This document shows positions 1 to 64,000 of a stretch of DNA of 64,000 nt, piece by piece. How positions within the stretch are numbered: position 1 is the first letter of the stretch; each line of letters starts with the position of its first letter. A program made the translations under genes and the position numbers. The stretch comes from Bacteroidales bacterium (GTDB lineage: Bacteria; Bacteroidota; Bacteroidia; Bacteroidales; UBA1715): NCBI GenBank assembly GCA_024402335.1, contig JAKSTZ010000010.1, forward strand, positions 1 through 64,000, written 5' to 3'. Under the pieces are notes generated by a model, which searched no databases, had not been told where the DNA came from, and saw nothing but the letters and a program-made list of their open reading frames with translations.

Positions 1-42
1 GCTTTTTGTTTTCTTTTTGGTTTTGTAGGTTTTTATTAAAAG

Positions 43-126
43 TGCTCAGGACGGGACTTGAACCCGTACAGCCTAATGGCCACATGCCCCTCAAACATGC
101 TTGTCTACCAATTCCAACACCTGAGC
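43..126 (-). tRNA. tRNA-Leu (anticodon GAG)
   Basis: Read on the minus strand it folds as a class II tRNA of 84 nt. The acceptor stem GCTCAGG/CCTGAGC is perfect. The anticodon stem CATGT/GCATG encloses the loop TTGAGGG with anticodon GAG. A long variable arm follows, then a T arm with GGTTCAAGTCC and discriminator A. No CCA is encoded. The 5' end lies about 10 bases downstream of a good promoter element. Confidence 0.95.
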
Positions 127-136
127 AATTTGTAGG

Positions 137-144
137 CAAATATA
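137..144 (-). promoter_or_regulatory. -7 promoter element of tRNA-Leu
   Basis: On the minus strand this reads TATATTTG, an exact match to the Bacteroidetes -7 consensus TAnnTTTG. It ends 10 bases before the mature tRNA 5' end, which is the expected spacing for a start just upstream of the tRNA. Confidence 0.7.
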
Positions 145-232
145 GTATTTTTTGTCTATTTTACTTGACCTTCGACAAAAACCACTATTTTATTTTCAAG
201 TATTTCATATATTTACCTCAACAAAAATATCT

Positions 233-2287
233 ATGAAGAAACTAATAACACTTATTCTATCCCTCCTTTTGACAATTTGTTCGTTTGGACAAATTGCTGA
301 CTGGAATATCACGTACAATCCTATCGGAACCACAAAAGATACGTTTCAACTTGTCATGGAAATTTCTATTCCTGACGAGTTTCACATGTATAGCTTCGAC
401 CAAGCAAGTGGCGGACCTATTGCAGCATCGGTATCTTTTAACATTCCCGATGGAATCAAAAAAATCGGAGGCTTACAAATTCTTTCTGAGCAACCGGAAA
501 CTTTTTTCGACGATATTTTTGAAGTACAAATACGTCAATTTTCAAAGAAGACAAAATGGGCACAAAAGTTTGTTATAACCCAAACTATTCCTAATAGTGA
601 AATCAGCGGAAACTACAGCTACCAATTATGTAAGGATGACGGATATTGCCTCAATCCACTACCAGAGAATTTCACAATAAGCATACCTGCACATTCCATA
701 AACAAAGCATCTGTTCCTACTTCAGAACCTACAAAGCCTATAGAAGCTAACAACCATATAGATTCTGCATTCACAGAACCACTTGTAGACACTGTCACTC
801 CAATTGACAATTTACCAAAGCCTATAGAACAAGCGGCTAACGAGACTGAACAAGAAGCTCGTCCTTTTTGGCTTATATTCTTATTGGGTTTTTTAGGAGG
901 AATACTTGCATTTCTGACTCCATGCGTATTTCCTATGGTTCCAATGACGGTAAGCATGTTCCTTAGAAGAGACAAACAACATGCCTTACGCGATGTGCTA
1001 ATCTATGGAGCATCGATAGTTGCAATTTTCGTATTTTTAGGACTTTGCATCACTATGCTTTTTGGTGTCGATGCACTTAACAAACTATCGACATCTCCTA
1101 TCTTCAACATGGTATTCTTTTTCATATTCATAATCTTCGCAATTTCATTTTTTGGAGTATTTGAACTAATGCTACCAAGTAGCTGGATAAATTATATGGA
1201 TCAGAAAGCAGACTCTTCTCATGGATTTGTCAGTATTTTCTTCATGGCGTTCACTCTTGTTTTGGTATCGTTTTCGTGTACTGCTATGATAATCGGCACA
1301 CTTTTAGTCGAATCTGTGGTTTCAGGTTCTATTATCGGTCCTCTTGTTGGGATGCTTGGATTCGCCATAGCATTAGCATTGCCATTCATCATATTTGCGG
1401 CTGTTCCATCCCTACTATCATCACTTGCAAAATCAGGTGATTGGATGAACGACATAAAAATTTCTCTCGGATTTATCGAACTGGCGTTTGCACTAAAATT
1501 CATCTCAAAAGCAGACTTAGTTGCAGGCTGGAACATGCTTTCACGAGATGTATTCATTGCAATTTGGATTATTCTCCTTATCCTTTGGGGACTATGCATA
1601 TTACGAGTAATACGACTTGGACACACGCAAAAGAAAGCACTGTCAAAAACAAGAATCGCTGTTGCTACAATAATATTCTTGTTTGCAACATATTTAATAC
1701 CAGGATTTTTAGGAAAGCCTATCGATTTAATTAGTGGCTATCTTCCACCTATGACAACACAAAAAATCCATGTGCTTTCGGAAAATAACAACACCGATGC
1801 AATACAATCTCAAAAGAAATATGGAACAATCTTCCACACGCCTTACGGAATTGAAGCTTTCTACGATTACGACGAAGGTATGGCTTACGCAAAATCAGTA
1901 AACAAACCTGTATTATTGGACTTTACCGGTCTTGGATGCGAAAATTGCAGAAAAATAGAAATGAATGTTTGGGCAAAACCTGAAATTCTCACTCTACTAA
2001 AAGAAAAATATGTTCTTATTTCCCTTTACCTTGATTCACGAGAGCCTTTAGATTCTTCGCTTGTTAGAGTGGAACAATATGGAGACAAATCGTATGAGAT
2101 AAAAACGGTAGGCGAACATTGGAGCATTTTCATGATGAAAAACTATCATGGACTTATGCAACCATACTATGTTCTTTTATCACCAGAAGGTGAGAAACTT
2201 GCAGAGCCAATTACGTATAACGAAGCTAAAAACTTAGAAACATACAAATCATTCCTACTCAAAGGTTTGGAACGAATGAAGAAATAA
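233..2287 (+). CDS. DsbD-family protein-disulfide reductase
   Basis: It transfers electrons from cytoplasmic thioredoxin across the inner membrane to periplasmic thiol proteins. I start it at the ATG at 233, because the protein then opens with a clean signal peptide (residues 1-20, ending CSFGQ); an in-frame ATG at 152 would add 27 unlikely residues. The product is 684 aa. Residues 21-155 form a DsbD-alpha-like domain with a cysteine pair at 133 and 139. Residues 212-520 form a DsbD/CcdA membrane domain with the LTPCVFP motif (Cys231) and a second membrane cysteine in SFSCTA. The C-terminal thioredoxin-like domain has CENC at about 569-572, where E. coli DsbD has CVAC. All three redox-active parts are present. 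It stands alone, with DUF3078 downstream behind its own promoter. Confidence 0.9.
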   Translation: MKKLITLILSLLLTICSFGQIADWNITYNPIGTTKDTFQLVMEISIPDEFHMYSFDQASGGPIAASVSFNIPDGIKKIGGLQILSEQPETFFDDIFEVQIRQFSKKTKWAQKFVITQTIPNSEISGNYSYQLCKDDGYCLNPLPENFTISIPAHSINKASVPTSEPTKPIEANNHIDSAFTEPLVDTVTPIDNLPKPIEQAANETEQEARPFWLIFLLGFLGGILAFLTPCVFPMVPMTVSMFLRRDKQHALRDVLIYGASIVAIFVFLGLCITMLFGVDALNKLSTSPIFNMVFFFIFIIFAISFFGVFELMLPSSWINYMDQKADSSHGFVSIFFMAFTLVLVSFSCTAMIIGTLLVESVVSGSIIGPLVGMLGFAIALALPFIIFAAVPSLLSSLAKSGDWMNDIKISLGFIELAFALKFISKADLVAGWNMLSRDVFIAIWIILLILWGLCILRVIRLGHTQKKALSKTRIAVATIIFLFATYLIPGFLGKPIDLISGYLPPMTTQKIHVLSENNNTDAIQSQKKYGTIFHTPYGIEAFYDYDEGMAYAKSVNKPVLLDFTGLGCENCRKIEMNVWAKPEILTLLKEKYVLISLYLDSREPLDSSLVRVEQYGDKSYEIKTVGEHWSIFMMKNYHGLMQPYYVLLSPEGEKLAEPITYNEAKNLETYKSFLLKGLERMKK

Positions 2288-2354
2288 AGCAGAAAAAAAA
2301 TGCCGCTTCAAAACCATATTTAGTAGAAATATTTCTCCGTAAAGAAAAAAATTC

Positions 2355-2362
2355 TATTTTTG
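2355..2362 (+). promoter_or_regulatory. -7 promoter element of the DUF3078 gene
   Basis: TATTTTTG matches TAnnTTTG and lies 26 bases before the ATG at 2389. It separates this gene from dsbD transcription. Confidence 0.6.
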
Positions 2363-2388
2363 CCGCAAAATAAACAAAGATATAGACA

Positions 2389-3393
2389 ATGAAAAAAATA
2401 TTATTCACACTCCTTATTTCAGGATTCAGCCTAGTGTCGTTTGCACAGGTTACAGATAACGAAAAAGCACTAAGAACTAACAATGTTGCCGCTGAAGAAG
2501 GCGAAGATGGTTGGAAACTTGGTGGAATGACTAACATTCAATTCACTAACACAAAATTATACAACTGGGCTGCCGGAGGTGACAACTCTATCGCATTAAA
2601 TGGCGTAGCAAGTTTGTTTGCAAACTACAAAAAAGGCAAAAACGCATGGGATAACACATTAGACCTTGGTTACGGTATTATGCGTCAAGGAACTAAAGAA
2701 TTTGAAGCAAATGGTAAAACATACGACCGCCCATTCAAAAAGACTGATGACAAAATCGAATTAGTGTCTAAATATGGCCGTCAAGCATACAAGAGTTGGT
2801 ACTATGCTGCATTGCTTGATTTCAAGACACAAATGACAGATGGTAAAAACTGGATTGGTGACACTACTACAACTATCATATCAAAAGCAATGTCTCCTGC
2901 ATACCTAACAGGCGGTATCGGATTGGACTATAAACCAAACAATTACTTCAGTGCATACATCTCTCCTATCACTGCACGTTTCATTTTCGTAATGGATCAA
3001 GACCTTGCTGATGCAGGTTCATTTGGTGTTGACCCAGCAGAATATGATGGTTTAGGCGTAAAAATCAGTGATGGCAAAAACGTTAAAACAGAATTCGGTG
3101 GTTACGTTCGTATTCAATATACTCGTACAGAATGGAACCAAGAATGGATGAAGAATGTAGGTTTAACAACAAAATTAAACTTATTCTCTAACTACTTGGA
3201 AAATCCACAAAACGTAGATGTTGATTGGGAAACTTTGATTACATGGAAAATCTATAAATACTTCAATATCAGCTTCAATGCTCATTTGATGTATGACGAT
3301 GATACAAAGACAATTGATGACCTTGGTAATATAAGAGGTCCAAAAGTTCAATTCAAAGAAATCTTTGGCGTAGGTTTTTCTTATAGCTTCTAA
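2389..3393 (+). CDS. DUF3078 family outer-membrane beta-barrel protein
   Basis: This is a 334-aa secreted protein with a signal peptide (residues 1-19, ending VSFAQ). The mature part has alternating polar and hydrophobic residues, many aromatic residues and a C-terminus ending in Phe (FGVGFSYSF), as expected for an outer-membrane barrel. The N-terminal block WKLGGMTNIQFTNTKLYNW, followed by AAGGDNS, is typical of DUF3078, a Bacteroidetes-specific family of unknown function. Codon usage fits the neighbours and its own promoter suggests good expression. The family assignment is from recall of the motif pattern; no function is claimed. Confidence 0.85.
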   Translation: MKKILFTLLISGFSLVSFAQVTDNEKALRTNNVAAEEGEDGWKLGGMTNIQFTNTKLYNWAAGGDNSIALNGVASLFANYKKGKNAWDNTLDLGYGIMRQGTKEFEANGKTYDRPFKKTDDKIELVSKYGRQAYKSWYYAALLDFKTQMTDGKNWIGDTTTTIISKAMSPAYLTGGIGLDYKPNNYFSAYISPITARFIFVMDQDLADAGSFGVDPAEYDGLGVKISDGKNVKTEFGGYVRIQYTRTEWNQEWMKNVGLTTKLNLFSNYLENPQNVDVDWETLITWKIYKYFNISFNAHLMYDDDTKTIDDLGNIRGPKVQFKEIFGVGFSYSF

Positions 3394-3443
3394 TTAAATA
3401 TAAATCAAACAATTAGCAAAATTTCATCAAATGAAGATGATTT

Positions 3444-3477
3444 TTTGCTAATTTTTGCTTTGAGTTTCCTATCTTTG
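3444..3477 (+). promoter_or_regulatory. Promoter of the coiled-coil/zapA operon
   Basis: TTTG at 3444-3447 can serve as the -33 element. After a 22-base spacer comes TATCTTTG at 3470-3477, an exact -7 match, 23 bases before the ATG at 3501. This is one of the few promoters here where both elements are visible. Confidence 0.65.
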
Positions 3478-3500
3478 TGAGAAATAAGCATTACTGAAAA

Positions 3501-3800
3501 ATGGGACAAAATGCACAAATAGCTTTTGATGATTTAAAATCGAAAATCTCGGTTTTAAAGTCTCTTTATTTAGTAGTGAAATCACAAAACGAACAATTAA
3601 AAGAAGAAAATAAGGAATTAAAAACAACAATAAGTAAACAACAAAATTCAATAGCAGAATTAGAGCAAAAGGTTTCAACCTTACAATTGGCTAAAGCTGT
3701 GTCTGATTCTTCGGGAGAAACAGGTGATGCATCTGCCCGAAAATATATTGAAGGAATTATACGAGAAATAGATTCGTGTATTGCATTATTAAATAAATGA
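3501..3800 (+). CDS. Small coiled-coil protein upstream of zapA
   Basis: This 99-aa cytoplasmic protein has no signal peptide. Residues 12-62 form one continuous coiled coil with heptad hydrophobics (LKSLYLVVKSQNEQLKEE and onward, rich in Glu, Lys and Gln). A short linker and a C-terminal amphipathic helix ending in SCIALLNK follow. Its stop codon overlaps the zapA start in an ATGA arrangement, so the two are translationally coupled. I do not recognise a named family with certainty. The small size, coiled coil and coupling to zapA suggest a Z-ring-associated partner, analogous in role to ZapB or to a ZapA-interacting coil; that is inference. Confidence 0.75.
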   Translation: MGQNAQIAFDDLKSKISVLKSLYLVVKSQNEQLKEENKELKTTISKQQNSIAELEQKVSTLQLAKAVSDSSGETGDASARKYIEGIIREIDSCIALLNK

Positions 3801-4090
3801 ACGAGAAACAATCCATAGTATTAACGATTTTTGATCGATCATATTCGTTGACTATTCCGGCAGAGAATGAAGAAATCTACCGTAATGCAAGCAAACGTAT
3901 CAACGAAATGATAGAAAGACTTCGTCACCAATTCCCACAAAAGGACGAACAAGATTGGTTGCGATTGGCTTGTTTACAGTTTGAGATAAATGAACTTTCT
4001 TTAGACAAAGAACTTCAAAAAGACGAACTTGGAGATTCTATACAAAAAGAAGTTGAAGAACTAGATGAATTTATTAAAATAAATCAATAA
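3797..4090 (+). CDS. zapA: Cell division protein ZapA
   Basis: The 97-aa product matches ZapA, the small FtsZ-binding protein that cross-links protofilaments and stabilises the Z ring. The N-terminal globular part has the motif IFDRSYSLTIPAENEE, followed by YRNASKRINEMIERLR, the ZapA signature helix. The C-terminal half is a charged coiled coil (ELSLDKELQKDELGD). Length is as usual for the family. It overlaps the preceding coiled-coil gene by 4 bases. The RNA gene that follows is also a familiar zapA neighbour, because ssrS follows zapA in gammaproteobacteria. Confidence 0.88.
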   Translation: MNEKQSIVLTIFDRSYSLTIPAENEEIYRNASKRINEMIERLRHQFPQKDEQDWLRLACLQFEINELSLDKELQKDELGDSIQKEVEELDEFIKINQ

Positions 4091-4115
4091 CTGATAATAG
4101 ATATATTCAGATATA

Positions 4116-4299
4116 CTCGTATTGTTTCTTTCATCCGCGGAAAACTCTACATTTAATTTTCGCAAAAAGAGACCAGTTACAGCCGCCAATGATAGGCCTC
4201 ACTCCTTCGGGAGTCCTTTCGGACAGTGGAAATCAGAATCGGCATACTCTCTAACCCTGTTGCTTTTTGGGGTTTTCTGGAACAACGAAACAATATGAG
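4116..4299 (+). ncRNA. ssrS: Probable 6S RNA (RNA polymerase-binding)
   Basis: There is no ORF between zapA and rny, but a strongly structured segment. CTCGTATTGTTTC at 4116-4128 pairs with GAAACAATATGAG at 4287-4299 (12 Watson-Crick pairs and one G-U), closing a molecule of about 184 nt. Inside are a hairpin ACTCCTTCGGGAGT (4201-4214), an overlapping alternative GTCCTTTCGGAC (4213-4224), and a CAGTGG segment that can pair back to CCTCAC. A T run follows at 4300-4307, as in an intrinsic terminator. A long interrupted rod with closed ends, this size and the zapA neighbourhood are what 6S RNA looks like. 6S RNA mimics an open promoter and holds housekeeping RNA polymerase in stationary phase. 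The name rests on structure and context, not on an alignment. Confidence 0.68.
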
Positions 4300-4326
4300 T
4301 TTTTTTATTATATATACTGAATAATT

Positions 4327-5868
4327 ATGAATCTATTACCAATTATTATCACTTCAATTATTACGTTTATTGTAGGAGCTGTTCTTGCATTCGTAATCCA
4401 AAAGATATTACTAAAATCTAAAGCTGACTCTATTATTGCTAAAGCTGAAGAAGAAGCCGAAGCAACTAAAAAGGAAAAACTTTTCCAAGCAAAGGAAAAA
4501 TTCCTTCAGATGAAGTCGGAAAACGAGAAAATCATAAACGAACGTAATAACAAAGTTGCTCAAGCAGAAAATCGCATCAAACAAAAAGAAGCTTCGCTTC
4601 AAACTAAATTTGATGAAATGCAACGCAAACAACAAGAATTAGCAAGCCAAAAAGAAATTCTTACCAACCAAATCCAACTTAATGAAAAGAAAGCTGAAGA
4701 TTTGGAAAAACTTCACAAACAACAAGTTGAACAATTGGAAACTATTTCTGGCTTATCTGCCCATGACGCAAAAGAGCAACTTATTGATTCTCTTAAAGCT
4801 GAAGCAAAAACAGAAGCTATGTCTCTTATCAATGAGATAATGGACGAAGCTAAAATGACAGCCAATAAAGAAGCAAAGAAAATTGTTATACAAACTATTC
4901 AACGTACTGCGACCGAACACGTTGCAGAAAATACAGTTTCTGTTTTCAACATTGAAAACGAAGAAGTTAAAGGTCGTATTATCGGTCGTGAAGGTCGTAA
5001 TATCCGCGCCTTGGAAGCTGCTACTGGTATAGAAATTATCGTTGACGATACTCCAGATGCTATTATTCTTTCAGGCTTCGACCCTGTACGTCGCGAGATC
5101 GCTCGTCTTTCTCTTCACCAATTAGTTTCCGATGGCCGTATTCACCCTGCAAGAATTGAAGAAGTGGTTGAAAAGACAAGAAAACAAGTTGAAGAAGAAA
5201 TCATAGAAACTGGTAAACGTGTAACTATCGACCTTGGCATCCACGGTTTACATTCAGAATTGATCCGTCATATCGGTAGAATGAAATATCGTTCTTCTTA
5301 TGGTCAAAACCTATTACAACACTCTAAAGAGACTGCAAAATTATGCGGAATTATGGCTGCAGAATTAGGCCTTAATGCAAAAGCAGCTAAACGTGCCGGT
5401 CTTCTCCACGATATTGGTAAAGTAATTGAAGACGACGGAGAAATGCCTCACGCATTAGCAGGTATGAACCTTGCTGAAAAATGTAAGGAACGCCCTGAAA
5501 TATGCAACGCTATCGGTGCCCACCACGAAGAAATCGAAATGGAATCATTGATTGCTCCTATCGTTCAGGTATGCGATGCTATCTCTGGAGCACGTCCTGG
5601 TGCACGCCGTGAAATTGTAGAATCGTACATCAAACGTTTGAAAGATTTGGAAAATATTGCATTGTCTTACCCTGGCGTTCTAAAAACATACGCAATCCAA
5701 GCTGGTCGTGAACTTCGTGTAATTGTAGGAGCTGAAAAAGTTAGCGATTCCGAAGCAGAAGTTCTTTCAATGAACATTGCAAAGAAAATCCAGGAAGAAA
5801 TGACTTATCCTGGTCAAATCAAGATTACTGTTATCCGTGAAACAAGAGCTATCAACTACGCAAAATAA
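4327..5868 (+). CDS. rny: Ribonuclease Y
   Basis: RNase Y is a membrane-anchored endoribonuclease that starts mRNA decay. The 513-aa product has all the family parts. An N-terminal membrane helix lies at residues 5-27, followed by a long charged coiled coil (about 35-200). A KH RNA-binding domain has [10 protein letters not shown] at 216-225. The HD phosphohydrolase domain has the metal-binding HD pair at 361-362 in GLLHDIGK, and HHEE further on. Length is normal. The stop codon TAA shares its last base with the ATG of the epimerase gene, so those two are co-transcribed. It follows the 6S-like RNA. Confidence 0.95.
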
Positions 5869-6836
5869 TGATAGAAAATAAAAACATATTAGTTACTGGC
5901 GGTGCAGGATTCATTGGTTCTAACCTATGCGAAGCTTTGCTCGCCAATAACAATTATGTAACATGTCTCGATAACTTTTCTACCGGACATAGAGAAAACA
6001 TCGAACGTTTTTTCTCAAATCCTCGTTTTAAACTTATCGAAGGCGACATTCGTGATTTCGCAACCTGCGAACAAGCAGTTGAAGGAAAAGATTTCATTTA
6101 TCACGAAGCAGCATTAGGTTCTGTACCAAGATCTATCGCAGATCCTATTACGACAACACAAGTAAACATCCTAGGCTTTGTGAACATGCTTACTGCAGCA
6201 AAAAATGCAAAAGTAAAACGATTTATCTACGCAAGCTCTTCCTCTACTTACGGCGATGCACAATACTCTCCTAAAGTTGAAGACAAGAAAGGTAATCTAC
6301 TTTCGCCATACGCTGTAACAAAACACGCAAACGATTTATTTGCAAAAAACTTTGCACAACTATATGACATAGAAGCAATCGGACTTTGCTACTTTAATGT
6401 TTTCGGACCTCATCAAGATCCCAATGGAGCATACGCTGCTGTTATTCCAAAGTTCATCAATCTATTAAAGAAACACGAACAACCAACTATCTATGGTGAT
6501 GGAAAACAATCACGCGATTTTACTTTCGTACAAAATGTTGTAAATGCGAATTTACTTGCGGCAGAAGCGGTTCTTGAAAACAAACACGAACATATAAATA
6601 TTGCTTGCAACGAGTCTATCGACTTGACCTCACTAACGCAATGCATTATTGATAGTTTGTCAAAAAAAGATGCGGAAATTGCGAAAATCAAACCACTCTA
6701 CGCAGATGCACGCTTAGGCGACATTAAAGATTCTCTTGCGTCTATAGAAAAAGCAAAACGTATTCTACATTACGAGCCAAAAATCTTCGTAAAAGAAGGT
6801 ATTGAACTTACAACCGATTGGTATTTCAATAAATAA
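5868..6836 (+). CDS. NAD-dependent UDP-sugar 4-epimerase (SDR family)
   Basis: The 322-aa extended SDR enzyme probably interconverts UDP-N-acetylglucosamine and UDP-N-acetylgalactosamine, or the corresponding uronic acids, for surface polysaccharide. The Rossmann motif TGGAGFIG is at 10-17. The catalytic serine lies in YASSSSTYGD (121-130) and the YxxxK pair is Tyr148/Lys152 in SPYAVTK. The block GSVPRSIADP is typical of the WbpP/TviC 4-epimerase branch rather than dTDP-glucose dehydratases, but the exact sugar cannot be fixed from sequence alone. It starts one base inside the rny stop codon and is followed by a strong terminator. Confidence 0.85.
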   Translation: MIENKNILVTGGAGFIGSNLCEALLANNNYVTCLDNFSTGHRENIERFFSNPRFKLIEGDIRDFATCEQAVEGKDFIYHEAALGSVPRSIADPITTTQVNILGFVNMLTAAKNAKVKRFIYASSSSTYGDAQYSPKVEDKKGNLLSPYAVTKHANDLFAKNFAQLYDIEAIGLCYFNVFGPHQDPNGAYAAVIPKFINLLKKHEQPTIYGDGKQSRDFTFVQNVVNANLLAAEAVLENKHEHINIACNESIDLTSLTQCIIDSLSKKDAEIAKIKPLYADARLGDIKDSLASIEKAKRILHYEPKIFVKEGIELTTDWYFNK

Positions 6837-6861
6837 TTATCTTCTATGACAAAATAAAAAA

Positions 6862-6886
6862 GGCGTCGTAAGACGCCCTTTTTTTA
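6862..6886. terminator. Bidirectional intrinsic terminator
   Basis: GGCGTCGTAAGACGCC forms a tight 6-bp GC-rich hairpin flanked by A and T runs. It ends the rny-epimerase operon on the plus strand and the FKBP gene on the minus strand. Confidence 0.85.
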
Positions 6887-6905
6887 TTCTATGCTATTGC
6901 ATTTC

Positions 6906-7508
6906 TTATTTAATAGCCAACAATTCAACTTCGAAAATCAAAGCCATGTGTGGTTCAATTGGTCCACCTGGATGTGGATTTGCACCGTATGCCAATTCAG
7001 AAGGAATGAACAGTTTCCATTTTGAACCTACCGGCATCAATTGCAATGCTTCTACCCAACCTTGGATTACGCCATTTACTGGGAATGAAGCTGGTTGATT
7101 TCTTTCTACCGAACTATCAAATACAGTTCCATCAATTAAAGTTCCATGATAATGAGTTGTTACTGTATCAGTTGCTTTTGGCTTTGGTCCATTACCTTCT
7201 TTCATAATTTCATATTGAAGACCGCTTGGCAATGTCACAACACCTGCTCTTTTACCATTCTCTTCCAAGAACTTTTTACCTTCAGTAATATTCTTTTCGA
7301 ATTTCTTAGCATTTGCTTCCGACAAGAAGTTTTGAATTGTTTCGTATGCTTCTTGTATAGAAATTTCTAACTTATTTCCTTTCAACATATCTTCAAGTCC
7401 TTTTGCAAACATTTCGGCATTAATTTCACTAACACCTTCGCTTTTCAAACTTGATGCGATGTTCATTCCCAAGCTATAGCTTGCTTTGTCTAAATCTGTT
7501 TGTATCAT
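6906..7508 (-). CDS. FKBP-type peptidyl-prolyl cis-trans isomerase (FklB-like)
   Basis: The enzyme catalyses proline cis-trans isomerisation and assists folding. From the ATG at 7508 the product is 200 aa, with an N-terminal helical dimerisation domain (ASYSLGMNIASSLKSEG and onward) and a C-terminal FKBP domain (THYHGTLIDGTVFDSS, GVIQGWVEAL, IPSELAYG, FEVELL). There is no signal peptide, so it is cytoplasmic. The open frame extends to 7619, but a TATATTTG -7 element at 7531-7538 puts the transcription start close to an ATG at 7529. That leaves 7508 as the start with a normal A-rich leader; 7529 would be nearly leaderless. Confidence 0.9.
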   Translation of the reverse strand: MIQTDLDKASYSLGMNIASSLKSEGVSEINAEMFAKGLEDMLKGNKLEISIQEAYETIQNFLSEANAKKFEKNITEGKKFLEENGKRAGVVTLPSGLQYEIMKEGNGPKPKATDTVTTHYHGTLIDGTVFDSSVERNQPASFPVNGVIQGWVEALQLMPVGSKWKLFIPSELAYGANPHPGGPIEPHMALIFEVELLAIK

Positions 7509-7530
7509 TGTTTTATTATTAATTTTCATG

Positions 7531-7538
7531 CAAATATA
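7531..7538 (-). promoter_or_regulatory. -7 promoter element of the FKBP gene
   Basis: Minus-strand TATATTTG, an exact TAnnTTTG match, 22 bases before the ATG at 7508. It lies just beyond the stop of the upstream methyltransferase gene and helps choose the FKBP start. Confidence 0.6.
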
Positions 7539-7563
7539 CGGCTTTTCCCAAGAGTGACCACTC

Positions 7564-8310
7564 CTACATATTTTTTCTTCGAATCTCTGAACAAAGTATT
7601 GCCGTCGCAACTGCCACATTCAACGATTCCGAAGTCGTTCCTGTAGTATTAAACGAAGGAATATGCAATTTCCTGTTTACAATATTTGAAACTGCATCAC
7701 TTATACCATTTCCTTCATTTCCCATAACTAAAACTGTTTTGGAAGACACTGAATGGGTATAAACATTGTCCCCTTCCATATCTGCAGCAGCGATGTCAAA
7801 TCCTTGTAATTGCGACAACCATTTCGGCAAATCAACATAATGAACTTGAACACGAAAAATCGCTCCCATCGTTGCCTGAACAACCTTAGGATTATACACA
7901 TCCACGCATTCTTTTGAACATACAATATGCTGAATGCCAAACCAATCGGCGAGACGAATTATTGTCCCCATGTTACCAGGATCCTGAATGCCATCCAATG
8001 CCAATGTAAAATCTTGTATTTCAAACGACTGCGACGGTTCCTTCATACGAGCGAGTGCCCAAACATCTTGCGGATTTTGCAATAAAGAAACTCGCGAAAT
8101 ATCTTCCTTTGTCGCCTCAAAGCACTCACACTTAGGTTTATGGGCAGACAACCATTCCGGAGTAGCAACTATACTATCTACAACAAAATTTGAATGCAAT
8201 AATTCTGCGACCATTTTATTGCCTTCCACCACAAACTTTCCCTCCTCGTCACGAGTTTTCTTCTTCGCAAACGATGAAAAATATTTGATTTTATTCTTGC
8301 TGAGTTCCAT
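7564..8310 (-). CDS. TrmH/SpoU family RNA 2'-O-methyltransferase
   Basis: The 248-aa SAM-dependent methyltransferase modifies ribose 2'-OH groups in rRNA or tRNA. The N-terminal 100 residues form the substrate-binding domain (GKFVVEGNKMVAELL resembles the usual FLVEGxKxV motif). The C-terminal trefoil-knot domain carries the three SpoU motifs: NMGTIIRLADWFG (motif 1), VLVMGNEGNGIS (motif 2) and IPSFNTTGTTSESLNVAVA (motif 3). Motif 3 is longer than the common IPM-G-xxSLN form. RlmB-like or TsnR-like specificity cannot be told apart here. It starts at the ATG at 8310 and diverges from pgi. Confidence 0.9.
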   Translation of the reverse strand: MELSKNKIKYFSSFAKKKTRDEEGKFVVEGNKMVAELLHSNFVVDSIVATPEWLSAHKPKCECFEATKEDISRVSLLQNPQDVWALARMKEPSQSFEIQDFTLALDGIQDPGNMGTIIRLADWFGIQHIVCSKECVDVYNPKVVQATMGAIFRVQVHYVDLPKWLSQLQGFDIAAADMEGDNVYTHSVSSKTVLVMGNEGNGISDAVSNIVNRKLHIPSFNTTGTTSESLNVAVATAILCSEIRRKNM

Positions 8311-8435
8311 AGTTTTCTGCTCTTACATACGCAAAGAAAACAAAAACAACCTACATATCCAAACAAAGTCTTTCCAACAATAATAGAATCACACATTTAT
8401 ATAGATTCAGATAATGGTAAATTGCTAACTTTTAC

Positions 8436-8443
8436 TACATTTG
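8436..8443 (+). promoter_or_regulatory. -7 promoter element of pgi
   Basis: TACATTTG matches TAnnTTTG exactly, 30 bases upstream of the pgi ATG at 8474. Confidence 0.65.
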
Positions 8444-8473
8444 CGTAGAAAATTCATAAAAAAGATATACAAA

Positions 8474-10123
8474 ATGTTACCAACTATTAATCCTACTCAA
8501 ACGAATGCGTGGAAAGAATTGGAAAAATACTTTGCCACATTCAAAGGAACACAAATGAAGGATTTATTCGCAAAAGATCCTCAACGTGCAGAAAAATATT
8601 CTTTACAATTCAACGACATCTTCGTTGACTTTTCTAAAAACATTGTTGACGAAAAGGTTCTAAGCTTGCTAATGCAACTTGCAGAAGAATGCGGTTTGAA
8701 ACAAGCTATCGAAGCTGAATTCACAGGAGAAAAAATCAACAAAACTGAAAAACGTTCTGTGCTTCACGTTGCTTTACGTAACCGTAGCAATACTCCTATC
8801 CTTTCTGACGGAAAAGATGTTATGCCTGACGTTAACCGCGTTCTTGCTCAAATGAAAGATTTTTCTGAAAAAATCATTTCTGGAGAATGGAAAGGTTACA
8901 CTGGTAAAGCTATTACAGATATCGTAAACGTAGGTATCGGTGGTTCTGACCTTGGTCCTCTTATGGTTACTGAAGCGTTAAAACCTTACAAGAAACCTAA
9001 CATTACAAATCACTTTGTTTCTAACATTGACGGAACTCACATGGCAGAAACATTGAAGAAAGTTAACCCTGAAACTACATTATTCATCATTGCTTCTAAG
9101 ACTTTCACAACTCTTGAAACAATGACGAACGCAAATTCTGCAAAACAATGGTTTATGCAAGCTGCAAAAGACGAAAAAGCTGTTGCAAAACATTTCGTTG
9201 CTCTTAGCACAAACGCAAAAGCTGTTGCTGAATTCGGTATCGATACAAACAACATGTTTGAATTCTGGGATTGGGTTGGCGGACGTTACTCTTTATGGAG
9301 TGCAATAGGTCTTTCTATTGCTTGCTCTATCGGTTTCGAAAACTATCAAGAATTGTTGGAAGGTGCTCACGAAATGGATAAACATTTCCGTAACACTGAA
9401 TTCAACAAGAACCTTCCTGTTATCTTAGCTTTAATCGGTATTTGGTATAATAACTTCTATGGTGCCGAAACTGAAGCGATCCTTCCTTACGACCAATACA
9501 TGCACCGTTTCTCTGCTTATTTCCAACAAGGTAATATGGAAAGTAATGGTAAATATGTTGACAGAAACGGTAAAGAAGTTTCTTACCAAACAGGTCCTAT
9601 CATCTGGGGTGAACCAGGAACTAACGGCCAACATGCTTTCTACCAATTGATTCACCAAGGTACAAAAATGATTCCTTGCGATTTTATGGCTCCTGCTATT
9701 TCTCAAAACCCTATCGGCGACCATCATCCAAAATTGTTGGCGAACTTCTTCGCTCAACCAGAAGCTCTTATGATGGGTAAAACAGCTGAACAAGTAACAG
9801 CAGAATTGAAAAAACAAGGTAAATCAGATGAAGATATCGCAATGTTACTTCCATTCATGGTATTCAAAGGTAACATTCCTACTAACTCTATCTTGTTCAA
9901 GAAATTAACTCCAAAAACTTTGGGTTCTTTGATCGCTATGTACGAACATAAAATCTTTACTCAAGGTATTATTTGGAACATCTTCAGTTTCGACCAATGG
10001 GGAGTTCAACTTGGAAAACAATTAGCAAACGTTATCCTTCCTGAATTACAAGGAAACGAAAAAGTTGCAAGCCACGACTCTTCTACAAATGGTTTGATCA
10101 ACAAATACAAAGAAATGAGATAA
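8474..10123 (+). CDS. pgi: Glucose-6-phosphate isomerase
   Basis: Pgi interconverts glucose-6-phosphate and fructose-6-phosphate in glycolysis. The product is 549 aa, the same length as the E. coli enzyme. Visible motifs are [11 protein letters not shown] in the sugar-phosphate loop, [36 protein letters not shown] with the catalytic Glu, and the C-terminal [13 protein letters not shown] block. I take the ATG at 8474; the frame is open to an upstream TTG that overlaps the promoter. It has its own promoter and terminator. It connects functionally to the glycogen operon at 37.6-44.8 kb through hexose phosphates. Confidence 0.98.
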
Positions 10124-10146
10124 TCATTCTTTATATGAAAACCAAA

Positions 10147-10182
10147 AACGCCTGGTAGATTTTCTATCAGGCGTTTTTATTT
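10147..10182 (+). terminator. Intrinsic terminator of pgi
   Basis: ACGCCTGGTAGA and TCTATCAGGCGT pair almost perfectly around a short TTT loop, with A and T runs on the two sides. It lies 24 bases after the pgi stop. Confidence 0.85.
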
Positions 10183-10234
10183 ATAATAGCTTTTAATCTC
10201 ATTTAGCATTTATCATTATCCACTTTCCTCCATA

Positions 10235-10267
10235 ATTGTCAATTATCCATTATCAATTGTCAATTAA
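10235..10267. repeat. Short direct repeat, ATTGTCAATTA twice
   Basis: ATTGTCAATTA occurs twice within about 32 bases just upstream of the DMT transporter promoter, separated by TCCATTATCA. The unit is itself partly palindromic. It may be an operator or a remnant of AT-rich intergenic repeats; nothing more can be said. Confidence 0.4.
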
Positions 10268-10272
10268 TAAAT

Positions 10273-10280
10273 TACCTTTG
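10273..10280 (+). promoter_or_regulatory. -7 promoter element of the DMT transporter
   Basis: TACCTTTG fits TAnnTTTG and sits 22 bases before the ATG at 10303. Confidence 0.6.
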
Positions 10281-10302
10281 CCGCTGAAAAAACAAAAACA
10301 AT

Positions 10303-11205
10303 ATGTGGATTCCTATCATCATTTGTTCTGCCATATTCTTAGGCATATACGATATATTTAAGAAAATGTCTGTTAAAGGCAACGTGGTATTACTTGTTAT
10401 GCTCATTTCTTCGGCTACATCACTTTGCTTCTTTATTCCTTTAATTGCAATTTCGGCACTTTCTCCTGAAACATTACAGGACTCTATTTTCTTCGTGCCA
10501 TTCTCCGGAGCACAAACGCAATTTCTCATATTCATTAAAAGTATCATTGTACTTTCGTCGTGGATTTTTTCATTCTTTGCCATGAAATATCTGCCGATTT
10601 CCATAGTTGCCCCGATACGATCATCAGCACCAATGTGGACGTTATTCGGAGCCATATTTCTTTTACACGAGGATTTAAATGCATATCAATGGACAGGAAT
10701 CCTACTGATAATTGTCAGTTTATATTTGTATTCATTTCTGGGCAGAAAAGAAGGCATACACTTCTCTCACAACAAATGGATATATTTCATCTTTTTAGGG
10801 ACAATTTTAGGCTCCGTAAGCGCTTTATTCGACAAATACCTTATTGTTCAATATGGCATTCCTAAAATGGAAATACAAGCGTGGTTTTCTGTTTATCAAT
10901 TCCTATTGATGATTCCAACTGTTATGTTACTGTGGTATCCCAACCGTGACAAAGGAGACAAATTTCAATGGAGATGGAGCATTCCACTTATTGGAGTATT
11001 CCTCGTTTTTGCAGACTTCTTCTACTACTATGCACTAAGCATACCAGGAGCACTTATTGCTGTAATTTCTGCAATAAGACGAAGCAATGTTATTCTCTCA
11101 TTCCTTGCCGGCGCATTTATCTTCAAAGAACAAAACATCTTAAAAAAAGGTATTGTTTTGATTGGTGTCCTTGCTGGTATCTACATTTTGTATATTGGGA
11201 AATAA
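10303..11205 (+). CDS. EamA/DMT-superfamily membrane transporter
   Basis: The 300-aa hydrophobic protein has about ten membrane helices in two halves, as expected for a pair of EamA domains. Features seen are an N-terminal helix WIPIIICSAIFLGIYDIF, the end of the first half at LLIIVSLYLYSFLGRKEG, and a second half ending GIVLIGVLAGIYILYIGK. The ISIVAPIRSSAP segment, and its counterpart ALIAVISAIRRSNVILSF in the second half, are the conserved helix 3-4 turns of the family. These proteins export amino acids, nucleotides or sugars; the substrate cannot be inferred. It is transcribed alone from its own promoter and converges on the peptidase-like gene. Confidence 0.85.
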   Translation: MWIPIIICSAIFLGIYDIFKKMSVKGNVVLLVMLISSATSLCFFIPLIAISALSPETLQDSIFFVPFSGAQTQFLIFIKSIIVLSSWIFSFFAMKYLPISIVAPIRSSAPMWTLFGAIFLLHEDLNAYQWTGILLIIVSLYLYSFLGRKEGIHFSHNKWIYFIFLGTILGSVSALFDKYLIVQYGIPKMEIQAWFSVYQFLLMIPTVMLLWYPNRDKGDKFQWRWSIPLIGVFLVFADFFYYYALSIPGALIAVISAIRRSNVILSFLAGAFIFKEQNILKKGIVLIGVLAGIYILYIGK

Positions 11206-11214
11206 TCCTGTTTA

Positions 11215-11281
11215 CTGAGCGCTGCGAAGGATCTCCTTCACAACCGCTCCACCGTCATCCTGAACGAAGCGAAGGAACTCC
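11215..11281. repeat. Two partial copies of a dispersed GTCATCCTGA..GAAGGA repeat
   Basis: GTCATCCTGAACGAAGCGAAGGA starts at 11254, and a related half copy CTGAGCGCTGCGAAGGATCT starts at 11215. A third, more diverged copy is at 50212. The sequence is GC-richer than its surroundings. Repeats of this form are scattered between genes in many Bacteroidetes genomes. It fills the gap between two convergent genes and abuts the stop codon of the minus-strand gene at 11281. Confidence 0.6.
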
Positions 11282-14130
11282 TACAAATCTCCCAAATTCA
11301 TAGAAAACAATAGTTCTGTTGCCGCACTATTTTCTTTTGGCAAATACGACAAACGAATGCCAAGATTTACCGGTACAACCAGATTAAAGAAATGTGAGTC
11401 TGTCAATATCTCTGTACCAAATGAGGAATACTCATTTGCAGATTTTGTTCTTGCCCAATCTGCAAATAAATTACAACGGATTCGTTTTAAATACCAAACA
11501 TCTCCCAATTCCATATCAGGATAAAATAGAGGGAACGAGTAATTTGCCTGCAACGAAAGCATTTCTTTCTTCATCGCAATTCCATCTAAATAACCTCGTG
11601 GTATAGAAATCTGACGCGAAAAGTTTCCTTTTTCCATTGACTTATTCCACTCATAACCGCCATACAATCGAAAACTATGGTTTCTCATAAAACCTGGGAA
11701 ATATAAACTTGCTTCTGCAAATGCATAATCAGAGAAATCTTCAGTTGCCTCAAAAGGAACTTTTTCATATCCTATACTGATTTTCTGTCCCCAACGAGCA
11801 TATAATTCTTGCATCGATTGTTTACGCATATTGCTCACCGTCAAAGCATAAAAGACATAATTTGCAGACATGACTCTTTTAAAGTTACCATAATAGATAG
11901 CTGGTGTTACCTCTTGTTTCTCAAAATTTTGGAATCCAACTTGAATTTGAGGTACCACCGATCGGTAAAATGAATTCGAAGAAAAATTGAATGGCACATA
12001 CATTCTTCCTGAAAAATCATACATCGCATAATTTGCCGTAACACTATCTTTAGTATAGTCATCAATGGTCACAAAATCCTGATTTCCTAATTCATAATCC
12101 AACTCGAACACCGGTAACAAACCTCGATACACCAAGTGCGCAAATGCTTTTCTATATCCATCTGTTTTCGACCATTTATATCCAACAGAGGCAATCGTAG
12201 TACCCAAATGGTTTTGTGACAACACTTGCACACCATTTCCATGATCTTCCACCTCCGAGCCATTATAATTCATATATGCCGGCATCCAACTATGTATATT
12301 TATCGCATGCAATAACTTTGAATAATGTTTTGTCGGGAAATCGGCTATATCCATTTTCGAAAAATCCACAGGCCCACCTGACTGATTTGTCATCATTGTG
12401 GCAAGGTTATAATTCTCTTTCTTTACAACAGACAAAGGATGCCAAAATTTTGGATTTAAGTGCACCGTAGCCAACTCATAACCATTCGCAGTATAATTTG
12501 AATAGACTAAAGTACTATCTGTCACAGAAGGAAATTTACTACCGAAATCCGCAACTGTAATCCGTGACGTTTGTTGCGATGTCTTATTGTAGGCATAAAT
12601 ATTATCTACACCAGAATAAGATGACGTGTACAATACATATTCCTTCCAATACAATGGAGAGCCATAATCATCCACAGAATAAGGAAGAATTTCCTCAAAC
12701 GTTCCATCTTGGACATCAAACTCCATTATTCGCTTACCTACAGAATTTAAACCAATAAATATAACCTTTGAACCATTTTCATTCCATGAAGGCTGCAAAA
12801 TAGCATCGTTATTCGGAGAAGGAATTTGTTTTACACATTCCTTGCTGTTTTTCTCAAAAAAAGACAAATAATAACGACCGTTCTCTGCTATTTCTGCAGC
12901 AACAATACGTTCATTTGACGGAGAAATCGCCGGCGAAAACAAATGGCGTTTTGTTCGTATCGTATGAGTTTTATGCTTTGCAATATCATAAATGTAAATC
13001 GTTGACGATTGTTTCATTTCCCAACGAACAGAATAATGTATTTCTTGCCATACCAAACTCCTACCATTCGAATGTATACGTTCTTCCGAAGGTTTAAACC
13101 CTACATTACGAATCACATTTTCTTTCCCATTTTTTAAACAAATTAGCTGCGAAATCGTATTCAATCCCTTTCGCTCATAATAAAAGACACTATCACATAA
13201 ATTACCAGACACATAACTAGTAAAAACATTGCCAGCCTTACGAATCGTGTCATACGGGGTTTGAATCTCTCTATCATGCTTTAATTTCCATTCGTTGGCT
13301 TGTTCTTCAAAAATAGAAGAATACAAATCCCTTTTTGAATGACCCGTTTTTTGCATAACAGCATTTTGTACAGGAAGTAATTGCAATGGATTTATCGAAG
13401 CATTGTTTATTATTTGAGACTCCAAACCTTGTCCATAGTTTTTCCGTGTATTCGACAGCAAGATATAGCCCATCAAATAATAATCTGGAACAAAGTCCTT
13501 ATAAGAGCCAAAATATGCTTTACTATAGGAATAAGCTCCTTTTTCATACAACTGGGCACGGTATGGAGCAAAGAAATCCGCCTGACGACCACGGCCACTC
13601 AAACTCAAGGCTGTTTCCGTACAAACCGCATCACCTTCCAGTAACCATCGTGGCAAATATATACCAGATAATAACCCAACAGCATCTTCTCCTAACAGAA
13701 AGGATAAAATATGAGTTAATCCCTGATTCATCTTATCCATTTGCACGACATGACGGAATTCATGTATTGCCAAATTCTCAAACCATTCCTGAGAATGCTG
13801 ATTTTGCGATGGTATTGTATAAACATCCATTTGTTTTGGACACCAAGTCACACTACCATTACTGATATTCGTTTGATTATGCAAAATCACAGATATTCGT
13901 TTCGGCTGGTGTTGTAACCCCTGCGAACATAAATCATACACATAGGTTAGCTTTTTCGTAAACACTTGCGCCACCGAGTCAAATCCTTTTGGATAAATAA
14001 CCTGGAAATGATCTGTTTTTATTTGTTTCCATTGAACATGTGTAGGCTCCGTACCATAGGAATAATACTGTGCTTGCACTCCTAAAGAGAACAATAAACT
14101 TAAAAATAGTAAACCTATATGCTTATACAT
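11281..14130 (-). CDS. Secreted peptidase MA-like protein with beta-propeller and C-terminal barrel-like region
   Basis: This 949-aa protein has a signal peptide (residues 1-20, ending GVQAQ). Residues 30-270 resemble a gluzincin metallopeptidase: HEFRH at 123-127 fits HExxH, and WLLEGDA about 40 residues later supplies the third ligand glutamate expected in the peptidase MA fold. Residues 300-570 contain TolB/WD40-like propeller blades (LFSPAISPSNERIVA, PSWNENGSKVIFIG, SKFPSVTDSTLVYSNY). The last 350 residues are rich in aromatic and alternating residues like an outer-membrane barrel. So it is probably anchored in or exported through the outer membrane. Activity is inferred from motifs only. 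It is a single gene. Its stop codon touches a dispersed repeat, and the C-terminus does not end in an aromatic residue. Confidence 0.75.
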   Translation of the reverse strand: MYKHIGLLFLSLLFSLGVQAQYYSYGTEPTHVQWKQIKTDHFQVIYPKGFDSVAQVFTKKLTYVYDLCSQGLQHQPKRISVILHNQTNISNGSVTWCPKQMDVYTIPSQNQHSQEWFENLAIHEFRHVVQMDKMNQGLTHILSFLLGEDAVGLLSGIYLPRWLLEGDAVCTETALSLSGRGRQADFFAPYRAQLYEKGAYSYSKAYFGSYKDFVPDYYLMGYILLSNTRKNYGQGLESQIINNASINPLQLLPVQNAVMQKTGHSKRDLYSSIFEEQANEWKLKHDREIQTPYDTIRKAGNVFTSYVSGNLCDSVFYYERKGLNTISQLICLKNGKENVIRNVGFKPSEERIHSNGRSLVWQEIHYSVRWEMKQSSTIYIYDIAKHKTHTIRTKRHLFSPAISPSNERIVAAEIAENGRYYLSFFEKNSKECVKQIPSPNNDAILQPSWNENGSKVIFIGLNSVGKRIMEFDVQDGTFEEILPYSVDDYGSPLYWKEYVLYTSSYSGVDNIYAYNKTSQQTSRITVADFGSKFPSVTDSTLVYSNYTANGYELATVHLNPKFWHPLSVVKKENYNLATMMTNQSGGPVDFSKMDIADFPTKHYSKLLHAINIHSWMPAYMNYNGSEVEDHGNGVQVLSQNHLGTTIASVGYKWSKTDGYRKAFAHLVYRGLLPVFELDYELGNQDFVTIDDYTKDSVTANYAMYDFSGRMYVPFNFSSNSFYRSVVPQIQVGFQNFEKQEVTPAIYYGNFKRVMSANYVFYALTVSNMRKQSMQELYARWGQKISIGYEKVPFEATEDFSDYAFAEASLYFPGFMRNHSFRLYGGYEWNKSMEKGNFSRQISIPRGYLDGIAMKKEMLSLQANYSFPLFYPDMELGDVWYLKRIRCNLFADWARTKSANEYSSFGTEILTDSHFFNLVVPVNLGIRLSYLPKENSAATELLFSMNLGDL

Positions 14131-14198
14131 CTAATAGTATCGTTATCTGAAAAAGTAATAAAATAATTCACAAACAAAGAAACCCATTTTTATAAAAT

Positions 14199-14240
14199 AA
14201 AAAAAGGAGAAACACAAAATTGTGATTCTCCTTCTTTTTA
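14199..14240. terminator. Terminator of the ribosomal superoperon
   Basis: GGAGAAACACAA and TTGTGATTCTCC pair (one mismatch) around an AAA/TTT centre. On the minus strand the hairpin is followed by a T run. It closes the operon 17 bases after rplQ and can act in both directions. Confidence 0.85.
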
Positions 14241-14256
14241 TAAAGTATTTACTTTA

Positions 14257-14748
14257 CTATTCTGCAGCTGGAGTTTCTGTTGCTTCTACTACTTCTGCTT
14301 CAGCAACTTCTTTCTTAGCAGCTTTTTTACCGCTACTTCTACGAGAAGCTTTCTTAGTTACAGCTGGTTTAGCGTTCTTAGTGTATACATCGTTGAAGTC
14401 AACTAATTCGATGTAGCACATTTCAGCAGCATCACCAAGACGGTTACCTAATTTAATAATTCTCGTATATCCACCTGGACGGTCAGCAACTTTTGCAGAA
14501 ACTTCACGGAACAATTCTGTAACCGCGAATTTATTTTGCAAATATTTGAAAACCATACGACGTGAATGAGTAGTATCGTCTTTTGAACGAGTAATAATAG
14601 GATCTACATATTGTTGAAGAGCTTTAGCTTTTGCAACAGTAGTTTTGATTCTTTTATGCATGATTAACGAAGTTGCCATGTTTGACAACAAAGCCAATCT
14701 GTGTTCGTGAGTTCTACCTAAGTGGTTTACTTTTCTTCCGTGTCTCAT
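14257..14748 (-). CDS. rplQ: 50S ribosomal protein L17
   Basis: L17 is a large-subunit protein near the exit tunnel. Residues 1-118 are the conserved domain, starting [18 protein letters not shown] tail of about 45 residues then follows: first Lys/Arg/Ala-rich ([15 protein letters not shown]), then acidic ([12 protein letters not shown]). Such tails on L17 are common in Bacteroidetes. It is the last gene of the superoperon, 6 bases after rpoA. Confidence 0.97.
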
Positions 14749-14754
14749 CTCTTT

Positions 14755-15753
14755 CTATTCTTTATCCAATTTATACTTTGTAATATCCATACCGAAGTTC
14801 AAGTTGTAGTTTTCTAACAACTCATCAAGTTCAGTAAGTGACTTTTTACCGAAATTTCTAAACTTAAGTAAATCAGCTTTATTGAATTGAACTAATTCAC
14901 CTAAAGTTTCAACATCTGCTGCTTTCAAACAATTCAAAGCTCTTACAGACAAATCCAAGTCAACCAAACGAGATTTCAACAACTGACGCATATGAAGGAT
15001 TTCTTCATCAAATTCTTCGTTACCGAATTTATCATCAGTATCAATTGTAATCTTTTCGTCAGAGAACAACATGAAGTGTTGAATAAGAATTCTTGCTGCT
15101 TCTTTCAACGCATCTTTTGGATGGATAGAGCCATCAGTCTTGATTTCAAGAACTAATTTTTCGTAGTCAGTCTTTTGTTCTACACGATAGTTTTCTGTGA
15201 AATATTTCACATTAACTATTGGAGTATAGATTGAATCTACTTGAATAATTCCGAATTCACCATCAACTGGTTTATTTTCTTCAGCAGAAACATATCCACG
15301 ACCTTTTCCAATCCAAAAATCAATCGTTAATTTGATTGAAGAATCCATGTTACAAAGAACCAAATCAGGATTAAGGATTTCGAAATTTGTTGTCATGAAC
15401 GCTTTCAAATCACCAGCAGTCAAAGTTGATTTACCTGCAACTGTTACAGTGAAATGTTCGTTTTGAATTGCATCTGGAGAAATCTTTTTGAAACGAATCT
15501 TCTTTATATTTAAGATAATCTCAGTTACATCTTCTACAACACCTTTAATTGTTGTAAATTCATGATCAACGCCTTCGATCTTGATGTTAGTTACTGCGTA
15601 ACCCTCCAAAGCAGAAAGCAATACTCTGCGTATAGCGTTTCCAACTGTGATTCCATAACCTGGTTCAAGAGGACGGAATTCAAACACGCCGAAACGATCA
15701 TCCGATTCAAGCATTATAACTTTATCGGGTTTTTGAAATGCTAAAATTGCCAT
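14755..15753 (-). CDS. rpoA: RNA polymerase alpha subunit
   Basis: RpoA is the scaffold for RNA polymerase assembly. The 332-aa protein has an N-terminal dimerisation domain ([31 protein letters not shown]) and a C-terminal domain with helix-hairpin-helix ([35 protein letters not shown]) that contacts UP elements and activators. Length is normal. It lies between rpsD and rplQ as in the classic alpha operon. Confidence 0.98.
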
Positions 15754-15771
15754 AGATTAAGTGCCTCTATT

Positions 15772-16383
15772 TTATTGTTTAGAATAAAGTTCTACGATTA
15801 ATTGTTCTTTAATGTTTTCAGGAACATCTTGACGATCAGGAACATTCAAGAATTTACCTTGCATTTCTGATTTGTCGAATTCCAACCAAGCAAATTTGCT
15901 TACTGAATTTGTACTTAAAGAACTCGTAATAACTTCCAAAGATTTTGATTTTGGACGATCTGCGATTACCATTCCTTGTTTAACTGATAAAGAAGGAATG
16001 TTTACAACTTGTCCGTCAACCATAATGTGACCATGGTTAACCAATTGACGTGCAGAACGACGTGAAGGAGCAATACCCATACGGTATACTACATTGTCTA
16101 ATCTTTGTTCCAATAATTGAATCAAGTTTTCACCAGTGATACCTGGTTTAGTTTCTGCTAAAGCAAATAGGTTTTCGAATTGACGTTCTAAAACACCATA
16201 TGTGTATTTTGCTTTTTGCTTTTCTTGCAACTGAACACCATATTCAGTCTTTTTACCTCTTCTTTTTGAAGGGCCATGTTGACCTGGTGCATAGTTTTTC
16301 TTTTGTAAAGCGCTATCTGGTCCGTAAATTGGTTCACCAAATCTACGTGCAACTTTCGATGTTGATCCTGTATATCTTGCCAT
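15772..16383 (-). CDS. rpsD: 30S ribosomal protein S4
   Basis: S4 nucleates 16S rRNA folding and in some bacteria represses the alpha operon. The 203-aa protein starts [16 protein letters not shown] and contains the S4 RNA-binding domain ([27 protein letters not shown]). The N-terminal zinc-binding cysteines found in some S4 proteins are absent, so it is the zinc-independent form. Confidence 0.98.
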
Positions 16384-16407
16384 CTAATTAATTCTTTAAT
16401 AATTTTA

Positions 16408-16794
16408 CTATACTCTTCTTCTTTTAGGAGGTCTACAACCATTGTGAGGTAGTGGAGTAACATCAACGATTTCAGTTACTTCAATTCCCGCATTGTGAAT
16501 TGTGCGAATTGCAGATTCTCTACCAGCTCCAGGACCTTTTACAAAAACTTTCACTCTGCGCAATCCTAAATCGAATGCTTCTTTCGCACAATCTTGCGCT
16601 GCAACTTGAGCAGCATAAGGAGTGTTTTTCTTTGATCCACGGAATCCTTTACGACCAGATGATGACCAAGATATTACTTGACCCTCTCCATTAGTGATCG
16701 TAACAATAATGTTGTTGAAAGAAGCATGAATGTGTGCTTGACCAGCTGCTTCTACTTTTACAACTTTTTTTACAGACTTTGTCTTTTTAGCCAT
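16408..16794 (-). CDS. rpsK: 30S ribosomal protein S11
   Basis: S11 belongs to the platform of the small subunit near the E site. The 128-aa protein has the family core ([44 protein letters not shown]) and ends [15 protein letters not shown], as usual. It is 13 bases after rpsM. Confidence 0.98.
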
Positions 16795-16807
16795 ACCGTA
16801 TCAATTA

Positions 16808-17185
16808 TTATTTAGTTGCTTTTTTCTTATTTGCAACAGTTTTTTTCTTACCTTTTCTTGTTCTTGCGTTGTTCTTAGTTGATTGTCCACGAACTGGAAG
16901 ACCCAAACGGTGACGAATTCCTCTATAACATCCAATATCCATCAAACGTTTAATGTTCATTTGAATTTCTGAACGCAATTCACCTTCAACTTTCAATTCA
17001 TCTGTGATGATTGTACGAATTGCTGTTTCTTGTTCATCTGTCCAATCTTGAACTTTAATACCTCTGTCGATACCTGCTTTATCCAAAATTTTAGCAGCTG
17101 TCGTTCTTCCGATACCGTAGATATACGTTAACGCAATCTCACCTCTCTTATTCTTTGGTAAATCTATACCTGCTATTCTTGCCAT
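16808..17185 (-). CDS. rpsM: 30S ribosomal protein S13
   Basis: S13 contacts the P-site tRNA and forms bridges to the large subunit. The 125-aa protein starts [16 protein letters not shown], has a helix-two-turn-helix core and the motif [13 protein letters not shown], and ends in a basic tail ([18 protein letters not shown]). Confidence 0.98.
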
Positions 17186-17220
17186 ATTGACCTCTTAAAA
17201 TTTTTTGCAAAATTATTAAA

Positions 17221-17337
17221 TTATCCTTGACGTTGTTTCATTTTAGGATTTTTTTTGTTAATCACGTAAACTCTTCCTTTACGACGAACGATTTTACAAT
17301 CTTCGTTTCTCTTTTTTACAGATGCTCTAACTTTCAT
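17221..17337 (-). CDS. rpmJ: 50S ribosomal protein L36
   Basis: This 38-aa gene is too short for simple ORF lists. It reads [15 protein letters not shown] and continues with [11 protein letters not shown] and NPKMKQRQG before TAA. L36 stabilises 23S rRNA near the peptidyl transferase centre. Only one cysteine is present, so this is the zinc-free form, not the CxxC type. It sits between infA and rpsM, the normal place. Confidence 0.96.
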
Positions 17338-17349
17338 TGTTTTATATAT

Positions 17350-17568
17350 TTACTTATATCGGAATGTTATTCTTCCTTTTGTTAAATCATATAAGGACAT
17401 TTCTACTTTTACTTTGTCTCCTGGTAAAATTTTAATGTAATGCATTCTCATTTTCCCAGAAATATGGGCTGTAATTACGTGTCCATTCGATAACTCAACC
17501 CGAAACATTGCATTCGACAATGCTTCAACTATGGTTCCGTCTTGTTCTATTGATTGTTGCTTCGCCAT
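17350..17568 (-). CDS. infA: Translation initiation factor IF-1
   Basis: IF-1 binds the A site of the 30S subunit during initiation. The 72-aa OB-fold protein has the family signature ([51 protein letters not shown]-like segment reading [16 protein letters not shown] at the C-terminus). It follows secY by only 3 bases. In many relatives map lies between them; here it does not. Confidence 0.97.
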
Positions 17569-17571
17569 AAA

Positions 17572-18897
17572 CTAAATCATTGTTGTGCCAACTCCTGAAC
17601 GACCTTTGATTCTACCAGTCTTCATCAAACCATCATAGTGACGATTCAACAAATAACTTTCGATTTGTTGTAATGTATCCAAAATAACACCTACAATAAT
17701 CAACAATGTAGTACCACCATAGAAATAAGAGAATTGGTTACTTACATGTGCGATTGAAGCAAATGCTGGAATAATTGCAACAAAGGCTAGGAATATTGAA
17801 CCTGGCAATGTAATTCTAGAAATAACATCATCAATAAAATCTGCAGTCTTCTTTCCTGGTTTTACACCTGGAATGAATCCACCATTACGTTTCAATTCTT
17901 CTGAAATTTGAACAGGATTCATCGTAATTGCAGTGTAGAAATAAGTGAAAAGAATTATCAATACCGCATAAACAATATTGTACCACAAGTTTGTATGATC
18001 AGAAAATGCTGTCAAAAAAGCAGATGGTTCTTCACTTGATGCAAATCCTGCAAATGTAAGAGGAATAAACATCAAAGCTTGGGCAAAAATGATTGGCATA
18101 ACACCTGCGCCATTTACCTTAATTGGCAAATATTGACGTACACCACCATATTGTTTGTTTCCAACTACTCTTTTTGCATACTGTACAGGTATTTTACGAG
18201 TTCCTTGAACTAGTAATATTGCCAAAGTGATAATCACTAACAACATCACAATTTCAATCAAGAATACGATTAAACCGCCAGCACCTTCAATACGTGTTCC
18301 AAATTCTTGGAATAAAGCAGAAGGGAAACGTGCAATAATACCTATCATAATGATTAACGAGATACCATTACCAACACCTTTATCCGTAATCTTTTCTCCC
18401 AACCACATTACAAACATAGTACCTGCAACCATAATAATGATAGAAGACAACCAAAACATTCCAGAAAATTCTGTTCCGATTTGGTATTCAAGGTTCTTCA
18501 AATATGCAGGAGCTTGAGCTGCAGTAATGAAAATTGTTAAGATACGAGTAATTTGAGTAATCTTCTTTCTTCCACTTTCACCTTCACGTTGAAGTTTTTG
18601 GAAATAAGGAATTGCCATTCCCAACAATTGAATAACAATTGAAGAAGAAATGTATGGCATGATACCCAAAGCAAATACAGAAGCATTCGCAAATGCACCT
18701 CCCGAGAACATATTAATCAAACCAAGAAGTCCTTCCGAAGAATTCTTTGCCAAAGCGTCCAAACTTGAAGGATCAACGCCTGGTAAAACCACGAATGAAC
18801 CTAAGCGATAGATTAATATCAAACCGAGAGTAAATAAGATTCGGGAACGTAGTTCCTGAATCTTAAAAATATTCTTTATGGTTTCGATAAACTTCAT
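17572..18897 (-). CDS. secY: Preprotein translocase subunit SecY
   Basis: SecY forms the protein-conducting channel of the Sec translocon. The 441-aa protein has ten predicted membrane helices. Family motifs include LIYRLGSFVVLPGVD at the first helix, GLINMFSGGAFANASVFALG in the plug region, QYAKRVVGNKQYGG in a cytoplasmic loop, and PGKKTADFIDDVISRITLPGS near the C-terminus. Length is normal. It lies between rplO and infA as in the spc operon. Confidence 0.98.
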   Translation of the reverse strand: MKFIETIKNIFKIQELRSRILFTLGLILIYRLGSFVVLPGVDPSSLDALAKNSSEGLLGLINMFSGGAFANASVFALGIMPYISSSIVIQLLGMAIPYFQKLQREGESGRKKITQITRILTIFITAAQAPAYLKNLEYQIGTEFSGMFWLSSIIIMVAGTMFVMWLGEKITDKGVGNGISLIIMIGIIARFPSALFQEFGTRIEGAGGLIVFLIEIVMLLVIITLAILLVQGTRKIPVQYAKRVVGNKQYGGVRQYLPIKVNGAGVMPIIFAQALMFIPLTFAGFASSEEPSAFLTAFSDHTNLWYNIVYAVLIILFTYFYTAITMNPVQISEELKRNGGFIPGVKPGKKTADFIDDVISRITLPGSIFLAFVAIIPAFASIAHVSNQFSYFYGGTTLLIIVGVILDTLQQIESYLLNRHYDGLMKTGRIKGRSGVGTTMI

Positions 18898-18906
18898 GTC
18901 TCAGTT

Positions 18907-19347
18907 TTATTCTTCTACTGTGCCACCTAATGCTACAATTGCAGCTTTAGCTTTTTCAGAAAAAGCGTCTGCTCTTACAACAACTTTAGCTGACAATGTA
19001 CCGTTAGCCAAGATTTTAATTAAATCATTCTTTGAAGCAAGACCGTTTTCTACAAACACATCTTGATTAAATTCTGAAATTCCTTTTTTGTCAACCAATG
19101 TTTGAATTTCTTTCAAGTTTATAGCCTTGAATTCAACACGATTGATGCTCTTGAAACCGAATTTAGGAACACGTCTTTGCAATGGCATTTGACCACCTTC
19201 AAAACCAATCTTTCTTGAATAACCACTTCTTGACTTAGCACCTTTACTACCACGAGTACTTGTACCACCAAGACCAGAACCAGCACCACGACCGATTATC
19301 TTTTTACTTCTTGTACCTTGTACAGGTTTTAATGTCTGTAAATCCAT
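18907..19347 (-). CDS. rplO: 50S ribosomal protein L15
   Basis: L15 binds 23S rRNA late in large-subunit assembly. The 146-aa protein has the glycine/arginine-rich N-terminus ([19 protein letters not shown]) and the L15 core [17 protein letters not shown]. It is 7 bases after rpmD and just before secY. Confidence 0.97.
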
Positions 19348-19354
19348 TGTCGTA

Positions 19355-19534
19355 TTAAATTTCTTCTGTTTTTACTAAGTGACTTACTTTATTCACCATT
19401 CCCAAAATTTGTGGAGTAGCTTCTTTCTCTACGCTTGAACCCATTTTGTTCAAACCCAAAGACTCAAGAACCATCTTTTGAGCCTTTGTTCTATCTATTT
19501 TACTTTTAATTAAAGTAACACGAACTTTTGCCAT
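19355..19534 (-). CDS. rpmD: 50S ribosomal protein L30
   Basis: A 59-aa gene found by reading the gap between rpsE and rpl[21 protein letters not shown], then [19 protein letters not shown] and IQ-like [16 protein letters not shown] before TAA. This is the short bacterial L30, a 23S rRNA-binding protein. The position between S5 and L15 is universal in spc operons. Confidence 0.95.
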
Positions 19535-19545
19535 AGTTTTTAGAA

Positions 19546-20061
19546 TTATCCGTTAAATACTTTAGTCAATTCAATACCTCTTTGTTTTGCAACCATTGCA
19601 GCATCAGACATTTCCATCAATGCTTTGAAAGTTGCTTTAACAACGTTGTGTGGGTTTGATGATCCTTTTGATTTTGCCAAGACATCTTTAATACCTGCAC
19701 TTTCTAATACAGCACGCATTGCACCACCGGCTTTTACTCCAGTACCAGGAGTTGCTGGTTGCAAATAAACTTCAGCACCACCAAATTTCGCAACTTGTGA
19801 GTGAGGTAATGTACTTTTTACAAGTGGTACACGAATTAAATTTTTCTTTGCATCTTCAACACCTTTAGCAATAGCAGCTGTTACTTCACCTGCTTTACCA
19901 AGACCGTATCCAACAACACCATTTTCATCTCCAACTACAACAATAGCAGCGAATGTAAATGTTCTACCACCTTTCGTAACTTTAGTCACACGATTGATTG
20001 CAACTAAACGATCCTTCAATTCTATATCAGAAGTTCTAACTTTTTTTGAATTATCTATCAT
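19546..20061 (-). CDS. rpsE: 30S ribosomal protein S5
   Basis: S5 is at the mRNA entry channel and affects translational accuracy. The 171-aa protein has the dsRNA-binding-like N-terminal domain ([19 protein letters not shown]) and the C-terminal domain ([35 protein letters not shown]). It starts 3 bases after rplR. Confidence 0.98.
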
Positions 20062-20064
20062 GTG

Positions 20065-20427
20065 TTAAAAATTTAAACCGTTACTACGAGCTGAGTCAGC
20101 TAATGATTTTACTCTTCCGTGATACAAATAACCATTTCTGTCAAATACTACTGAAGAAACACCTTTTTCAGTAGCTTTCTTTGCAATAGCTTCGCCAACT
20201 AAAGCAGCTTGGTCAATCTTAGTTTTACCTTTGCTTTGAGCAGCAATTTCAGTATCCAAAGATGAAGCAGCAACAAGTGTTGTTCCAGCAATATCATCAA
20301 TAAGTTGAACAGAAATTTGTTTATTACTTCTAAAAACAGACATACGTGGTCTTTCAGCTGTACCTTTTACAACTTTACGTATTCTTCTTTTTATTCTGAT
20401 TCTTCTTTCTATCTTTGTAATAGCCAT
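20065..20427 (-). CDS. rplR: 50S ribosomal protein L18
   Basis: L18 binds 5S rRNA together with L5. The 120-aa protein has a basic N-terminus ([20 protein letters not shown]), the motif [18 protein letters not shown], and the C-terminal [20 protein letters not shown]. Confidence 0.98.
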
Positions 20428-20442
20428 CTTACCTAAGTTTTA

Positions 20443-20994
20443 TTATTTACCTGCAGATTTACCAGCCTTACGACGAATTTGTTCACCTTGGAACTTAATA
20501 CCTTTACCCTTATATGGTTCTGGAGCTCTTAATGAACGAATTTTCGCTGCAACTTGGCCCAACAATTGTTTATCACAACTTGTCATTGTTAACAATGGAT
20601 TGCTACCTCTTTCTGATTTAGCTTCAGCTTTGATTTCATTTGGCAATTGGAAAACAATCGTATGAGAATAACCTAACGCCATTTCAACGTTTTGGCCAGT
20701 TACAGATACTCTATAACCCACACCTACGAATTCTTGTTTTGTAGTATAACCTTCTGTTACACCTATTACCATATTGTTAATCAAAGCACGGTACAAACCA
20801 TGTTTTGATTTTGCTGCTTTTTCTTCTGATGGTCTTTCAACAACTAAATTACCATCTTCAACCTTTACTACGAATCCTTCTTCGATTTTTTGTTGAAGTT
20901 CGCCTTTTGGTCCTTTTACCTTTACAAGATTGTTTTCAATCTTGACTTCCACTTTTTCTGGAATACTAATCGGTGCTTTTCCTATACGTGACAT
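20443..20994 (-). CDS. rplF: 50S ribosomal protein L6
   Basis: L6 sits at the factor-binding site of the large subunit. I start it at the ATG at 20994 (MSRIGKAPISIPEKVEV), giving 183 aa; the open frame runs 15 codons further into rpsH but lacks family similarity there. Two L6 repeats are visible, and the C-terminal signature PEPYKGKGIKFQGEQIRRK is intact. Confidence 0.97.
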   Translation of the reverse strand: MSRIGKAPISIPEKVEVKIENNLVKVKGPKGELQQKIEEGFVVKVEDGNLVVERPSEEKAAKSKHGLYRALINNMVIGVTEGYTTKQEFVGVGYRVSVTGQNVEMALGYSHTIVFQLPNEIKAEAKSERGSNPLLTMTSCDKQLLGQVAAKIRSLRAPEPYKGKGIKFQGEQIRRKAGKSAGK

Positions 20995-21004
20995 CTTCTT
21001 ACTA

Positions 21005-21400
21005 TTAATATACGTAACACAAAACTTCACCTCCAACATTCAAAGCACGCGCTTCTTTATCAGAAACAATTCCTTTGTTTGTGGATAAAATGGCAATACC
21101 TAAACCATTTAATACACGTGGTAATTCTTCAACTGGAACATATTTACGTAAACCTGGTTTACTAATTCTTTCCAATTTCTTAATTGCTGGTGCTTTTGAC
21201 ACTGGATGATATTTCAATGCAATTTTTATAACACTTTCTGGTCCTTCACCTTCGAATTTATAACTCAAGATATAACCTTTGTCGAATAAAACTTTAGTCA
21301 TTTCTTGTTTTATTTTAGAAGAAGGGATTTCAACTACTTTGTGTTGTGCTTTCTGAGCGTTTCTAATCCTTGTTAGATAATCTGCTATTGGATCTGTCAT
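21005..21400 (-). CDS. rpsH: 30S ribosomal protein S8
   Basis: S8 is a primary 16S rRNA-binding protein and in E. coli represses the spc operon. The 131-aa protein starts MTDPIADYLTRIRNAQKAQH. The C-terminal RNA-binding motif is GLGIAILSTNKGIVSDKEAR, followed by NVGGEVLCYVY. Confidence 0.98.
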   Translation of the reverse strand: MTDPIADYLTRIRNAQKAQHKVVEIPSSKIKQEMTKVLFDKGYILSYKFEGEGPESVIKIALKYHPVSKAPAIKKLERISKPGLRKYVPVEELPRVLNGLGIAILSTNKGIVSDKEARALNVGGEVLCYVY

Positions 21401-21418
21401 TGTTGTTGTATTTATATT

Positions 21419-21688
21419 TTACCAACTTGCTTTCTTTACTCCTGGGATCAAACCTGCCGATGCCATTTCACGGAATTGGATACGGCTGATACCAAATTGA
21501 CGGATATAACCTCTTGGTCTTCCTGTTATGCTGCAACGATTGTGCAATCTTACACGTGAAGAATTCTTAGGCAATCTGCTTAATGCAACATAATCACCTT
21601 TTTCCTTCAATTCTGCGCGTTTTGCCGCATATTTATCAACTAACTTTTGACGCTTTCTTTCGCGTGCTTTCATTGATTCTTTTGCCAT
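21419..21688 (-). CDS. rpsN: 30S ribosomal protein S14
   Basis: S14 binds 16S rRNA in the head domain. The 89-aa protein is the long, zinc-free type: no CxxC pairs, and the C-terminal motif is [20 protein letters not shown], followed by [10 protein letters not shown] and ending KKASW. The start is [13 protein letters not shown]. It is 9 bases after rplE. Confidence 0.98.
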
Positions 21689-21697
21689 GCTGTCTTT

Positions 21698-22246
21698 CTA
21701 TTTTTTAAATGGGAAACCAAATTCTTTTAACAATGCAAAACCTTCTTCATCAGTTTGTGCAGAAGTTACAAAAGTTATATCCATACCCATCATCTTTGTA
21801 ACTTTATCAACTTCAATTTCTGGGAAGATAATTTGTTCTGTAATACCAAATGAGAAGTTACCATTCTTATCAAATTTTGTTTTGATACCTTGGAAATCTC
21901 TAATACGAGGAAGAGCTGAACAAATCAATCTTTCCATGAATTCGTACATTTTTTCTCTTCTCAATGTTACTCGTACACCAATTGGCATTCCTTTTCTTAA
22001 CTTGAAGTTAGAGATATCTTTTCTTGAGTAAGTTGGAACAGCTTTTTGACCAGCAATAATTGAAATTTCACTGATAGCAGTGTCAATTAATTTCTTATCA
22101 GCTACTGCATCACCAATAGCTTGATTTATCACGATCTTTTCAATACGTGGTACTTGCATTTTTGACTTATACCCGAATTGTTTTTGCAAATTCGCCTGTA
22201 TAGTTTCAGTATATAACTTTTTTAATGTAGGTACGTAAGTCTCCAT
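21698..22246 (-). CDS. rplE: 50S ribosomal protein L5
   Basis: L5 binds 5S rRNA and contacts P-site tRNA. The 182-aa protein has [19 protein letters not shown] in the first third, [20 protein letters not shown] in the middle and [20 protein letters not shown] at the C-terminus. Its ATG shares one base with the rplX stop codon. Confidence 0.98.
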
Positions 22247-22569
22247 TATTTAATTACCTCCCCTGTCTTTTTTGAATAACGAACTAATTTGCCTGCTTCA
22301 TTACGTTTTTTACCAACTCTTGTAGGATTTCCTGTTGCAGGATCAACTAACATAAGATTTGATACATGAATAGGAGCTTCTTTCTTCACAATTCCTCCTT
22401 GAGGATTTTTTGCGTTAGGCTTAGTATTTTTTGATACAATGTTTATTCCTTCTACAAGAGCAGAGTCAATCTTGGTTTTCATTTCAAGAACTTTACCTTT
22501 TTGACCTTTGTACTCACCAGAAAGAACTAATACAGTGTCGCCTTTTTTTATGTTAAATTTCTTTTGCAT
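22246..22569 (-). CDS. rplX: 50S ribosomal protein L24
   Basis: L24 starts large-subunit assembly at the 5' end of 23S rRNA. From the ATG at 22569 ([20 protein letters not shown]) it is 107 aa with a KOW motif and the C-terminal [20 protein letters not shown]. The frame is open upstream into rplN but 22569 gives the family start. Confidence 0.96.
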
Positions 22570-22585
22570 TTCTACTAGTATTAAA

Positions 22586-22954
22586 TTATAACACTTCTGG
22601 AGCAAGTGAAACGATTTTCATATATTGACCATCACGTAATTCACGACCTACAGGACCGAAAATACGAGTACCTCTCATTTCACCAGCTTCGTTAAGCAAA
22701 ACTACTGCATTGTCATCAAAGCGGATGTATGAACCATCAGCACGCTTAACTTCTTTTTTCGTTCTCACAACTACGCCTTTTGTAACCTGACCTTGTTTAA
22801 CATTACCGTTAGGTATTGCACTCTTTACGGTTACGACGATTTTATCACCGATAGAAGCATATCTTTTTCCTGTACCACCTAAAACACGGATACACAAAAC
22901 TTCTTTTGCTCCACTATTATCAGCAACGTTTAATCTTGTTTCTTGCTGTATCAT
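22586..22954 (-). CDS. rplN: 50S ribosomal protein L14
   Basis: L14 lies at the intersubunit bridge region. The 122-aa protein starts [19 protein letters not shown] and has [20 protein letters not shown], then [20 protein letters not shown]. It follows rpsQ by 3 bases. Confidence 0.98.
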
Positions 22955-22957
22955 CTC

Positions 22958-23212
22958 TTATTTCGTTTTTTCAATTATCTCAACTAATCGCCAACGTTTT
23001 GTCTTGCTCAATGGACGTGTTTCCATGATTCTTACAACATCGCCTTCTGAACATTCAGACTTGTCATCTTGAGCGACAAATTTAGTCGTTCTTTTCAAGA
23101 ACTTACCATATAATGGGTGTTTTTCTTTTCTCTCAACAGCAACAACAATTGTTTTGTCCATTTTATTGCTGACTACAACACCTATTCTTTCTTTTCTGAA
23201 ATTTCTCTCCAT
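22958..23212 (-). CDS. rpsQ: 30S ribosomal protein S17
   Basis: S17 is an OB-fold primary binder of 16S rRNA. The 84-aa protein contains [34 protein letters not shown] and [20 protein letters not shown], as usual for bacterial S17. Confidence 0.98.
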
Positions 23213-23218
23213 TTTAGA

Positions 23219-23413
23219 CTATTTAGTTAGTTCGCGTTCTCTTAATATTGTTTTCATACGAGCTATATTACGTCTCGTTTCTCTCAATTGATTAGGATTT
23301 TCCAATGGAGTGATAACATGATTAAGTTTCATCTTATTCAAACCTTCTGATTCTACCTGGATTTTTTCCTCAATCTCTTTTGTCGATAATTCTCTAATTT
23401 CTGCTGCCTTCAT
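23219..23413 (-). CDS. rpmC: 50S ribosomal protein L29
   Basis: L29 is a two-helix protein near the tunnel exit where trigger factor and SRP dock. The 64-aa product has MKAAEIRELSTKEIEEKI at the start and NPNQLRETRRNIARMKTIL at the end. Confidence 0.97.
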   Translation of the reverse strand: MKAAEIRELSTKEIEEKIQVESEGLNKMKLNHVITPLENPNQLRETRRNIARMKTILRERELTK

Positions 23414-23424
23414 GGTATTTCTTT

Positions 23425-23847
23425 CTATTCTTGAACATAATCATTTCTTACAACAAATTTGGTTGTTATCGGCAATTTTTGAGCAGCCAAACGAAGTGCT
23501 TCTTTAGCTACTTCCAATGGAACACCATCAGCTTCAAACAATATTCTTCCTGGAGTCACAGGTGCTGCCCAGTGAGAAACAGCTCCCTTACCTTTACCTT
23601 GACGTACTTCTGCTGGTTTTGCAGTTACTGGTTTATCAGGGAATATGCGAATCCAAATCTGACCTTCACGTTTCATATAACGAGTTACAGCAACACGGGC
23701 TGCCTCGATTTGTCTAGCAGTAATCCAATAAGATTCTAATGATTTTATTCCAAAAGATCCGAATGCTAATTCATGCCCTCTTTGAGCATTTCCTTTCATT
23801 CTTCCTTTTTGCTGCTTTCTATATTTTGTTTTCTTAGGTTGTAACAT
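23425..23847 (-). CDS. rplP: 50S ribosomal protein L16
   Basis: L16 helps shape the A-site tRNA region. The 140-aa protein starts [19 protein letters not shown] and has [20 protein letters not shown] followed by [20 protein letters not shown], the region close to the peptidyl transferase centre. Confidence 0.98.
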
Positions 23848-23866
23848 TGCTAATTCGTATTAGTTG

Positions 23867-24577
23867 TTATTTTTTTGTAGTTCTTTTTCTTCCGCCGAAG
23901 TTTTTCTTTGGTGCAGCACTTGCTTCTACGCTATTTGGAGTTAAATCAACTTTACCATAACGTTCACCTTTGAAAATCCATACCTTCAAACCTAGTTTTC
24001 CGTATGTTGTTAATGCGAATGTACTTGTGTAATCAATATCTGCACGTAATGTATGTAGAGGAATACGTCCTTCTTTGTACATTTCAGAACGAGCCATTTC
24101 TGCACCGTTCAAACGACCAGAGATTTGAATTTTGATTCCTTCTGCACCCATTCTCATTGCTGATGAGATTGCAGTTTTGATAGCACGTCTGTATGCTACA
24201 CGACCTTCCAATTGACGAGCGATTTGATCACCAACAATAACAGCATCCAATTCTGGACGTTTTATTTCAAGAACATTTAATTGAACTTCCTTATTGGAAA
24301 TTTTCTTTAATTCTTCTTTCAATTTGTCAACTTCTTGACCACCCTTACCGATGATAACACCTGGGCGAGCAGTGTTGATAGTTACTGTTACTAATTTTAA
24401 CGTACGCTCAATAATAATTTTTGAAATGCTAGCTTTTGCTAAACGAGCATTTAAATAGCGACGAATCTCATAATCCTCATGTAGTTTTTCTACATAATTA
24501 TCGCCACCATACCAGTTAGAATCCCAACCTTTTATAACTCCTAACCTGTTTCCTATTGGATTTACTTTTTGTCCCAT
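23867..24577 (-). CDS. rpsC: 30S ribosomal protein S3
   Basis: S3 lines the mRNA entry channel. The 236-aa protein starts [18 protein letters not shown]. It carries a type II KH domain with [20 protein letters not shown] and the C-terminal domain with [20 protein letters not shown]. The last 15 residues are a basic tail ([13 protein letters not shown]). Confidence 0.98.
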
Positions 24578-24582
24578 GAAAA

Positions 24583-24996
24583 TTATTTATTTGCTTCTGT
24601 TTCTTTTTGAATTGTATCTACTACAACTGTTACATGATTTGAACGTTTACGAATTCTGTGAGCACGACCTTGTGGTGCAGGTTGAATTCTTTTCAATGTT
24701 CTACCTTCGTTAACAAAGATTTCCTTTATATACAAAGGATTGTCTTCAACACGAAGACCTTCATTCTTTTGTTCCCAGTTGTTTATAGCACTCATCACGA
24801 GTTTTTCAACCTTACGAGAGGCTTCTTTTGTAGAATAACGCAATACATCCAATGCATTGTTTACTTCTCTTCCTCTAATCATATCAACAACCAAACGCAT
24901 TTTGCGAGGAGATGTTGGACAGTTACGCAAGATAGCGAAAGCCTTTTGTTTCTTGGCTTCTTTTATTTTTATTGAACTTTCTTTTTTTCTATTCAT
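24583..24996 (-). CDS. rplV: 50S ribosomal protein L22
   Basis: L22 extends a hairpin into the exit tunnel, where macrolide resistance mutations occur. The 137-aa protein has [20 protein letters not shown] near the start and [20 protein letters not shown] in the hairpin/C-terminal region. It has a 15-residue basic N-terminal extension before the conserved core. Confidence 0.97.
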
Positions 24997-25007
24997 GACT
25001 CGCTAGT

Positions 25008-25274
25008 TTACTTTTTATTACCACCATGACCTCGGAAATTACGTGTAGGTGCGAATTCGCCTAATTTATGACCTACCATGTTTTCTGTAACATACACTGG
25101 AATGAATTTATTTCCATTGTGAACTAACACTGTATGTCCAACGAAATCTGGAGAAATCATAGAGGCACGTGCCCAAGTTTTTACAGAGGTTTTTTTACCA
25201 CTTTCGTTCATTTGAAGCACTTTTCTCTCCAAATTGAAATCAATATATGGTCCTTTTTTTAGAGAACGACTCAT
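25008..25274 (-). CDS. rpsS: 30S ribosomal protein S19
   Basis: S19 binds in the head of the 30S subunit with S13. The 88-aa protein starts [19 protein letters not shown] and has [20 protein letters not shown], then [21 protein letters not shown] with the usual family end. Confidence 0.98.
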
Positions 25275-25290
25275 AGTTACTTCTTTTTAA

Positions 25291-26118
25291 TTACTTCTTT
25301 CTTCTTTCAATGATTAATTTATTTGATGCTTTCTTAGGAGCACGTGTCTTATAACCTCTTGAAGGCAAACCTTTTCTTGAACGAGGTAAACCTCCTGAAG
25401 CACGACCTTCACCACCACCCATTGGGTGATCTACTGGGTTCATAACAACACCTCTGTTTCGTGGACGACGTCCCAACCATCTTGAACGACCAGCTTTACC
25501 TGATTGTTCCAATGAATGTTCTGAGTTAGAAACAGTACCTATAGTTGCCTTACATGTTACAAGAACCATTCTTGTTTCACCTGAAGGCAATTTAATAATA
25601 GCATATTTTCCATCACGAGAAGCTAATTGAGCATAAGAACCTGCACTACGAGCTAATTGTGCGCCTCTACCTGGTATCAATTCAATATTATGAATAATAG
25701 TACCTAGAGGAATATCTTTCAAATATAACGTATTACCAATTTCTGGTTCAGCTGAATGTCCAGACACAACTTTTTGGCCAACTTGAATACCAACTGGAGC
25801 GATGATATATCTCTTTTCTCCGTCTTCATATTGAACCAAACAAATTCTAGCACTTCTATTTGGATCGTATTCAATAGTTAGAACTTCTGCTTGAACATCT
25901 TCTTTATCTCTCTTGAAGTCTATAATACGATATCTGCGTTTATGGCCTCCACCAATATAACGCATTGTCATCTTACCTGTGTTATCTCTACCACCAGTAC
26001 TTTTCAATACTGTCAAAAGCGACTTTTCAGGTTTGTTTGTTGATGATATTTGATTATCAACAACAACAACCTTATGACGCTGACCAGGAGTGGTTGGTTT
26101 TAATTTCTTTATTGCCAT
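25291..26118 (-). CDS. rplB: 50S ribosomal protein L2
   Basis: L2 is needed for subunit association and peptidyl transfer. The 275-aa protein has [20 protein letters not shown] in the N-terminal part and the highly conserved C-terminal loop [19 protein letters not shown]. The histidine of the DHPMGGGEG motif, implicated in peptidyl transfer, is present. Confidence 0.98.
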
Positions 26119-26123
26119 CTCTA

Positions 26124-26414
26124 TTAAATATTACTATAGAAGTCTATTTTTTGATCTTTTTGAACTGTAACGATAGCTTTTTTATAAGCGTTAGTTCTTC
26201 CTACCATCATTCCTTTTTTAGTATTACGAACTTTCACTTTGCCATCATAACGCATAGTGTTAACTGCCAAAACAGTAACACCATACATTTCTTCAACTGC
26301 TTTCTTTATTTGATCTTTATCTGCCGTTTTCTCAACGATAAAACCATATTGGTTCAAAGCGTCGCCTTTTTTCGACATCTTTTCAGTTATGATCGGTTTT
26401 TGCAATACTTCCAT
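26124..26414 (-). CDS. rplW: 50S ribosomal protein L23
   Basis: L23 docks trigger factor and SRP at the tunnel exit. I take the ATG at 26414 ([17 protein letters not shown]), giving 96 aa; upstream TTG and GTG codons are in frame but unlikely. The conserved [20 protein letters not shown] segment is present. Confidence 0.96.
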
Positions 26415-26420
26415 CACCAA

Positions 26421-27050
26421 TTATTTATTTAAAATTTTAACAATTTCTTCTACTGAGCTCTCGCACAAGATCAAATTTTTAGCCTTCAATAATTCGTAAG
26501 TGTTTATATCTGAGGCATTTACCACAGTAAACCCTTGCAAATTTCTAGCTGACAAATATACATTATTATCTTGATTTGCAATGACTAACAACGATTTTTT
26601 GTCGCTAACATTCAAATTTTTCTGTAAAGCAACAATATTTTTTGTCTTTGGTGCTTCGAATGAAAAATCTTCTACAACAATAATTTCGTTATCTTTTGCT
26701 TTCGCTGATAATACAGATTTACGTGCAAGATCTTTAACTTTTTTATTGATCTTTTCTGAGTAATCACGAGGTTGAGGACCAAATACTCTTGCTCCACCAC
26801 GGAACAATGGGTTCTTGATACTACCTGCACGAGCACCACCTGTACCTTTTTGTCTCTTTAATTTTTTCGTACTTCCAGAAATAGTACTTTTCTCTTTTGA
26901 AGCATGAGTACCTTGACGTTTGTTAGCTAAAATAGCTTTAACATCCAAGTAAACAGCATGTTCGTTTGGTTCTATTCCGAAGATTGCATCGTCAAGGACT
27001 ACTTTTTTTCCAGTATCCTTACCTTGTATGTCTTTTACTACTATTTCCAT
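26421..27050 (-). CDS. rplD: 50S ribosomal protein L4
   Basis: L4 reaches into the exit tunnel and in E. coli represses the S10 operon. The 209-aa protein has the loop [20 protein letters not shown] followed by [16 protein letters not shown]. This loop is where macrolide resistance changes occur elsewhere. It is 2 bases after rplC. Confidence 0.98.
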
Positions 27051-27052
27051 CG

Positions 27053-27673
27053 TTACTTCGTAATTATTAAATATCCACCTTTAGCTCCAGGTACAGCACC
27101 TCTTACTAATACTACATTCTTTTCTGGCATTATCTTAACTACTTCAAGGTTTTGTACCTTTACTTGATTGCCACCCATTTGACCGCCCATTCGCATTCCT
27201 TTGAATACGCGTGATGGAGTAGAACAAGCACCGATAGAACCAGGAGCACGTTGGCGGTCATCTTGACCGTGAGTAGCTTCACCAACACCACCGAAACCAT
27301 GACGTTTTACAACACCTTGGAAACCGCGTCCTTTTGATGTTCCTGTTACAGACAACCAATCACCTTCTGCTAGAATATCTGCAACCGATAAAATATCACC
27401 AAGTTTTACTTCTTTATCAAAATTTCTGAACTCTACAACTTCTCTCTTTGGAGTTGTAGCAGCTTTCTTAAAATGACCAAGTTCAGCACGTGAAGTATTT
27501 TTTTCTTTCTTATCATCGAAACCCAATTGAACTGATGAATAACCATCTGTTTCGTTTGATTTAATCTGGGTAACAACACAAGGTCCAGCTTCAATAACTG
27601 TACATGCTACATTTTTTCCATCTTCCAAGAAGATAGAGGTCATACCTACTTTTTTACCTAGTATACCAAGCAT
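27053..27673 (-). CDS. rplC: 50S ribosomal protein L3
   Basis: L3 is one of the assembly-initiating 23S rRNA-binding proteins. The 206-aa protein starts [15 protein letters not shown] and has the loop [20 protein letters not shown] close to the peptidyl transferase centre, followed by [19 protein letters not shown]. Confidence 0.98.
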
Positions 27674-27693
27674 TTTTTTACAATTTTAAATTA

Positions 27694-27999
27694 CTACACT
27701 CTAATTTCAACTTCAACTCCACTTGGCAACTCAAGCTTCATCAAAGCATCAACAGTTTTTGCTGAACTGCTATAAATGTCTAGCAATCGAGCATGTGATG
27801 ACAATTGAAATTGTTCACGTGCTTTTTTGTTAACGTGTGTTGAACGGTTAACAGTAAAAATACGCTTGTGAGTTGGCAGCGGAATCGGACCACTTACTAC
27901 AGCTCCTGTAGTTTTTACAGTCTTAACAATCTTTTCAGCAGATTTATCTACTAGATTGTGGTCATAAGACTTTAATTTAATTCTAATTCTTTGACTCAT
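27694..27999 (-). CDS. rpsJ: 30S ribosomal protein S10
   Basis: S10 is in the head of the 30S subunit and doubles as NusE in antitermination. The 101-aa protein has [20 protein letters not shown] and [20 protein letters not shown]. It follows fusA directly, with no tuf gene between them, unlike the classic str operon. Confidence 0.98.
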
Positions 28000-28009
28000 G
28001 CCTTTAATA

Positions 28010-30100
28010 TTAATTTTGTTTACTTATAATTGTTTCTGCAATATTTGCTGGAACTTGTTCGAAGTGATCAAATTCCATTGTTGAAGTAGCACGACCTGAA
28101 GTAATTGTACGAAGATCTGTTACATATCCGAACATTTCTGCAAGAGGAACGAATGCTTTTACAACACTTGCGTTATTTCTTGTATCCATACCACGGATTT
28201 GACCACGACGTTTATTCAAGTCACCTACAACATCACCCATAGATTCTTCTGGAGTTACAACCTCTACTTTCATAATTGGTTCCAAAATCTTTGGAGATGC
28301 TTTCTTACATGCTTCTTTGTAACCCATCTTAGCACAAAGTTCGAATGACAATGCATCAGAGTCAACTGGGTGGAAAGAACCATCCATAACTTGTACTTTC
28401 ATTGATTCTACTGGATAACCTGCAAGAACACCATTTTCCATTGCTGCTTTGAAACCTTTTTCAATAGCTGGAATGAATTCCTTAGGAATATTACCACCCT
28501 TAACGTAGTCTTCAAATTGTAAGCCTTCTTTTCCTTCATCAGCTGGACCAATCTTGAATGCAATATCAGCAAACTTACCACGACCACCTGATTGTTTTTT
28601 GAATACTTCTCTGTGTTCTACTTCTACTGTGATAGATTCTTTATAGTTTACTTGAGGAGCACCTTGGTTACATTCAACATGGAATTCACGTTTCAAACGG
28701 TCCATAATGATATCCAAGTGCAATTCACCCATACCACTGATAACTGTTTGACCAGTTTCTTGATCTGTCTTAACTGTAAATGTAGGATCTTCTTCTGCCA
28801 ATTTTGCAAGAGCTATACCCATTTTATCTACGTCAGCTTTTGTTTTTGGTTCAACAGCCAAACCGATCACAGGATCTGGGAATGTCATAGATTCAAGAAC
28901 GATAGGTGCATTTTCATCACAAAGTGTATCACCAGTCTTAATATCTTTGAAACCTACACCAGCAGCAATATCACCACCTTCGATGAAATCGATAGGATTT
29001 TGTTTGTTTGCGTGCATTTGGTAGATACGAGAGATACGTTCTTTTGCACCACTTCTTGTATTATATACATAAGAACCTGCATCCAAGTGACCTGAATATA
29101 CACGGAAATAGCACAAACGACCTACGAATGGGTCAGTAGCAATCTTGAATGCCAAAGCACAGAATGGATCTTCTACACCTGGTTTACGATGAACTTCTTC
29201 ATCTGTATTAGGGTTTGTACCAACGATATATTCTTTATCAAGTGGGCTAGGAAGTAATTCCATTACATAGTTCAACATTTCTTGAACACCTTTGTTCTTA
29301 AATGAAGAACCACACAACATAGGGATTACTTTGTTAGCTATACAAGCTTTACGAAGAGCTGAAAGAATTTCTTCTTCTGTAATAGAATCTGGATCTTCGA
29401 AGAATTTTTCCATCAAAGTGTCATCAAATTCTGATACTGATTCAAGAAGTTTTTCTCTCCATTCAGCAACTTCATCTTTCATATCGTCTGGAATAGGAAC
29501 TTCAGTATATGTCATACCTTGGTCAGCTTCATTCCAAACCATACCGATACCTTTTACTAAGTCAACAACACCCTTGAAACTATCTTCAGCACCAATTGGC
29601 AATTGTAGAGGAACAGCATTACCACCAAGCATTTCACGAACTTGTTTGCACACGTTCAAGAAATCAGCACCTTGACGGTCCATTTTGTTTACGAAACCTA
29701 GACGAGTTACATTGTATCCATCAGCCAAACGCCAGTTTGTTTCTGATTGAGGTTCAACACCATCAACTGCAGAGAACAAGAATACAAGACCATCAAGAAT
29801 ACGTAAAGAACGGTTTACTTCAGCAGTGAAGTCAACGTGTCCCGGAGTATCGATAATGTTAATTTTATATTGGTTTCCTTTATATTTCCAGAAACAAGTA
29901 GTTGCTGCAGAACAGATAGTGATACCACGTTCTTGTTCTTGAGCCATCCAGTCCATTGTTGCAGCACCATCGTGTACTTCACCAATTTTATGGTTTACAC
30001 CAGTATAGTAAAGAATACGTTCTGTAGTGGTAGTTTTACCTGCATCGATGTGAGCAGCGATACCAATGTTTCTTGTATAATGTAAATCAAGTTTTGCCAT
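28010..30100 (-). CDS. fusA: Translation elongation factor G
   Basis: EF-G is the GTPase that drives translocation and ribosome recycling. The 696-aa product has the G domain with [17 protein letters not shown] (P-loop), DTPGHVDFT (G3) and NKMD (G4). Domains II-V follow, with [20 protein letters not shown] at the start of domain IV and [20 protein letters not shown] in domain V. Length is normal for the canonical factor. It lies between rpsG and rpsJ. Confidence 0.98.
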
Positions 30101-30112
30101 CTTTCGCTAATA

Positions 30113-30589
30113 TTAAAATCTAAAGTGAGAGAATGCTTTGTTTGCTTCAGCCATTCTGTGAGTTTCATCTTTCTTTTTGAAAGCTCCACCTTCTTCATTG
30201 AAGGCAGCCAAAATTTCAGCAGCTAATTTGTCTTTCATTGAATGACCTGCTCTTTTGCGTGCATACAAAATCAAGTTCTTCATTCCGATTGATTGACGAC
30301 GAGCTGGGCGGATTTCAGAAGGAATCTGGAATGTAGCACCACCTACACGACGGCTTTTTACCTCTACCAATGGAGTAACATTGTCTAAGGCTTTTTTCCA
30401 TACGTCTAATGCAGACATTTCTGGAGTTTGTTTCTTTTCTTCAACGATATTTAACGTATCATAAAAAATTTCATATGCGATGCTTTTTTTACCATCTAAC
30501 ATAAGATTATTTACGAACTTCGTTACATCCACGTCCCCAAACTTAGGATCTGGAAGAATTACTCGTTTTTTTGGTTTACTCTTTCTCAT
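30113..30589 (-). CDS. rpsG: 30S ribosomal protein S7
   Basis: S7 organises the head of the 30S subunit and contacts E-site tRNA. The 158-aa protein starts [19 protein letters not shown] and has [20 protein letters not shown] and ends [14 protein letters not shown], as in other bacterial S7. Confidence 0.98.
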
Positions 30590-30608
30590 TGAAAATGCTT
30601 ATTAAAGA

Positions 30609-30992
30609 TTATTTTTTATTTTCTTTTGGACGTTTTGCTCCGTATTTAGAGCGAGATTGCAATCTTCCTTCTACACCAGAAGAATCTAATGCACCTCTTA
30701 CTAAGTGATAACGAACACCTGGTAAATCTTTAACACGACCACCACGTACTAATACGATAGAGTGTTCTTGAAGTTTGTGACCTTCTCCTGGGATGTAAGC
30801 GTTCACCTCTTTTCCGTTTGTTAAACGAACACGGGCAACCTTACGCATTGCAGAATTAGGTTTCTTAGGTGTAGTTGTGTAAACACGAACGCAAACACCT
30901 CTTTTCTGTGGGCATGAATCCAAAGCCGGAGACTTACTTTTGTCTACGATTTCGTTTCTACCTTTTCTTACTAACTGCTGAATTGTAGGCAT
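30609..30992 (-). CDS. rpsL: 30S ribosomal protein S12
   Basis: S12 sits at the decoding centre. I start it at [12 protein letters not shown] (30992), giving 127 aa; the upstream extension to 31073 is the leader containing the operon promoter. The segments [20 protein letters not shown] and [13 protein letters not shown] carry the lysines equivalent to E. coli K42 and K87, so the residues most often changed in streptomycin resistance are the wild type. It is the first gene of the superoperon. Confidence 0.97.
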
Positions 30993-31045
30993 ATTACTTA
31001 TTATTTGTTTATTATTAGATATACTTTTCCCTATAAATCGGGATG

Positions 31046-31053
31046 CAAAAGTA
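31046..31053 (-). promoter_or_regulatory. -7 promoter element of the ribosomal superoperon
   Basis: Minus-strand TACTTTTG is an exact TAnnTTTG match 53 bases before the rpsL start. A TTTG lies 22 bases further upstream and can serve as the -33 element. No other comparable element was recognised inside the operon, so this may drive all 32 genes. Confidence 0.65.
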
Positions 31054-31146
31054 GTTATTTTTTTGAAATACAATACAAAAAGAAAGATTTTTTTTATTTG
31101 ATAGTTTATTGAATGATTAATGATAAATGATTATTGATTAATTTTT

Positions 31147-31186
31147 TTCCGTCGTCCGTCGGGGCTGGGCTCTGCCCTGTATATTC
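31147..31186. other. GC-rich patch in AT-rich intergenic DNA
   Basis: TTCCGTCGTCCGTCGGGGCT followed by GGGCTCTGCCCTG stands out in a spacer that is otherwise almost entirely A and T. It contains a direct CGTC-CGTC repeat and a small GGGC/GCCC hairpin. No ORF or known element is recognisable. It may be a worn dispersed repeat. Confidence 0.4.
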
Positions 31187-31210
31187 CATTAAATTTTAAT
31201 ATATCCATAA

Positions 31211-31252
31211 ATATAAAAAAAAATCGCAGAACCCGAAATGGATTCTGCGATT
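31211..31252 (-). terminator. Terminator of the glycosylase-BspA operon
   Basis: On the minus strand AATCGCAGAATCC and GGGTTCTGCGATT form a long hairpin followed by nine T residues, 24 bases after the BspA-like stop. Confidence 0.85.
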
Positions 31253-31275
31253 GCAAATTTTAAAACATTTGTAAT

Positions 31276-33645
31276 TTATCGTACCGAAACGCCTATTTGT
31301 TTGTTTCCAGCAAGAACAAAATAAATGCCTGATTTCAAATTCTTATTGGCAATTTTTTGACCAAGAACTGTTGTTACAAATTCTGGTGCTTCGCCGTTTA
31401 CAAGGATTTGACCATCTACTACCATACAAGCAAATTCCATATCTATAGAGTCTACCGCTGTTGGTGTTGTGCCACCTTGCTCATTACCACCTTCTTCATT
31501 TCCTCCTTGTTCACCAGCATTGGAATCTGTATTAGAAGCAAAGCTACCACCTGTTCCATCTTCATTCTTAGTTGTAAAGACACCTGTATATTCCTTTAAA
31601 ATGGTATTCTTTGACCTTGCAAGGAAACGATAACCATAATCTGTATGAGAAGACAAACCTGTTACCGTAAATTGATATCCTACCGATTCAGATTTTAATG
31701 AAGAACCAGAAAAATCAATATTTGTTAATTGACCATTTCCATTAAAATTCAACACACAAAAAGTGTCTCCTTCATTTGTTATCGTTAAAGAATAATTATC
31801 TGCATTGCTTTGAGCAGGTAGAACGAATTCTGCCTCTGATATTTCCGGTTCTACAACTACATCAATCTCTTCTATCATAACTTCTTCCGCTGTTAAACAA
31901 TCCACATGCTTAAACGTACCAAAAACAGCATCTACTTCATAATCTTCCTTATTGTCGCAAGGAATTGAGATATACCCGTTGTAGTTTGAGAAAGAGTTTG
32001 AATATGCTTCTGGAGGATTTACCGGGTAACAGGTAATATTTATTAATTTAGAACAATTTTCAAACGCTCTACTACCAATAGACTGAACATCTTTTCCTAC
32101 AATTAGAGTTTTTAAATTCGTACAACCACTAAATGCGCTTGATTCGATAGTTTTTATACCATTTCCTATTGTTACAGATGTCAACTCCGTATTTCCAGAA
32201 AAAGCGCCTCCGCCTACACCTACAACATTAAATGTATTACCAACCGTTATTCTTTCTGGAATAACAATATCTCCAGACAAATCATTCGCCTTATAAATAG
32301 AAACTTGGGATTCATTTAAAATCCTATATTTTATATTATTGTAAGTCACATACAAATAAGCATTCGAAAGATCAATCTTACCCTCTGTCAACAGAGAAGA
32401 AAGATTTCCTGAACAATAATCTATGCCTACAACATCAAATGTATTACCAGCCGTGATTTTTTCTGGAATAACAATATTTCCCGATAAATCATTTTCTCTT
32501 GAAATAGAAACTTGGGATTCATTTAAAATCCTATATTTTATATTATTGTGAGTTAAATACAAACTAGAATTCGACAAATCAATTTTCCCTTCAATCAATA
32601 CTGAAGTAAGATTTGTCAAATCAGAAAAAACCTCTTTGTCCACAGATAATACCGTTTGGGGGATATATAAAGAAACCGCATCCGGATTATAAGAAAAGCA
32701 CTTCGCACTTATCGTATATCCTTCCCCTTTAAAATTTTCTGGTAGATTAATACTCTGGGATGAACCTGTATATTTTACTAATTTTTTATCTGCATTTGAA
32801 AACGCAAAATCATTATCAACAACTGTTTTTCCGCCATTATAAAAAGACAACGAACCATATGGTGTTAATTTAGCTTCGCCTAAGAACTCTGCTTCACTAA
32901 GGCTTATGATTTCTTTTATATTGTGACAGTTTTCGATAATATACCAATTACCTCCACGTGTATAATGATAATCTTCAAAAATCACAGTTTCCAAATTATT
33001 ACAATTCCCAAAAAGCTCGTCTGAATAATCTTCAGACCAAATTTCAACACCTTTAGGGATTGTAACAGACTTTAGCTCCGAACAATTTAAAAACACACAA
33101 TCTTTAAGTGCTTCTACTACATACTTCTGACCTTGATATATAACAGAAGAAGGTATTACTACATTGCTACTTGTCCCGTTATAACGTGTTATTTCTACAG
33201 TAGCAGGATTAATAGGTGAAGTCACACTATAACTAAAACCATCTTTATCAAATTTATAGTAAGGATAACCTATTGTGCAATATAAAGCTGGGTAATTATC
33301 ATTTTCAGTTTTCGTAATTGGAACTGTTACAGACTTGCTTATTTTCGAATTAGGAGTTACATCTACCCTTATATCGTTCGATATTGGATATACATTACCA
33401 TATTCACTAACACGAATATCGAAATAAGGAACATCCTCATCCCAAAATCCTGAAAATTTAATAATTAAATTATCCCCTTTTACTAAATTCAACGACCTCA
33501 TACTAAAAGCATATACACGTTGTTGTAATTCATTTTCATATTTATAATCAAGGTCATCAAACACATTAACTGAAACTGTATATGTTGCAGCATTTAAAAC
33601 GAATGCAAACAAAAACAGCGAAATAAAAACTATTATTCTTTTCAT
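31276..33645 (-). CDS. BspA-like leucine-rich repeat surface protein
   Basis: This 789-aa secreted protein starts at the ATG at 33645 (an in-frame ATG at 33651 is also possible) with signal peptide MKRIIVFISLFLFAFVLNA. Residues 150-580 carry LRR_5/BspA repeats (GVEIWSEDY, LTSVTIGNGIKTIESSAFSG, CTNLKTLIVGKDVQSIGSRA, FENCSKL). Two adjacent blocks of about 67 residues are near-duplicates, both containing NNIKYRILNESQVSI. A fibronectin-type III-like segment follows (TGLSSHTDYGYRFLARSKNT), then a Gly/Glu/Gln-rich linker. The end, VLGQKIANKNLKSGIYFVLA then GNKQIGVSVR, resembles a type IX secretion sorting domain. BspA proteins bind host matrix or other bacteria; the role here is inferred. It lies 17 bases after the glycosylase gene and is co-transcribed with it. 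Confidence 0.85.
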   Translation of the reverse strand: MKRIIVFISLFLFAFVLNAATYTVSVNVFDDLDYKYENELQQRVYAFSMRSLNLVKGDNLIIKFSGFWDEDVPYFDIRVSEYGNVYPISNDIRVDVTPNSKISKSVTVPITKTENDNYPALYCTIGYPYYKFDKDGFSYSVTSPINPATVEITRYNGTSSNVVIPSSVIYQGQKYVVEALKDCVFLNCSELKSVTIPKGVEIWSEDYSDELFGNCNNLETVIFEDYHYTRGGNWYIIENCHNIKEIISLSEAEFLGEAKLTPYGSLSFYNGGKTVVDNDFAFSNADKKLVKYTGSSQSINLPENFKGEGYTISAKCFSYNPDAVSLYIPQTVLSVDKEVFSDLTNLTSVLIEGKIDLSNSSLYLTHNNIKYRILNESQVSISRENDLSGNIVIPEKITAGNTFDVVGIDYCSGNLSSLLTEGKIDLSNAYLYVTYNNIKYRILNESQVSIYKANDLSGDIVIPERITVGNTFNVVGVGGGAFSGNTELTSVTIGNGIKTIESSAFSGCTNLKTLIVGKDVQSIGSRAFENCSKLINITCYPVNPPEAYSNSFSNYNGYISIPCDNKEDYEVDAVFGTFKHVDCLTAEEVMIEEIDVVVEPEISEAEFVLPAQSNADNYSLTITNEGDTFCVLNFNGNGQLTNIDFSGSSLKSESVGYQFTVTGLSSHTDYGYRFLARSKNTILKEYTGVFTTKNEDGTGGSFASNTDSNAGEQGGNEEGGNEQGGTTPTAVDSIDMEFACMVVDGQILVNGEAPEFVTTVLGQKIANKNLKSGIYFVLAGNKQIGVSVR

Positions 33646-33662
33646 AATCATACAAATTTTAA

Positions 33663-34139
33663 TTATCTAAAAACTTCCTTATACTTTTCTATTTTTTGCG
33701 AAACAGTTATTGTACGATAACTTGCCGAAGAAGAACAAACTTTCTCCGCTACAAGCTTAGGGAAATGTTTTCGGAACAGTTCAAAAGCTTTGTTTCCTAC
33801 GCAGATGATTTTTGCAGCCGGATATTTGCCAACAAACTCTGGTATATCAAACGTGACTTCGTTTTTTATATTACGATCCGAACTTCCCTCCCGATCGGCA
33901 CATTTGCATATATCCCACATACATATTTGATGCTTAACTAGGAATTCATTTTTTTCTTCATTTGTAGCATTCATCAATGAATTTTCCCCAAAACAAGATG
34001 GCAATATTTGCCACATCTGGTTATTTCTTCCTGAATATGGAAATGAATAGTTATTAGAACCAGCCATGGTTCCTAACATAATGAACTTCGGATTGGTAGA
34101 GCCGCTTGGTTCTTTAAATTGATTAATAAATCTGCCCAT
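33663..34139 (-). CDS. Hypoxanthine-DNA glycosylase-like (UDG superfamily) protein
   Basis: The 158-aa cytoplasmic protein resembles the HDG branch of the uracil-DNA glycosylase superfamily, which removes deaminated adenine from DNA. The N-terminal motif FIMLGTMAGSNNYSFPYSGR, followed by NNQMWQIL, matches the family's GSxPG...YY...N.FW block. HQICMWDICKCADREGSSD, then NIKNE, matches the conserved WD...R.GS.D..I. segment. The usual GSMPG reads GTMAG here, and the C-terminal substrate loop is CSSSASYRT rather than the more common LPSTSPA. Activity is therefore less certain than family membership. Its only visible promoter is more than 200 bases upstream, beyond a terminator-like hairpin. Confidence 0.72.
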   Translation of the reverse strand: MGRFINQFKEPSGSTNPKFIMLGTMAGSNNYSFPYSGRNNQMWQILPSCFGENSLMNATNEEKNEFLVKHQICMWDICKCADREGSSDRNIKNEVTFDIPEFVGKYPAAKIICVGNKAFELFRKHFPKLVAEKVCSSSASYRTITVSQKIEKYKEVFR

Positions 34140-34160
34140 AAAAATTTAATTTATAAGTTA

Positions 34161-34203
34161 AAACAAAAAAGCGACTCCCCTGCTTCCACAGAAAAGTCGC
34201 TCC
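34161..34203 (-). terminator. Terminator-like hairpin between ATPase and glycosylase genes
   Basis: On the minus strand AGCGACT and AGTCGCT pair across an 18-base loop, followed by a run of seven T. It would end the ATPase transcript, but it also lies inside the apparent leader of the glycosylase gene, so it may act as an attenuator. Confidence 0.75.
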
Positions 34204-34235
34204 ATAATTCAAAATAAGAGAGGGTTACACTATAC

Positions 34236-34259
34236 GTGTGTGTGTGTGTGTGTGTGTGT
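34236..34259. repeat. (GT)12 dinucleotide microsatellite
   Basis: Twelve uninterrupted GT units, read as (AC)12 on the coding strand of the downstream glycosylase gene. It lies between the promoter at 34347-34354 and the hairpin at 34161-34203. Tracts of this length are rare in bacterial genomes and tend to vary in length by slippage. Confidence 0.95.
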
Positions 34260-34346
34260 TTATACAACTATTTGGATTTTCCAAATAATTGTGGCACAAA
34301 TTGTTATTTAATTTCACTATTCCCACACAATTGGTTTTTGATTGTA

Positions 34347-34354
34347 CAAATATA
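34347..34354 (-). promoter_or_regulatory. -7 promoter element upstream of the glycosylase-BspA operon
   Basis: Minus-strand TATATTTG, exact TAnnTTTG, placed directly after the stop codon of the ATPase gene. Transcription from it would create a leader of about 200 bases that contains the GT tract and the hairpin. Confidence 0.55.
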
Positions 34355-34362
34355 AAAAATTT

Positions 34363-35673
34363 TCACAAAAACATTACATAATAAACTGGCAAATACGTAA
34401 TACCATTTTCCACCACAATCTCTCTATTATTTGAAAGCACAACAGCCTTTTGTATGTGGTAATCCGCTGTTTTAACAAAATAAGACAATGCACTGTGTAC
34501 TTTATAGTCCTTTCCGGATTTAACTTCAATTGGAACCACCGACAACAAATCAAAATCATCTATTAAGAAATCAACTTCTCCATGTTTTTTATTGTCATAG
34601 TAGTTTAGTTTATAGTTATGTGCCACCAGCTCTTGTGCAACAACAGATTCATAAACCGTTCCTAAATTTATGCTTTCGTTGTCATCAAGAATGGCACGTA
34701 TATTATTTTTATACAGTAAATTGGTTAATATTCCGACATCGTTCAAATATAACTTCAACAAATTTTTACTTTGTGATTCACACAACGGAAATTTAGGATT
34801 AGAAATAGCACTTACATGCAAAGCAATTCCTGCTTGTATCAAATATTCAAATTCATCTTTATACTCAGAAAAACGAGCTCCATCACGTTTTTCAATATCT
34901 TGCAACACTATTCTTTTTTTATGCGACTCTAAAGCCGAAGGAATATATTTATAAACAGAAAGCGAGCGTAATTTATTTTCCTTATCATATTTCAAAGTAT
35001 CAAGCCCATAATATTCATATATAGAATTTTGGATATCTCGAACCATAGATATATTCATCGTATTAACAAACTCCGAAACCGCTGCAGGCAACCCACCACA
35101 AAGCAGATAGCGTTTAAATAAGGACAGCAATTTGCCATGCATTCCCTCATCCAAACTTTCTTGCAACATATATTTATCACGAAGTGCATTTATCGTCTCT
35201 TCTGAAAAACCATTCGCCCACAAAAACTCTTCAAAATCAAGAGGATACATTCTAATCGTCCGAGTACTTCCTATAGGAATAGAAACTGCTCGTGCCAAAG
35301 TAACCCCCAACAGAGAACCACTACATATATATGTGTATTTCGCATCCTGATTCAAGAACTTCAACAATGTAAGCAAATGAGGATAAACCTGAATCTCATC
35401 AAGAAACACCAACGTATCCTCCCTATTTCCTAATTTTTTGCCCAATGCTCCTAACTGCAAGTAAAAATCATCCGTAGATCTAGTATTATTAAACAACTTC
35501 AAACCATTATAATCATCTAAAAGATTTATTTCAACATAATGCGAAAATCGTTTCCCTACATGTCTAATAATATAGGTCTTTCCAATTTGACGAGCACCTT
35601 CAATAATAAGAACTCTATCTTTTTGATTTTTAACATGTTCAAGAATTTTATATTCTATCTTCCTTTGCAACAT
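34363..35673 (-). CDS. AAA_14 ATPase with DUF4143 nuclease-like C-terminus
   Basis: The 436-aa protein has an N-terminal AAA domain with Walker A GARQIGKT at 26-33, Walker B TLVFLDEIQVYP near 87-98 and sensor-like CSGSLLGV. The C-terminal DUF4143 domain includes HGEVDFLIDD...VVPIEVKSGK, which has the D...ExK pattern of the PD-(D/E)xK nuclease fold. The family is frequent in Bacteroidetes, often in many copies per genome, and its function is not established; links to mobile elements or toxin-antitoxin behaviour have been suggested. The gene is preceded by a tandem 33-bp repeat array that carries its promoter. The last repeat reaches the ATG. Confidence 0.88.
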   Translation of the reverse strand: MLQRKIEYKILEHVKNQKDRVLIIEGARQIGKTYIIRHVGKRFSHYVEINLLDDYNGLKLFNNTRSTDDFYLQLGALGKKLGNREDTLVFLDEIQVYPHLLTLLKFLNQDAKYTYICSGSLLGVTLARAVSIPIGSTRTIRMYPLDFEEFLWANGFSEETINALRDKYMLQESLDEGMHGKLLSLFKRYLLCGGLPAAVSEFVNTMNISMVRDIQNSIYEYYGLDTLKYDKENKLRSLSVYKYIPSALESHKKRIVLQDIEKRDGARFSEYKDEFEYLIQAGIALHVSAISNPKFPLCESQSKNLLKLYLNDVGILTNLLYKNNIRAILDDNESINLGTVYESVVAQELVAHNYKLNYYDNKKHGEVDFLIDDFDLLSVVPIEVKSGKDYKVHSALSYFVKTADYHIQKAVVLSNNREIVVENGITYLPVYYVMFL

Positions 35674-35674
35674 A

Positions 35675-35783
35675 ACACTTTTTCCGTTATTTTAACAACC
35701 AAAATTACACTTTTTCCGTAACTTTAATATACAAAAATTACACTTTTTCCATTATTTCAACACACAAAAATCACACTTTTTCC
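35675..35783 (-). repeat. Tandem 32-33 bp repeat array upstream of the ATPase gene
   Basis: Four copies of the core GGAAAAAGTGT (minus strand) begin at plus positions 35675, 35707, 35740 and 35773, spaced 32, 33 and 33 bases, close to three helical turns. The bases between cores are also similar (AATTTT(T)G then a TTAAA-like stretch). The copy nearest the gene ends one base before the ATG. The fourth copy is partial. This looks like an operator or tandem promoter array rather than CRISPR. Confidence 0.9.
35700..35707 (-). promoter_or_regulatory. -7 element inside the repeat array
   Basis: Minus-strand TAATTTTG fits TAnnTTTG exactly, 26 bases before the ATPase ATG. The next repeat upstream has the same sequence with one extra T, so the array may hold more than one promoter, of which this copy is the best. 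Confidence 0.5.
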
Positions 35784-35833
35784 ATTTTTAACAAATAAAG
35801 CCTGTAATTCAACCCAACAAATGAGTATTTTCC

Positions 35834-35841
35834 TATTTTTG
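35834..35841 (+). promoter_or_regulatory. -7 promoter element of the hydroxyacid dehydrogenase
   Basis: TATTTTTG fits TAnnTTTG and lies 29 bases before the ATG at 35871. Confidence 0.6.
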
Positions 35842-35870
35842 CGACAATGTAAAAAAGGAACTTTAGTAAC

Positions 35871-36809
35871 ATGGAAAAAATTGTCGTTTTAGACGCTGCC
35901 ACTATCGGCGAAAATTCAATATTCGATTCGTTTGCCAACTTAGGAGAATTACGTGTATTTGCAACTACTACTGCCCAAGAAACAGTGGCACACATTGCCG
36001 ATGCAACTATTATCATCACAAACAAGGTAATTATAAACCAAGCAATTTTCGACGCTTGTCCGAGCATAAAATTGATTTGCCTTACAGCAACCGGCATGAA
36101 CAACGTGGACTTGCCATACGCAAAAGAAAAAGGCGTAATCGTTAAAAATGTTGCCGGCTATTCTACCGAAAGCGTGGTACAACACACATTCGCCATGTTA
36201 TTGACATTACTACAACATACCGCATACTACTCAAATTATGTTTCTTCAAAACAATATTCCAACCAAAACCTATTCACCCACATTGGTCCAAGTTATATGG
36301 AATTAAACGGAAGAATCTGGGGAATTATCGGCTTAGGCACAATCGGCCGTCGTGTAGCAGAAGTTGCCTCTGCATTTGGCTGTAAAGTAATCTACTACTC
36401 TACTTCTGGAAAAAACAGCACAAACGATTACCAAAGAGTTTCGTTAGAAGAACTACTACAAACAGCAGACATTGTTTCCATACATTCACCACTAAATGAA
36501 CAAACCCGTGGTCTTATCGGCTTGGAACAACTACAAATGATGAAGAAAAAAGCCTACATAGTAAATGTTGGCCGTGGTGGCATTATCAAAGAAGAAGATT
36601 TGGCTGACGCATTATCAAAAGACTTAATTGCCGGCGCATGCATAGACGTAATGGAGAAAGAACCACTTCCACTGCAATCTCCACTATTAGATGAATCCAT
36701 ACAAACTAAACTACTTATCACTCCTCACGTTGCATGGGTAAGCGACAAAGCTTTAGATTCATTGATGAAATTAACCTACGAAAACGTACGATCATTTGTA
36801 CAACAATAA
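35871..36809 (+). CDS. D-2-hydroxyacid dehydrogenase
   Basis: The 312-aa NAD(P)-dependent enzyme reduces a 2-oxoacid to the D-2-hydroxyacid, for example hydroxypyruvate to glycerate. Motifs visible are GLGTIGRRVAEVASAFGCKV (nucleotide-binding), HSPLNEQTRGLIG, VNVGRGGIIKEEDLADAL with the catalytic Arg region, and LLITPHVAWVS with the catalytic His. The catalytic domain starts with LTATGMNNVD. It resembles the glycerate dehydrogenase/hydroxypyruvate reductase branch more than D-lactate dehydrogenase, but the substrate is not certain. It is a single gene with its own promoter. Confidence 0.88.
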   Translation: MEKIVVLDAATIGENSIFDSFANLGELRVFATTTAQETVAHIADATIIITNKVIINQAIFDACPSIKLICLTATGMNNVDLPYAKEKGVIVKNVAGYSTESVVQHTFAMLLTLLQHTAYYSNYVSSKQYSNQNLFTHIGPSYMELNGRIWGIIGLGTIGRRVAEVASAFGCKVIYYSTSGKNSTNDYQRVSLEELLQTADIVSIHSPLNEQTRGLIGLEQLQMMKKKAYIVNVGRGGIIKEEDLADALSKDLIAGACIDVMEKEPLPLQSPLLDESIQTKLLITPHVAWVSDKALDSLMKLTYENVRSFVQQ

Positions 36810-36843
36810 GATACGGGCATATCACATACGTTCCATATCCTCA

Positions 36844-37356
36844 TTACAATATATGCAAAGCAATTGCAGCGCATGCTTCTGCATCGGCTAACGCATGGTG
36901 ATGGTTTTCCAACACATATCCGCACGCTTCCGAAACCGTATGTAACTGATGATTCGGCAAGCGTTTGCCAAAATGTTTACGTGCTGCACATAACGTATCA
37001 TAAAATTGGAAATCAGGATAATTCATTTGATAAGTTTGAAACACTTTCTTCAGGCAACCTTCATCAAATCGGCTATTATGGGCAACAAACGGTGCTTCTA
37101 AGTCAGGGAAATATTCACGAACTTTTTGTTCCAACTGCTCCCATACATACGGAAACACCTGTGCGTTATCGGTATCTTGCGGGCCTAATCCATGCACTTG
37201 TTGGCAACGCCACCAATAATAGTTCGGTTCGGGCTTTATAAGACTATAGAAAGAACCAACCTGCCGTCCCTCCTTCACTATTACCACACCTACACTACAA
37301 ACACTGCTTTGCTGTGCATTTGCTGTTTCAAAATCTATAGCAATAAAGTTATCCAT
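36844..37356 (-). CDS. DEDDh 3'-5' exonuclease (DnaQ-like)
   Basis: The 170-aa protein begins at ATG 37356 (MDNFIAIDFETAN); a GTG four codons upstream is in frame but less likely. The exonuclease motifs are DFETAN (ExoI), AHNSRFDEG (ExoII) and HHALADAEA (ExoIII, with the DEDDh histidine). There is no polymerase or other domain. It is shorter than DNA polymerase III epsilon and resembles the stand-alone exonucleases of Bacteroidetes. It may act in repair, proofreading or RNA trimming; which one cannot be decided. Confidence 0.88.
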   Translation of the reverse strand: MDNFIAIDFETANAQQSSVCSVGVVIVKEGRQVGSFYSLIKPEPNYYWWRCQQVHGLGPQDTDNAQVFPYVWEQLEQKVREYFPDLEAPFVAHNSRFDEGCLKKVFQTYQMNYPDFQFYDTLCAARKHFGKRLPNHQLHTVSEACGYVLENHHHALADAEACAAIALHIL

Positions 37357-37370
37357 TGAGTTACACACAT

Positions 37371-37397
37371 AAAAAAAGGCAATCTTTCGATTGCCTT
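37371..37397 (-). terminator. Terminator of tRNA-Gly
   Basis: On the minus strand AAGGCAATC and GATTGCCTT pair around GAAA, followed by a T run, directly after the CCA of the tRNA. Confidence 0.85.
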
Positions 37398-37399
37398 AC

Positions 37400-37475
<76 letters not shown>

Positions 37476-37485
37476 GATTGCAGTG

Positions 37486-37493
37486 CAAATGTA
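37486..37493 (-). promoter_or_regulatory. -7 promoter element of tRNA-Gly
   Basis: Minus-strand TACATTTG matches TAnnTTTG and ends 10 bases before the tRNA 5' end, the same geometry as at tRNA-Leu. Confidence 0.7.
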
Positions 37494-37547
37494 CACTTTT
37501 TATGGAAAATACAATAGTCAACGCCTATTTTTTTTACATTTTCTATA

Positions 37548-37580
37548 AAAAAAGTCCCATTCTTATTCAGAACAGGACTT
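37548..37580 (-). terminator. Terminator of the glycogen operon
   Basis: On the minus strand AAGTCCTGTTCT and AGAATGGGACTT form an interrupted hairpin followed by T7, 38 bases past the glgP stop. Confidence 0.8.
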
Positions 37581-37618
37581 AATTATTATCGTATATATCT
37601 CTCTACGAGTTCTTTAGA

Positions 37619-40138
37619 CTAAATCCAACGAACATAAGAGAAATCTTGACGATATGGTAAATATTGGTTTGTAGGATACATTCTAATACCAAAGTTGAAA
37701 ATACCAGAACGGCTTGGAACTACAGTTATAGAATATACAGCTAAATTACCTTCCATTGATTCATTTTGTTCAGACAATACGAATTCAAAATTGATATCTT
37801 CAGGATTCAAGCCCTTCAAATCTACCTTCAAAGTACCATTGTACTTACCACCCAATTTGAATGATTCGTTTGGTTTTTCAACTTCTACTGATTCAACATA
37901 AATAGAATCCCATACTTCAGCAACTTTTTGTTTCCATGCTACTAATTCGTCTGCAACTTTGCAGTTGTCTTTTGTTAACATAGCATTACGTTCACCTAAC
38001 TTAGTATAGTATCTATCCTTGTAATCGTCGATCATACGTTTAGTTGTGAATTCAGGAGCGATTTCGGCGATACATTTTTTCATGTATTGGATCCATCCGT
38101 GAGGAATACCATCTTCTGCACGATTATAGAACAATGGAACGATTTCGTTTTCCAATGTTGCATAAATCATTTCAGAGTCAAGTTTGTTTTGCAAATCTTG
38201 ATTTTGGTATGTACGTTTTTCTGGCAATGCCCATCCAGCACCTTCACGGTAACCTTCGCACCACCAACCATCAAGCACACTGAAGTTCATTGCACCGTTC
38301 ATTACGGCCTTCATACCAGATGTACCAGAAGCTTCCAATGGACGTGTTGGAGTATTCATCCAAATATCTACACCTTGAACTAATTGTTTTGCAAGGTTCA
38401 TATCGTAGTTTTCCAAGAAAATAATCTTGCCCAAAAATTCTGGCAATTTCGAAATACGAACGATTTCCTTGATAATATCTTGTCCTGGTTTATCTGCTGG
38501 GTGAGCTTTACCTGCGAATACGAATTGTACAGGGTAATCAGGATTATTAACGATTTTGCTCAAACGTTCTAAGTTACTGAACAACAAGTAAGCACGTTTG
38601 TATGTAGCGAAACGACGAGCGAAACCGATTGTCAAAACGCTCTTATTCAATGTTTGGTGAACACGAACGATTTTCTTAGGATCTTCGAATTTTTCTGTCC
38701 ATGCTTTACGCAAAGATTCTTTTGCATACACTATCAAACGTTCACGTTGAGATTCTTTAATATCCCAAATTTTTTCATCTGGAACATCGAAAATCTTATT
38801 CCATAATGTTGCATTTGACATATCGCTCAAGAAACCTTCACCGAATGTTTCTTTGTGAAGTTTTTGCCATGCCTTTGATGTCCATGTTCCGTAGTGTACA
38901 CCATTAGTTACATAACCAATATGAGATTCTTCTACAGTATAACCTGGCCACAAATCTTTGAACATTTTCTTAGAAACTTCACCGTGAAGACGGCTTACAC
39001 CATTTACACCACAAGAAGTGCAGATAGCGAAGTTACTCATCGAGAAGAATTCACCCTTATTATCTGGATACATTCTACCCAAGTTCATAAATTCATTCCA
39101 GCTCAAGTTCAATCTTTCTGGGAATTGACCAAGATAAGTCATCATCATATCTTCAGGGAATGAATCGTGACCTGCAGGAACTGGAGTGTGAGTTGTATAA
39201 AGTGAAGAACCACGAACAATTTCCAATGCTTTAGGGAATGAATAATTTTCGTGTTTAATCAACTTGCGAAGACGTTCCAAGTTAATGAATGCAGCGTGAC
39301 CTTCGTTACAGTGGAACAATTCGCATTTTTCACCAACTGCTTCCAACAAACGAACACCACCAATACCAAGCAACATTTCTTGTTTCAAACGGTTTTCGTT
39401 GTTACCGCCATACAATGCGTGAGTACAGTTCTTATCGTCATCACGGTTTTCAGAAATGTCAGTATCCATCAAATACAATTTGATACGACCAACTTTCACT
39501 AACCATACTTGAGCATGCATCAAACGACCAGGCATACCAACTTGAATCATTACACGATTTCCGTTAGCATCCATTACTGGAGAGATTGGTAATTCTGATT
39601 GATTTTGAGGATTGTAGATTGCCAATTGTTCTCCATCGATAGACAAAGTCTGTTTGAAGTAACCATATTTATACAAGAAACCAACAGCAACCATGTTAGT
39701 GTTAGTATCACTTGCTTCTTTCAAATAGTCACCAGCCAAGATACCTAGACCACCAGAGAAGATCTTCAAAGAATCATCAAGACCATACTCCATACTGAAA
39801 TATGCAATACGAGGTGTTTTTGCATCTGGCTGAACAGCCATATAGTCGTTATATTTCTTTAATACAGCATTGTACTTGTTGATGAATGCTTGATCTTTCT
39901 CTAATTCTGCTAATCTATCTGCACTAATACCTTTAAGTACAGCGATAGGATTTTGAGTTTTTTGCCAAAGCTTAGAATCTATTTCTTGGAATAATTCCAT
40001 TGCTTCATAGTTCCAGCACCACCAAAGGTTGTTAGCCAATGTGCTCAATTCTTCCAAATTCTTTGGAAATGTTGATTGTACAATAACACTACGCCATTGA
40101 GGATCGTTGTGTCTGTTTTGGTTTAAATTTGCCGCCAT
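37619..40138 (-). CDS. glgP: Alpha-glucan phosphorylase (GT35)
   Basis: The enzyme releases glucose-1-phosphate from glycogen or maltodextrin with PLP as cofactor. The 839-aa protein has MAYFSMEYGLDDSL-like (RIAYFSMEYGLDDSLKIF) N-terminal sequence, GGLGILAGDYLKEASD in the active-site region, FHCNEGHAAFINLERL, and PTRPLEASGTSGMKAVMNGA with the PLP-region motif. It belongs to the shorter 'alpha-glucan family phosphorylase' branch rather than the E. coli GlgP/MalP branch. It is the last gene of the glycogen operon and ends in TAG. Confidence 0.93.
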   Translation of the reverse strand: MAANLNQNRHNDPQWRSVIVQSTFPKNLEELSTLANNLWWCWNYEAMELFQEIDSKLWQKTQNPIAVLKGISADRLAELEKDQAFINKYNAVLKKYNDYMAVQPDAKTPRIAYFSMEYGLDDSLKIFSGGLGILAGDYLKEASDTNTNMVAVGFLYKYGYFKQTLSIDGEQLAIYNPQNQSELPISPVMDANGNRVMIQVGMPGRLMHAQVWLVKVGRIKLYLMDTDISENRDDDKNCTHALYGGNNENRLKQEMLLGIGGVRLLEAVGEKCELFHCNEGHAAFINLERLRKLIKHENYSFPKALEIVRGSSLYTTHTPVPAGHDSFPEDMMMTYLGQFPERLNLSWNEFMNLGRMYPDNKGEFFSMSNFAICTSCGVNGVSRLHGEVSKKMFKDLWPGYTVEESHIGYVTNGVHYGTWTSKAWQKLHKETFGEGFLSDMSNATLWNKIFDVPDEKIWDIKESQRERLIVYAKESLRKAWTEKFEDPKKIVRVHQTLNKSVLTIGFARRFATYKRAYLLFSNLERLSKIVNNPDYPVQFVFAGKAHPADKPGQDIIKEIVRISKLPEFLGKIIFLENYDMNLAKQLVQGVDIWMNTPTRPLEASGTSGMKAVMNGAMNFSVLDGWWCEGYREGAGWALPEKRTYQNQDLQNKLDSEMIYATLENEIVPLFYNRAEDGIPHGWIQYMKKCIAEIAPEFTTKRMIDDYKDRYYTKLGERNAMLTKDNCKVADELVAWKQKVAEVWDSIYVESVEVEKPNESFKLGGKYNGTLKVDLKGLNPEDINFEFVLSEQNESMEGNLAVYSITVVPSRSGIFNFGIRMYPTNQYLPYRQDFSYVRWI

Positions 40139-40157
40139 TTAAAATATTGAATTTATA

Positions 40158-41552
40158 TTATTTTTTAGTAGTTTTCTTTTTTGTTGTAGTTTTCTTCGCT
40201 ACAGGTTTCTTTTCTGTTTTCTCAACTTTTTCTTTTTTCGCAGTTGTTTTCTTTGCAACTGGTTTCTTTTTAGTTGATTTTGCTTTCACATTCTCCAACT
40301 CTTTCAAAATTGCTGTATATTTTTCAATTTCAGCAGTTAATTCTTCTTGTGAAAGAGCTTCGTACTTCACTTCTACCGGTTGATTATTTACTCGTTCCGT
40401 AAAATCAGAAAGCACATTCATAAAGTTTATAAATGCTTCGTATGGAGTTTGGTATGGACTACGTTCTCTATCTTTGTTAAAGAACTTTGTTCCCATATAA
40501 CGCAAATTGTCTGCAACTTGTAATCTATTCCAATCAGAAAGTAATTGTTGGTTACCCGACATTCTTACCAATTTTTGTAAAGAATACATTGCATCGAATG
40601 CCTGTTTCTGCAAATTATTACCCAACCACGCCGACAAATCACGTTCTTCGTCAGCACAAGATGTATATTGAGGAACACTCAACACAGAAATTGGTTGAAA
40701 ATTTTTAACGACTTCCGAAGGTGTTGCAAATGCAATATTCTTATCTTTTACTATCATTGCTACAAATGCAGAGAAGAAATCAAAGATTCCTGTTTCTGCA
40801 CGATTTGAATCGCCAAATGTTTCATATTGGAAGAATAAATTTACCACATCTTCTTTTTCCAATGAAGATGTAATCCAACCTACATATTTATCTGCAGTTA
40901 AAGGCCATTCCGACCAGTTTTGATTAGCAAAACGCAAAGCGACATCATCTGTCAACTTATAATTACGCAACAAGACCTTCATACGTGGCTGTGCATCGTC
41001 ACAATACACGTAGTTTGGACTCTTCCAACCTAAAATTTGATCGGCTCCCTCTCCCATTATGGCTTGGAATCCTAAATCATATATTTTCTTTCCTAATTCA
41101 TCAGAATAAGCAAGACCGGTGTTATGGAAAACCTTTGGTTTTTGACCAAACAAAGCTTCTATTTTTTCCATATTAGCTTTTGTTTGCAATTCTAATTCTT
41201 CCTGATTTGCCACAGAAACCAAAGAATAAGAATCTGGTTCAGCAACAAATTCCACACAACCTGTCGCAGCCAATTGCTTAAAACTATTCAAAACTTCAGG
41301 TGTGTACATTTCGAATTGTTCAATTGCACTACCCGAGATAGAAAAACTTACTTTGAATGCTTTTTTATTCGCATGAATTAAAGAAAGCAACAAATTGTTC
41401 ATTGGAATGTAACAACGCTTTGCAATTGTCAACGCATTAGATCTATTAGTAAAATCATCATAATAATAGTGATCTTGACCTATATCGAAGAAACGGTATG
41501 ATCGCAACTGAAATGGTTGATGAACCGAAAAATGCAAACAAATGTTTTTCAT
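40158..41552 (-). CDS. GH57 alpha-amylase-family glycoside hydrolase
   Basis: The 464-aa protein starts MKNICLHFSVHQPFQ; the HQP is GH57 conserved motif 1. The N-terminal 330 residues form the (beta/alpha)7 barrel, with NTGLAYSDELGKKIYDLGF followed by QAIMGEGADQ. There is no signal peptide, so it acts on cytoplasmic glycogen. The last 40 residues are a lysine-rich tail with the block KKPVAKKTT occurring twice, resembling histone H1 tails; it is absent from the catalytic fold. It lies between the glycosyltransferase (3 bases) and the phosphorylase (19 bases). Alpha-1,4-glucan hydrolysis or branching/transfer is possible. Confidence 0.9.
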   Translation of the reverse strand: MKNICLHFSVHQPFQLRSYRFFDIGQDHYYYDDFTNRSNALTIAKRCYIPMNNLLLSLIHANKKAFKVSFSISGSAIEQFEMYTPEVLNSFKQLAATGCVEFVAEPDSYSLVSVANQEELELQTKANMEKIEALFGQKPKVFHNTGLAYSDELGKKIYDLGFQAIMGEGADQILGWKSPNYVYCDDAQPRMKVLLRNYKLTDDVALRFANQNWSEWPLTADKYVGWITSSLEKEDVVNLFFQYETFGDSNRAETGIFDFFSAFVAMIVKDKNIAFATPSEVVKNFQPISVLSVPQYTSCADEERDLSAWLGNNLQKQAFDAMYSLQKLVRMSGNQQLLSDWNRLQVADNLRYMGTKFFNKDRERSPYQTPYEAFINFMNVLSDFTERVNNQPVEVKYEALSQEELTAEIEKYTAILKELENVKAKSTKKKPVAKKTTAKKEKVEKTEKKPVAKKTTTKKKTTKK

Positions 41553-41555
41553 ATC

Positions 41556-42869
41556 TTATTTCCTTTCTGATAAATTCTTATACACTTCTTTAATTCGTTT
41601 GGCAGCATTGTCCCATTTTATGCTGTCAGCTTCTTTTTTGGCATTCTCCTTAAACATTTGTGGAAGAGCATCATACGAGATAATTCCATAAATAGCGTCT
41701 GCCATAGAATCCACATCCCAAAAGTCAACCTTAATAGCATGTTTTAATACTTCTGCCACACCCGATTGTTTAGAGATGATAACCGGTACATTCGAACGCA
41801 TTGCTTCTAGTGGAGAAATACCAAACGGTTCTGATACTGAAGGCATTACATACACATCACTGATTGACAACATGTGGATTACATCATCGCCACGCAAAAA
41901 TCCTGTAAAAAAGAAATTCTTAGAAATGCCTAATTCTGCCGCACGCCACATCATTTTCTCCAACATATCACCACTACCGGCCATAACAAATTTCACATTC
42001 TTTTTGCGTTGCAAAACTTTTGCAGCTGCTTCCAAGAAGTATTCTGGACCTTTTTGATATGTAATACGTCCCAAGAAAGTTACAATCTTGTCGCCTGAAA
42101 CTTTTTCAAAATGAAGGTTTTTCTTTGCTGAAATAGCTTCAACACCATTATATACTGTCGTAACTTTTGCCTCATCTACACCATAATGGTTTACAACCGT
42201 AGAACGAGTTAAATTACTTACAGTCAAAACCCTATCGGCATTATGCATACCACGACGTTCCATATCGTAAACTATTTGGTTTACATTCATACCACTACGG
42301 TCAAATTCTGTTGCGTGTACGTGCACAACCAATGGCTTACCAGAAACTCTTTTTGCTGCAATACCAGCATCATACGTCATCCAATCGTGAGCATGAATCA
42401 CATCAAAATCAAATTTTCGAGCGATTTCTTCTGCAATATATGCATAACTCTTAACTTCATTCATTAAGCCCCCGCCGTATCCACCACGAAGGTCTATAGT
42501 TCCTGTATCGGAAGTTGAATGAACTTTAAATTGTCTATCTACAGTTACACGATTATTAATCAAATCGTAGTATTCTTCTTCTGTAACATATGGCACTAAA
42601 TTCGCACCAATTGTTACATATTGGATATTTTTTTGATTTCTTTTTGAAGTTAATTCTTCGCCGAAATGGTATTGATTTATTTTAACGCGAATTGAACTTG
42701 CGCCAACCAACTGCATTTGACTTTGGTCTTCGTCACCATACGCACGAGGTACAACAAAAATAATATCAACTCCTTGACGAAGCATTGCCTTTGTCAATCC
42801 CAAACAAGCGGTTCCTAGACCTCCTGAAATATGTGGTGGAAATTCCCACCCGAACATCAACACTTTCAT
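41556..42869 (-). CDS. GT4/GT5-like glycosyltransferase (probable glycogen synthase)
   Basis: The 437-aa protein starts MKVLMFGWEFPPHISGGLGT, with the GGLG nucleotide-sugar motif typical of glycogen/starch synthases; an ATG two codons upstream (42875) is also possible. VIHAHDWMTYDAG lies in the N-terminal Rossmann domain. The C-terminal domain has GRITYQKGPEYFLEAA and MPSVSEPFGISPLEAM, where the E(x7)E pattern of retaining transferases is seen. Its place between debranching enzyme and GH57 points to glycogen synthesis with UDP- or ADP-glucose; the donor is not determined. The start is 10 bases downstream of the ancestral debranching-enzyme stop. Confidence 0.88.
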   Translation of the reverse strand: MKVLMFGWEFPPHISGGLGTACLGLTKAMLRQGVDIIFVVPRAYGDEDQSQMQLVGASSIRVKINQYHFGEELTSKRNQKNIQYVTIGANLVPYVTEEEYYDLINNRVTVDRQFKVHSTSDTGTIDLRGGYGGGLMNEVKSYAYIAEEIARKFDFDVIHAHDWMTYDAGIAAKRVSGKPLVVHVHATEFDRSGMNVNQIVYDMERRGMHNADRVLTVSNLTRSTVVNHYGVDEAKVTTVYNGVEAISAKKNLHFEKVSGDKIVTFLGRITYQKGPEYFLEAAAKVLQRKKNVKFVMAGSGDMLEKMMWRAAELGISKNFFFTGFLRGDDVIHMLSISDVYVMPSVSEPFGISPLEAMRSNVPVIISKQSGVAEVLKHAIKVDFWDVDSMADAIYGIISYDALPQMFKENAKKEADSIKWDNAAKRIKEVYKNLSERK

Positions 42870-42879
42870 AGTCATCAAT

Positions 42880-43077
42880 TTATTTTTGTTCTTCTGCCTC
42901 AAAATTTTGAATCAACTTACATATACGTAGAGCAGCACCAACCGACCATGCTTGAGAAATAGAACCTCTTGGAGTATATGGAGGATTTCCGTCAAACACT
43001 TCACCTATAGTTCCTAAACCATATTCACGAACCAATGTCTCCAAATCGCCATAAATACGTTTTATTTCGGCAACACC
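42880..43077 (-). pseudogene. C-terminal remnant of the debranching enzyme, downstream of an in-frame TAG
   Basis: Directly after the TAG at 43078-43080 the same frame stays open for 65 codons to TAA at 42880-42882. It reads GVAEIKRIYGDLETLVREYG, LGTIGEVFDGNPPYTPRGS, then ISQAWSVGAALRICKLI. The block GEVFDGNPPYTPRGSISQAW is the conserved end of amylo-alpha-1,6-glucosidases. So this is the true C-terminus of the upstream gene, cut off by a single nonsense codon, not a separate gene. Its TAA lies a few bases before the glycosyltransferase start, as expected for the intact operon. Confidence 0.9.
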
Positions 43078-44826
43078 CTAACGACCATGTAGTTTCAAAT
43101 AAGCTTCTGCATACGGCGCCAACAACCACATCAAAACGCCACCATTGTGGTACGCATAATCACGTTCTTCTATAGTTCCTGTGATTGTTCCTACATAATT
43201 CTGACTTTTAGGAGACAATGTACGAATACCGCAAGGTGCTAGCAATTCTTTTCGCACATGTTCCAAAATAGAATGACGTTTTTCATCTTCAAGTGGAGAG
43301 AATGGCAACGATGCACCAAAAATCTGACTTGGACGCATAGAAAAATCCTTATAGTCATTTACACAGAAGTCTGCTAAATAACCATGTTCGTCATCCCAAA
43401 ACATTTCGTCAAAAGATTTTTCGATTTTCGCAGGAATATCTTTCCATTTATCTTGGAAAGATTTCTTTGTAATTAATTCCAATGCAAAACAAATCGCATT
43501 GTACCACAAAGCATTCACTTCTACAACATATCCCCAACGTTTTACAACAGGCACGCCGTTTACCTTGGCATCAACCCACGTAAGTGCTTTGTTTTCGTCT
43601 GGCAAATACAACAAACCATTATCATGCATAATGACATTTCCGTTTTCACCAGACATATATGTATTCAGAATCTCTTCTACTTTTTTCTGATACAATTTTC
43701 TCGTCAATGCAACATCTTTGGTATTCCAATTGAACTGTTGTACTGAACGAATATACCATAAAGCAGTATCAATAGACTCCGTATTCGTATGTTCTATATT
43801 TCCTTTATTCTTGTACACATAGCCATCGATATCGTTAGACATAGTGTCAAGAACAGCACGACAAGTATCCCAATCACCTTGAGCTAAAGTCAAACCAGGA
43901 AGCGAGACCAAGCTGTCTCGTCCCCACAACCCTGTCCATGGGAAGCTGGCAATAACTTCACATCCTTTAGGAGAACGATACATAAACTGACGAGCCGCAT
44001 GACGAAGACATTCTTCGAAATTACTTTGTACATCACGACCTTTTGTTTCCTTTTCGAACATTCCTTTTAATGTTGTTGTTTTTATTGGTTTTAATCCCGC
44101 AGAAAACACAACACTCTCTCCTTCTTTTAAGGTTACTTCGAAAAAGCCTGGAGTAAATAAATCTTCAGAACATTCATATCCACGTTCACTTTCTCTATCG
44201 TATGTAAAATTACGATACCAGTCTGGTGCAGATACAAATTCGTTCTTTTTAGACAACTGCATATTTACAGTTGGAAAGTATTCGTACAAACAATTCGAGA
44301 TACCATTTTCTATCACAAGATGTCTTGTATTAGCACCAGTATTTGCATGAGTCAATTCATGAACTTTTCGGAAAGCCAAAAATGGACGCAACTGTAATGT
44401 CGCAGGCATAGTTGAGCTCAATACAGTATAACGAATCAAGAAACGTTCATCATTGTCAACTAAAACCATTTCTTTTTGCAAAACCAAACCTCCAACACGG
44501 AACACTACCGTTGTTACCGGCGAGTTTTTGTATGACTCAATATACTTATAACCTGTTGGATAAATATCATTTCCAAACTTGTGTGTAGCTAACTGGAATG
44601 GCGTTTTTTCAACAATCACAGTTTCGTCTAACGAAGACAATAACACATAGTTTTCACCATCTATTTCTTTAATAGGACAAACCAATAAACCATGATACTT
44701 TCTTGTATTACAGTTTACAATAGTCGAGTTTGCATACGAACCTGCTTTATTCGTGCGTAAGAATTCACACTGTAGAGAAGTCTGCAAGTTCGTCACTTGT
44801 TGGCGGGAAAATTCTAAATACTCCAT
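43078..44826 (-). CDS. Glycogen debranching enzyme (amylo-alpha-1,6-glucosidase), truncated by TAG
   Basis: The ORF encodes 582 aa; with the downstream remnant the ancestral protein would be about 648 aa, the usual length of the Bacteroidetes enzyme. Residues 15-250 form the N-terminal glucan-binding domain (LRTNKAGSYANSTIVNCNTR, KYHGLLV). Residues 280-582 form the (alpha/alpha)6 GH133-type catalytic domain with ASFPWTGLWGRDSLVSLPGL, EHTNTESIDTALWYIRSVQQ and RDYAYHNGGVLMWLLAPYAE. The stop follows LKLHGR and removes the last two helices of the toroid. That would probably destabilise the protein. TAG is used as a normal stop elsewhere here (for example glgP), so recoding is unlikely. It is the first gene of the operon. 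Confidence 0.88.
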   Translation of the reverse strand: MEYLEFSRQQVTNLQTSLQCEFLRTNKAGSYANSTIVNCNTRKYHGLLVCPIKEIDGENYVLLSSLDETVIVEKTPFQLATHKFGNDIYPTGYKYIESYKNSPVTTVVFRVGGLVLQKEMVLVDNDERFLIRYTVLSSTMPATLQLRPFLAFRKVHELTHANTGANTRHLVIENGISNCLYEYFPTVNMQLSKKNEFVSAPDWYRNFTYDRESERGYECSEDLFTPGFFEVTLKEGESVVFSAGLKPIKTTTLKGMFEKETKGRDVQSNFEECLRHAARQFMYRSPKGCEVIASFPWTGLWGRDSLVSLPGLTLAQGDWDTCRAVLDTMSNDIDGYVYKNKGNIEHTNTESIDTALWYIRSVQQFNWNTKDVALTRKLYQKKVEEILNTYMSGENGNVIMHDNGLLYLPDENKALTWVDAKVNGVPVVKRWGYVVEVNALWYNAICFALELITKKSFQDKWKDIPAKIEKSFDEMFWDDEHGYLADFCVNDYKDFSMRPSQIFGASLPFSPLEDEKRHSILEHVRKELLAPCGIRTLSPKSQNYVGTITGTIEERDYAYHNGGVLMWLLAPYAEAYLKLHGR

Positions 44827-44855
44827 TTATCAAAAGGTTCTTATTCAGTCCGTTG

Positions 44856-44863
44856 CAAAACTA
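44856..44863 (-). promoter_or_regulatory. -7 promoter element of the glycogen operon
   Basis: Minus-strand TAGTTTTG fits TAnnTTTG, 29 bases before the debranching-enzyme ATG at 44826. Confidence 0.6.
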
Positions 44864-44959
44864 AAAAAATTATTTGCAAAAAACACGATAAAAAAAGACA
44901 AAATCGAGTTATTGTTACTCAAACAAACTTTTTTCAATGAAAAACTGTATCAAAAACCA

Positions 44960-45802
44960 CTAATCAGCTATTTTCTCACCTTTTTTGTTTATATAAAACT
45001 TCTCATCATCCTTTACGACAAAAGCAATTCCTTTATAGAAATTTTCGGCGAAATCAAATTGAGGTGAAATGACAAAACTTCCGTTTTTATTTATGTACCC
45101 CCATTTGCCATCTTTTTTTACCGCCGCCAATCCTTCATTAAAAATAAAGGCTTCTTCAAATTGGCATCCGATTGTAATGTTTCCTACGGTATCAACATAC
45201 CCCCAAGTTCCACCTCGTTCAGCCAAGGCAAGTCCATTTTCTCCAAATGGTCCTAAACAATCAAACCTACAAGGAACCACAAAATTGCCACGAAGATTTA
45301 TATAACCATATTTTCCATTCTGACAAACCATTGCCAAGCCATCCACGTACGGAGAAGCCATGTCGTAGCGACATTTTACAACATAGTCACCATATATTGA
45401 TATCCATCCCCATTTCCCATTTCTTTTTACCATAGCTCGTTCATATCGAGGATCAAAAGATTTTGCATCATCAAAATAGAAATAGATTTTTACAGTACCT
45501 GTACTATCGATATATCCATATCTACCATCTTTTTTCACACAAGCCAAGCCAAAACTAAAATAATCGGCATGTTCATATTGCGGCGCAATAACCACACGAC
45601 CTTTTTTATTCACATATCCCCACTTACCTTCCGGTTGATCGGCAGACTGTTGATCATAAAACGTCAAAATATCTCCATACTCTCCTTCATAGACCAACAA
45701 GCCATCGGTAGAAACGACAGGTCGAAGTTCTTGCGAAAAAGAAAAAGAACTTAACAAAACAAATAATATAGCAATTAGTATTCCCAAAATTGTTTTTTGC
45801 AA
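44960..45802 (-). CDS. WG-repeat secreted protein
   Basis: The protein has at least six WG repeats of about 45 residues. Typical cores are GKWGYVNKKGRVVIAPQYEH, DGRYGYIDSTGTVKIYF, NGKWGWISIYGDYVVKCRYD, NGKYGYINLRGNFVVPCRFD, GTWGYVDTVGNITIG, and DGKWGYINKNGSFVISPQFD. WG repeats form a beta-structured scaffold of unclear role. A hydrophobic signal peptide (ILGILIAILFVLLSSFSFSQ) precedes them. There is no in-frame ATG before the signal peptide. I place the start at the TTG at 45802 (about 280 aa); a GTG at 45811 or a TTG at 45841 is also possible. It is divergent from xerD. Confidence 0.8.
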   Translation of the reverse strand: MQKTILGILIAILFVLLSSFSFSQELRPVVSTDGLLVYEGEYGDILTFYDQQSADQPEGKWGYVNKKGRVVIAPQYEHADYFSFGLACVKKDGRYGYIDSTGTVKIYFYFDDAKSFDPRYERAMVKRNGKWGWISIYGDYVVKCRYDMASPYVDGLAMVCQNGKYGYINLRGNFVVPCRFDCLGPFGENGLALAERGGTWGYVDTVGNITIGCQFEEAFIFNEGLAAVKKDGKWGYINKNGSFVISPQFDFAENFYKGIAFVVKDDEKFYINKKGEKIAD

Positions 45803-45873
45803 ATATATCACATATTTAAGCCGAACTTCGTTGAATATCAATATAAAAAGTTGTTTTTAATCCGTTTCTCCAT

Positions 45874-45881
45874 TATTTTTG
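45874..45881 (+). promoter_or_regulatory. -7 promoter element of xerD
   Basis: TATTTTTG fits TAnnTTTG exactly, 17 bases before the ATG at 45899. It supports 45899 as the start rather than an upstream codon at 45797. Confidence 0.6.
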
Positions 45882-45898
45882 TTACTAAAATTAGCACT

Positions 45899-46801
45899 AT
45901 GGAATGGGAAAAATGCATTCATGATTTTAAGTTATATTTAAAGTTAGAGAAATCTCTTTCGAGCAATAGTGTTGAAGCATACGAACATGATGTTCGAAAA
46001 CTACAAGAGTTTTGCATCGCAACAGACTTCAAAGGCGGTCCTGACAAAATCACTCTTGACGATCTGCATGAATTTGTATATTGGCTAAACCATCTTGACT
46101 CAGTCGTATGCGAACGCTCACAAGCACGCATAATTTCAGGAATAAAGAATTTCTTTTCATACCTTCAGATTGACGACATTATCGAAGCCGACCCTACCGA
46201 TTTGTTGGAAGCGCCAAGAATGCCGAAGAAATTACCAGTTTACCTTTCCATACAAGAAATCGATGCCATCATAAACGTGATAGACGTAAGCAAACCCGAA
46301 GGCCATAGAAATAGAGCCATGCTCGAAACTCTATATAGTTGCGGTTTACGTGTTAGTGAACTTGTAAACCTACAAATACACAACTTATTCTTCAACGATG
46401 GTTTTATTCGTGTTGTTGGAAAAGGAGACAAAGAACGCCTGGTACCTATCAGCGACAAGGCTATACATGAAATACAAGATTATTTAGAATGGCGTTGCCA
46501 TCTAACTATACCGGAATCCGAAAAAGATTACTTATTCTTAAATAGACGTGGGAAACACCTTACACGAGTGATGGTTTTTCTTATCATAAAAGAAGCAGCA
46601 AAAGAAGCCGGCATTACGAAGAACATAAGTCCACATACATTTAGACACTCATTCGCAACACATTTAGTCAATGGAGGTGCTGACTTACGGAGCGTGCAAG
46701 AGATGCTCGGACACGAATCCATAACGACGACTGAATTGTACACACACTTGGACAAACAACATTTACACGAAACAATAATGTTGTTTCACCCACGGAAATA
46801 A
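45899..46801 (+). CDS. xerD: Site-specific tyrosine recombinase XerD
   Basis: XerD resolves chromosome dimers at dif with XerC at cell division. The 300-aa protein has an N-terminal SAM-like core-binding domain (DFKLYLKLEKSLSSNSVEAY) and a catalytic domain with all active residues: Arg in YSCGLRVSEL, Lys in GKGDKERLVP, HTFRHSFATH with His and Arg, LGH, and Tyr in TTELYTHLD. The length equals the standard XerD. No mobile-element context surrounds it, so it is most likely the housekeeping recombinase, although XerC cannot be fully excluded. Confidence 0.92.
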   Translation: MEWEKCIHDFKLYLKLEKSLSSNSVEAYEHDVRKLQEFCIATDFKGGPDKITLDDLHEFVYWLNHLDSVVCERSQARIISGIKNFFSYLQIDDIIEADPTDLLEAPRMPKKLPVYLSIQEIDAIINVIDVSKPEGHRNRAMLETLYSCGLRVSELVNLQIHNLFFNDGFIRVVGKGDKERLVPISDKAIHEIQDYLEWRCHLTIPESEKDYLFLNRRGKHLTRVMVFLIIKEAAKEAGITKNISPHTFRHSFATHLVNGGADLRSVQEMLGHESITTTELYTHLDKQHLHETIMLFHPRK

Positions 46802-46802
46802 A

Positions 46803-46830
46803 AAAGGCGGAAAAAATCCGCCTCTTTTAC
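46803..46830. terminator. Bidirectional terminator after xerD
   Basis: GGCGGA and TCCGCC pair around a short AAAAA loop, with A run before and T run after. It serves xerD on the plus strand and the convergent 137-aa gene on the minus strand. Confidence 0.85.
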
Positions 46831-46846
46831 TAAACAAAATTTCTTA

Positions 46847-47260
46847 TTAGAAAATCTTTGATAACTTTTCTATTTCGCTTTTGAAATTCATATAAAACAA
46901 ATCGCGAACTATAATTGATTGAAATGAGAAAATCTCATTATCAGTTGTACGGATTGTTTTAATTGCAGAATCATTATACAATTCAACGCACCATTTATTT
47001 TCTGGATTTTTCCAATTTGGTTTCCATCCTTGACGATACACATCACGCAATGTCAACAACTGATCCATTAATGTAAGCACAGAACCATTTTTCGTTTTTG
47101 AGAACATTGCATCTGGCTCTGCTATTTTACAATAGTCTTCCCAACTTTTTGGTAATAATGCTAATGGATTTTGTGTTTCCTTCAAAATCACTTTTCCATC
47201 TTCTATTCTCTCGAATTCCCAACCTTTAGGAATATCAATTGTTTTTATTTCTTTGTCCAT
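46847..47260 (-). CDS. Hypothetical protein, 137 aa
   Basis: I do not recognise a named family. The product is a soluble cytoplasmic-type protein with no signal peptide or membrane segment. It starts MDKEIKTIDIPKGWEFERIE and contains LLPKSWEDYCKIAE. The motif LPKxWExxC, preceded by a short beta-rich region with GKVILK, recurs in small uncharacterised Bacteroidetes proteins, some linked with mobile DNA; that recollection is weak evidence. Its own promoter is at 47278. It lies between the convergent xerD and the lipoprotein block but is not clearly part of the latter, because a terminator separates them. Confidence 0.75.
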   Translation of the reverse strand: MDKEIKTIDIPKGWEFERIEDGKVILKETQNPLALLPKSWEDYCKIAEPDAMFSKTKNGSVLTLMDQLLTLRDVYRQGWKPNWKNPENKWCVELYNDSAIKTIRTTDNEIFSFQSIIVRDLFYMNFKSEIEKLSKIF

Positions 47261-47277
47261 GACTATATATTTTTTTA

Positions 47278-47285
47278 CAAATATA
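47278..47285 (-). promoter_or_regulatory. -7 promoter element of the 137-aa gene
   Basis: Minus-strand TATATTTG, exact match, 17 bases before the ATG at 47260. It lies just after the terminator of the upstream operon. Confidence 0.55.
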
Positions 47286-47312
47286 TATTATTATTCCAAA
47301 ATCTACAAAAAT

Positions 47313-47341
47313 AAAAAGGCGAAGCAATGCTTCGCCTTTCA
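47313..47341. terminator. Terminator of the lipoprotein operon
   Basis: AGGCGAAGCA and TGCTTCGCCT pair with almost no loop, flanked by A and T runs. On the minus strand it ends transcription from the lipoprotein/membrane-protein genes. Confidence 0.85.
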
Positions 47342-47361
47342 AGTAAACACAGTATTAAAAC

Positions 47362-47808
47362 TTACTTGTTTTTTATCTCCAAATCAATATATTGAGCAGG
47401 CTTAGTAAGCCAATTAATTAATTTACGAACAGGCAACAGCAATAATTGTAATATATCTCTTTTTACTGTCAGCAAAACTGGTATATAATAAGAAACTAGC
47501 AATACACCTAAACAAGACAAAAAACAATCTGTTACAAGAGCATAAACAGAAACACATATTCCCACAAAATAAGAAATAAAACAAATTGCATCTAACAAGA
47601 ATTCAAAAAAAAGTCTTTTCAAAAACACCAAAAAGGAATATGATCCCTCTATTTTTGATAGTTTTAAATAATCATTTTTCTTTTGCTCAATTAATCTATA
47701 GCCAGCTTTTTTCCACAAAGTAAAAGGTGCTATAATAATTAAATTAAATATAGTATAAAGGAAATGACCTAGTGCCTCTGTTATTAATTTTATAATACTT
47801 ATTTCCAT
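47362..47808 (-). CDS. Hypothetical membrane protein, 148 aa
   Basis: From the ATG at 47808 (MEISIIKLITEALGHFLYT) the product is 148 aa; an open extension to 47886 would overlap the upstream gene and is unlikely. A first hydrophobic segment (residues 10-30), a charged linker with WKKAGYRLIEQKKNDYLKL, a long hydrophobic region (about 65-115) with AICFISYFVGICVSVYALV, and a basic C-terminus are seen, giving three or four membrane helices. The family is unknown. It starts 25 bases after the 366-aa lipoprotein gene and is almost certainly co-transcribed. Confidence 0.7.
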   Translation of the reverse strand: MEISIIKLITEALGHFLYTIFNLIIIAPFTLWKKAGYRLIEQKKNDYLKLSKIEGSYSFLVFLKRLFFEFLLDAICFISYFVGICVSVYALVTDCFLSCLGVLLVSYYIPVLLTVKRDILQLLLLPVRKLINWLTKPAQYIDLEIKNK

Positions 47809-47833
47809 AATTAATCTATTCTTTTTACAAAAA

Positions 47834-48934
47834 CTATATTTCTTCTGAAATAAAATCATACACTTGTTCAATGTCTTCCAAATCATTATTATCTACTTCT
47901 ACAATGTTAGAAGAAATCATATTCTTCTTAGATAATTCTTCTGAGGAAAAAACCATTGAATCATTAAAAGTTTGTGCTTCATTATTTTTTTCAAAATTAT
48001 TATTGTCTTCTGTTTCTGTATTCTCAGAAGATTCCGATCGAGTATTTTTCTTAGGAGAACCTAATATCCAACCACTTTCATTATCAAAAACAAATGATAA
48101 TTTATTCAATGACTTTGTTCCTTTTACATTTCCATTCAAGACATAACCAAATGGAGTAACTATTGAATTTTCAACAATAACTTCTGCAGAAGCGACAAAA
48201 TCATTACAAACATCTTTTTTATTCTTCTTTGACTGGAAAAATTGGAAAAGTCCACAACTTTTATTTGGACATGTAACATCACATATAATATTACGAATTT
48301 TAAATATTGATCTTTGTTGTCCAATAAGTTGTACTGTATCTTTTGTAACATCCAAAGACAACAATTCATACAACGACAATTCTTTTGACACTTTTTCTAA
48401 TGCCCAAACAGGTTTTTCAGGAACAACTGGCTTTGGAACAATATGCACTATAGTATCATAACATTCCGTTGGATTTATAACAACAATATCCTCTTCGTTT
48501 GATATAGAATCAGAAACATGTTTTTCCTTTTCAAAACGATTTTTCATATCAACATCTTCATTTGAAACAACAGCTGTTTTTGCACACGTCGTTTGCTTAG
48601 GACTATAAATCCATTTTGAGCCTTCTTTTGTAAGAGCGACCTTTACAAAAATATGAGGATTATTATTGTCATCCAAAACTTTCTCTGCTTCATATGTTAT
48701 TACACCTTCAGCAGCAAGTTTTCGAAGTAACAATCTCTGTTCAGAATTATTCTCTTCATAAAAACCAACTATTAAAGAAACAATATCACCCTTTTGTATA
48801 GAATCAACCACTGGTTTATACAACTTAGAAATTTCATTTTTTGTAATTTCTTTTACTGTTTTCTTACCATTACATGCCCCAAGAAGAAGCAAGCTAAATA
48901 TGGAAAGAAAAGATATTTTCAAATATTTATTCAT
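47834..48934 (-). CDS. Putative lipoprotein, 366 aa (paralogue 2)
   Basis: A signal peptide ends in the lipobox LLGAC (Cys21), so it is anchored in a membrane. Residues 30-115 contain SLIVGFYEENNSEQRLLLRK and LAAEGVITYEAEKV. Residues 240-290 contain SAEVIVENSIVTPFGYVLNG followed by NVKGTKSLN. Both blocks are shared with the adjacent 291-aa lipoprotein. Unique features are a cysteine-rich insert (CDVTCPNKSCG) near residue 220 and an acidic, Asn/Ser-rich C-terminal tail of about 70 residues. The family is not recognised. The first block looks like a small helix-turn-helix-type fold with a beta wing, but outside the cell that would be a scaffold rather than a DNA binder. It probably arose by tandem duplication. 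Confidence 0.75.
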   Translation of the reverse strand: MNKYLKISFLSIFSLLLLGACNGKKTVKEITKNEISKLYKPVVDSIQKGDIVSLIVGFYEENNSEQRLLLRKLAAEGVITYEAEKVLDDNNNPHIFVKVALTKEGSKWIYSPKQTTCAKTAVVSNEDVDMKNRFEKEKHVSDSISNEEDIVVINPTECYDTIVHIVPKPVVPEKPVWALEKVSKELSLYELLSLDVTKDTVQLIGQQRSIFKIRNIICDVTCPNKSCGLFQFFQSKKNKKDVCNDFVASAEVIVENSIVTPFGYVLNGNVKGTKSLNKLSFVFDNESGWILGSPKKNTRSESSENTETEDNNNFEKNNEAQTFNDSMVFSSEELSKKNMISSNIVEVDNNDLEDIEQVYDFISEEI

Positions 48935-48963
48935 AGCATAATTTTATTTTAACCATACTAGTT

Positions 48964-49839
48964 TTATTCTTCAACAGTCTTTTCTGTTGTTTTAACATTA
49001 GCTTCATTTACAATTTTCCAACCATCTTCATATTTTTGGAATGTATAATGATATTTTTCTTTTACCCCTTTGGTTTTTCCTTCCAAAATACGACCAAACG
49101 GAGTAACATCACTTGTTTCAAAGATTACATCTGCAAATGACAAACCTTGTTCTTTCATCATTTTAGTTGCAATCAAATTAGACACTTTACATACAGATTT
49201 TGTCAAAGTATTTACCATAACCTTTTTCTCAACAACTTTTTTCAATTCTAATTCATATATAGAAGGTTCTGGTTTAACAACATCTTCTTTTTTTGACAAC
49301 ACAGAATCAATATCATCTTCAACAACAGGATTACGAACAGGAATATTTTCGTCGACAGCAACAGCATCGGCAGGATATTTTTCATTTGCAAAATTATTCT
49401 CCATATCCGAAGGGAATATAGTTCTAGGTTCTTTCGTAACAACAGCAGAATCAACAACAACCATCGTCTTACCAGCATCAGTCAGTTCAACATTCACAAA
49501 TACATGAGCAGCAGAAACATATGCTTTCCTTATTTTTTCTTTACCTTTTATAATCGTTGTTGAATCAACTTCATTTATAATTTCCGCACTATATGAAATC
49601 ACTCCATTAGCAGCTAATTGGCGAAGTTTATAACGAGCCTCTTTACAATTTAATTCATAATAACCTGTTTTAAACTCAACCACATGGCTACCTTTTTTAA
49701 AATCAGCAAACTGACTTACAACATTTTGTACTTCTTGTTCTGTAATCACACTCGTTTCTCCTTGTTTGGCATCTTGATTACAGCTTGAAAAAACAAAACC
49801 TGCACATATTAGTGCGCAAAACATAAAATTTTTTTTCAT
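48964..49839 (-). CDS. Putative lipoprotein, 291 aa (paralogue 1)
   Basis: The signal peptide ends with VFSSC (lipobox, Cys20). The conserved blocks are FKTGYYELNCKEARYKLRQ, LAANGVISYSAEII, HVFVNVELTDAGKTMVV, and near the C-terminus ADVIFETSDVTPFGRILEGK followed by TKGVKEKYHYTF and DGWKIVNEA. The same order occurs in the neighbour at 47834, 29 bases downstream. The central part is acidic and low in complexity (DDIDSVLSKKEDVVKPEP). I do not recognise the family and give no function. No exact -7 element was found upstream in the 535-bp gap. Confidence 0.75.
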   Translation of the reverse strand: MKKNFMFCALICAGFVFSSCNQDAKQGETSVITEQEVQNVVSQFADFKKGSHVVEFKTGYYELNCKEARYKLRQLAANGVISYSAEIINEVDSTTIIKGKEKIRKAYVSAAHVFVNVELTDAGKTMVVVDSAVVTKEPRTIFPSDMENNFANEKYPADAVAVDENIPVRNPVVEDDIDSVLSKKEDVVKPEPSIYELELKKVVEKKVMVNTLTKSVCKVSNLIATKMMKEQGLSFADVIFETSDVTPFGRILEGKTKGVKEKYHYTFQKYEDGWKIVNEANVKTTEKTVEE

Positions 49840-50312
49840 AGTATTACATTAAAATTAAACAAAAAATTCAATTGAAAACATCTACAAACAAATCATACAC
49901 ATAGAAAAATCAACACTTTCAAATTCTAAAAATTATTACACCTTATAGTAACCACAGAATATAATTTTCTTTAAAATTTCGTATTAAATCCACTTTTTGC
50001 AAATATTAAAAATAACTATAAAATTGATTGTCTAAAAATGTGACCATTGTGTTCTCGATTTGTCTTCATCTTATTCATAAATAGAGTAAATACAAAACGG
50101 AATTAATCCATAAAAATAAATATGTTATAACAAGTTAATAAGGGGGAAACAATGTAATTTGAAATAAAAATTTTCTCTATTTACCTCTCTCCCCTTATCA
50201 ACAAGCCACCTGTCATCCTAAGTGTAACGAAGGATCTTTGATCCAAATAACATATTATTTTTCCAAAAGATTGTACTACGCTAAAAGATCTGTTATTTTA
50301 TATTTCAGCACA
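49840..50312. other. Long AT-rich intergenic region
   Basis: Between the lipoprotein pair and the DedA terminator no ORF of note is present on either strand. It contains a diverged copy of the dispersed GTCATCCT repeat (50212) and an AGGGGG run near 50145. It presumably holds the promoter of the lipoprotein operon, but no exact TAnnTTTG was seen in the first 150 bases. Confidence 0.6.
50212..50237. repeat. Diverged copy of the dispersed GTCATCCT..GAAGGATCT repeat
   Basis: GTCATCCTAAGTGTAACGAA followed by GGATCT shares the two ends of the copy at 11254 and the same spacing between them. The middle differs. Confidence 0.6.
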
Positions 50313-50348
50313 ATAAAAAAACGGAGATGCAAATCCACATCTCCGTTT
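50313..50348 (-). terminator. Terminator of the DedA gene
   Basis: On the minus strand AAACGGAGATG and CATCTCCGTTT form a stem with a 10-base loop and a T run, 27 bases after the DedA stop. Confidence 0.85.
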
Positions 50349-50374
50349 ACCATATAAAAACAAAAACTTTAAAC

Positions 50375-51082
50375 TCAACGTCTCCGTAAAAAATATTTTA
50401 CAGTGTAATATAATACCACTAACAATACACCTCCCACAATGGCATATCCAATTTCGTGGCTATATTGATTAATTAAATCTTGTTGACCATGTGCAACGTA
50501 ACCCAATGCAGCTAAAATTACATTCCAAATACCAGCACCAAGAAATGTAAACAATAAAAACACCGGTAATTTCATTTTTGCCAAACCTGCAGGTATAGAA
50601 ATCAATTGACGAATAACTGGTATCAACCGACCTATAAACGTAGAAATAACTCCATGTTCATTAAAGTAATCTTCTGCTTTCTTAAGTTTATCTCCATTTA
50701 GTGCAAGCAAATGTCCCCATTTACTATCTGCAAATTTGTATATAATTGGACGGCCAAGCCAAATCGACAATAAATAATTAATCATTGCGCCCAACATAGA
50801 ACCTAATGTAGCAAACAACACAACAAGAATGATATTCATATCATTACCTACATTACAAGCAACATAGGCAGCTGGTGGAATAACAACTTCCGATGGAAAA
50901 GGAATAAAAGAACTTTCTATCGTCATTAACGCAGTTATTGTTCCATAATTCATATTTGCACTATACCAATCCTCTACATACGAAAGAATCGATTTATCAG
51001 TTGCGACTGTATCAGAATTTGTTTCTGCATAGACAGAGAGCCCAAGAAATAAAAGTGTTACAATTGTCAGTATTCGTTTCAT
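50375..51082 (-). CDS. DedA/VTT-domain membrane protein
   Basis: The 235-aa protein has an N-terminal hydrophobic leader (MKRILTIVTLLFLGLSVYAE) and then the VTT domain: ESSFIPFPSEVVIPPAAY (the conserved E-x-S-x-x-P-x-P-[ST]-E motif), GSMLGAMINYLLSIWLGRPI, FIGRLIPVIRQLISIPAGLA with the F-x-GRF/LxPxxR motif, and a C-terminal helix. DedA proteins act as lipid scramblases/flippases for phospholipids or undecaprenyl phosphate in the inner membrane. The extra signal-like leader is usual in Bacteroidetes members. It is a single gene between two terminators. Confidence 0.9.
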   Translation of the reverse strand: MKRILTIVTLLFLGLSVYAETNSDTVATDKSILSYVEDWYSANMNYGTITALMTIESSFIPFPSEVVIPPAAYVACNVGNDMNIILVVLFATLGSMLGAMINYLLSIWLGRPIIYKFADSKWGHLLALNGDKLKKAEDYFNEHGVISTFIGRLIPVIRQLISIPAGLAKMKLPVFLLFTFLGAGIWNVILAALGYVAHGQQDLINQYSHEIGYAIVGGVLLVVLYYTVKYFLRRR

Positions 51083-51102
51083 TCTGTGTATTTAATATGT
51101 AT

Positions 51103-51138
51103 TAAAAAAATAGAGACGCAAAACCTTGCGTCTCTACA
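51103..51138 (-). terminator. Terminator of the nqr operon (AGAGACGCAA type)
   Basis: TAGAGACGCAA and TTGCGTCTCTA pair perfectly around AACC; on the minus strand a T7 run follows. The same stem AGAGACGCA/TGCGTCTCT occurs at 58828. Confidence 0.88.
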
Positions 51139-51167
51139 AATATATATTCTTTTTTTATTCAAAAGAA

Positions 51168-52457
51168 TTATCCGCCGAAGTTATCGAAACGAATCATTTC
51201 GTCTTCTACGCCAAGGCTGTGTAACAAGTCAAGCACAGTCTTTGCCATCATTGGAGGACCACACAAGTAGTATTCGATATCTTCTGGTTCTTCGTGTTGC
51301 TTCAAGTATGTATCACCCATTACTGGAGCAATGAAACCTGGAGTGTATTTAATACCTAGACCATCAGCCTTTGGATCAGGACGGTCAAGTGCTAAGTGGA
51401 AATGGAAATTAGGGAATTCTTTTTCCAATTCTAAGAAGTCTTCCAAGAAGAATACTTCATCGATTGCACGAGCACCATAGAAATAATGCATTTCACGGTC
51501 ACGAGTATTCAATGTCTTAAGCATGTGCATAATTTGAGCACGAAGAGGAGCCATACCGGCACCACCACCAACCCAAATCATTTCACGTTTGCTGTCAAAT
51601 ACTGGGTGGAAATCTCCATAAGGACCACTCATCATTACCTTATCTCCAGGTTTTAAGTTGAAGATATATGTAGAAGCGATACCGCAAGGTACATCCATGA
51701 AACCAGGACCTTGATCTTTTGGTTTAAATGGAGGTGTTGCAATACGAACTGTCAATGTAATGATATCACCTTCATCAGGATAGTTAGCCATAGAATAAGC
51801 ACGAACTGTAGGTTCTGTATTCTTTTGGTGTAAGCCGAACAAACCGAATTTTTCCCAAGTTGGAATATACAAATCGCCTATCAAGCTTCTATCGAAATCT
51901 GCATAGTTGATGTCGTATGCAGGAATCTTGATTTGAGCGTATGAACCTGGCAAGAAATCCATGTGTTCACCAGCTGGCAATTTAACTTTAAATTCCTTAA
52001 TGAAAGAAGCAACATTCTTGTTAGAAATAACTTCGCATTCCCATTCTTTAATACCAAGAACTGATTCTGGTATTTTAATGTGAATGTCATTTTTAACTTT
52101 CACTTGGCAAGCCAAACGCCAATTGTCATTTTGTTCTTTACGAGAGAAGAAACCCTTTTCTGTAGGAAGAATATCTCCACCACCTTCAGTTACACGGCAA
52201 CGGCACATACCACAAGCGCCACCACCACCACAAGCTGAAGGCAAAAGAATATTTTGTCCTTGCAAAGTGCTCAACAAAGAGCTACCTGGATTTACTTCCA
52301 TTGGTTCTTTATCGTTGATATACAACTGTACTTTTCCTGATGGCAACAATTTTGCTTTTGCCAACAAAAGAAGAGCCACCAATAATATTACTACTAGCAG
52401 GAAGACGACAACACTCGCGCCTATCATTATACCTGCCGATGCATCTAAAATTATCAT
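51168..52457 (-). CDS. nqrF: Na+-translocating NADH:quinone reductase subunit F
   Basis: NqrF is the NADH-oxidising subunit. The 429-aa protein begins at ATG 52457 (MIILDASAGIMIGAS). One membrane helix lies at residues 8-34. A 2Fe-2S ferredoxin domain has SACGGGGACGMCRCRV (cysteine cluster), an FAD domain has VRAYSMANYPDEG, and the NAD domain has WVGGGAGMAPLRAQI and the C-terminal YYLCGPPMM. The last gene of nqrABCDEF. Confidence 0.97.
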   Translation of the reverse strand: MIILDASAGIMIGASVVVFLLVVILLVALLLLAKAKLLPSGKVQLYINDKEPMEVNPGSSLLSTLQGQNILLPSACGGGGACGMCRCRVTEGGGDILPTEKGFFSRKEQNDNWRLACQVKVKNDIHIKIPESVLGIKEWECEVISNKNVASFIKEFKVKLPAGEHMDFLPGSYAQIKIPAYDINYADFDRSLIGDLYIPTWEKFGLFGLHQKNTEPTVRAYSMANYPDEGDIITLTVRIATPPFKPKDQGPGFMDVPCGIASTYIFNLKPGDKVMMSGPYGDFHPVFDSKREMIWVGGGAGMAPLRAQIMHMLKTLNTRDREMHYFYGARAIDEVFFLEDFLELEKEFPNFHFHLALDRPDPKADGLGIKYTPGFIAPVMGDTYLKQHEEPEDIEYYLCGPPMMAKTVLDLLHSLGVEDEMIRFDNFGG

Positions 52458-52475
52458 TTTGCTCAATTTTAATTA

Positions 52476-53090
52476 TTACAATTTAATACCCATAAAACTC
52501 ATGAATGCGATACCCATCAATCCAGTTACGATAAATGTGATACCTACACCCTTCAATGCAGCTGGCACATGAGAGTATTTGATTTTTTCGTTGATGGCAG
52601 CAATACCAACGATTGCCAAAAACCAACCAATACCAGAACCTAAACCAAATACAGTAGCTTCTGCAAGTGATTCATATCCTCTTTGTTGCATAAACAAAGA
52701 ACCACCAAGGATGGCACAGTTTACAGCAATCAATGGCAAGAAAATACCAAGAGAAGAATATAAAGCTGGTGCAAATTTTTCAACTATCATTTCCACCAAC
52801 TGTACAAACGAAGCTATGACCGCAATGAAAATAATGAAACTCAAGAAACTTAAGTCAACATCGGCGAAGCTATCACCTAACCATGCTAAAGCACCTGGTT
52901 TCAATACGAATTCATTCAACAAATAGTCAATAGGAACAGTGATTGCCAAAACAAATGTTACAGCCAAACCAAGTCCGGCAGCTGTTTCCACATTTTTAGA
53001 CACCGCAATGAATGAACACATTCCCAAAAAGAATGCGAACACCATATTGTCTATAAAAATTGATTTAATAAATAAGTTTAACAACTCCAT
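52476..53090 (-). CDS. nqrE: NADH:quinone reductase subunit E
   Basis: The 204-aa membrane protein begins at ATG 53090 ([20 protein letters not shown]). It has six membrane helices. The [11 protein letters not shown] and [12 protein letters not shown] cysteines correspond to the iron-binding cysteines shared by NqrD and NqrE. It lies between nqrD and nqrF with short spacing. Confidence 0.97.
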
Positions 53091-53108
53091 GATCACAATC
53101 TTTTAAGG

Positions 53109-53771
53109 TTATTTTTTAATTAAATCTTTATTTCTTGAGCGTTGGATCCAAATGATTACAGCAACAATAATCAATGCCATAGGTGGCATCAACATGAAAC
53201 CGCAGTTTTCGTATCCACATGCTGTGTAGAATGCTTCAGGAATGATACGTAATTCACCAGCAATTGGTAATGTAATTGTTCCTGCACCGAATAATTCACG
53301 AACAACAGCAATAATTACTAAAATCATACCATAACCTAAACCATTTCCAAGACCATCAAGAAGTGAAGGCCAAGGTTTATTACCCAAACCGAACGCTTCC
53401 ATACGACCCATAACGATACAGTTAGTAATAATCAAACCAACATATACTGAAAGTTGTTTACTAACACCATACGAGAATGCTTTTAAGATTTGGTCAACCA
53501 AGATTACCAAAGTCGCAACAACCAACAATTGAACGATGATACGGATGCGGTTTGGAATTGTTTTTCTCAAAAGTGAAATTGCCATGTTAGCAACGCCAAC
53601 AACAATAGTTACTGCCAATGCCATTACAATTGCAGATTCAACTTTTGCTGTTACAGCCAAAGCAGAACAAATACCTAATACTTGTACTGTAATTGGGTTT
53701 TGTGAACCTAGAGGGCCTGTAAGCAACTGTAAGTTTTTCTTTGAAAACAATGATTCTTTTTCTTCTGCCAT
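53109..53771 (-). CDS. nqrD: NADH:quinone reductase subunit D
   Basis: The 220-aa membrane protein is a homologue of NqrE, with GICSALAVTAKVESAIVMAL and LIITNCIVMGRMEAFGLGNK, including the conserved cysteines. It forms with NqrE the pseudo-symmetrical pair that holds the intramembrane iron centre. The position between nqrC and nqrE is standard. Confidence 0.97.
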   Translation of the reverse strand: MAEEKESLFSKKNLQLLTGPLGSQNPITVQVLGICSALAVTAKVESAIVMALAVTIVVGVANMAISLLRKTIPNRIRIIVQLLVVATLVILVDQILKAFSYGVSKQLSVYVGLIITNCIVMGRMEAFGLGNKPWPSLLDGLGNGLGYGMILVIIAVVRELFGAGTITLPIAGELRIIPEAFYTACGYENCGFMLMPPMALIIVAVIIWIQRSRNKDLIKK

Positions 53772-53778
53772 GACCTTA

Positions 53779-54513
53779 TTAGTTTAAAGATTGAACATTA
53801 TTAGTTGAGTCAGCAACAGGAGCAGTTTCAACAGGTACAGTTGCTACTGATTGAGCTTGAAGAAAAGCAGAATAACCTTTCAAACAATCGAATAGCATTG
53901 CTGTCACACCATCACAAGTTTTTGTTGAACCTGAAATAGCATCAACTTCGTTGTCTGCTTTTGCCCCACCCTTTACAACCTTAACAGATGTAAATTCGTT
54001 GTTGACAAAAATTTGTTTTCCTTTAAATGTATTGCGGAATTTTGGTTTGATGATTTCAGCACCCAAACCGGCTGTTTCACTTTCGTGATCGAAAACTGTA
54101 CCGACAACTGTGCTACCATCAGCTTTGCTAACAGAAATATAACCCCAGATTTTACCCCAAAGTCCATTTCCTTTCAAAGGAATAACATAACAATTATTGA
54201 TATCGATAACTGGTAAAGAACCTTCTTCTACAGATCCATTAGAAATATAATCTTGAATATTTCCTGAAATTTTTTCAGAAGAACCTTCTTTTACGAAGAA
54301 AAACTCTGTCAAATTATCGTTAAATAATTTTTCAGCATCACTAGCTTGAACATCTTCGATATCAGCAGCAGACAAAATATTTTGCATTTTTTCAATTTTC
54401 ATATTTGCTTGCTGTGCTGGTTTCAATGAATATGCTGCTACCGACAACAATGTTGCAATAGCAACTACCATTACTACCGAATAAATAAAAATGTATGAAT
54501 TACTTTTTTCCAT
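53779..54513 (-). CDS. nqrC: NADH:quinone reductase subunit C
   Basis: NqrC carries a covalent FMN. The 244-aa protein has one N-terminal membrane helix (YIFIYSVVMVVAIATLLSVA), a periplasmic domain with GLWGKIWGYISV and VFDHESETAGLGAEI, and the flavinylation motif SGSTKTCDGV, in which the Thr takes the FMN. Confidence 0.96.
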   Translation of the reverse strand: MEKSNSYIFIYSVVMVVAIATLLSVAAYSLKPAQQANMKIEKMQNILSAADIEDVQASDAEKLFNDNLTEFFFVKEGSSEKISGNIQDYISNGSVEEGSLPVIDINNCYVIPLKGNGLWGKIWGYISVSKADGSTVVGTVFDHESETAGLGAEIIKPKFRNTFKGKQIFVNNEFTSVKVVKGGAKADNEVDAISGSTKTCDGVTAMLFDCLKGYSAFLQAQSVATVPVETAPVADSTNNVQSLN

Positions 54514-54525
54514 AGTCGTATCTTA

Positions 54526-55731
54526 TTAAGCGTTAGTAACAGTTTCTTGTGCAGCTTTCGCACGTTTTAAACGTCTGTTGATATTTGCTTTAACAACCAT
54601 GTGGTCGATAAGTGGAGCAAATACGTTCATCAACAAGATAGAAAGCATCATACCTTCTGGATATGCAGGGTTGAAACAACGAATCATGATTGCGAATACA
54701 CCAACCAAGAAACCATAAATCCATTTACCTGTGTTTGTTTGTGCTGCAGTAACTGGGTCTGTTGCCATAAATACTGCACCAAATGCGAAACCACCAATCA
54801 ATAAATGTTGGAATGCAGGCAATTGCATAACATAATTTGTTTCAGGAGCTAAACAATTCATCAACAAGCCCATTACAAAGCCACCAGCAAATACAGAAAG
54901 GATGATTCTGTAACTTGCAATACCAGTGAATAATAATAAAGCCGCACCAATCAAAATTGCGATTACTGAAGTTTCACCTACGCAACCAGCATAGTTACCT
55001 ATCATCAAATCACAAACTGAAAGTTGATTATTTGCAACACCGTGAATAGCATCAGGAGCAACACCGGCATTCAACTGACCTAAAATAGTTTCACCAGAGA
55101 ATGCATCTACAGTAGCTTTACCTTCTACTGAATGTACCCATGCCGAAGAACCTGACATATTACCTGGATATGCAAAAAACAAGAAGGCACGTGCCAACAA
55201 TGCAGGGTTTACGATATTCATACCTGTTCCACCAAATGCTTCCTTACCAATAATAACAGCAAATGCTACTGCTAAAGCAAGTTCCCATAGAGGAATGTCA
55301 ACAGGAACGATAAGAGGAATAATCAAACCACTTACCAAATATCCTTCACTAATTTCGTGTCCGCGGATATAGCAGAATACAAATTCTATACCTAGACCAA
55401 CGATGTATGAAACTACGATTAATGGCAATACTTTTATGAAACCATAACCAAAAGCTTCCATCATTGTATAGTCTTCACCGATTGAAGTGTAGAATAAAGA
55501 ACCTACATTGTACATACCATATAATAATGTAGGAACCAATGCAAAGATTACTATAATCAAAGCACGTTTCAAATCTATCGCATCACGGACATGGCTACCT
55601 GTTGTTGTTACTGTTCCAGGAACATGTAAGAATGTTTCGAAACTTTCGTAGATAGGAAGCCATTTCTCATACTTACCACCCTTTTCAAAATTAGGTTTGG
55701 TTTTCTGTATCCAATTTTCTATTGCTTTCAT
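54526..55731 (-). CDS. nqrB: NADH:quinone reductase subunit B
   Basis: NqrB is the ten-helix core membrane subunit with riboflavin and a covalent FMN; it is thought to conduct Na+. The 401-aa protein starts at ATG 55731 (MKAIENWIQKTKPNFEKGGK). Family blocks are RDAIDLKRALIIVIFALVPT, IGKEAFGGTGMNIVNPALLA and VFMATDPVTAAQTNTGKWIY. The flavinylation site reads SGET at about residues 212-215, where the usual motif is SGAT. Its Thr is preserved. Confidence 0.97.
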   Translation of the reverse strand: MKAIENWIQKTKPNFEKGGKYEKWLPIYESFETFLHVPGTVTTTGSHVRDAIDLKRALIIVIFALVPTLLYGMYNVGSLFYTSIGEDYTMMEAFGYGFIKVLPLIVVSYIVGLGIEFVFCYIRGHEISEGYLVSGLIIPLIVPVDIPLWELALAVAFAVIIGKEAFGGTGMNIVNPALLARAFLFFAYPGNMSGSSAWVHSVEGKATVDAFSGETILGQLNAGVAPDAIHGVANNQLSVCDLMIGNYAGCVGETSVIAILIGAALLLFTGIASYRIILSVFAGGFVMGLLMNCLAPETNYVMQLPAFQHLLIGGFAFGAVFMATDPVTAAQTNTGKWIYGFLVGVFAIMIRCFNPAYPEGMMLSILLMNVFAPLIDHMVVKANINRRLKRAKAAQETVTNA

Positions 55732-55741
55732 ATACAACTAA

Positions 55742-57091
55742 TTAATTAAATTCCTTTCTCATTACATTAAGTCCTTGACGTAAAATTGATTGCATTTCAA
55801 TCTTAGAAGGACAAACAAATTCACAGATTGCCAAGTCTTCAGGAACAACTTCATAAATACCTAATTGTTCCATCTTGTCAACATCTTCAGCCATAATAGC
55901 TTTGATTAACTGCATTGGATAGATATCCATTGGCAATACATCTTCGTAAATTCCAGTGAATACAAATGCACGTTTACCACCGTTTGTATTTGTATTCAAA
56001 GCATATTTCTTCTTTGGCGACAACCACGAGAAGAATGCTCTACTGAAGCTGTATTTATCGAAACCTGGTGCCAACCAACCCATAAATGTTGGTTTGTTTC
56101 CTTCTTCAATCACAGTCACTTGTGAATCATAATATCCAATGAAATCATTAGCGCCAAGTTTAGTACCAGTTAACACGTTACCGCTGATAACACGCATATT
56201 CTCATCTAATTGTTCTTGTGCCAAGAATGATTGAATATTTGCTCCAAGTATTGTTTTGTAGTAACGAGGATTTTTAACTACACCTGTTAATGCAACAATT
56301 ACACGAGCATCAAAAATTCCTTTTGAGAATAATCTACCAATAATAACAACATCTTGAGGATTAACAACCCAAACGACTTCACCTTTGTTAATAGGATCGA
56401 TATGGTGGATTTGAACGCCAACATTTCCTACTGGGTGTTTGCCCGAGAAGAAATTTTGTTCAACACCTGTGATATTTGTGAAAGTTGTTTTTGCACGACC
56501 TTCTTTATAAATATCAAGGTTCACTGCTCCATCTGTCAACTTCTTCAACGCATTAATACCAATTTGGAAATCATCGGCATACTCTTCTAATGCGAAAGTG
56601 TAATCTGGTGCAAGTGGTGCTGAATCAAAAGCTGACACAAAGATAGATTTTGGCTTATCATTCGGATTTGCGACAACATCGTATGGACGTTGTTTTACGA
56701 ATGGCCAAACTCCAGCTTCCAACATAGCGGAAACAACTTGTTCACGCGACATCGAGTTGAGATCTGCAACATCGAATTTTTTATACTCCGTTTCTTTATC
56801 TGGCGTAACAGTAATATTAAGCAACGCACGTCTTTCACCACGAGTAACAGCAGAAACGGTACCGCTCACTGGAGAGGTAAACTTAACTTCTGGTTGTAAC
56901 TTGTTAATGAATAATGGATCGCCGGCTAAAACTTTATCGCCTTCTTTCACCATTAATTTTGCTGTCAATCCAACAAAATCGGTCGGTTTTAATGCCACTG
57001 AGTCTGGCATTGGGTTTTGTACGAAAATATGTTCGGCTGCGCCTTGCATATTTATGTCAAACCCCTTTCTTAATTTGATAGTTTTTGACAT
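55742..57091 (-). CDS. nqrA: NADH:quinone reductase subunit A
   Basis: NqrA is the cytoplasmic subunit associated with quinone binding. The 449-aa protein starts MSKTIKLRKGFDINMQGAAE and has TDFVGLTAKLMVKEGDKVLA, GVQIHHIDPINKGEVVWVVN and the C-terminal LAICEFVCPSKIEMQSILRQ. It is the first gene of nqrABCDEF and lies 10 bases upstream of nqrB. Confidence 0.97.
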   Translation of the reverse strand: MSKTIKLRKGFDINMQGAAEHIFVQNPMPDSVALKPTDFVGLTAKLMVKEGDKVLAGDPLFINKLQPEVKFTSPVSGTVSAVTRGERRALLNITVTPDKETEYKKFDVADLNSMSREQVVSAMLEAGVWPFVKQRPYDVVANPNDKPKSIFVSAFDSAPLAPDYTFALEEYADDFQIGINALKKLTDGAVNLDIYKEGRAKTTFTNITGVEQNFFSGKHPVGNVGVQIHHIDPINKGEVVWVVNPQDVVIIGRLFSKGIFDARVIVALTGVVKNPRYYKTILGANIQSFLAQEQLDENMRVISGNVLTGTKLGANDFIGYYDSQVTVIEEGNKPTFMGWLAPGFDKYSFSRAFFSWLSPKKKYALNTNTNGGKRAFVFTGIYEDVLPMDIYPMQLIKAIMAEDVDKMEQLGIYEVVPEDLAICEFVCPSKIEMQSILRQGLNVMRKEFN

Positions 57092-57119
57092 TTTGTATAA
57101 TTATTCTATAGAAACGATG

Positions 57120-57127
57120 CAAAAATA
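57120..57127 (-). promoter_or_regulatory. -7 promoter element of the nqr operon
   Basis: Minus-strand TATTTTTG fits TAnnTTTG exactly, 28 bases before the nqrA ATG at 57091. Confidence 0.6.
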
Positions 57128-57402
57128 AAAATTTCCGTGAATAAACAGTAAGCGAAAGTAAGAAAAATACTACCACTTTAGTGTTTTTTGTAATCTTCCC
57201 TCTCTCCTCCTCTTTACCGACTTTTACAAACAATTTAATACCTGTCACTATGTTAAATTTTCTATCCTATATGACCTGTAAAACTAACTAAAATAAAATC
57301 AGTAAAAAGAAAGGGGAAAAATCACCACCGTATTTTCTTTTTTGTTTCATTTTTTTACTTTATTTGCAAAAAAATTACAAATTTTATGATTGACAGAAAA
57401 CG
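57128..57402. other. Divergent intergenic region nqrA / decarboxylase
   Basis: No ORF is convincing. Besides the nqr promoter it has pyrimidine-rich stretches (CCCTCTCTCCTCC near 57199) and a weak -7-like TTTATTTG about 31 bases before the decarboxylase ATG at 57403. Confidence 0.5.
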
Positions 57403-58821
57403 ATGAAGAATACCTATTTTGATTTGATAGAACAAAGTTTCTACTTCCCACAGGAGGGATTCGACCTCCGCGATGGTTTCCTTACATTTCAAGGAGTTTC
57501 TCTCAAATATTTAATAGAAAAATATGGTACGCCATTCCGGTTTATCTATTTGCCGAAAATTGGTGAACAAATTCGAAAGTCGCGCAATCTTTTCAACAAA
57601 GCTATCAAATATTACAACTATAAAGGCAATTACGAATATTGTTATTGTACTAAGTGTAATCACTTCTACCACGTAATAAACGAGGCTTTAAAGCATAATG
57701 TCAATCTTGAAACGTCGTCTTCATTTGACATAGATCTTATATTAAAATTATACCAAGCAAAGAAAGTTGATAAACATCTTACTGTTGTACATAATGGTTA
57801 CAAAACAGATGAATATCTACGCAAAATCGTCATGCTTCGTGACCTTGGTTTCCATAACACTATCACTATTCTTGACAGTACGGAAGAACTTGATCGATTG
57901 GAAAGAGTTATGGGCAGAAAAAAACTTAAAGTTGGTATCCGTATGGCCATCAACGAAGAGTCGCAGTCTGCATACTATACTTCTCGTCTCGGTATTCGCC
58001 CAAATGAAATTCTTCATTTCTACAAACGTCTAAAAACGAAAAAGAATTTAGAACTAAAAATGCTTCACTTCTTCGTTGATTCTGGTATAAAAGATAGTTT
58101 GTACTATTGGGGAGAATTCCAAAAAGCACTAAAAGTGTACATTGATTTGAAAAAGCAATGCGACACGCTTGATTCTCTTGACTTAGGCGGTGGTCTTCCT
58201 ATCAGAAACCATTTAGGTTTTGAATATGATTACGATTATATTATCGGCGAAATCATAAAAAACATTAAGGAAGCGTGCGCAAGAGATAAAGTTGACGACC
58301 CAAACATTTTCACAGAATTTGGTAAATACACAGTTGGAGAAAGTGGCGCCATCATATTCCAAGTACTAGAACAAAAACAACAAAACGACACTGAATGTTG
58401 GTACATCATCAACAATAGTTTGATGAACACTATTCCAGATGCTTGGAGTATCCACGAAAAATTCATCCTACTTCCTATCAACAAATGGAAAAACGAATAT
58501 AAACGTGTAAATATTGGTGGTATTAGTTGCGACCATTCCGACTACTACAATTCCGAAGACTTGAATCAGGAAGTTATGTTACCTTCATATTCGGAAAAAG
58601 AAAAAGAACCATTATATATTGGATTTTTCCATACAGGAGCTTACCAAGATTCAATCAGCGGATATGGTGGTATAAAGCACTGCTTGATTCCTTCTCCTAA
58701 ATATATAGTAATTGACAGAGATGACACAGGAAATATTGTCGATTACCTTTATCGAGAAGAACAAAGTGCCGAGGATATGTTCAATATTCTTGGATATAAC
58801 GAAGCTGACAAAAGGAAATAA
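57403..58821 (+). CDS. Fold-type III PLP-dependent decarboxylase (arginine decarboxylase-like)
   Basis: The 472-aa protein resembles the Orn/DAP/Arg decarboxylase group 2 family. The PLP-lysine motif is YCYCTKCNHFYHVINEA, where Lys occupies the place of the K in the family's YAxKxN. ETSSSFDIDLILKLYQAKKV follows, and LGIRPNEI and LDSLDLGGGLPIRNHLGF (the GGG phosphate loop) are present. IGFFHTGAYQDSISGYGGIK near the C-terminus carries the usual GAY motif. At 472 aa it is much shorter than E. coli SpeA (about 650) but longer than many DAP decarboxylases. The substrate is probably arginine or a related amino acid for polyamine synthesis; this is inference. Confidence 0.82.
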   Translation: MKNTYFDLIEQSFYFPQEGFDLRDGFLTFQGVSLKYLIEKYGTPFRFIYLPKIGEQIRKSRNLFNKAIKYYNYKGNYEYCYCTKCNHFYHVINEALKHNVNLETSSSFDIDLILKLYQAKKVDKHLTVVHNGYKTDEYLRKIVMLRDLGFHNTITILDSTEELDRLERVMGRKKLKVGIRMAINEESQSAYYTSRLGIRPNEILHFYKRLKTKKNLELKMLHFFVDSGIKDSLYYWGEFQKALKVYIDLKKQCDTLDSLDLGGGLPIRNHLGFEYDYDYIIGEIIKNIKEACARDKVDDPNIFTEFGKYTVGESGAIIFQVLEQKQQNDTECWYIINNSLMNTIPDAWSIHEKFILLPINKWKNEYKRVNIGGISCDHSDYYNSEDLNQEVMLPSYSEKEKEPLYIGFFHTGAYQDSISGYGGIKHCLIPSPKYIVIDRDDTGNIVDYLYREEQSAEDMFNILGYNEADKRK

Positions 58822-58825
58822 AACA

Positions 58826-58860
58826 TGAGAGACGCAAATTCATGCGTCTCTATTTGTTTT
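58826..58860 (+). terminator. Terminator of the decarboxylase gene (AGAGACGCA type)
   Basis: AGAGACGCA (58828-58836) and TGCGTCTCT (58843-58851) pair around AATTCA, then a T-rich run. It is nearly the same stem as the nqr terminator at 51111. Confidence 0.85.
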
Positions 58861-58962
58861 TTCACAAAACATTTCATATAATTGCACATAGTAATCACTA
58901 AAAATTATTGCCTATAGGATATATCTACTTTTCAAAATTGTTTAATTCTTAAAAGAATTGGT

Positions 58963-59547
58963 ATGAAAAGTACATTATCCGACCAAGAATTGGTCCTTGC
59001 CTTCATTTCTGGCGATAATTCAGCAATGGATGTTATTATAAACAGATACAACAAGAAAATCTTGTATTATATCCGCCATTCTATTAAAGACACAATGATT
59101 TCGGAAGACTTGTGCCAAGAAACTTTCATGAAAGCTATCAACTCGTTACGACAAAACGGTTACCATGATGAAGGATATTTTTCTGCATGGCTATTCCGTA
59201 TTGCACACAACCTTATTATAGACCATTACCGAAAAGAAACAAAATTCAAGACAGTTTCTAACGAAACTACAGATGTTGATCTTTTCAACAATGCTAAATT
59301 TTCAGACGAAACGATAGAAAACAAAATAATAAAGACACAAATCAATAGTGACTTAAAAGAATTAATCCATCTCCTACCCGAAGATCAGAAAACAACTGTA
59401 CTAATGCGTGTAAATCTACAAATGAGTTTCAAGGAAATTGCAGATGCACAAGGTATAAGTATAAACACAGCATTGGGTAGAATGCGATATGCAATTATCA
59501 ATCTACGAAAAATGATATCGGAAAAAAATTTAACGATGATTGCCTAA
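58963..59547 (+). CDS. ECF-type RNA polymerase sigma factor
   Basis: The 194-aa sigma-70-family protein has region 2 (NKKILYYIRHSIKDTMISED, LCQETFMKAI, YFSAWLFRIAHNLIIDHYRK) and region 4 (LPEDQKTTVLMRVNLQMSFK then EIADAQGISINTALGRMRYA). No region 1 or 3 is present, so it belongs to the ECF group. No anti-sigma gene follows; a terminator ends the gene, so the partner, if any, lies elsewhere. The last residues after the region 4 helix are short and uncharged, with no extra C-terminal domain. Confidence 0.9.
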   Translation: MKSTLSDQELVLAFISGDNSAMDVIINRYNKKILYYIRHSIKDTMISEDLCQETFMKAINSLRQNGYHDEGYFSAWLFRIAHNLIIDHYRKETKFKTVSNETTDVDLFNNAKFSDETIENKIIKTQINSDLKELIHLLPEDQKTTVLMRVNLQMSFKEIADAQGISINTALGRMRYAIINLRKMISEKNLTMIA

Positions 59548-59548
59548 A

Positions 59549-59585
59549 TAAAAAAGCATCGAAAAACCGATGCTTTTTTATTTTA
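59549..59585. terminator. Bidirectional terminator between sigma factor and polyprenyl synthetase
   Basis: AAAAAAGCATCG and CGATGCTTTTTT pair around AAAAAC; A and T runs on both sides allow termination of both convergent genes. The minus-strand stop codon at 59583 lies within its edge. Confidence 0.85.
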
Positions 59586-60575
59586 ATATTCCCTATTGAG
59601 CAATTCATCCATAAACAACCGCAACTCTTGCTTTTGCGCTTCTGCTACAGCAATTTCGTCAACCAAAGTTTTAGCTTTAGCAAAATACTCTTTTATTAAT
59701 GCAACCGTTTGACCTTTGACATCAGCTTTATTGTACAAAGACACCACTGCATCAAATTTTTCTTTTTCATCACAAGTAAGTTCCGACATCAAAGAAGATA
59801 ATCGTTTTTTATCCTCACCTTGTAATGTTTCCAATGCCTTTATAAGCAAATATGTCTTTTTATTTACGCGAATATCGCCACCGATTTTCTTACCGAAAGT
59901 CTTTTCATTTCCATACGTATCAAGTACGTCATCTTGTAACTGGAAAGCTACTCCTAACAAACGACCGATTTCGTACATTTTTTGAGCATCAACTTCGTTA
60001 GCGCCACCGACAATAGAGCCTGCTTTCAAACAAGCAGCAAGTAAAACAGACGTCTTTAATTCTATCATCTTTAGATATACAGATTCTGTCACCAACGCAT
60101 TTTGCAACGACGCTTTTTCTAAATCAATATCGTATTGTTGACCTTCACAAACCTCCAAAGCAGTCTTGTTTAACAAAGGGAACAATTTCATTACATTCTC
60201 ACCAGCTACAAAAAAAAAACGATAAGCAATAATCATTACTGCATCACCAGAGAGAATAGCTGTATTTTCGTCCCATTTAACATGAACAGTTGGAATTCCA
60301 CGACGGATAGATGCCTTATCCATAATATCATCATGAATCAATGTAAAGTTGTGAAATGTTTCAAAAGCCAACGCAACTGGTAACGCATTTTCAAACGAAC
60401 CAGAAAACATTTTTGAAGCAAGCAATACTAACGAAGCACGTACACGCTTACCACCATTTTGCAAAATATATTTACAAGGTTCATATAATCCTGCAGGTTC
60501 ATCAAAATTCTTTTGTTGCAAGCGAGCAACCAAAGCATCATTCACACAGGACTGATAAGATTCCAAACTTTTCAT
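59583..60575 (-). CDS. Polyprenyl synthetase (trans-isoprenyl diphosphate synthase)
   Basis: The enzyme condenses isopentenyl diphosphate with allylic diphosphates. The 330-aa protein starts at ATG 60575 (MKSLESYQSCVNDALVARLQ). The first Asp-rich motif is LIHDDIMDKASIRRG and the second is LGVAFQLQDDVLDTYG, with GGKRVRASLVLLASKMF upstream. In the first motif there are two residues between the Asp pairs (DDIMD), as in bacterial medium/long-chain synthases. Chain length is not predictable. It is the last gene of an operon with the epimerase and MMPL transporter. Confidence 0.92.
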   Translation of the reverse strand: MKSLESYQSCVNDALVARLQQKNFDEPAGLYEPCKYILQNGGKRVRASLVLLASKMFSGSFENALPVALAFETFHNFTLIHDDIMDKASIRRGIPTVHVKWDENTAILSGDAVMIIAYRFFFVAGENVMKLFPLLNKTALEVCEGQQYDIDLEKASLQNALVTESVYLKMIELKTSVLLAACLKAGSIVGGANEVDAQKMYEIGRLLGVAFQLQDDVLDTYGNEKTFGKKIGGDIRVNKKTYLLIKALETLQGEDKKRLSSLMSELTCDEKEKFDAVVSLYNKADVKGQTVALIKEYFAKAKTLVDEIAVAEAQKQELRLFMDELLNREY

Positions 60576-60581
60576 AATCAA

Positions 60582-61529
60582 CTATTTATTCATATCAAAC
60601 AAGCCTTCTGCCAACATTTTCTCAATACCTTCTTCAAGCGTTGTCAATGGTCGTTGTAATAATTCCGTACACATAAATGTGTTATCAGGACAACGTCTCT
60701 TCATATCGCCGTCTTTTAATGGGGCTATATGCACAATCTTTGAAGAAGAGTTGGTTTTCTTCACAATAAGTTCTGCAAGACTTTGTATTGTAATTTCTTG
60801 ATTTCCACCAATATTGGCAACTTGATTTATCATCAAATTTTTCTCGAATGCATTTATACAAGCATCCACATTGTCATCTACATAACAGAACGTGCGCGTT
60901 TGGGATCCATCCCCATAGATTTCAATATCTTGATTTTTCATAGCTTTGATAATGAATCTACTCATCACAAAATCAAGACTTTGACGTGGACCATACGTAT
61001 TAAAGAAACGGAATATAGAATATTGCAAACCATATTCCTGATTATAAGAACGAAGATAAGCTTCACCTAAATTCTTAACAACAGCATACGGTACACGGGA
61101 ATTTAGCGGTGTTGTATCAACACGTTGTGGAATTTCGAACGGCTCGCCATATACTTCCGAAGAAGATGAGAAGAATAAACGTTTCACACCTGTTTCTTCT
61201 GATAGTTTACAAATATTGCGAATACCATCAATATCCTCTAAAACTTGCAAAGGATGCGCTTGCGTTCTTTGTACACCGACCATTGCTGCATAATGAAACA
61301 CATAATCAAACTGATACGTACGCATTATGTGAGCTATACTCTCATAATTATTGACATCGCATTTGAAAAACTTCCAATTCGGATTTTCCTTAGATGGAAG
61401 TTTACGCATATCTCCCGTAGATAAATCATCGGCGATGACAACATAATATGATTCATTTTTTAGCAGTTTATCTACTAAACAACTACCGATAAAACCTGCA
61501 CCACCTGTAACAAGAATATTGATTTTCAT
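60582..61529 (-). CDS. NAD-dependent epimerase/dehydratase (SDR family)
   Basis: The 315-aa extended SDR protein starts MKINILVTGGAGFIGSCLVD. The catalytic serines lie in FFSSSSEVYGEP, and the YxxxK pair in VPYAVVKNLGE. RFFNTYGPRQ and YGDGSQTRTFCYVDDNVDA are the family C-terminal motifs. It resembles UDP-glucuronate decarboxylase and related UDP-sugar epimerases; the substrate is not certain. It is only about 30% like the epimerase at 5868 by eye. It begins 4 bases after the MMPL stop and its own stop is 6 bases before the synthetase start. Confidence 0.88.
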   Translation of the reverse strand: MKINILVTGGAGFIGSCLVDKLLKNESYYVVIADDLSTGDMRKLPSKENPNWKFFKCDVNNYESIAHIMRTYQFDYVFHYAAMVGVQRTQAHPLQVLEDIDGIRNICKLSEETGVKRLFFSSSSEVYGEPFEIPQRVDTTPLNSRVPYAVVKNLGEAYLRSYNQEYGLQYSIFRFFNTYGPRQSLDFVMSRFIIKAMKNQDIEIYGDGSQTRTFCYVDDNVDACINAFEKNLMINQVANIGGNQEITIQSLAELIVKKTNSSSKIVHIAPLKDGDMKRRCPDNTFMCTELLQRPLTTLEEGIEKMLAEGLFDMNK

Positions 61530-61533
61530 ATCG

Positions 61534-63912
61534 TTATTCTATTTGCAAATCTTCTAGTTCTATATCTTCTTCTTCGTTATAAATATCAAGCAATGGCTCT
61601 TGAAAATGCTTGGTTGTGATTTTCTTATCTAATGTTAGAAGAAGACTTGGCAACAATAAATTATTAAACACCATAGCAAACAACAATGTCATCGCTACAA
61701 GGCTACCCATCGCTTCCGTTCCACCAAATTGTGAGAACATAAAGATACCAAAGCCAAAGAACAAAATAATCGACGTTGATACCATACTTGGCGAAGTTTC
61801 GCGAATAGCTAATTCAACAGCTTCTTTTATACTCCATCCCGATGTTTTCAATCCTTGTCTATATCGAGACAAGAAATGTATTGTATCATCAACAGAAATA
61901 CCAAATGCAATACTGAATACCAATATAGTAGAAACTTTAATTGGAATACCGAAAAATCCCATTAACGCTGCCGTAAAGAACATAGGAAGAATATTTGGCA
62001 CCAACGATACAAGTACCATTCGTTTCGAGCGGAACAATAATGCCATAAATAAACCTACAATTACAATAGCAAGCGCAACACTACTAAACAAATTCTTCAA
62101 AAGATATTGTGAACCTTTGAAATAAATTACACTCGTACCAGTAATCAACGTTTTATAACGATCGGTTGGGAAAATTGCATCCAAATCCTCTTGCAAATCC
62201 TTTTCCAATTGAGCCATTTTTGTTGTACCGATATCTTTTACACTACAACGAACACGAATTTTCGTTCCTGTAGAATCAACCATAGAATACTGCAATGAAC
62301 CTAATCCCTGTCCAGCTCCTTTTGCCAATTTTTTCAATTTATTTTGATAGAAAATATCGGTTGAATTTGGTAACGTATAGTAGTTTGGATCACCACCATT
62401 GTGTGCCTGCCAGCTAAACTTCAAGAAATCAATGATAGACAACGGTTTCGCTATCTCTGTATAAGTTGCAAGACTGTCAACCAATTGATCTATTTTACGT
62501 AGAAATTCCTTATCGCGAATAATATTGACCTTCGCAGTATCTTCTATTTGTATTTCTAAAGGTAAAACCCCATTAAATTTCTCCTCTGCATAATGCAAGT
62601 CTACCATAATGATATCGTGTTGAGGCAAATCATCCACCACATAGCCGGTACGATGAATTTTTGTCATTCCATAGAAAACCACAACAGACAGAACTATTGT
62701 TGTTGAATATATAATCGGACGTTTTGTAGAAGTCCAATTTACAATAACATCTACCACTTTTTCGAACAATCTGCTGTCCAAATGTTTCAACATTTTATCC
62801 GAAGGAGGAGCCAAATAGCTAAATATGATTGTCAATAATGTGATAGAGAAAACGAAAATTCCAAGAATACCCAAAGCTGCAACCAAACCAAATTCTTTCA
62901 TTATGGTACTTTCAGTAACCAAGAATGTCAAGAAACCAACAGCAGTTGTCAAGTTAGACAAGAACAATGAATTTCCTACTTTATAAATTACACGTTGCAA
63001 AGCCTTTATTTTGTTTCCATGAGCAGCATATTCCTGATGATATTTATTCAAGAAGAACACACAGTTCGGGACGCTTATCACTATAATCAAAGAAGGCATC
63101 ATAGCGCTCAGCATCGTCAATTCGTAATTGAAAATACCCATCCAACCGAGTACCCAAATCACAGAAATTAAAACTACCAACATTGAGAACATAACGTTCT
63201 TTATCGAGCGGAAGATTACGTATAAAATCAATGCACAAATCAAGACCGCAAGCACAGCAAAAAACTTCAATTCTGCTTGCAATTTCAATGAAGTCTGTGT
63301 ACGCACATACGGCATACCAGTTATAAATACAGGAATAGATGAGCTTTCAGAAAAATCACGAACTATAGATTCAATCTGTGCAATCAATTCTTCTCGATCT
63401 GGACTATCCAATATACTTTGACGTATAGTTAGCATAAGAACATACACATCATGTTCCTTACTGAACAACATTCCTTCATACAAAGGTTGATTCAAAATCA
63501 ATTTCGAAATAGAATCCAATTCTTCTTGCGTTTGCGGACGTTCTTCAAAGAATTTTTTCACACGTGTACCTGACTCGCTTATTTGTACAGCATGTGCAAC
63601 CGACATAATATTGTCAACCCCATCGATACTGAACAACGTGTCACACATATCTTCAAACGCATTGAATTTCTGCAAATTAAAGATATCACTCGTTTTCAGA
63701 CCAACAATCAACCCATTGGCATCAGAACCAAAATCACTTTTGAATTGTTTGAATTTTATAAACGACGAATCCGTTTCTGGCAACAATGCCGCATACTCAT
63801 ACGACAAATGAACTTTTTTTGCTTCATAGGCCATTCCTACTGTAAAAATGGAAAGCGCAACTATGATTGCAACCCTATATTTAAGAATAAATCTTGCTAC
63901 TTTAACCCACAT
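61534..63912 (-). CDS. MMPL/RND-family transporter
   Basis: The 792-aa protein has two halves of six membrane helices, each with a large extracytoplasmic domain after the first helix. Helix 1 is FILKYRVAIIVALSIFTVGM. The first sterol-sensing-like block is AVLICALILYVIFRSIKNVM and the second AIVIVGLFMALLFRSKRMVL. The conserved helix 10 segment is FSIAFGISVDDTIHFLSRYR with the DD pair used in proton relay. This group includes HpnN-type lipid and hopanoid exporters; the cargo here is unknown, but co-transcription with a polyprenyl synthetase and an epimerase suggests lipid-linked material. Confidence 0.9.
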   Translation of the reverse strand: MWVKVARFILKYRVAIIVALSIFTVGMAYEAKKVHLSYEYAALLPETDSSFIKFKQFKSDFGSDANGLIVGLKTSDIFNLQKFNAFEDMCDTLFSIDGVDNIMSVAHAVQISESGTRVKKFFEERPQTQEELDSISKLILNQPLYEGMLFSKEHDVYVLMLTIRQSILDSPDREELIAQIESIVRDFSESSSIPVFITGMPYVRTQTSLKLQAELKFFAVLAVLICALILYVIFRSIKNVMFSMLVVLISVIWVLGWMGIFNYELTMLSAMMPSLIIVISVPNCVFFLNKYHQEYAAHGNKIKALQRVIYKVGNSLFLSNLTTAVGFLTFLVTESTIMKEFGLVAALGILGIFVFSITLLTIIFSYLAPPSDKMLKHLDSRLFEKVVDVIVNWTSTKRPIIYSTTIVLSVVVFYGMTKIHRTGYVVDDLPQHDIIMVDLHYAEEKFNGVLPLEIQIEDTAKVNIIRDKEFLRKIDQLVDSLATYTEIAKPLSIIDFLKFSWQAHNGGDPNYYTLPNSTDIFYQNKLKKLAKGAGQGLGSLQYSMVDSTGTKIRVRCSVKDIGTTKMAQLEKDLQEDLDAIFPTDRYKTLITGTSVIYFKGSQYLLKNLFSSVALAIVIVGLFMALLFRSKRMVLVSLVPNILPMFFTAALMGFFGIPIKVSTILVFSIAFGISVDDTIHFLSRYRQGLKTSGWSIKEAVELAIRETSPSMVSTSIILFFGFGIFMFSQFGGTEAMGSLVAMTLLFAMVFNNLLLPSLLLTLDKKITTKHFQEPLLDIYNEEEDIELEDLQIE

Positions 63913-63984
63913 GGATTTTTTACATAAAATTTGTGCTAAAATAACATTTTTCGGTGATTTTAGTCCGTATTATTTGAAAATATC

Positions 63985-63992
63985 TACCTTTG
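63985..63992 (+). promoter_or_regulatory. -7 promoter element pointing out of the window
   Basis: TACCTTTG on the plus strand fits TAnnTTTG. No coding sequence follows inside the window, so it probably serves a gene starting just beyond 64000. Confidence 0.45.
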
Positions 63993-64000
63993 AACAAATA

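Follow-up and report, generated by a model that had tools for sequence, protein, structure and literature searches.

The gene for a glycogen debranching enzyme (GDE) in this window, by which we mean the whole 64,000-nucleotide stretch of DNA that was analysed, probably carries a very recent and quite ordinary nonsense mutation, one that, as far as sequence comparison can tell, would make the only GDE_N/GDE_C-type debranching gene a null in this one genome. Translated on the minus strand from 44826, the frame runs for 582 residues ending in LKLHGR and then meets a TAG at 43078-43080; beyond it lie 65 sense codons (GVAEIKR...DGNPPYTPRGSISQAWSVGAAL...EEQK), closed by a TAA at 42880. The features concerned are listed here.

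43078..44826, minus strand: truncated debranching-enzyme open reading frame of 582 aa, ending in TAG; it contains GDE_N and GDE_C, the latter ending early, at position 311 of the 367 in its profile.
43078..43080, minus strand: the premature TAG, which stands at codon 583, where the genus has serine (five of six congeners with TCG, the nearest with TCT).
42880..43077, minus strand: remnant past the TAG, which keeps its conservation; it comprises 65 sense codons plus the TAA that was the ancestral stop.
43000..43002, minus strand: codon for invariant E609, beyond the TAG; through E1502 of human GDE this residue aligns with E1492, a catalytic residue of Candida glabrata GDE (PMC4837477).
43570..43572, minus strand: codon for invariant D419, kept in the truncated product; this residue aligns with D1241, likewise catalytic in the C. 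glabrata enzyme (PMC4837477).
41556..42893, minus strand: GT4/GlgA-like glycosyltransferase gene, downstream; intact relative to the nearest relative.
40158..41552, minus strand: GH57 glycoside hydrolase gene, intact.
37619..40138, minus strand: alpha-glucan phosphorylase gene, intact; its normal stop is TAG.

The sequence-only reading had described a frame open for 65 codons past this TAG to 42880, and our translation gave the same result. Its view that these codons hold the conserved end of the family was borne out as well: the tail scores as coding by codon usage and aligns with orthologues along its full length, which shows it to be true coding sequence and no chance open frame. Joined across the TAG, the frame gives 648 residues, compared with open frames of 649-681 in all six congeners, in keeping with the earlier estimate that about 648 aa is the normal length. 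In the 582-aa open reading frame both domains exceed their curated cut-offs (GDE_N, 248 bits; GDE_C, 230 bits), and GDE_C is complete, to position 367 of 367, only in the joined 648-aa frame. The identical TAG is present at the locus in the whole-genome record from which the window comes. The neighbouring genes of the cluster are unbroken, as had been claimed for the rest of the operon.

What codon 583 was before the change is suggested by the relatives. We searched 60 genomes for orthologues and found the GDE gene in 58. The comparison at codon 583 that the sequence-only reading had proposed returned serine in all six congeners, encoded by TCG in five of them and by TCT in the sixth, the nearest at 92% identity, and serine again in all seven other family members; outside the family, serine is the commonest residue. 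TCG becomes TAG by a single C-to-A change. With serine, mostly TCG, standing at this codon across the congeners and the family, one such change accounts for the TAG, and the locus thereby shows the sense codon in close relatives and the one-step change that mark a recent nonsense pseudogene. No internal stop was present in the other gene-bearing genomes of the order (n = 57) except one, a TAA at codon 645. This exceptional congener has its debranching-enzyme stop shifted to four codons ahead of the usual one, a trivial shortening.

The tail has evolved no faster than the body of the gene. Relative to the nearest congener, dN is 0.053 and dS about 1.7 in the body, and dN is 0.056 and dS about 1.3 in the tail. 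Residue changes unique to the window's genome number 2 of 65 in the tail and 18 of 582 in the body, 3.1% in both. When we simulated unconstrained drift of the tail at 0.1 substitutions per site, about 13 residues changed (5-95% range 8-18) and a further stop arose in 61% of runs. An ancient lesion is ruled out by this equal constraint on tail and body; the stop must be either very young relative to the divergence from the nearest congener or not real.

The second of these possibilities, a consensus base error, is the main rival, though clearly less likely than a recent mutation. It would mean that low coverage, mixed strains or a miscall introduced the TAG into a draft, probably metagenome-assembled genome, and that living cells carry a sense codon. 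The assembly is a 2.48 Mb draft in 86 contigs, 94% complete, and the named congeners are all metagenome-assembled Bacteroidales, some from ruminant gut. Every relative has an intact copy of the gene, and the complete absence of decay in the tail fits a base error just as well as a recent mutation. Against an error stand the low contamination (0.14%) and the lack of any other premature stop among the compared genes of the contig, with none apparent in the 430 kb sampled, indicating that the assembly is not generally poor. A literature search on nonsense errors in metagenome assemblies turned up nothing directly applicable. The sequence-only reading had held that a sense codon in close relatives would make the TAG an assembly error. 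All the relatives do have one, and this is no proof, since a genuine recent mutation yields the same pattern.

We also considered whether the TAG might be decoded. Constraint on the tail equal to that on the body is what one would expect if programmed or suppressor-driven read-through occurred at some frequency and both 582- and 648-residue proteins were made, and the base following the TAG is G rather than T, the T context being tied to strong termination (PMC5289835). However, programmed read-through would be expected to leave a stop conserved at the site among relatives, and TAG stands at codon 583 in none of them, leaving no conserved read-through signal; moreover, a plain mutation predicts just this combination of a conserved serine and a one-step codon. 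Nor did we find a suppressor tRNA. None of 33 tRNA matches in an RNA family search of the 94% complete genome had a CUA anticodon, although a single gene could still hide there, and a partial match at a contig end proved, when read by eye, to be Lys CUU. A pattern scan of the genome for CUA tRNAs was likewise empty, while the equivalent pattern, given the right anticodon, finds 26 of the genome's 30 known tRNAs. We regard read-through at this codon as very improbable.

That TAG has been reassigned to an amino acid across the genome, a reading for which a single in-frame TAG is the whole of the evidence, is so improbable that it can practically be set aside. Reassignment would place TAG inside many conserved genes and leave it unused as a stop, and it would come with a CUA-anticodon tRNA and a lost or altered RF1. 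Here, in a 430 kb sample of the genome, the 324 open reading frames of at least 150 aa end in TAA (236), TAG (67) or TGA (21), and RF1 is intact, above its curated cut-off. No other gene in that sample looked read through; judged by overlap with called open reading frames and by a methionine soon after the stop, the other coding-like continuations past stops seem to be where neighbouring genes begin. Among the contig genes comparable with the syntenic contig of the nearest relative, the GDE gene alone has a homologue running open past the stop (for one small open reading frame the sole match was the next gene), and for the TAG-ended genes the stop positions in the nearest relative coincide with those here. 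The phosphorylase gene at 37619 (glgP) and the gene at 11281 both end in TAG, as the sequence-only reading had noted in arguing against general recoding, and TAG at the ends of open reading frames together with the intact RF1 rules such recoding out. That reading had left four options open for the lesion: a very recent change, a sequencing error, a read-through codon or a strain difference. A very recent change is the best supported and a base error is less probable; the genome-wide use of TAG, the intact RF1 and the tRNA searches, which found no CUA anticodon, speak against read-through and recoding.

If the TAG is a recent nonsense mutation, as we favour, a single C-to-A change would have turned the genus-typical serine codon 583 into TAG, and translation would be expected to end there, given the ordinary use of TAG. 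We addressed the effect on the protein with a profile of 19 orthologues and a model of the joined protein. In the glucosidase site of C. glabrata GDE, Asp1241 and Glu1492 are the catalytic residues, and the D1241A and E1492A enzymes have no significant debranching activity (PMC4837477). Counting along the printed alignment, D419 aligns with D1241; E609, invariant in all 19 orthologues, aligns with human GDE E1502, itself aligned with C. glabrata E1492. The translated product has D419 and lacks the pair, E609 lying past the TAG, though the gene is orthologous. The model (mean pLDDT 67, moderate, and used for helix placement only) puts codon 583 inside a long helix spanning 566-602 and has its last helix at 626-644; Foldseek matched it to (alpha/alpha)6-type glycosidases and phosphorylases and to C. 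glabrata GDE. The truncated product would thus lose the final helix and half of another from its (alpha/alpha)6 catalytic domain, together with the catalytic E609, and with these missing, its amylo-alpha-1,6-glucosidase activity should be absent. We predict that the 582-residue protein should be inactive in debranching because E609 lies past the TAG. The earlier suggestion that the change alters glycogen structure holds in that an effect on glycogen is expected; the expected effect is more exactly a loss of debranching, since the tail holds E609.

No confident backup debranching enzyme was seen. A second full-length copy was considered and rejected, as the genome has only one GDE copy. Its three GH13 genes comprise one GlgB-like gene, located away from the cluster, and two amylase- or cyclomaltodextrinase-like genes, with no confident GlgX or pullulanase among them. 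Branched glucan would presumably still be made and phosphorolysis would proceed down to the branch points, with the result that a limit-dextrin-like glucan should accumulate in cells of the TAG genotype. That the allele is a common, selected null, with debranching loss favoured in the population through, for example, altered turnover of stored glucan in the gut, strikes us as very improbable.

Two further observations concern the surroundings. The genome has synthase-like, GlgB-like and phosphorylase genes, yet no GlgC (ADP-glucose pyrophosphorylase) exceeded the curated cut-off, leaving no evident sugar-nucleotide donor for glycogen synthesis unless the GlgC gene sits in the missing 6% of the genome. 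At 47362-49839, three adjacent genes (47362, 47834 and 48964) are unmatched in the syntenic contig of the nearest relative, while the flanking genes match on both sides; two of the three encode lipoprotein-like proteins, apparently related to each other.

Compared with known systems, the joined frame has the full domain architecture of a bacterial/archaeal-type GDE (Pfam GDE_N PF12439 and GDE_C PF06202; near TIGR01561), and shares the catalytic pair D419/E609 and the arrangement alongside glycosyltransferase, GH57 and phosphorylase genes; the window's copy differs in stopping at codon 583 of 648, without the end of GDE_C and E609. It resembles an ordinary recent nonsense pseudogene in its one-step change, its intact orthologues in relatives and its lack of further decay, and is distinctive only in that a single-copy metabolic gene is affected, taking the base as the draft assembly gives it. 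With stop-codon read-through or TAG recoding it has in common an in-frame TAG with conserved coding sequence behind it, but differs in that the TAG is unconserved, no suppressor tRNA was found, RF1 is intact and TAG is a normal stop. This looks like an ordinary broken copy of very recent date, or a base error in the assembly, rather than a novel reading of the code.

The finding has little importance beyond annotation, and the premature TAG is no evidence for an altered genetic code. Metabolic models built from this genome should leave the GDE gene as non-functional pending a check of the base. A real mutation should halt glucan breakdown at branch points and, if it is also frequent in the population, would offer a natural glycogen-debranching null in a gut bacterium that is uncultured.
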